Shown here piece after piece: positions 1 to 7,475 of a stretch of 7,475 bases of DNA. The DNA lies in the NCBI GenBank assembly GCA_031255815.1, contig JAIRRU010000147.1, forward strand, positions 1-7,475. The letters are read 5' to 3'. The notes under the pieces were generated by a model. That model was not told the origin of the DNA. It ran no database searches and worked only from the letters and a program-made list of their open reading frames with translations. The DNA is from Treponema sp. (GTDB lineage: Bacteria > Spirochaetota > Spirochaetia > Treponematales > Breznakiellaceae). The position numbers were made by a program, and so were the translations under genes. Each line of letters starts with the position of its first letter. Positions within the stretch are counted from its first letter, which is position 1.

Positions 1-1460
1 ATATCCACCGGAACTTTCCAGGCCCCCGGCGGCTTGGCGGGCCGGTTCCTGGGAAGCGGTTTGGGTTTTGCCGCCGGGATTCCCCGGGGGGAGTTTCCGG
101 AAGGACGGGTTCCGCCGGAAGGTTTTGAAAGAGGCTCTTTTGCGCGGGGCCCTTCAGCATGAGGCTCTTCCGCACCGGGTTCTTCCGTGGGGGGTTCTTC
201 AGCACGAGGTTCTTCCGGGCAGGATTCTTCAGCGGAGGGGCCTTCCGCCAAGGCCTGTTCCGGGGCGTCGTCTTCGCCGGGATCATCAGGCTCGTCGGAA
301 TCATCAAGATCATCAAGTTCGCCGGAATCATCAGGATCATCAAGCTCGCCGGAATCATCAGGCTCGTCGGAATCATCAAGATCATCGGGGTCATCAAGAT
401 CTTCCAGTTCCTCGGGTTCACCGGGATCTTCCGTTCCGGCGGGCCGGGCCCTTTCCGCGGCCCTGGCCGCTTCCACGCTGGCCAGGGGCTTTGGTTCGGG
501 GAGTTTGATGTTTATGTACGAGAGGATCTCCCGGCGGGGTTCCTCAGCCTGCCGCGCCGTTTCTTCGGGATCCGGGGTATCGGCGGCGGCTTTTCCGGTT
601 TCCGCGGCCCGGAGGGCGGGGGGAAGATCATCGTAACGCAGGCTTCCCGAAGGGCCCGCGGCGGCTTCCGTGTAGAACTGCCTCAGCCGGGTATCTTTTC
701 CCGAAAAGAGGAAAGCGTCGGCGTCGAATTCGGGAACCGGGGAGGGACTGCCCGCCGCCGGGGCTTTTTCCCCGGGGAAAAAGCCGGAAAGAAAGGATTT
801 CCCCTCCTCCGCCCTCGCGGTCTTTTTCTCCCGGTGTTCCCGCTCTTTCAGCCTGTCCCCGCCGGCGCGCAGCCAGCTGCCGACACGCTGGCGAAAGCCG
901 CTGCTGCCGATAAAGGCCCCCGGCTCCCCGGTTCCGCTCCCTTCCCGGGCCCCGTCCGGCCCGTTCCCGGCGGCAAGTTTTGAAAAGAAGCCCGGCTCCC
1001 CCGTCCTGGGGAAAAGCAGGATCCGCAGGGCCATGATCACCAGGGCCTCGAAAACGGTAAGGACGGCGATGATAAAGGTAAACCCGGTCTTCCCGGTAAG
1101 CGCCAGGAAAGCGAACTGCCCGGAACGGAATTCGAAGTCCCGGACAAAGGAGACGCCCGCCGCCAGGGTCAGGAAGGGGAAAACATTCACGCTCAGGAAA
1201 AAAACGCGATCGGGCCGCCATTCCTTATCCGCCAGGATGAAAGAGGCGTAGGCCAGGTTTGCGGGGACGGCGAAGGCGAGCAGGCCGTAGGAAGCGGCTA
1301 AAAAAGCGCCGGGGCCGGAACCGAAGCCGGGGATCCCGAGAATGGCCCCGGCGATGGCCAGCCCCAGAACCAGCGAGACAAGGCCCAGGCCCAGGGCGAC
1401 GGCAACAGCAACAAGGCGGTATGTTTTTTCGGTCTGAGGTAAAATCTCTTCTGACGACAC
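1..1460 (-). CDS. Four-helix membrane protein with long acidic repetitive tail (partial, C-terminus off the left edge)
   Basis: I do not recognise a named family. The frame is open from a GTG at 1458-1460 down to base 1, giving at least 486 residues with no stop. The start is set by AGGGAG at 1468-1473, seven bases upstream and overlapping the stop of the transglycosylase gene. Hydrophobic stretches at about residues 16-41, 52-76, 86-106 and 127-150 suggest four transmembrane helices. Basic residues K12/R15 and K79/R82/R85 suggest both ends are cytoplasmic. The rest is hydrophilic: a charged segment around 190-225, then Asp/Glu-rich repeats of DD-x-DD type at about 349-402, then a five-residue E-E-P-x-A-like repeat at about 409-444, then a basic Pro/Arg/Lys-rich stretch to the edge. 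The body has the same high-GC codon use as its neighbours, which supports coding. It is the third gene of the leftward envelope operon. Function is unknown; a membrane anchor or scaffold with a disordered tail is the most that can be inferred. Confidence 0.82.
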   Translation of the reverse strand, partial: MSSEEILPQTEKTYRLVAVAVALGLGLVSLVLGLAIAGAILGIPGFGSGPGAFLAASYGLLAFAVPANLAYASFILADKEWRPDRVFFLSVNVFPFLTLAAGVSFVRDFEFRSGQFAFLALTGKTGFTFIIAVLTVFEALVIMALRILLFPRTGEPGFFSKLAAGNGPDGAREGSGTGEPGAFIGSSGFRQRVGSWLRAGGDRLKEREHREKKTARAEEGKSFLSGFFPGEKAPAAGSPSPVPEFDADAFLFSGKDTRLRQFYTEAAAGPSGSLRYDDLPPALRAAETGKAAADTPDPEETARQAEEPRREILSYINIKLPEPKPLASVEAARAAERARPAGTEDPGEPEELEDLDDPDDLDDSDEPDDSGELDDPDDSGELDDLDDSDEPDDPGEDDAPEQALAEGPSAEESCPEEPRAEEPPTEEPGAEEPHAEGPRAKEPLSKPSGGTRPSGNSPRGIPAAKPKPLPRNRPAKPPGAWKVPVD

Positions 1461-1467
1461 GGAACGG

Positions 1468-1473
1468 CTCCCT
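1468..1473 (-). promoter_or_regulatory. Ribosome binding site for the acidic-tail membrane protein
   Basis: AGGGAG on the minus strand lies seven bases before the GTG at 1460 and overlaps the TAG stop of the upstream transglycosylase gene. It decides the start, since no ATG precedes the first hydrophobic segment in this frame, and it points to translation coupled to the upstream gene. Confidence 0.65.
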
Positions 1474-3688
1474 ATTTACATATATCGGCTATAAAGGCTT
1501 CGGGGTTCAGCTGGTAATAGAGAAAGCCGTATACCGCGGCTGCGGAGACCACTTTCCGGCCGTAGTCCCGGGTCTCCCGGTATTCGATGGTTTCCAGGAA
1601 GAGATCCCCCGGCAGGGCGCCGGAAGCCTCGTGCCAGCGCCGCACCCGGTTCATCCCGCCGTTGTAAGCCAGGATACTCAAGAGGAGGCTCAGGCGGTTC
1701 CGGAGGTATTCCAGGTAAAAAGAGCCGATGTACAGGTTTGTTTCCGGGTTCCGGAGATCCGGATCCCCTTCCCCGGTGTAGTCGGGCCCGCCCTGCCGCT
1801 TTATCCGGCCCGCCATTTCCCGGGCGGTGGGGGGCATCAGTTGGGTCAGGCCCACCGCGCCGGCCCGGGAGACAATGTCCGGCTGGAAGGCGCTTTCCGT
1901 CTTCACCAGGGCCCAGAGCAGGCCCGGCGGGAACCCGGCGGCGGCGCTCCGTTCCTCCACCGTCTCCCGGAAAGGCCGGGGGTGGGCGAATTCCAGATCC
2001 CGCCGCTCAAGTTCGTAACCATCCCGGCTCATGTAGGCGTTAACATGCCGGATAAGCTCCGGGTAGAGACCGGCCTCCTCCATGGCTTCCCCGATACGGC
2101 GGAGTTCGGGAAGGCTCAGGCCGTCCCTCAGTTTTTCCAGGTAGGGAAGGGCCTGCCGGGGGACACGGGCGTCGAAAAAACCCAGCAGGAAGGCCATTTC
2201 CCGGGGATGGGGAAAAGCCGCCGGCTCCCCGGAAGAAGATCCGCCCGGATCGAGGAAGGGTTCCCCCAGGAAGAAGGCGGCCAGGGCCCGGTAGTACAGG
2301 GTTCCTTCCCCCGCCCGGGAGCCTGCCTGGTAGGCTATCCGGAAAAAATCCGCCGCTTTTTTCTCCCCCGCGGGCACGTAACCCAGGGAAACAAGCCTTC
2401 CGGCGATGCAGGCGTACTTTGCCGTGGAAAGCCGGTCGCCGCCCCCCTCTATCCGGGCCAGGATCTCGGAAAAACCCTCCCACCGCTTCCCCGAGGCCAG
2501 GCGGTAAGCCAGGCGGTCAAGAATGTCGCTGAAGTAGGCGTCGTCGTTCCAGCGGGGGATGTAGGAGGCCGCCAGGGGGAGGATCTCCGGAATTTCTTCG
2601 GTAAGAGCCGTGTCGAGGATATACCAGATGCAGGCGTCTTCCTGGATCTTGTCTGGGGCGGCTTCCAGGGCCCGGCTGAACAGCTCCCGGCTCCGGCTGT
2701 AGTCCTGCCGCTGGCGGGCAATCCGCCCGGCGAAGTAGAGCAGGCGGTAACGCAGGGGCGGGGTATCCTCGTCCAGGAATTCCACCGGGGAGACTGTCCG
2801 GGTATCGGTTCGCAGGCCCTCTTCCCAGTTCAGAAAGAGTTCGGCGCCTTCGTTTCCGGAGGGGGTAAACTGGAAGCAGCGCCCCAGATCGTTCATCAGC
2901 CCCGGGTACCACAAGAAAATATCCGGCCTTTCCTGCAGAGTCTCCCGGAAATGCTCAAGCCCCTCTCCAAAAGCCCCCCGGGCTGTGGCAAAGCGGGCCG
3001 CCATAATAGTTTCCTCCCGCCGGGTAAAGAAGCCGGGGTACTCCCGCCGGATCTCCTCCCAGGCCCAGGCCGCCTCCTCTGCGGGGATCTCGCCGAAAAA
3101 GAAGACCAGGGCCTTATCTTTGGCCGCATCCCCGGTATAGGGAAATTCCGCGTCCGCATCCCCGGCAGGGCCCGGCTCTCCGGCCTTTTTCCGCAGGCCC
3201 AGTTCGGCCAGGAAAAGGAGGGCGTTTTCCCAGGAAGCCCGGCCGGTTTCGGGAACCCGGTTGATATCCTGGAGGGCCTCCGCGTAACGGCCCAGGCGGT
3301 AATACGCCGCGGCCCGCAGGCTCCGTTCCCCCTCAAGGTTCCCGCCGGAAGACGGGCTTCCGGCAGCCGCCCCCGCGGAGGGAGCGGCCCCCGGCTCAGG
3401 GGCCTTGGGGCGGGGCAGTTTTTTTAGAACGGATTCCGCCAGATCAAGGTCTCCCTCCAGGAGGGGGCGGAGAAGCCGTTCCGCCGCGGCGTTCCGGATA
3501 AGCGCCTCCGGGCTTTGCAGGGCGTTTTCAAAGAGCGCCCGGACTTTGGAAGGCTCGGCCTCGGGGGAAGCGGAACTTTTCAGGGCTTCATAAAAGGCGC
3601 GGGAAGCCGGATCCCAATCCTGGCCGCTGCAGGAGCAGAGGACGAGGCAGGCCAGGACAAGGGAAAGGGAGGAGCGCAAGGTTCCCAC
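1472..3688 (-). CDS. Soluble-lytic-transglycosylase-type murein hydrolase, probable lipoprotein
   Basis: The C-terminal domain (about residues 581-735) has the family 1 (Slt/GH23) lytic transglycosylase signature: a KTES segment whose Glu598 is the expected catalytic acid, GLTQLMP at 613-619, and AYNGG at 674-678. Such enzymes cleave the MurNAc-GlcNAc bond of peptidoglycan, leaving a 1,6-anhydro end. The N-terminal ~550 residues look alpha-helical and repeat-like (for example 125-143 and 313-345), as in the superhelical ring of E. coli Slt70. The protein is 738 residues against about 645 for Slt70; an Ala/Pro/Ser/Gly-rich insert at about 92-118 explains part of the excess. The N-terminus is a signal sequence with cysteines at 14, 18 and 20; LAC14 or LCSC20 could be a lipobox, so a periplasmic lipoprotein is likely. 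The GTG start shares one base with the preceding stop (TAGTG) and no clear ribosome site is visible, suggesting translational coupling. TTG at codon 4 is an alternative start. Confidence 0.94.
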   Translation of the reverse strand: MGTLRSSLSLVLACLVLCSCSGQDWDPASRAFYEALKSSASPEAEPSKVRALFENALQSPEALIRNAAAERLLRPLLEGDLDLAESVLKKLPRPKAPEPGAAPSAGAAAGSPSSGGNLEGERSLRAAAYYRLGRYAEALQDINRVPETGRASWENALLFLAELGLRKKAGEPGPAGDADAEFPYTGDAAKDKALVFFFGEIPAEEAAWAWEEIRREYPGFFTRREETIMAARFATARGAFGEGLEHFRETLQERPDIFLWYPGLMNDLGRCFQFTPSGNEGAELFLNWEEGLRTDTRTVSPVEFLDEDTPPLRYRLLYFAGRIARQRQDYSRSRELFSRALEAAPDKIQEDACIWYILDTALTEEIPEILPLAASYIPRWNDDAYFSDILDRLAYRLASGKRWEGFSEILARIEGGGDRLSTAKYACIAGRLVSLGYVPAGEKKAADFFRIAYQAGSRAGEGTLYYRALAAFFLGEPFLDPGGSSSGEPAAFPHPREMAFLLGFFDARVPRQALPYLEKLRDGLSLPELRRIGEAMEEAGLYPELIRHVNAYMSRDGYELERRDLEFAHPRPFRETVEERSAAAGFPPGLLWALVKTESAFQPDIVSRAGAVGLTQLMPPTAREMAGRIKRQGGPDYTGEGDPDLRNPETNLYIGSFYLEYLRNRLSLLLSILAYNGGMNRVRRWHEASGALPGDLFLETIEYRETRDYGRKVVSAAAVYGFLYYQLNPEAFIADICK

Positions 3689-4686
3689 TAATTTTTAGGC
3701 GGAATACGGATAGTCTTGCCGGAAATGATCAGATCCGGGTTTCTAATACCGTTGTGCCGGGCGATCCGGGGGTAGAGCCAGGGGTTCCGGTAGAAGGCCT
3801 CGGCGATATCCCAAAGCGTGTCCCCCCAGCGGATCCGGTAAGCCACCCCGTTCCGGGGAATGGTGGCGGGAACCTTGTAGGAAGATACCGGCGCGGGAGG
3901 CCGGACTCTCCTGGCCGCGCTAACCGGGGCGGGGCGGGCCGGGGCGCTGATAACCGGAGGCGGCGCCTGAACCGGGGCCGGCTGGGGGGGCCGGACCGGA
4001 TCGGCTGCTTGCACCGGGGGGGCGGCCGGCCGCGCGGAAACCGGCGGCTCGGGCGGGGCAGGCGGTTGGGGCGGCTCAGGCGGCGGGGAAGCGGGCTGGG
4101 AAAGGGCCGGAGAGGTTTCGGCCCCCGGAGAAAGGCCGGAAGCGTCTTTGCCCCGGAAAAAGAAGAACCACAGGGCAAGGCAGAGGGCGATGATCAGCAC
4201 GCCGATGATAATAACCGCCGGCCAGGGGAAGAATCTTTTCTCCTCTTTTTTCTTTATCTTTTCGCTCCGTTCGTAAAGGCCGCTGGGGGGTTCCTCGTTC
4301 TGCTCCAACTCGAAATCGGGAAGCTCGTAATCCCGGATATCCTCGTCAAGGGATTTAAGGGAAACATTCAGGTACTGGTGCTGGCCGCCGGAACTGGTAT
4401 CCAGATCGATGGCCTCCGCGCTGATCTCCCCGTTTTCGGTGGAGGAAATAATCATCTCAATGGAAGGATCCCCCTTGGGTTTCGGTTTTATATTTTCCAC
4501 TACCAGGCTGCCGATATAAAGCGCGTCGGCCATGGTCTTGGCAGCGCTCTTATAGAGATCGATCTGGACGCTGCTCTGCTTGTTGTGCACCGTGGTAAGC
4601 ACCAGCCGTTTTTTCGATTTAACATTTTCGTCTATGATAGGGTAAAATTCGCCGTTGGCTATTTTAATGCCAATAGTTCCCGCCAT
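3688..4686 (-). CDS. Membrane protein with cytoplasmic Hsp70 substrate-binding-like domain and periplasmic LysM domain
   Basis: The protein has 332 residues and four parts. Residues 3-112 resemble the beta-sandwich substrate-binding domain of DnaK/Hsp70: NKQSSVQIDLY (35-45), IKPKPKGDPSIEM (66-78) and ENGEISAEAID (84-94) line up with the DnaK segments around NQSAVTIHV, INPAPRGMPQIEV and ADGILHVSAKD. No ATPase domain and no helical lid are present. Residues 113-151 are charged and end in a lysine-rich cluster, so the N-terminus should be cytoplasmic. Residues 154-177 form one transmembrane helix. Residues 184-266 are a proline/alanine-rich linker. Residues 281-329 are a LysM domain (YRIRWGDTLWDIA, then NGI and GKTIRIP), which in known families binds the GlcNAc chains of peptidoglycan. 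The ATG is preceded by AAGGAG with eight-base spacing. It is the first gene of the leftward operon and its stop overlaps the transglycosylase start. The likely role, inferred only, is linking a cytoplasmic or membrane complex to the cell wall. Confidence 0.93.
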   Translation of the reverse strand: MAGTIGIKIANGEFYPIIDENVKSKKRLVLTTVHNKQSSVQIDLYKSAAKTMADALYIGSLVVENIKPKPKGDPSIEMIISSTENGEISAEAIDLDTSSGGQHQYLNVSLKSLDEDIRDYELPDFELEQNEEPPSGLYERSEKIKKKEEKRFFPWPAVIIIGVLIIALCLALWFFFFRGKDASGLSPGAETSPALSQPASPPPEPPQPPAPPEPPVSARPAAPPVQAADPVRPPQPAPVQAPPPVISAPARPAPVSAARRVRPPAPVSSYKVPATIPRNGVAYRIRWGDTLWDIAEAFYRNPWLYPRIARHNGIRNPDLIISGKTIRIPPKN

Positions 4687-4694
4687 CGGTCCTG

Positions 4695-4700
4695 CTCCTT
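4695..4700 (-). promoter_or_regulatory. Ribosome binding site for the Hsp70-like/LysM gene
   Basis: AAGGAG on the minus strand lies eight bases before the ATG at 4686. It is close to the consensus and fixes the start of the first gene of the leftward operon. Confidence 0.75.
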
Positions 4701-4732
4701 ATATTCTGCCGCCAGGTTTTTAACAAACTGAG

Positions 4733-4763
4733 GCTGTTCCAAAATGTCAAATTTTGGAGCAGC
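4733..4763. repeat. Hairpin repeat, copy 1
   Basis: GCTGTTCCAAAAT at 4733-4745 pairs with ATTTTGGAGCAGC at 4751-4763 across a five-base loop, 13 pairs including one G-T wobble. It is followed by TTCTTTT. The same motif recurs at 4939-4967 in the same orientation. It lies in the untranslated leader of the Hsp70-like/LysM gene. It could be a dispersed palindromic (REP-like) repeat, an operator or an RNA hairpin. Confidence 0.75.
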
Positions 4764-4938
4764 TTCTTTTAACTGTCTTGAACCATCCCGAAACCAGGCG
4801 GGCTCCGGGACTGCTTTTTATATTTCGGCTGTTTCTCTTAATTTAAACAGTTCCTTACCGGGCATTTCGGGTATTTTTACATTTTTTGGCGTGATTTTCC
4901 GATCTTGTTTGTACTGATTTATGCCGGAATTTCGGCGC

Positions 4939-4967
4939 CTGTTCCAAAAATTGAAGTTTTGGAACAG
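4939..4967. repeat. Hairpin repeat, copy 2
   Basis: CTGTTCCAAAA at 4939-4949 is perfectly complementary to TTTTGGAACAG at 4957-4967, an 11-base stem with a seven-base loop. The flank CAGCTTC matches copy 1. It ends about 40 bases before the TPR gene start, so it falls in that gene's leader or promoter. Confidence 0.78.
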
Positions 4968-5007
4968 CTTCGATTAAAAAAGTCCCGAAAGGAACCGATA
5001 ATAAGGC

Positions 5008-6393
5008 ATGATTAGTATCCTTCCTATTCTATTAGCAGGCATTGGCCTTGCCGGCGTGGTATTGATAGCTATGCTGATCCTTGGCCGCGGGAAAGGGAAT
5101 CTGAACACCGGTCACGGAAGAAGGATGAGAGGCCGGGATGCGATTGTCAAAGACGCTGCCAAGCGCCTTAACCAGAACCCCCGGGATCCCCAGGCCCTCA
5201 AAGTGATGGCGGATATCTATTACCAGGAAGAAAACTGGGCCGACGCCATGAAAACCTACGAAACCCTTACGGAAGTGGCGGGGGGCAACAGCGGGGTAGA
5301 CGAATTTGAGGCGAACAGGGGATACGGCCTTGCGGCCAGCAAACTCAACATGCAAAACGAGGCCCTCCGGGGTCTAAGCGCCGCCCGGGCCCTCCGTCAG
5401 GATGATTTCGAGGTAAACTGCACCCTGGGCTATCTGGAATTTCAGCGGAAAAACTATGAAAAGGCTATACAGCTTCTGGATCAGGCCCGCAAACTAAACC
5501 CGGAAAGCACCATGGCCCTGCGTTACCTGGGCCATGCCCTCTTCAGGCTGAAAAAGGCCAAGGAGGCGATGGTGTATATCCGCAAAGCCATCGACCTGGC
5601 CCCGGACGACAAGGAATCTCTCTACACCCTGGCGGAGTGTTACTACGAGGCGAACCAGATCGAGCAGGCCCTGCGGCTCTTCGGCCATATGCGGGCGGAT
5701 CCCAACATGGGCCCCAGCGCCTGCCTTTTTTCGGGCACCATAAAAATGGAACTGCGCCAGACCGATTCGGCCATTCAGGATTTCGAGATCGGGCTCCGGC
5801 ATCAGGACATCAAGGCCGATATCCTGGTGGATCTGCGTTACCGGCTTGCCCAGGCCTACCTTTCAAAAAACGATATCGCCAAGGCCATGCCCCTGCTCCA
5901 GATGATCCAGGCCGACACCCCCGGCTACAAAGACGTAACCGTGCTTATCAGCAAATACCAGGAGATGAACGCCAACCGGAACCTGCAAATATACCTTATG
6001 GCCCCCTCCGCGGATTTTGTGGCCCTCTGCCGGAAGATCGTCATGACCTACTTCCCCAAGGCGAAGGTAAAGATCACCAATATCCAGGTGAACAAAAACG
6101 AATGGGCGGATATTCAGGCGGAGGTGGATACCCCCAGATGGTCGGATCTTATCATGTTCCGGTTTATCCGCACCCCGGGCTCCATCGGGGAGCTTATTGT
6201 CCGGGATTTCCACTCCCACCTTAAAGAGGTAAAGGCGGGCAAGGGAGTCTGTATTACGGTGGGGACTTACTCCGAAGAGGCGAAGCGGTATACCGAGGCC
6301 CGGCTTATCGATCTTATCGAAAAGGAAAAGCTTACCGCCATGCTCAACATGGTGGACGCCCGGGCGGCGGTTACGGCGCCCAAAAAAAGGTAG
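5008..6393 (+). CDS. Membrane-anchored TPR protein with degenerate Mrr-type nuclease-like domain
   Basis: This 461-residue protein begins with one hydrophobic helix (about 3-25) followed by a basic stretch (R27, K29, R38, R39, R41, R43), so the bulk should face the cytoplasm. About six to seven TPR-like helix pairs follow (roughly 48-309), for example 135-168 with GYLEFQRKNYEKAI and 169-202 with GHALFRLKKAKEAM. TPRs mediate protein-protein contacts. Residues about 330-446 resemble the Mrr-type restriction endonuclease fold, most clearly the end: GKGVCITVGTYSEEAKRYTE, then LIDLIEKEKL. In active Mrr enzymes a Q-x-K motif lies on the strand before this; here the segment reads FRFIR (384-388), so catalysis is probably lost. 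The ATG follows an in-frame TAA at 5002-5004. The likely ribosome site, AAAGGA at 4988-4993, is 14 bases away, which is long, so initiation may be weak. The small gene downstream is 32 bases away. A scaffold role is inferred; a relation to spirochaete flagellar collar TPR proteins is possible but unsupported by length. Confidence 0.92.
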   Translation: MISILPILLAGIGLAGVVLIAMLILGRGKGNLNTGHGRRMRGRDAIVKDAAKRLNQNPRDPQALKVMADIYYQEENWADAMKTYETLTEVAGGNSGVDEFEANRGYGLAASKLNMQNEALRGLSAARALRQDDFEVNCTLGYLEFQRKNYEKAIQLLDQARKLNPESTMALRYLGHALFRLKKAKEAMVYIRKAIDLAPDDKESLYTLAECYYEANQIEQALRLFGHMRADPNMGPSACLFSGTIKMELRQTDSAIQDFEIGLRHQDIKADILVDLRYRLAQAYLSKNDIAKAMPLLQMIQADTPGYKDVTVLISKYQEMNANRNLQIYLMAPSADFVALCRKIVMTYFPKAKVKITNIQVNKNEWADIQAEVDTPRWSDLIMFRFIRTPGSIGELIVRDFHSHLKEVKAGKGVCITVGTYSEEAKRYTEARLIDLIEKEKLTAMLNMVDARAAVTAPKKR

Positions 6394-6414
6394 CCGCCCT
6401 TCCAAGCCGGGGCG

Positions 6415-6422
6415 AAAGGAGG
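6415..6422 (+). promoter_or_regulatory. Ribosome binding site for the small acidic-patch gene
   Basis: AAAGGAGG is a strong match to the consensus but ends only three bases before the ATG at 6426, a tight spacing. No other start codon in the frame lies nearby, so the ATG is kept. Confidence 0.6.
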
Positions 6423-6425
6423 GCT

Positions 6426-6884
6426 ATGCGCCCGGTAGAACGTTTCCTTTCCCTGCTTGAACGCCTGGAACAGGCCCGGGATAGCGGCAGCGCTTCCGCC
6501 TCCGGGGATCGCCTGGCCCGGGAATTCGTAAACCTTTGCGCGCCGATCCTGGGCGCGGCCGCCGCAAAGGATCTCTGCGCCGCCGCATTTGAGCGGCTCA
6601 AGGCAAAGCGCCCCCCCGCCTGCCGCAAACTTGGGTTTATCGCCGCCTTCCTGCTGGACGACTTTGACGACGAGTCCATGGAACTGGACGATGAGGACTG
6701 GAAGGACATCCGGGAAGCCCTGGAAGACGCTTCCGCCGGGATGAACCTCGACGTTTTGACAACCCTGATGGGCGGGCTTCTCTCCCGCGGCAAGCTGGAT
6801 CAGCGCCCCGCCCAGCCTTATGGAACTGTTGGCCGGAATTTCCGGCTTCCCCCCTCCCCGCGCCAGCAGGCTGATTTAGAGTAA
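6426..6884 (+). CDS. Small unrecognised protein with acidic patch
   Basis: I do not recognise this 152-residue protein. It has no signal peptide or membrane segment, so it is probably cytoplasmic. Residues 1-60 look helical (R/L/E/A-rich). A conspicuous acidic cluster lies at about 78-94 (DDFDDESMELDDEDW core), followed by another probable helix and a Pro/Gln/Arg-rich tail from about 126. Evidence for coding: a strong ribosome site directly upstream, high-GC third positions like its neighbours, and a position 32 bases after the TPR gene in the same direction, which suggests co-transcription. A six-base stem at 6832-6846 lies within its 3' end but lacks a T-run, so it is not a convincing terminator. 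The short tail after about residue 130 has less protein-like composition. It may be a partner of the TPR protein, by context only. Confidence 0.72.
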   Translation: MRPVERFLSLLERLEQARDSGSASASGDRLAREFVNLCAPILGAAAAKDLCAAAFERLKAKRPPACRKLGFIAAFLLDDFDDESMELDDEDWKDIREALEDASAGMNLDVLTTLMGGLLSRGKLDQRPAQPYGTVGRNFRLPPSPRQQADLE

Positions 6885-6897
6885 TGAATAAAAGGAT

Positions 6898-6935
6898 AGC
6901 CACGAACCTCACCAACCGCACGAACGGAAAAGAAT
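6898..6935 (-). repeat. Degenerate CACGAA-type repeat, inverted segment 1
   Basis: The segment AGCCACGAACCTCACCAACC and the following GCACGAACGG read, on the minus strand, like the core of the right-hand repeat (TTTGTGCGCC, TTGGTGCGCC, TTCGTGGTTA at 7123-7153). The similarity is degenerate, with matching spacing of the units by eye. Confidence 0.5.
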
Positions 6936-6985
6936 AGAGGACTGAGTGTCTTGTTTAGCCTAAAAGTTACGATATATGAATTCAA

Positions 6986-7032
6986 GAAATTTACCGCCAA
7001 GGCCGAAGGCCAGGCGAAAAGGCGCACGAAGT
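6986..7032 (-). repeat. Degenerate CACGAA-type repeat, inverted segment 2
   Basis: ATTTACCGCCAAGGCCGAAGG with the following GCGCACGAAG resembles the reverse complement of 7262-7303, where CCGCCTTGGCGCGCC is followed by CGGCCTCTTGGCGGTTTAAAT. It faces the direct repeats, so the pair could fold into a long imperfect hairpin. Confidence 0.5.
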
Positions 7033-7063
7033 GTGGTAGCCAAGATAAAATCTGACACTTGGT

Positions 7064-7181
7064 GAAGGGCGGGGCAGGGAGCGCTTGTTCATTTCTTCGT
7101 GTTCCGGCGGGCCGCAGTTCACCTTTGTGCGCCTTGGTGCGCCTTCGTGGTTAAAATTCTTATTCCCGGTTGCTACTCTTA
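7064..7181 (+). repeat. ~120-base direct repeat, copy A
   Basis: Bases 7064-7086 match 7206-7228 with a single difference, and CTTCGTGTTCCGGCGGG at 7095-7111 is identical to 7237-7253, both at an offset of 142. A further match around TTCCCGGTTG (7163-7172 and 7309-7318) occurs at an offset of 146. Between these the core diverges, though both copies keep GTGCGCC/CTTGGCG-like units. The short open frame that crosses it (TTG at 7085) is not a credible gene. Confidence 0.75.
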
Positions 7182-7205
7182 TCTTGAGTTTTAAAGAAGG
7201 CGCGC

Positions 7206-7327
7206 GAAGGGAGGGGCAGGGAGCGCTTATTTATTCCTTCGTGTTCCGGCGGGCAGCGATCCGCCTTGGCGCGCCGCGACTCCGGCCTCTTGGCGGTTTA
7301 AATTCCTGTTCCCGGTTGTTAGCCTTA
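7206..7327 (+). repeat. ~120-base direct repeat, copy B
   Basis: This is the second copy, about 24 bases after the end of copy A. The flanks are well conserved while the core (7254-7300) has drifted and gained a few bases. The pattern suggests an old duplication or two insertions of a dispersed intergenic repeat. Confidence 0.75.
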
Positions 7328-7378
7328 TCCGGTGGTTTAGTGTAAGCGGCGTGCCAGGATTTCTTTACAGGCGGGGCG

Positions 7379-7416
7379 AAAAAAGGGGCCTTTTTCCCCT
7401 GGAAACAGGCCCCTTT
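7379..7416 (-). terminator. Probable Rho-independent terminator for leftward transcription from beyond the right edge
   Basis: AAAGGGGCC (7382-7390) is perfectly complementary to GGCCCCTTT (7408-7416), a nine-base stem with a 17-base loop. Read on the minus strand, the GC-rich stem runs directly into six T bases (the A-run at 7379-7384), as in an intrinsic terminator. In the plus direction only TTT follows, then GCAGG, so that direction is weaker. The 5' arm could alternatively pair with CCCCT at 7396-7400. Confidence 0.55.
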
Positions 7417-7429
7417 GCAGGATTGATCT

Positions 7430-7461
7430 AAGCCGGGCGGTCCCGATGCGGGGCCCGGCTT
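7430..7461. other. Strong GC-rich hairpin near the right edge
   Basis: AAGCCGGGC (7430-7438) pairs with GCCCGGCTT (7453-7461), and inside it CCCG (7442-7445) pairs with CGGG (7449-7452) around an ATG loop, leaving only three unpaired bases (GGT). No T-run follows on either strand. It may form a double structure with the terminator hairpin 13 bases to the left. Confidence 0.6.
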
Positions 7462-7475
7462 CCTCCTTTAGAAAC

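Follow-up and report, generated by a model that had tools for sequence, protein, structure and literature searches.

We report a spirochaete protein that is a homologous Hsp70 substrate-binding beta-domain (SBD) joined through a membrane helix (TM) to a LysM domain, and that belongs to a family of this SBD-TM-LysM layout whose gene often stands beside one for a flagellar lytic transglycosylase of the BB0259 type. The gene lies in a 7,475-nt stretch of DNA (the window) from Treponema sp. (GCA_031255815.1, contig JAIRRU010000147.1, positions 1 to 7,475, forward strand), the features of which are collected in Table 1. The protein is a direct candidate for a localizer that would confine wall cutting to flagellar exit sites in spirochaetes: it is co-encoded with the enzyme, has a putative arm for wall binding, and its other module probably lies on the cytoplasmic side. 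Furthermore, it offers a clear-cut example of a substrate domain of Hsp70 without ATPase and lid, and would show whether this clamp can work as a plain recognition module.

Table 1. Features of the window, in order of position
Position	Strand	Feature	Evidence
3..1460	-	N-terminal part of FtsK, running off the window end; membrane segments and acidic linker	L009 homologue
1472..3688	-	BB0259-type flagellar lytic transglycosylase, 738 aa	NF047373 7.1e-121; SLT PF01464 9.5e-23
3686..3690	-	TAGTG: stop of the SBD-TM-LysM gene and GTG start of the lytic transglycosylase, one-base overlap	sequence
3688..4686	-	SBD-TM-LysM protein gene, 332 aa; ATG at 4686, TAG at 3690-3688	open frame; Pfam
3700..3840	-	LysM domain (residues 283-329)	PF01476 3.6e-8
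3859..4146	-	Proline-rich linker (about residues 181-276), differing among relatives	sequence; alignment A1
4159..4227	-	Single membrane helix (about residues 154-176), preceded by basic KIKKKEEKR	hydropathy scan
4303..4320	-	PDFELE (residues 123-128), a conserved motif lying after the SBD and before the membrane helix	alignment A2
4369..4677	-	Hsp70 substrate-binding beta-domain (residues 4-106), without NBD or lid	PF00012; PDB phmmer; hhalign
5008..6393	+	TPR protein with C-terminal Mrr_cat-like domain, divergently transcribed	TPR 4.4e-22, PF04471 7e-7 (Pfam)

The initial annotation of this DNA had likened the first 112 residues to the DnaK SBD, with neither ATPase domain nor lid, and had proposed a profile search of the N-terminal region against PF00012. 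That search returns an Hsp70 match on residues 4-106 (2.5e-8; 33.1 bits against a curated cut-off of 20.6; profile positions 393-497 of 599), and the NCBIfam model prok_dnaK matches residues 4-100 (2.6e-9, far under that model's full-length cut-off). Hsp70/DnaK chains head the phmmer matches among PDB sequences (best 2.2e-7, residues 4-129), and a profile-profile comparison by hhalign of 37 members of the family and 10 Hsp70 SBDs spans 107 columns at a probability of 99.2; a chance match as the source of the similarity is ruled out by the Pfam and hhalign scores. The nucleotide-binding domain (NBD) is absent, the Pfam match opening at profile position 393 with residue 4, near the start of the open frame. 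So are the interdomain linker, residue 1 aligning with DnaK 395, and the alpha-helical lid, there being an acidic linker and then the membrane helix past about residue 112. Downstream of residue 100, the pattern [DN]F-x-[LIVF] is found in 27 of the 37 rows of alignment A2. A Kyte-Doolittle scan counts one hydrophobic segment (residues 150-181) and the LysM match scores 33.7 bits against a curated cut-off of 20.9, in agreement with the single helix, proline-rich linker and LysM domain first described; the position assigned to the gene also stands, its strand being minus.

A split Hsp70 with its ATPase half encoded elsewhere was rejected after a PF00012 search of six genomes. Full-length DnaK was found in five of them and none in G004; the other matches comprised frames of 360-399 aa matched in the ATPase region, which were taken as MreB, the SBD proteins, and one further Hsp70 (578 aa), which has an SBD of its own. 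One weak match (5.3e-6) fell in a 593-aa frame. Rfam and tRNA scans of the DNA gave no lead.

We picked 15 groove-aligned positions from what we take to be the peptide-contact list of DnaK in the 1DKX structure. Their mean entropy in 37 aligned members is 1.01 bits, against 1.93 elsewhere, a value that a fraction of 5e-5 among 20,000 random sets attains, or 1.1e-3 when the sets are limited to residues 4-60; conservation is higher at the groove-aligned positions than outside them, and some of these may be kept for folding. By sequence and this presumed contact list the hydrophobic pocket is kept, I7, L30, V40 and I42 corresponding to DnaK I401, F426, V436 and I438. Q37 is invariant. Where DnaK has E402, all of alignment A2 has K or R, and substrate choice should therefore differ from that of DnaK.

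This conservation could serve a membrane-tethered holdase or Hsp70 helper, the SBD of which would bind unfolded or membrane-proximal clients and hand them to the ordinary DnaK, itself present at full length in all but one of the six genomes and matched in 80/80 genomes of a further search. We consider such a function distinctly doubtful, however, since the protein has neither lid nor ATPase for release, the K/R exchange points to other substrates, and a general chaperone would not need to be linked so often to a single gene for a periplasmic enzyme. The wall-coupled receptor, rather than chaperone, that the initial annotation had suggested is compatible with our findings.

It is improbable, in our estimation, that the SBD fold is a plain structural beta-sandwich, that is, a docking domain (for the divergent TPR protein, for example) with an empty groove. 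The TTVxDNQ groove loop is indeed lost in the two Borrelia-type copies seen, which retain the helix and the neighbours, and 58 of 80 related loci, some of them cut by contig ends, show a match to the TPR gene, which lies also beside several enzyme-less copies (L162, L165 and L168). The groove conservation in the 37 members speaks against a docking domain, with the reservation already made as to folding. A further open frame, ORF152, is present in 12 of the 80 loci.

Among 120 close proteins, the query included, lysine and arginine are more numerous N-terminal to the helix in 102 (5 opposite, 13 equal); among 66 distant proteins, a set that includes two without an HSP70 match, this holds for just 35 (21 opposite, 10 equal). 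From the sequence, we infer that the SBD probably faces the cytoplasm.

Though the architecture had been called unusual, it is no rarity and belongs to a spirochaete family whose members databases already label 'Hsp70 family' or 'LysM' protein; our literature searches found no description of the SBD-TM-LysM family and nothing on the T. pallidum and Borrelia copies. An SBD-only model finds the protein in 129 of 392 sampled Spirochaetota genomes at a cut of E 3.7e-24, which was set because the model matches DnaK too and without it reports 384 of the 392. The cut misses the Borrelia-type copies, L265, and G319 and G386, in both of which the SBD gene adjoins the enzyme by coordinates. A broader search of the phylum gave 264/392 genomes, with LysM-only matches (for example proteins of 382-387 aa) counted in. 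PF00012 and PF01476 both occur in 118 of the 120 matches listed, query included. The survey of homologues that had been proposed largely upholds a conserved SBD-TM-LysM order, in that the 141 distinct open frames that remain once a DnaK fragment is taken out of 142 include 140 with a membrane segment and 130 with the LysM motif G[DN][TNS]LW, a variant of which is present in L064 and L119, these counts being biased to the family because the loci were found with family models. The order does not extend to six relatives, the Borrelia-type copies included, which have no LysM; this domain is a dispensable part of the family, and the relatives that bear it range from 274 to 802 aa.

The enzyme encoded downstream in the window scores 405 bits against the NF047373 cut-off of 234, and its N-terminus is lipoprotein-like by eye and by a motif script. 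Such an enzyme lies downstream of the SBD gene, on the same strand and within 5 kb, in 95 of the 97 genomes for which the two genes are listed on a single contig; it is the immediate neighbour in 20/20 hand-picked distant loci and is matched in 76 of 80 close loci, and the Borrelia-type SBD counterpart is also directly upstream of a BB0259-type enzyme. A possible enzyme start falls 30 bases or fewer from the upstream stop in 37 of the 51 loci (of 101 tested) with a recognised lipobox start, as counted by a script that chose the candidate nearest that stop, favouring short gaps, and whose filter lost long open frames, so that some enzyme-bearing loci (e.g. L003) were scored enzyme-less. This pairing, the most telling fact, falls outside the coordinates of the initial annotation and was missed there.

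At least 11 loci have an SBD gene without an adjoining enzyme. No enzyme match was seen beside the gene in L002, L074, L161, L162, L164, L165, L166, L169, L171, L173, L174 and L176, nor in L163 and L168, but the contigs of these last two end too soon; L164-L166 share a lineage with L167, which has the enzyme. In G012, G055 and G148 the enzyme is elsewhere in the genome. Among the 129 SBD genomes, 23 fall outside the listed enzyme places, and 10 of these have a genome-level enzyme match of 3e-72 or better, the rest a weaker one or none. Conversely, G284, G301, G354, G366, G367, G376 and G385 have the enzyme without the SBD gene.

Enzyme-less loci bear on a different reading, that the protein is a scaffold for division or for the growth zone, organising the envelope in general with a RodZ- or FimV-like layout and tied to FtsK and wall synthesis, with the enzyme as a co-regulated neighbour only. 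FtsK belongs to the same gene string: the fragment in the window has no Pfam match of its own over cut-off, and its L009 homologue (41% over residues 1-366) is an FtsK of 911 aa in which alpha, motor and gamma domains are all present. Where the enzyme is gone, FtsK directly follows the SBD gene in L002 (by similarity to the window fragment), L162 and L174 (by Pfam) and L173 (by eye); a UppP-like gene, named by eye, stands behind the enzyme in L167 and the Borrelia-type L177, and the SBD protein persists in the FliF-positive, enzyme-less G244, G304 and G322. Nevertheless, FtsK is to our knowledge near-universal, yet 263 of 392 genomes, 46 of the 48 FliF-negative ones included, have no family member by the cut, and this, together with the frequency of the enzyme beside the gene in both close and distant loci, makes a scaffold unlikely.

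As to flagella, 127 of the 129 genomes with the SBD protein are FliF-positive, and it is absent in 46 of 48 FliF-negative genomes. We rejected this co-occurrence (Fisher p 7e-7) as a demonstration of flagella dependence, for it does not survive the DnaK tree, on which 35 of 40 FliF-negative genomes form one clade, so that their absences amount to two or three events. Eight of the 48 were left off this tree by hand, as they looked Leptospira-like, its rows G012 and G327 were disregarded, and G259, which stands on it as lacking the protein, carries a divergent one. The protein is also absent, by the same cut, in 217 of 344 flagellate (FliF-positive) genomes, many of which are presumably Leptospira-like.

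In B. burgdorferi, BB0259 is required for the hook to cross the wall, and interacts with FlgJ (PMC8517470). The parts of that paper used here speak, in its authors' wording, of a 'pre-localized' enzyme and do not state what localizes it; BB0260, Hsp70 and LysM have 0 occurrences each in its main text. As the SBD gene is often beside that of this presumed wall-hole enzyme, its product may help to place or control the cut. We tentatively propose, at somewhat under even confidence, that the protein is an adaptor derived from Hsp70 and independent of ATP, which would cross the inner membrane and place or gate the enzyme that cuts the wall for the periplasmic flagella. The SBD, probably cytoplasmic, would hold an extended partner peptide without an ATP cycle, the helix would span the membrane, and the linker and LysM domain would extend to the peptidoglycan. 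Made together with the BB0259-type lytic transglycosylase, the adaptor would place or gate it where the growing periplasmic flagellum must cross the wall. Against the adaptor stand the flagellate genomes without the protein, the enzyme-less loci, the relatives without LysM, and the Borrelia-type copy without the TTVxDNQ loop, though BB0259 works there. A bolder form of the proposal, which we think rather unlikely, is a transmembrane sensor whose ATP-less clamp reads a flagellar-base peptide in the cytoplasm and licenses the enzyme via the membrane and the wall-bound LysM arm; if true, peptidoglycan would be opened only at an assembling flagellar base.

Among known systems, Hsp70/DnaK (PF00012, TIGR02350) is the homologue of the SBD over about 107 columns, with the hydrophobic pocket positions kept. 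The SBD-TM-LysM protein differs in its want of NBD, linker and alpha lid, in its fusion to a membrane helix, in being two residues shorter past the second strand and in the exchange of E402 for K/R. BB0259/LTaseBb (NF047373) counts the downstream gene of the window among its members, as a separate protein and a neighbour of the SBD gene. The Borrelia-type, BB0264-like second Hsp70 (L177:14080-15573), whose gene in L177 and L178 is some 4 kb away from that of the SBD protein, likewise has an SBD-beta without lid; its ATPase domain is complete (PF00012 7.2e-129, residues 14-484), unlike the SBD-TM-LysM protein, and Pfam gave no LysM match in it. Envelope scaffolds of the FimV, TsaP and RodZ type combine a module on one face of the inner membrane with a single helix and a wall-binding or periplasmic module. 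The layout of the SBD-TM-LysM protein, compared with theirs in sequence for LysM only, is alike, and it differs from them in that its presumed cytoplasmic module is derived from Hsp70.

The SBD-LysM protein consists of an Hsp70 substrate-binding beta-domain (SBD) with neither ATPase domain nor lid, followed by a membrane helix and a LysM domain (see Table). This make-up, proposed in the initial annotation, is confirmed by the profile search against Hsp70, by the LysM match and by comparison of a profile of 37 diverse relatives with ten Hsp70 SBDs, which gives a probability of 99.2 over 107 columns; Hsp70 chains also top the PDB phmmer listing. The start of the protein coincides with that of the SBD. 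At the position of the DnaK lid an acidic stretch, which contains a PDFELE motif, is followed by a basic one and then by a single membrane helix. Of the 37 alignment rows, 27 have a [DN]F-x-[LIVF] motif beyond residue 100.

Table. Features and their coordinates (in the window, unless a related locus, L-number, or protein residues are named)
Feature	Position	Strand	Description	Source
SBD-LysM gene	4686..3688	minus	open frame, 332 aa	
SBD beta-domain	residues 4-106		PF00012 (Hsp70), 2.5e-8, profile 393-497	Pfam
LysM domain	residues 283-329		3.6e-8	Pfam
Spacer between divergent genes	4730-4977		39-base palindromic element, present twice (imperfect copies)	
TPR protein gene	5008-6393		C-terminal Mrr_cat (restriction-endonuclease-like) match	Pfam
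Small open frame	6426-6881		152 aa	
Lidless second Hsp70	L177:14080-15573		498-aa frame	
Lidless second Hsp70	L178:14385-15842		486-aa frame	
Long frames after SBD gene	L169:3253-8127; L171:10295-15130		~1612-1625 aa	
Bactofilin-type gene	L158:16052-16492		fits TP0048	

Of 7997 candidates scored in a protein search, 2084 matched at E <= 0.001, and among the matches listed both Pfam domains are present in 118 of 120 proteins, the query included. Source names, where given, include 'Hsp70 family protein' and 'LysM peptidoglycan-binding domain-containing protein', and the named relatives come from Treponema, Spirochaetia and Leadbettera. A genome scan with 127 pattern matches yielded 101 relatives, and the 80 of these that were kept all carry spirochaete titles. 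With the family model, a profile built from SBD relatives, 392 genomes were surveyed, all within the phylum Spirochaetota, and 129 carry a member (SBD-only model, E 3.7e-24). A search from a distant lineage (L167) gave 70 matches, 63 with both domains, and a Treponema pallidum-like genome keeps the entire SBD-helix-LysM architecture in 310 aa; the SBD of this copy is not detected by Pfam and is matched at 3.9e-29 by the family model, of which that sequence was part. The protein is thus a member of a family and not an accidental fusion. Of the 'unusual architecture' claimed initially, the make-up stands but the rarity does not, given the number of genomes and the Hsp70 and LysM labels already in use.

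Fifteen SBD positions, which we take to be the peptide groove from alignment to DnaK peptide contacts, have a mean entropy of 1.01 bits against 1.93 at other SBD positions. A random set of 15 positions was as conserved in 5e-5 of 20,000 draws; with drawing restricted to residues 4-60 the fraction was 1.1e-3. Q37 is invariant, and the residue aligned to DnaK E402 is K or R. Folding may account for part of this conservation, because I5, G6 and F14, outside the groove list, are also invariant; the pattern suggests that the groove is in use.

The following gene encodes a BB0259-type flagellar lytic transglycosylase (NF047373, 405 bits against a cut-off of 234), hereafter the enzyme, whose N-terminus resembles a lipoprotein signal and whose GTG start overlaps the SBD-gene stop by one base (TAGTG). 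FtsK lies behind it (the L009 homologue carries FtsK domains), and a divergent gene upstream of the SBD gene encodes a TPR protein that ends in an Mrr_cat-like domain. Of 80 close loci, 76 have a match to the enzyme and 58 one to the TPR gene; in two of the four lacking an enzyme match (L048, L049) the sequence breaks off shortly past the SBD gene. All 20 hand-picked distant loci have the enzyme as the next gene, and five of them have a TPR match. The phylum-wide count among the matches listed, with Borrelia-like genomes left out, comprised 129 SBD and 114 enzyme matches. Both genes occur in 106 genomes and share a contig in 97, and in 95 of these 97 the enzyme comes after the SBD gene, on the same strand and no more than 5 kb away; the remainder are nine genomes with the pair split between contigs and two with the genes far apart.

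Twenty further loci were picked for a missing component. The enzyme adjoins the SBD gene in L167, L170, L172 and Borrelia-type L177 and L178; no enzyme match was found near the SBD gene in L161, L162, L164, L165, L166, L169, L171, L173, L174 or L176, and the contigs of L163 and L168 are too short beyond the SBD gene to judge. L175, a piece of DnaK, was rejected as a family locus. The gene directly behind the SBD gene is FtsK in L162 and L174 (Pfam match), in L173 (identified by eye) and in L002 (identified by similarity); in L169 and L171, where the enzyme is absent, a long frame comes after the SBD gene. The enzyme occurs without an adjacent SBD gene in G284, G301, G354, G366, G367, G376 and G385.

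Even Borrelia-type loci keep the divergent arrangement of the TPR and SBD genes, an odd pairing. The palindromic element of the spacer (CTGTTCCAAAA...TTTTGGAACAG type) gave three pattern matches against none in 200 shuffles and is matched in only 4 of 268 loci; one copy resembles a terminator. The small open frame has no family match over cut-off in Pfam or NCBIfam profile searches and is probably a real gene, because 12 of 80 related loci have a match to it.

In L177 and L178 a protein of ~345-377 aa directly upstream of the enzyme begins like an SBD (its hhalign score is 52, whereas 60 shuffles reach 21 at most), continues with an acidic linker and has a helix close to the C-terminus, but it lacks both LysM and the TTVxDNQ loop; a Pfam search of one copy gave no match. 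LysM is also absent in L170, L172, L176 and L265. Since such relatives retain SBD and helix, these two form the core of the family, and LysM is a common yet dispensable arm. The initial interpretation, a wall-coupled receptor built on an Hsp70-like clamp, is therefore supported in part: the SBD without ATPase or lid on a helix with LysM holds, but LysM is not essential to it. The loss of LysM appears to have occurred in several independent lineages. In L267 a 163-aa protein at the SBD-gene position, not matched by the family model, looks remnant-like by eye only. At ~4 kb from the SBD gene of the Borrelia-type loci lies a lidless second Hsp70. Features of the family (FTTV.D.Q, KG.P.IE) are visible by eye in the SBD of this Hsp70 and in those of L133 and L087, a possible source of the fused SBD.

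Taking FliF as a stand-in for flagella, 127 of 344 FliF-positive genomes carry a family member, against 2 of 48 FliF-negative ones (G069 and G320, both with the enzyme), in which the missing FliF probably reflects assembly gaps. Forty FliF-negative genomes were placed on a DnaK tree, and 35 of them form one clade nested in SBD-bearing lineages, so that the co-occurrence amounts to two or three events, and several FliF-positive lineages lack the protein; a flagellar reading therefore leans more on the gene pair.

Literature searches on BB0260/BB0261, and on Hsp70 combined with a LysM domain, returned unrelated work only; TP0047 with LysM returned none, and TP0041-TP0043 returned one paper on T. 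pallidum, the others being unrelated by title. For Hsp70 substrate-binding domain, LysM and spirochete, none of the matches listed dealt with this protein, judging by titles or the opening of abstracts. A two-hybrid map ties TP0046-TP0048 to motility (PMC2386257), and TP0048 is named CcmA in PMC5015957. A bactofilin-type gene that fits TP0048 is located ~6.6 kb downstream of the SBD gene in the T. pallidum-like genome.

The most likely reading, which we advance tentatively, is that the NBD-less, lid-less Hsp70 SBD would act as the recognition module of an inner-membrane adaptor, and that this adaptor would serve the flagellar wall-cutting enzyme. The main text of PMC8517470 contains no occurrence of BB0260, Hsp70 or LysM; it describes BB0259 as working in the passage of the hook across the wall and as binding FlgJ.
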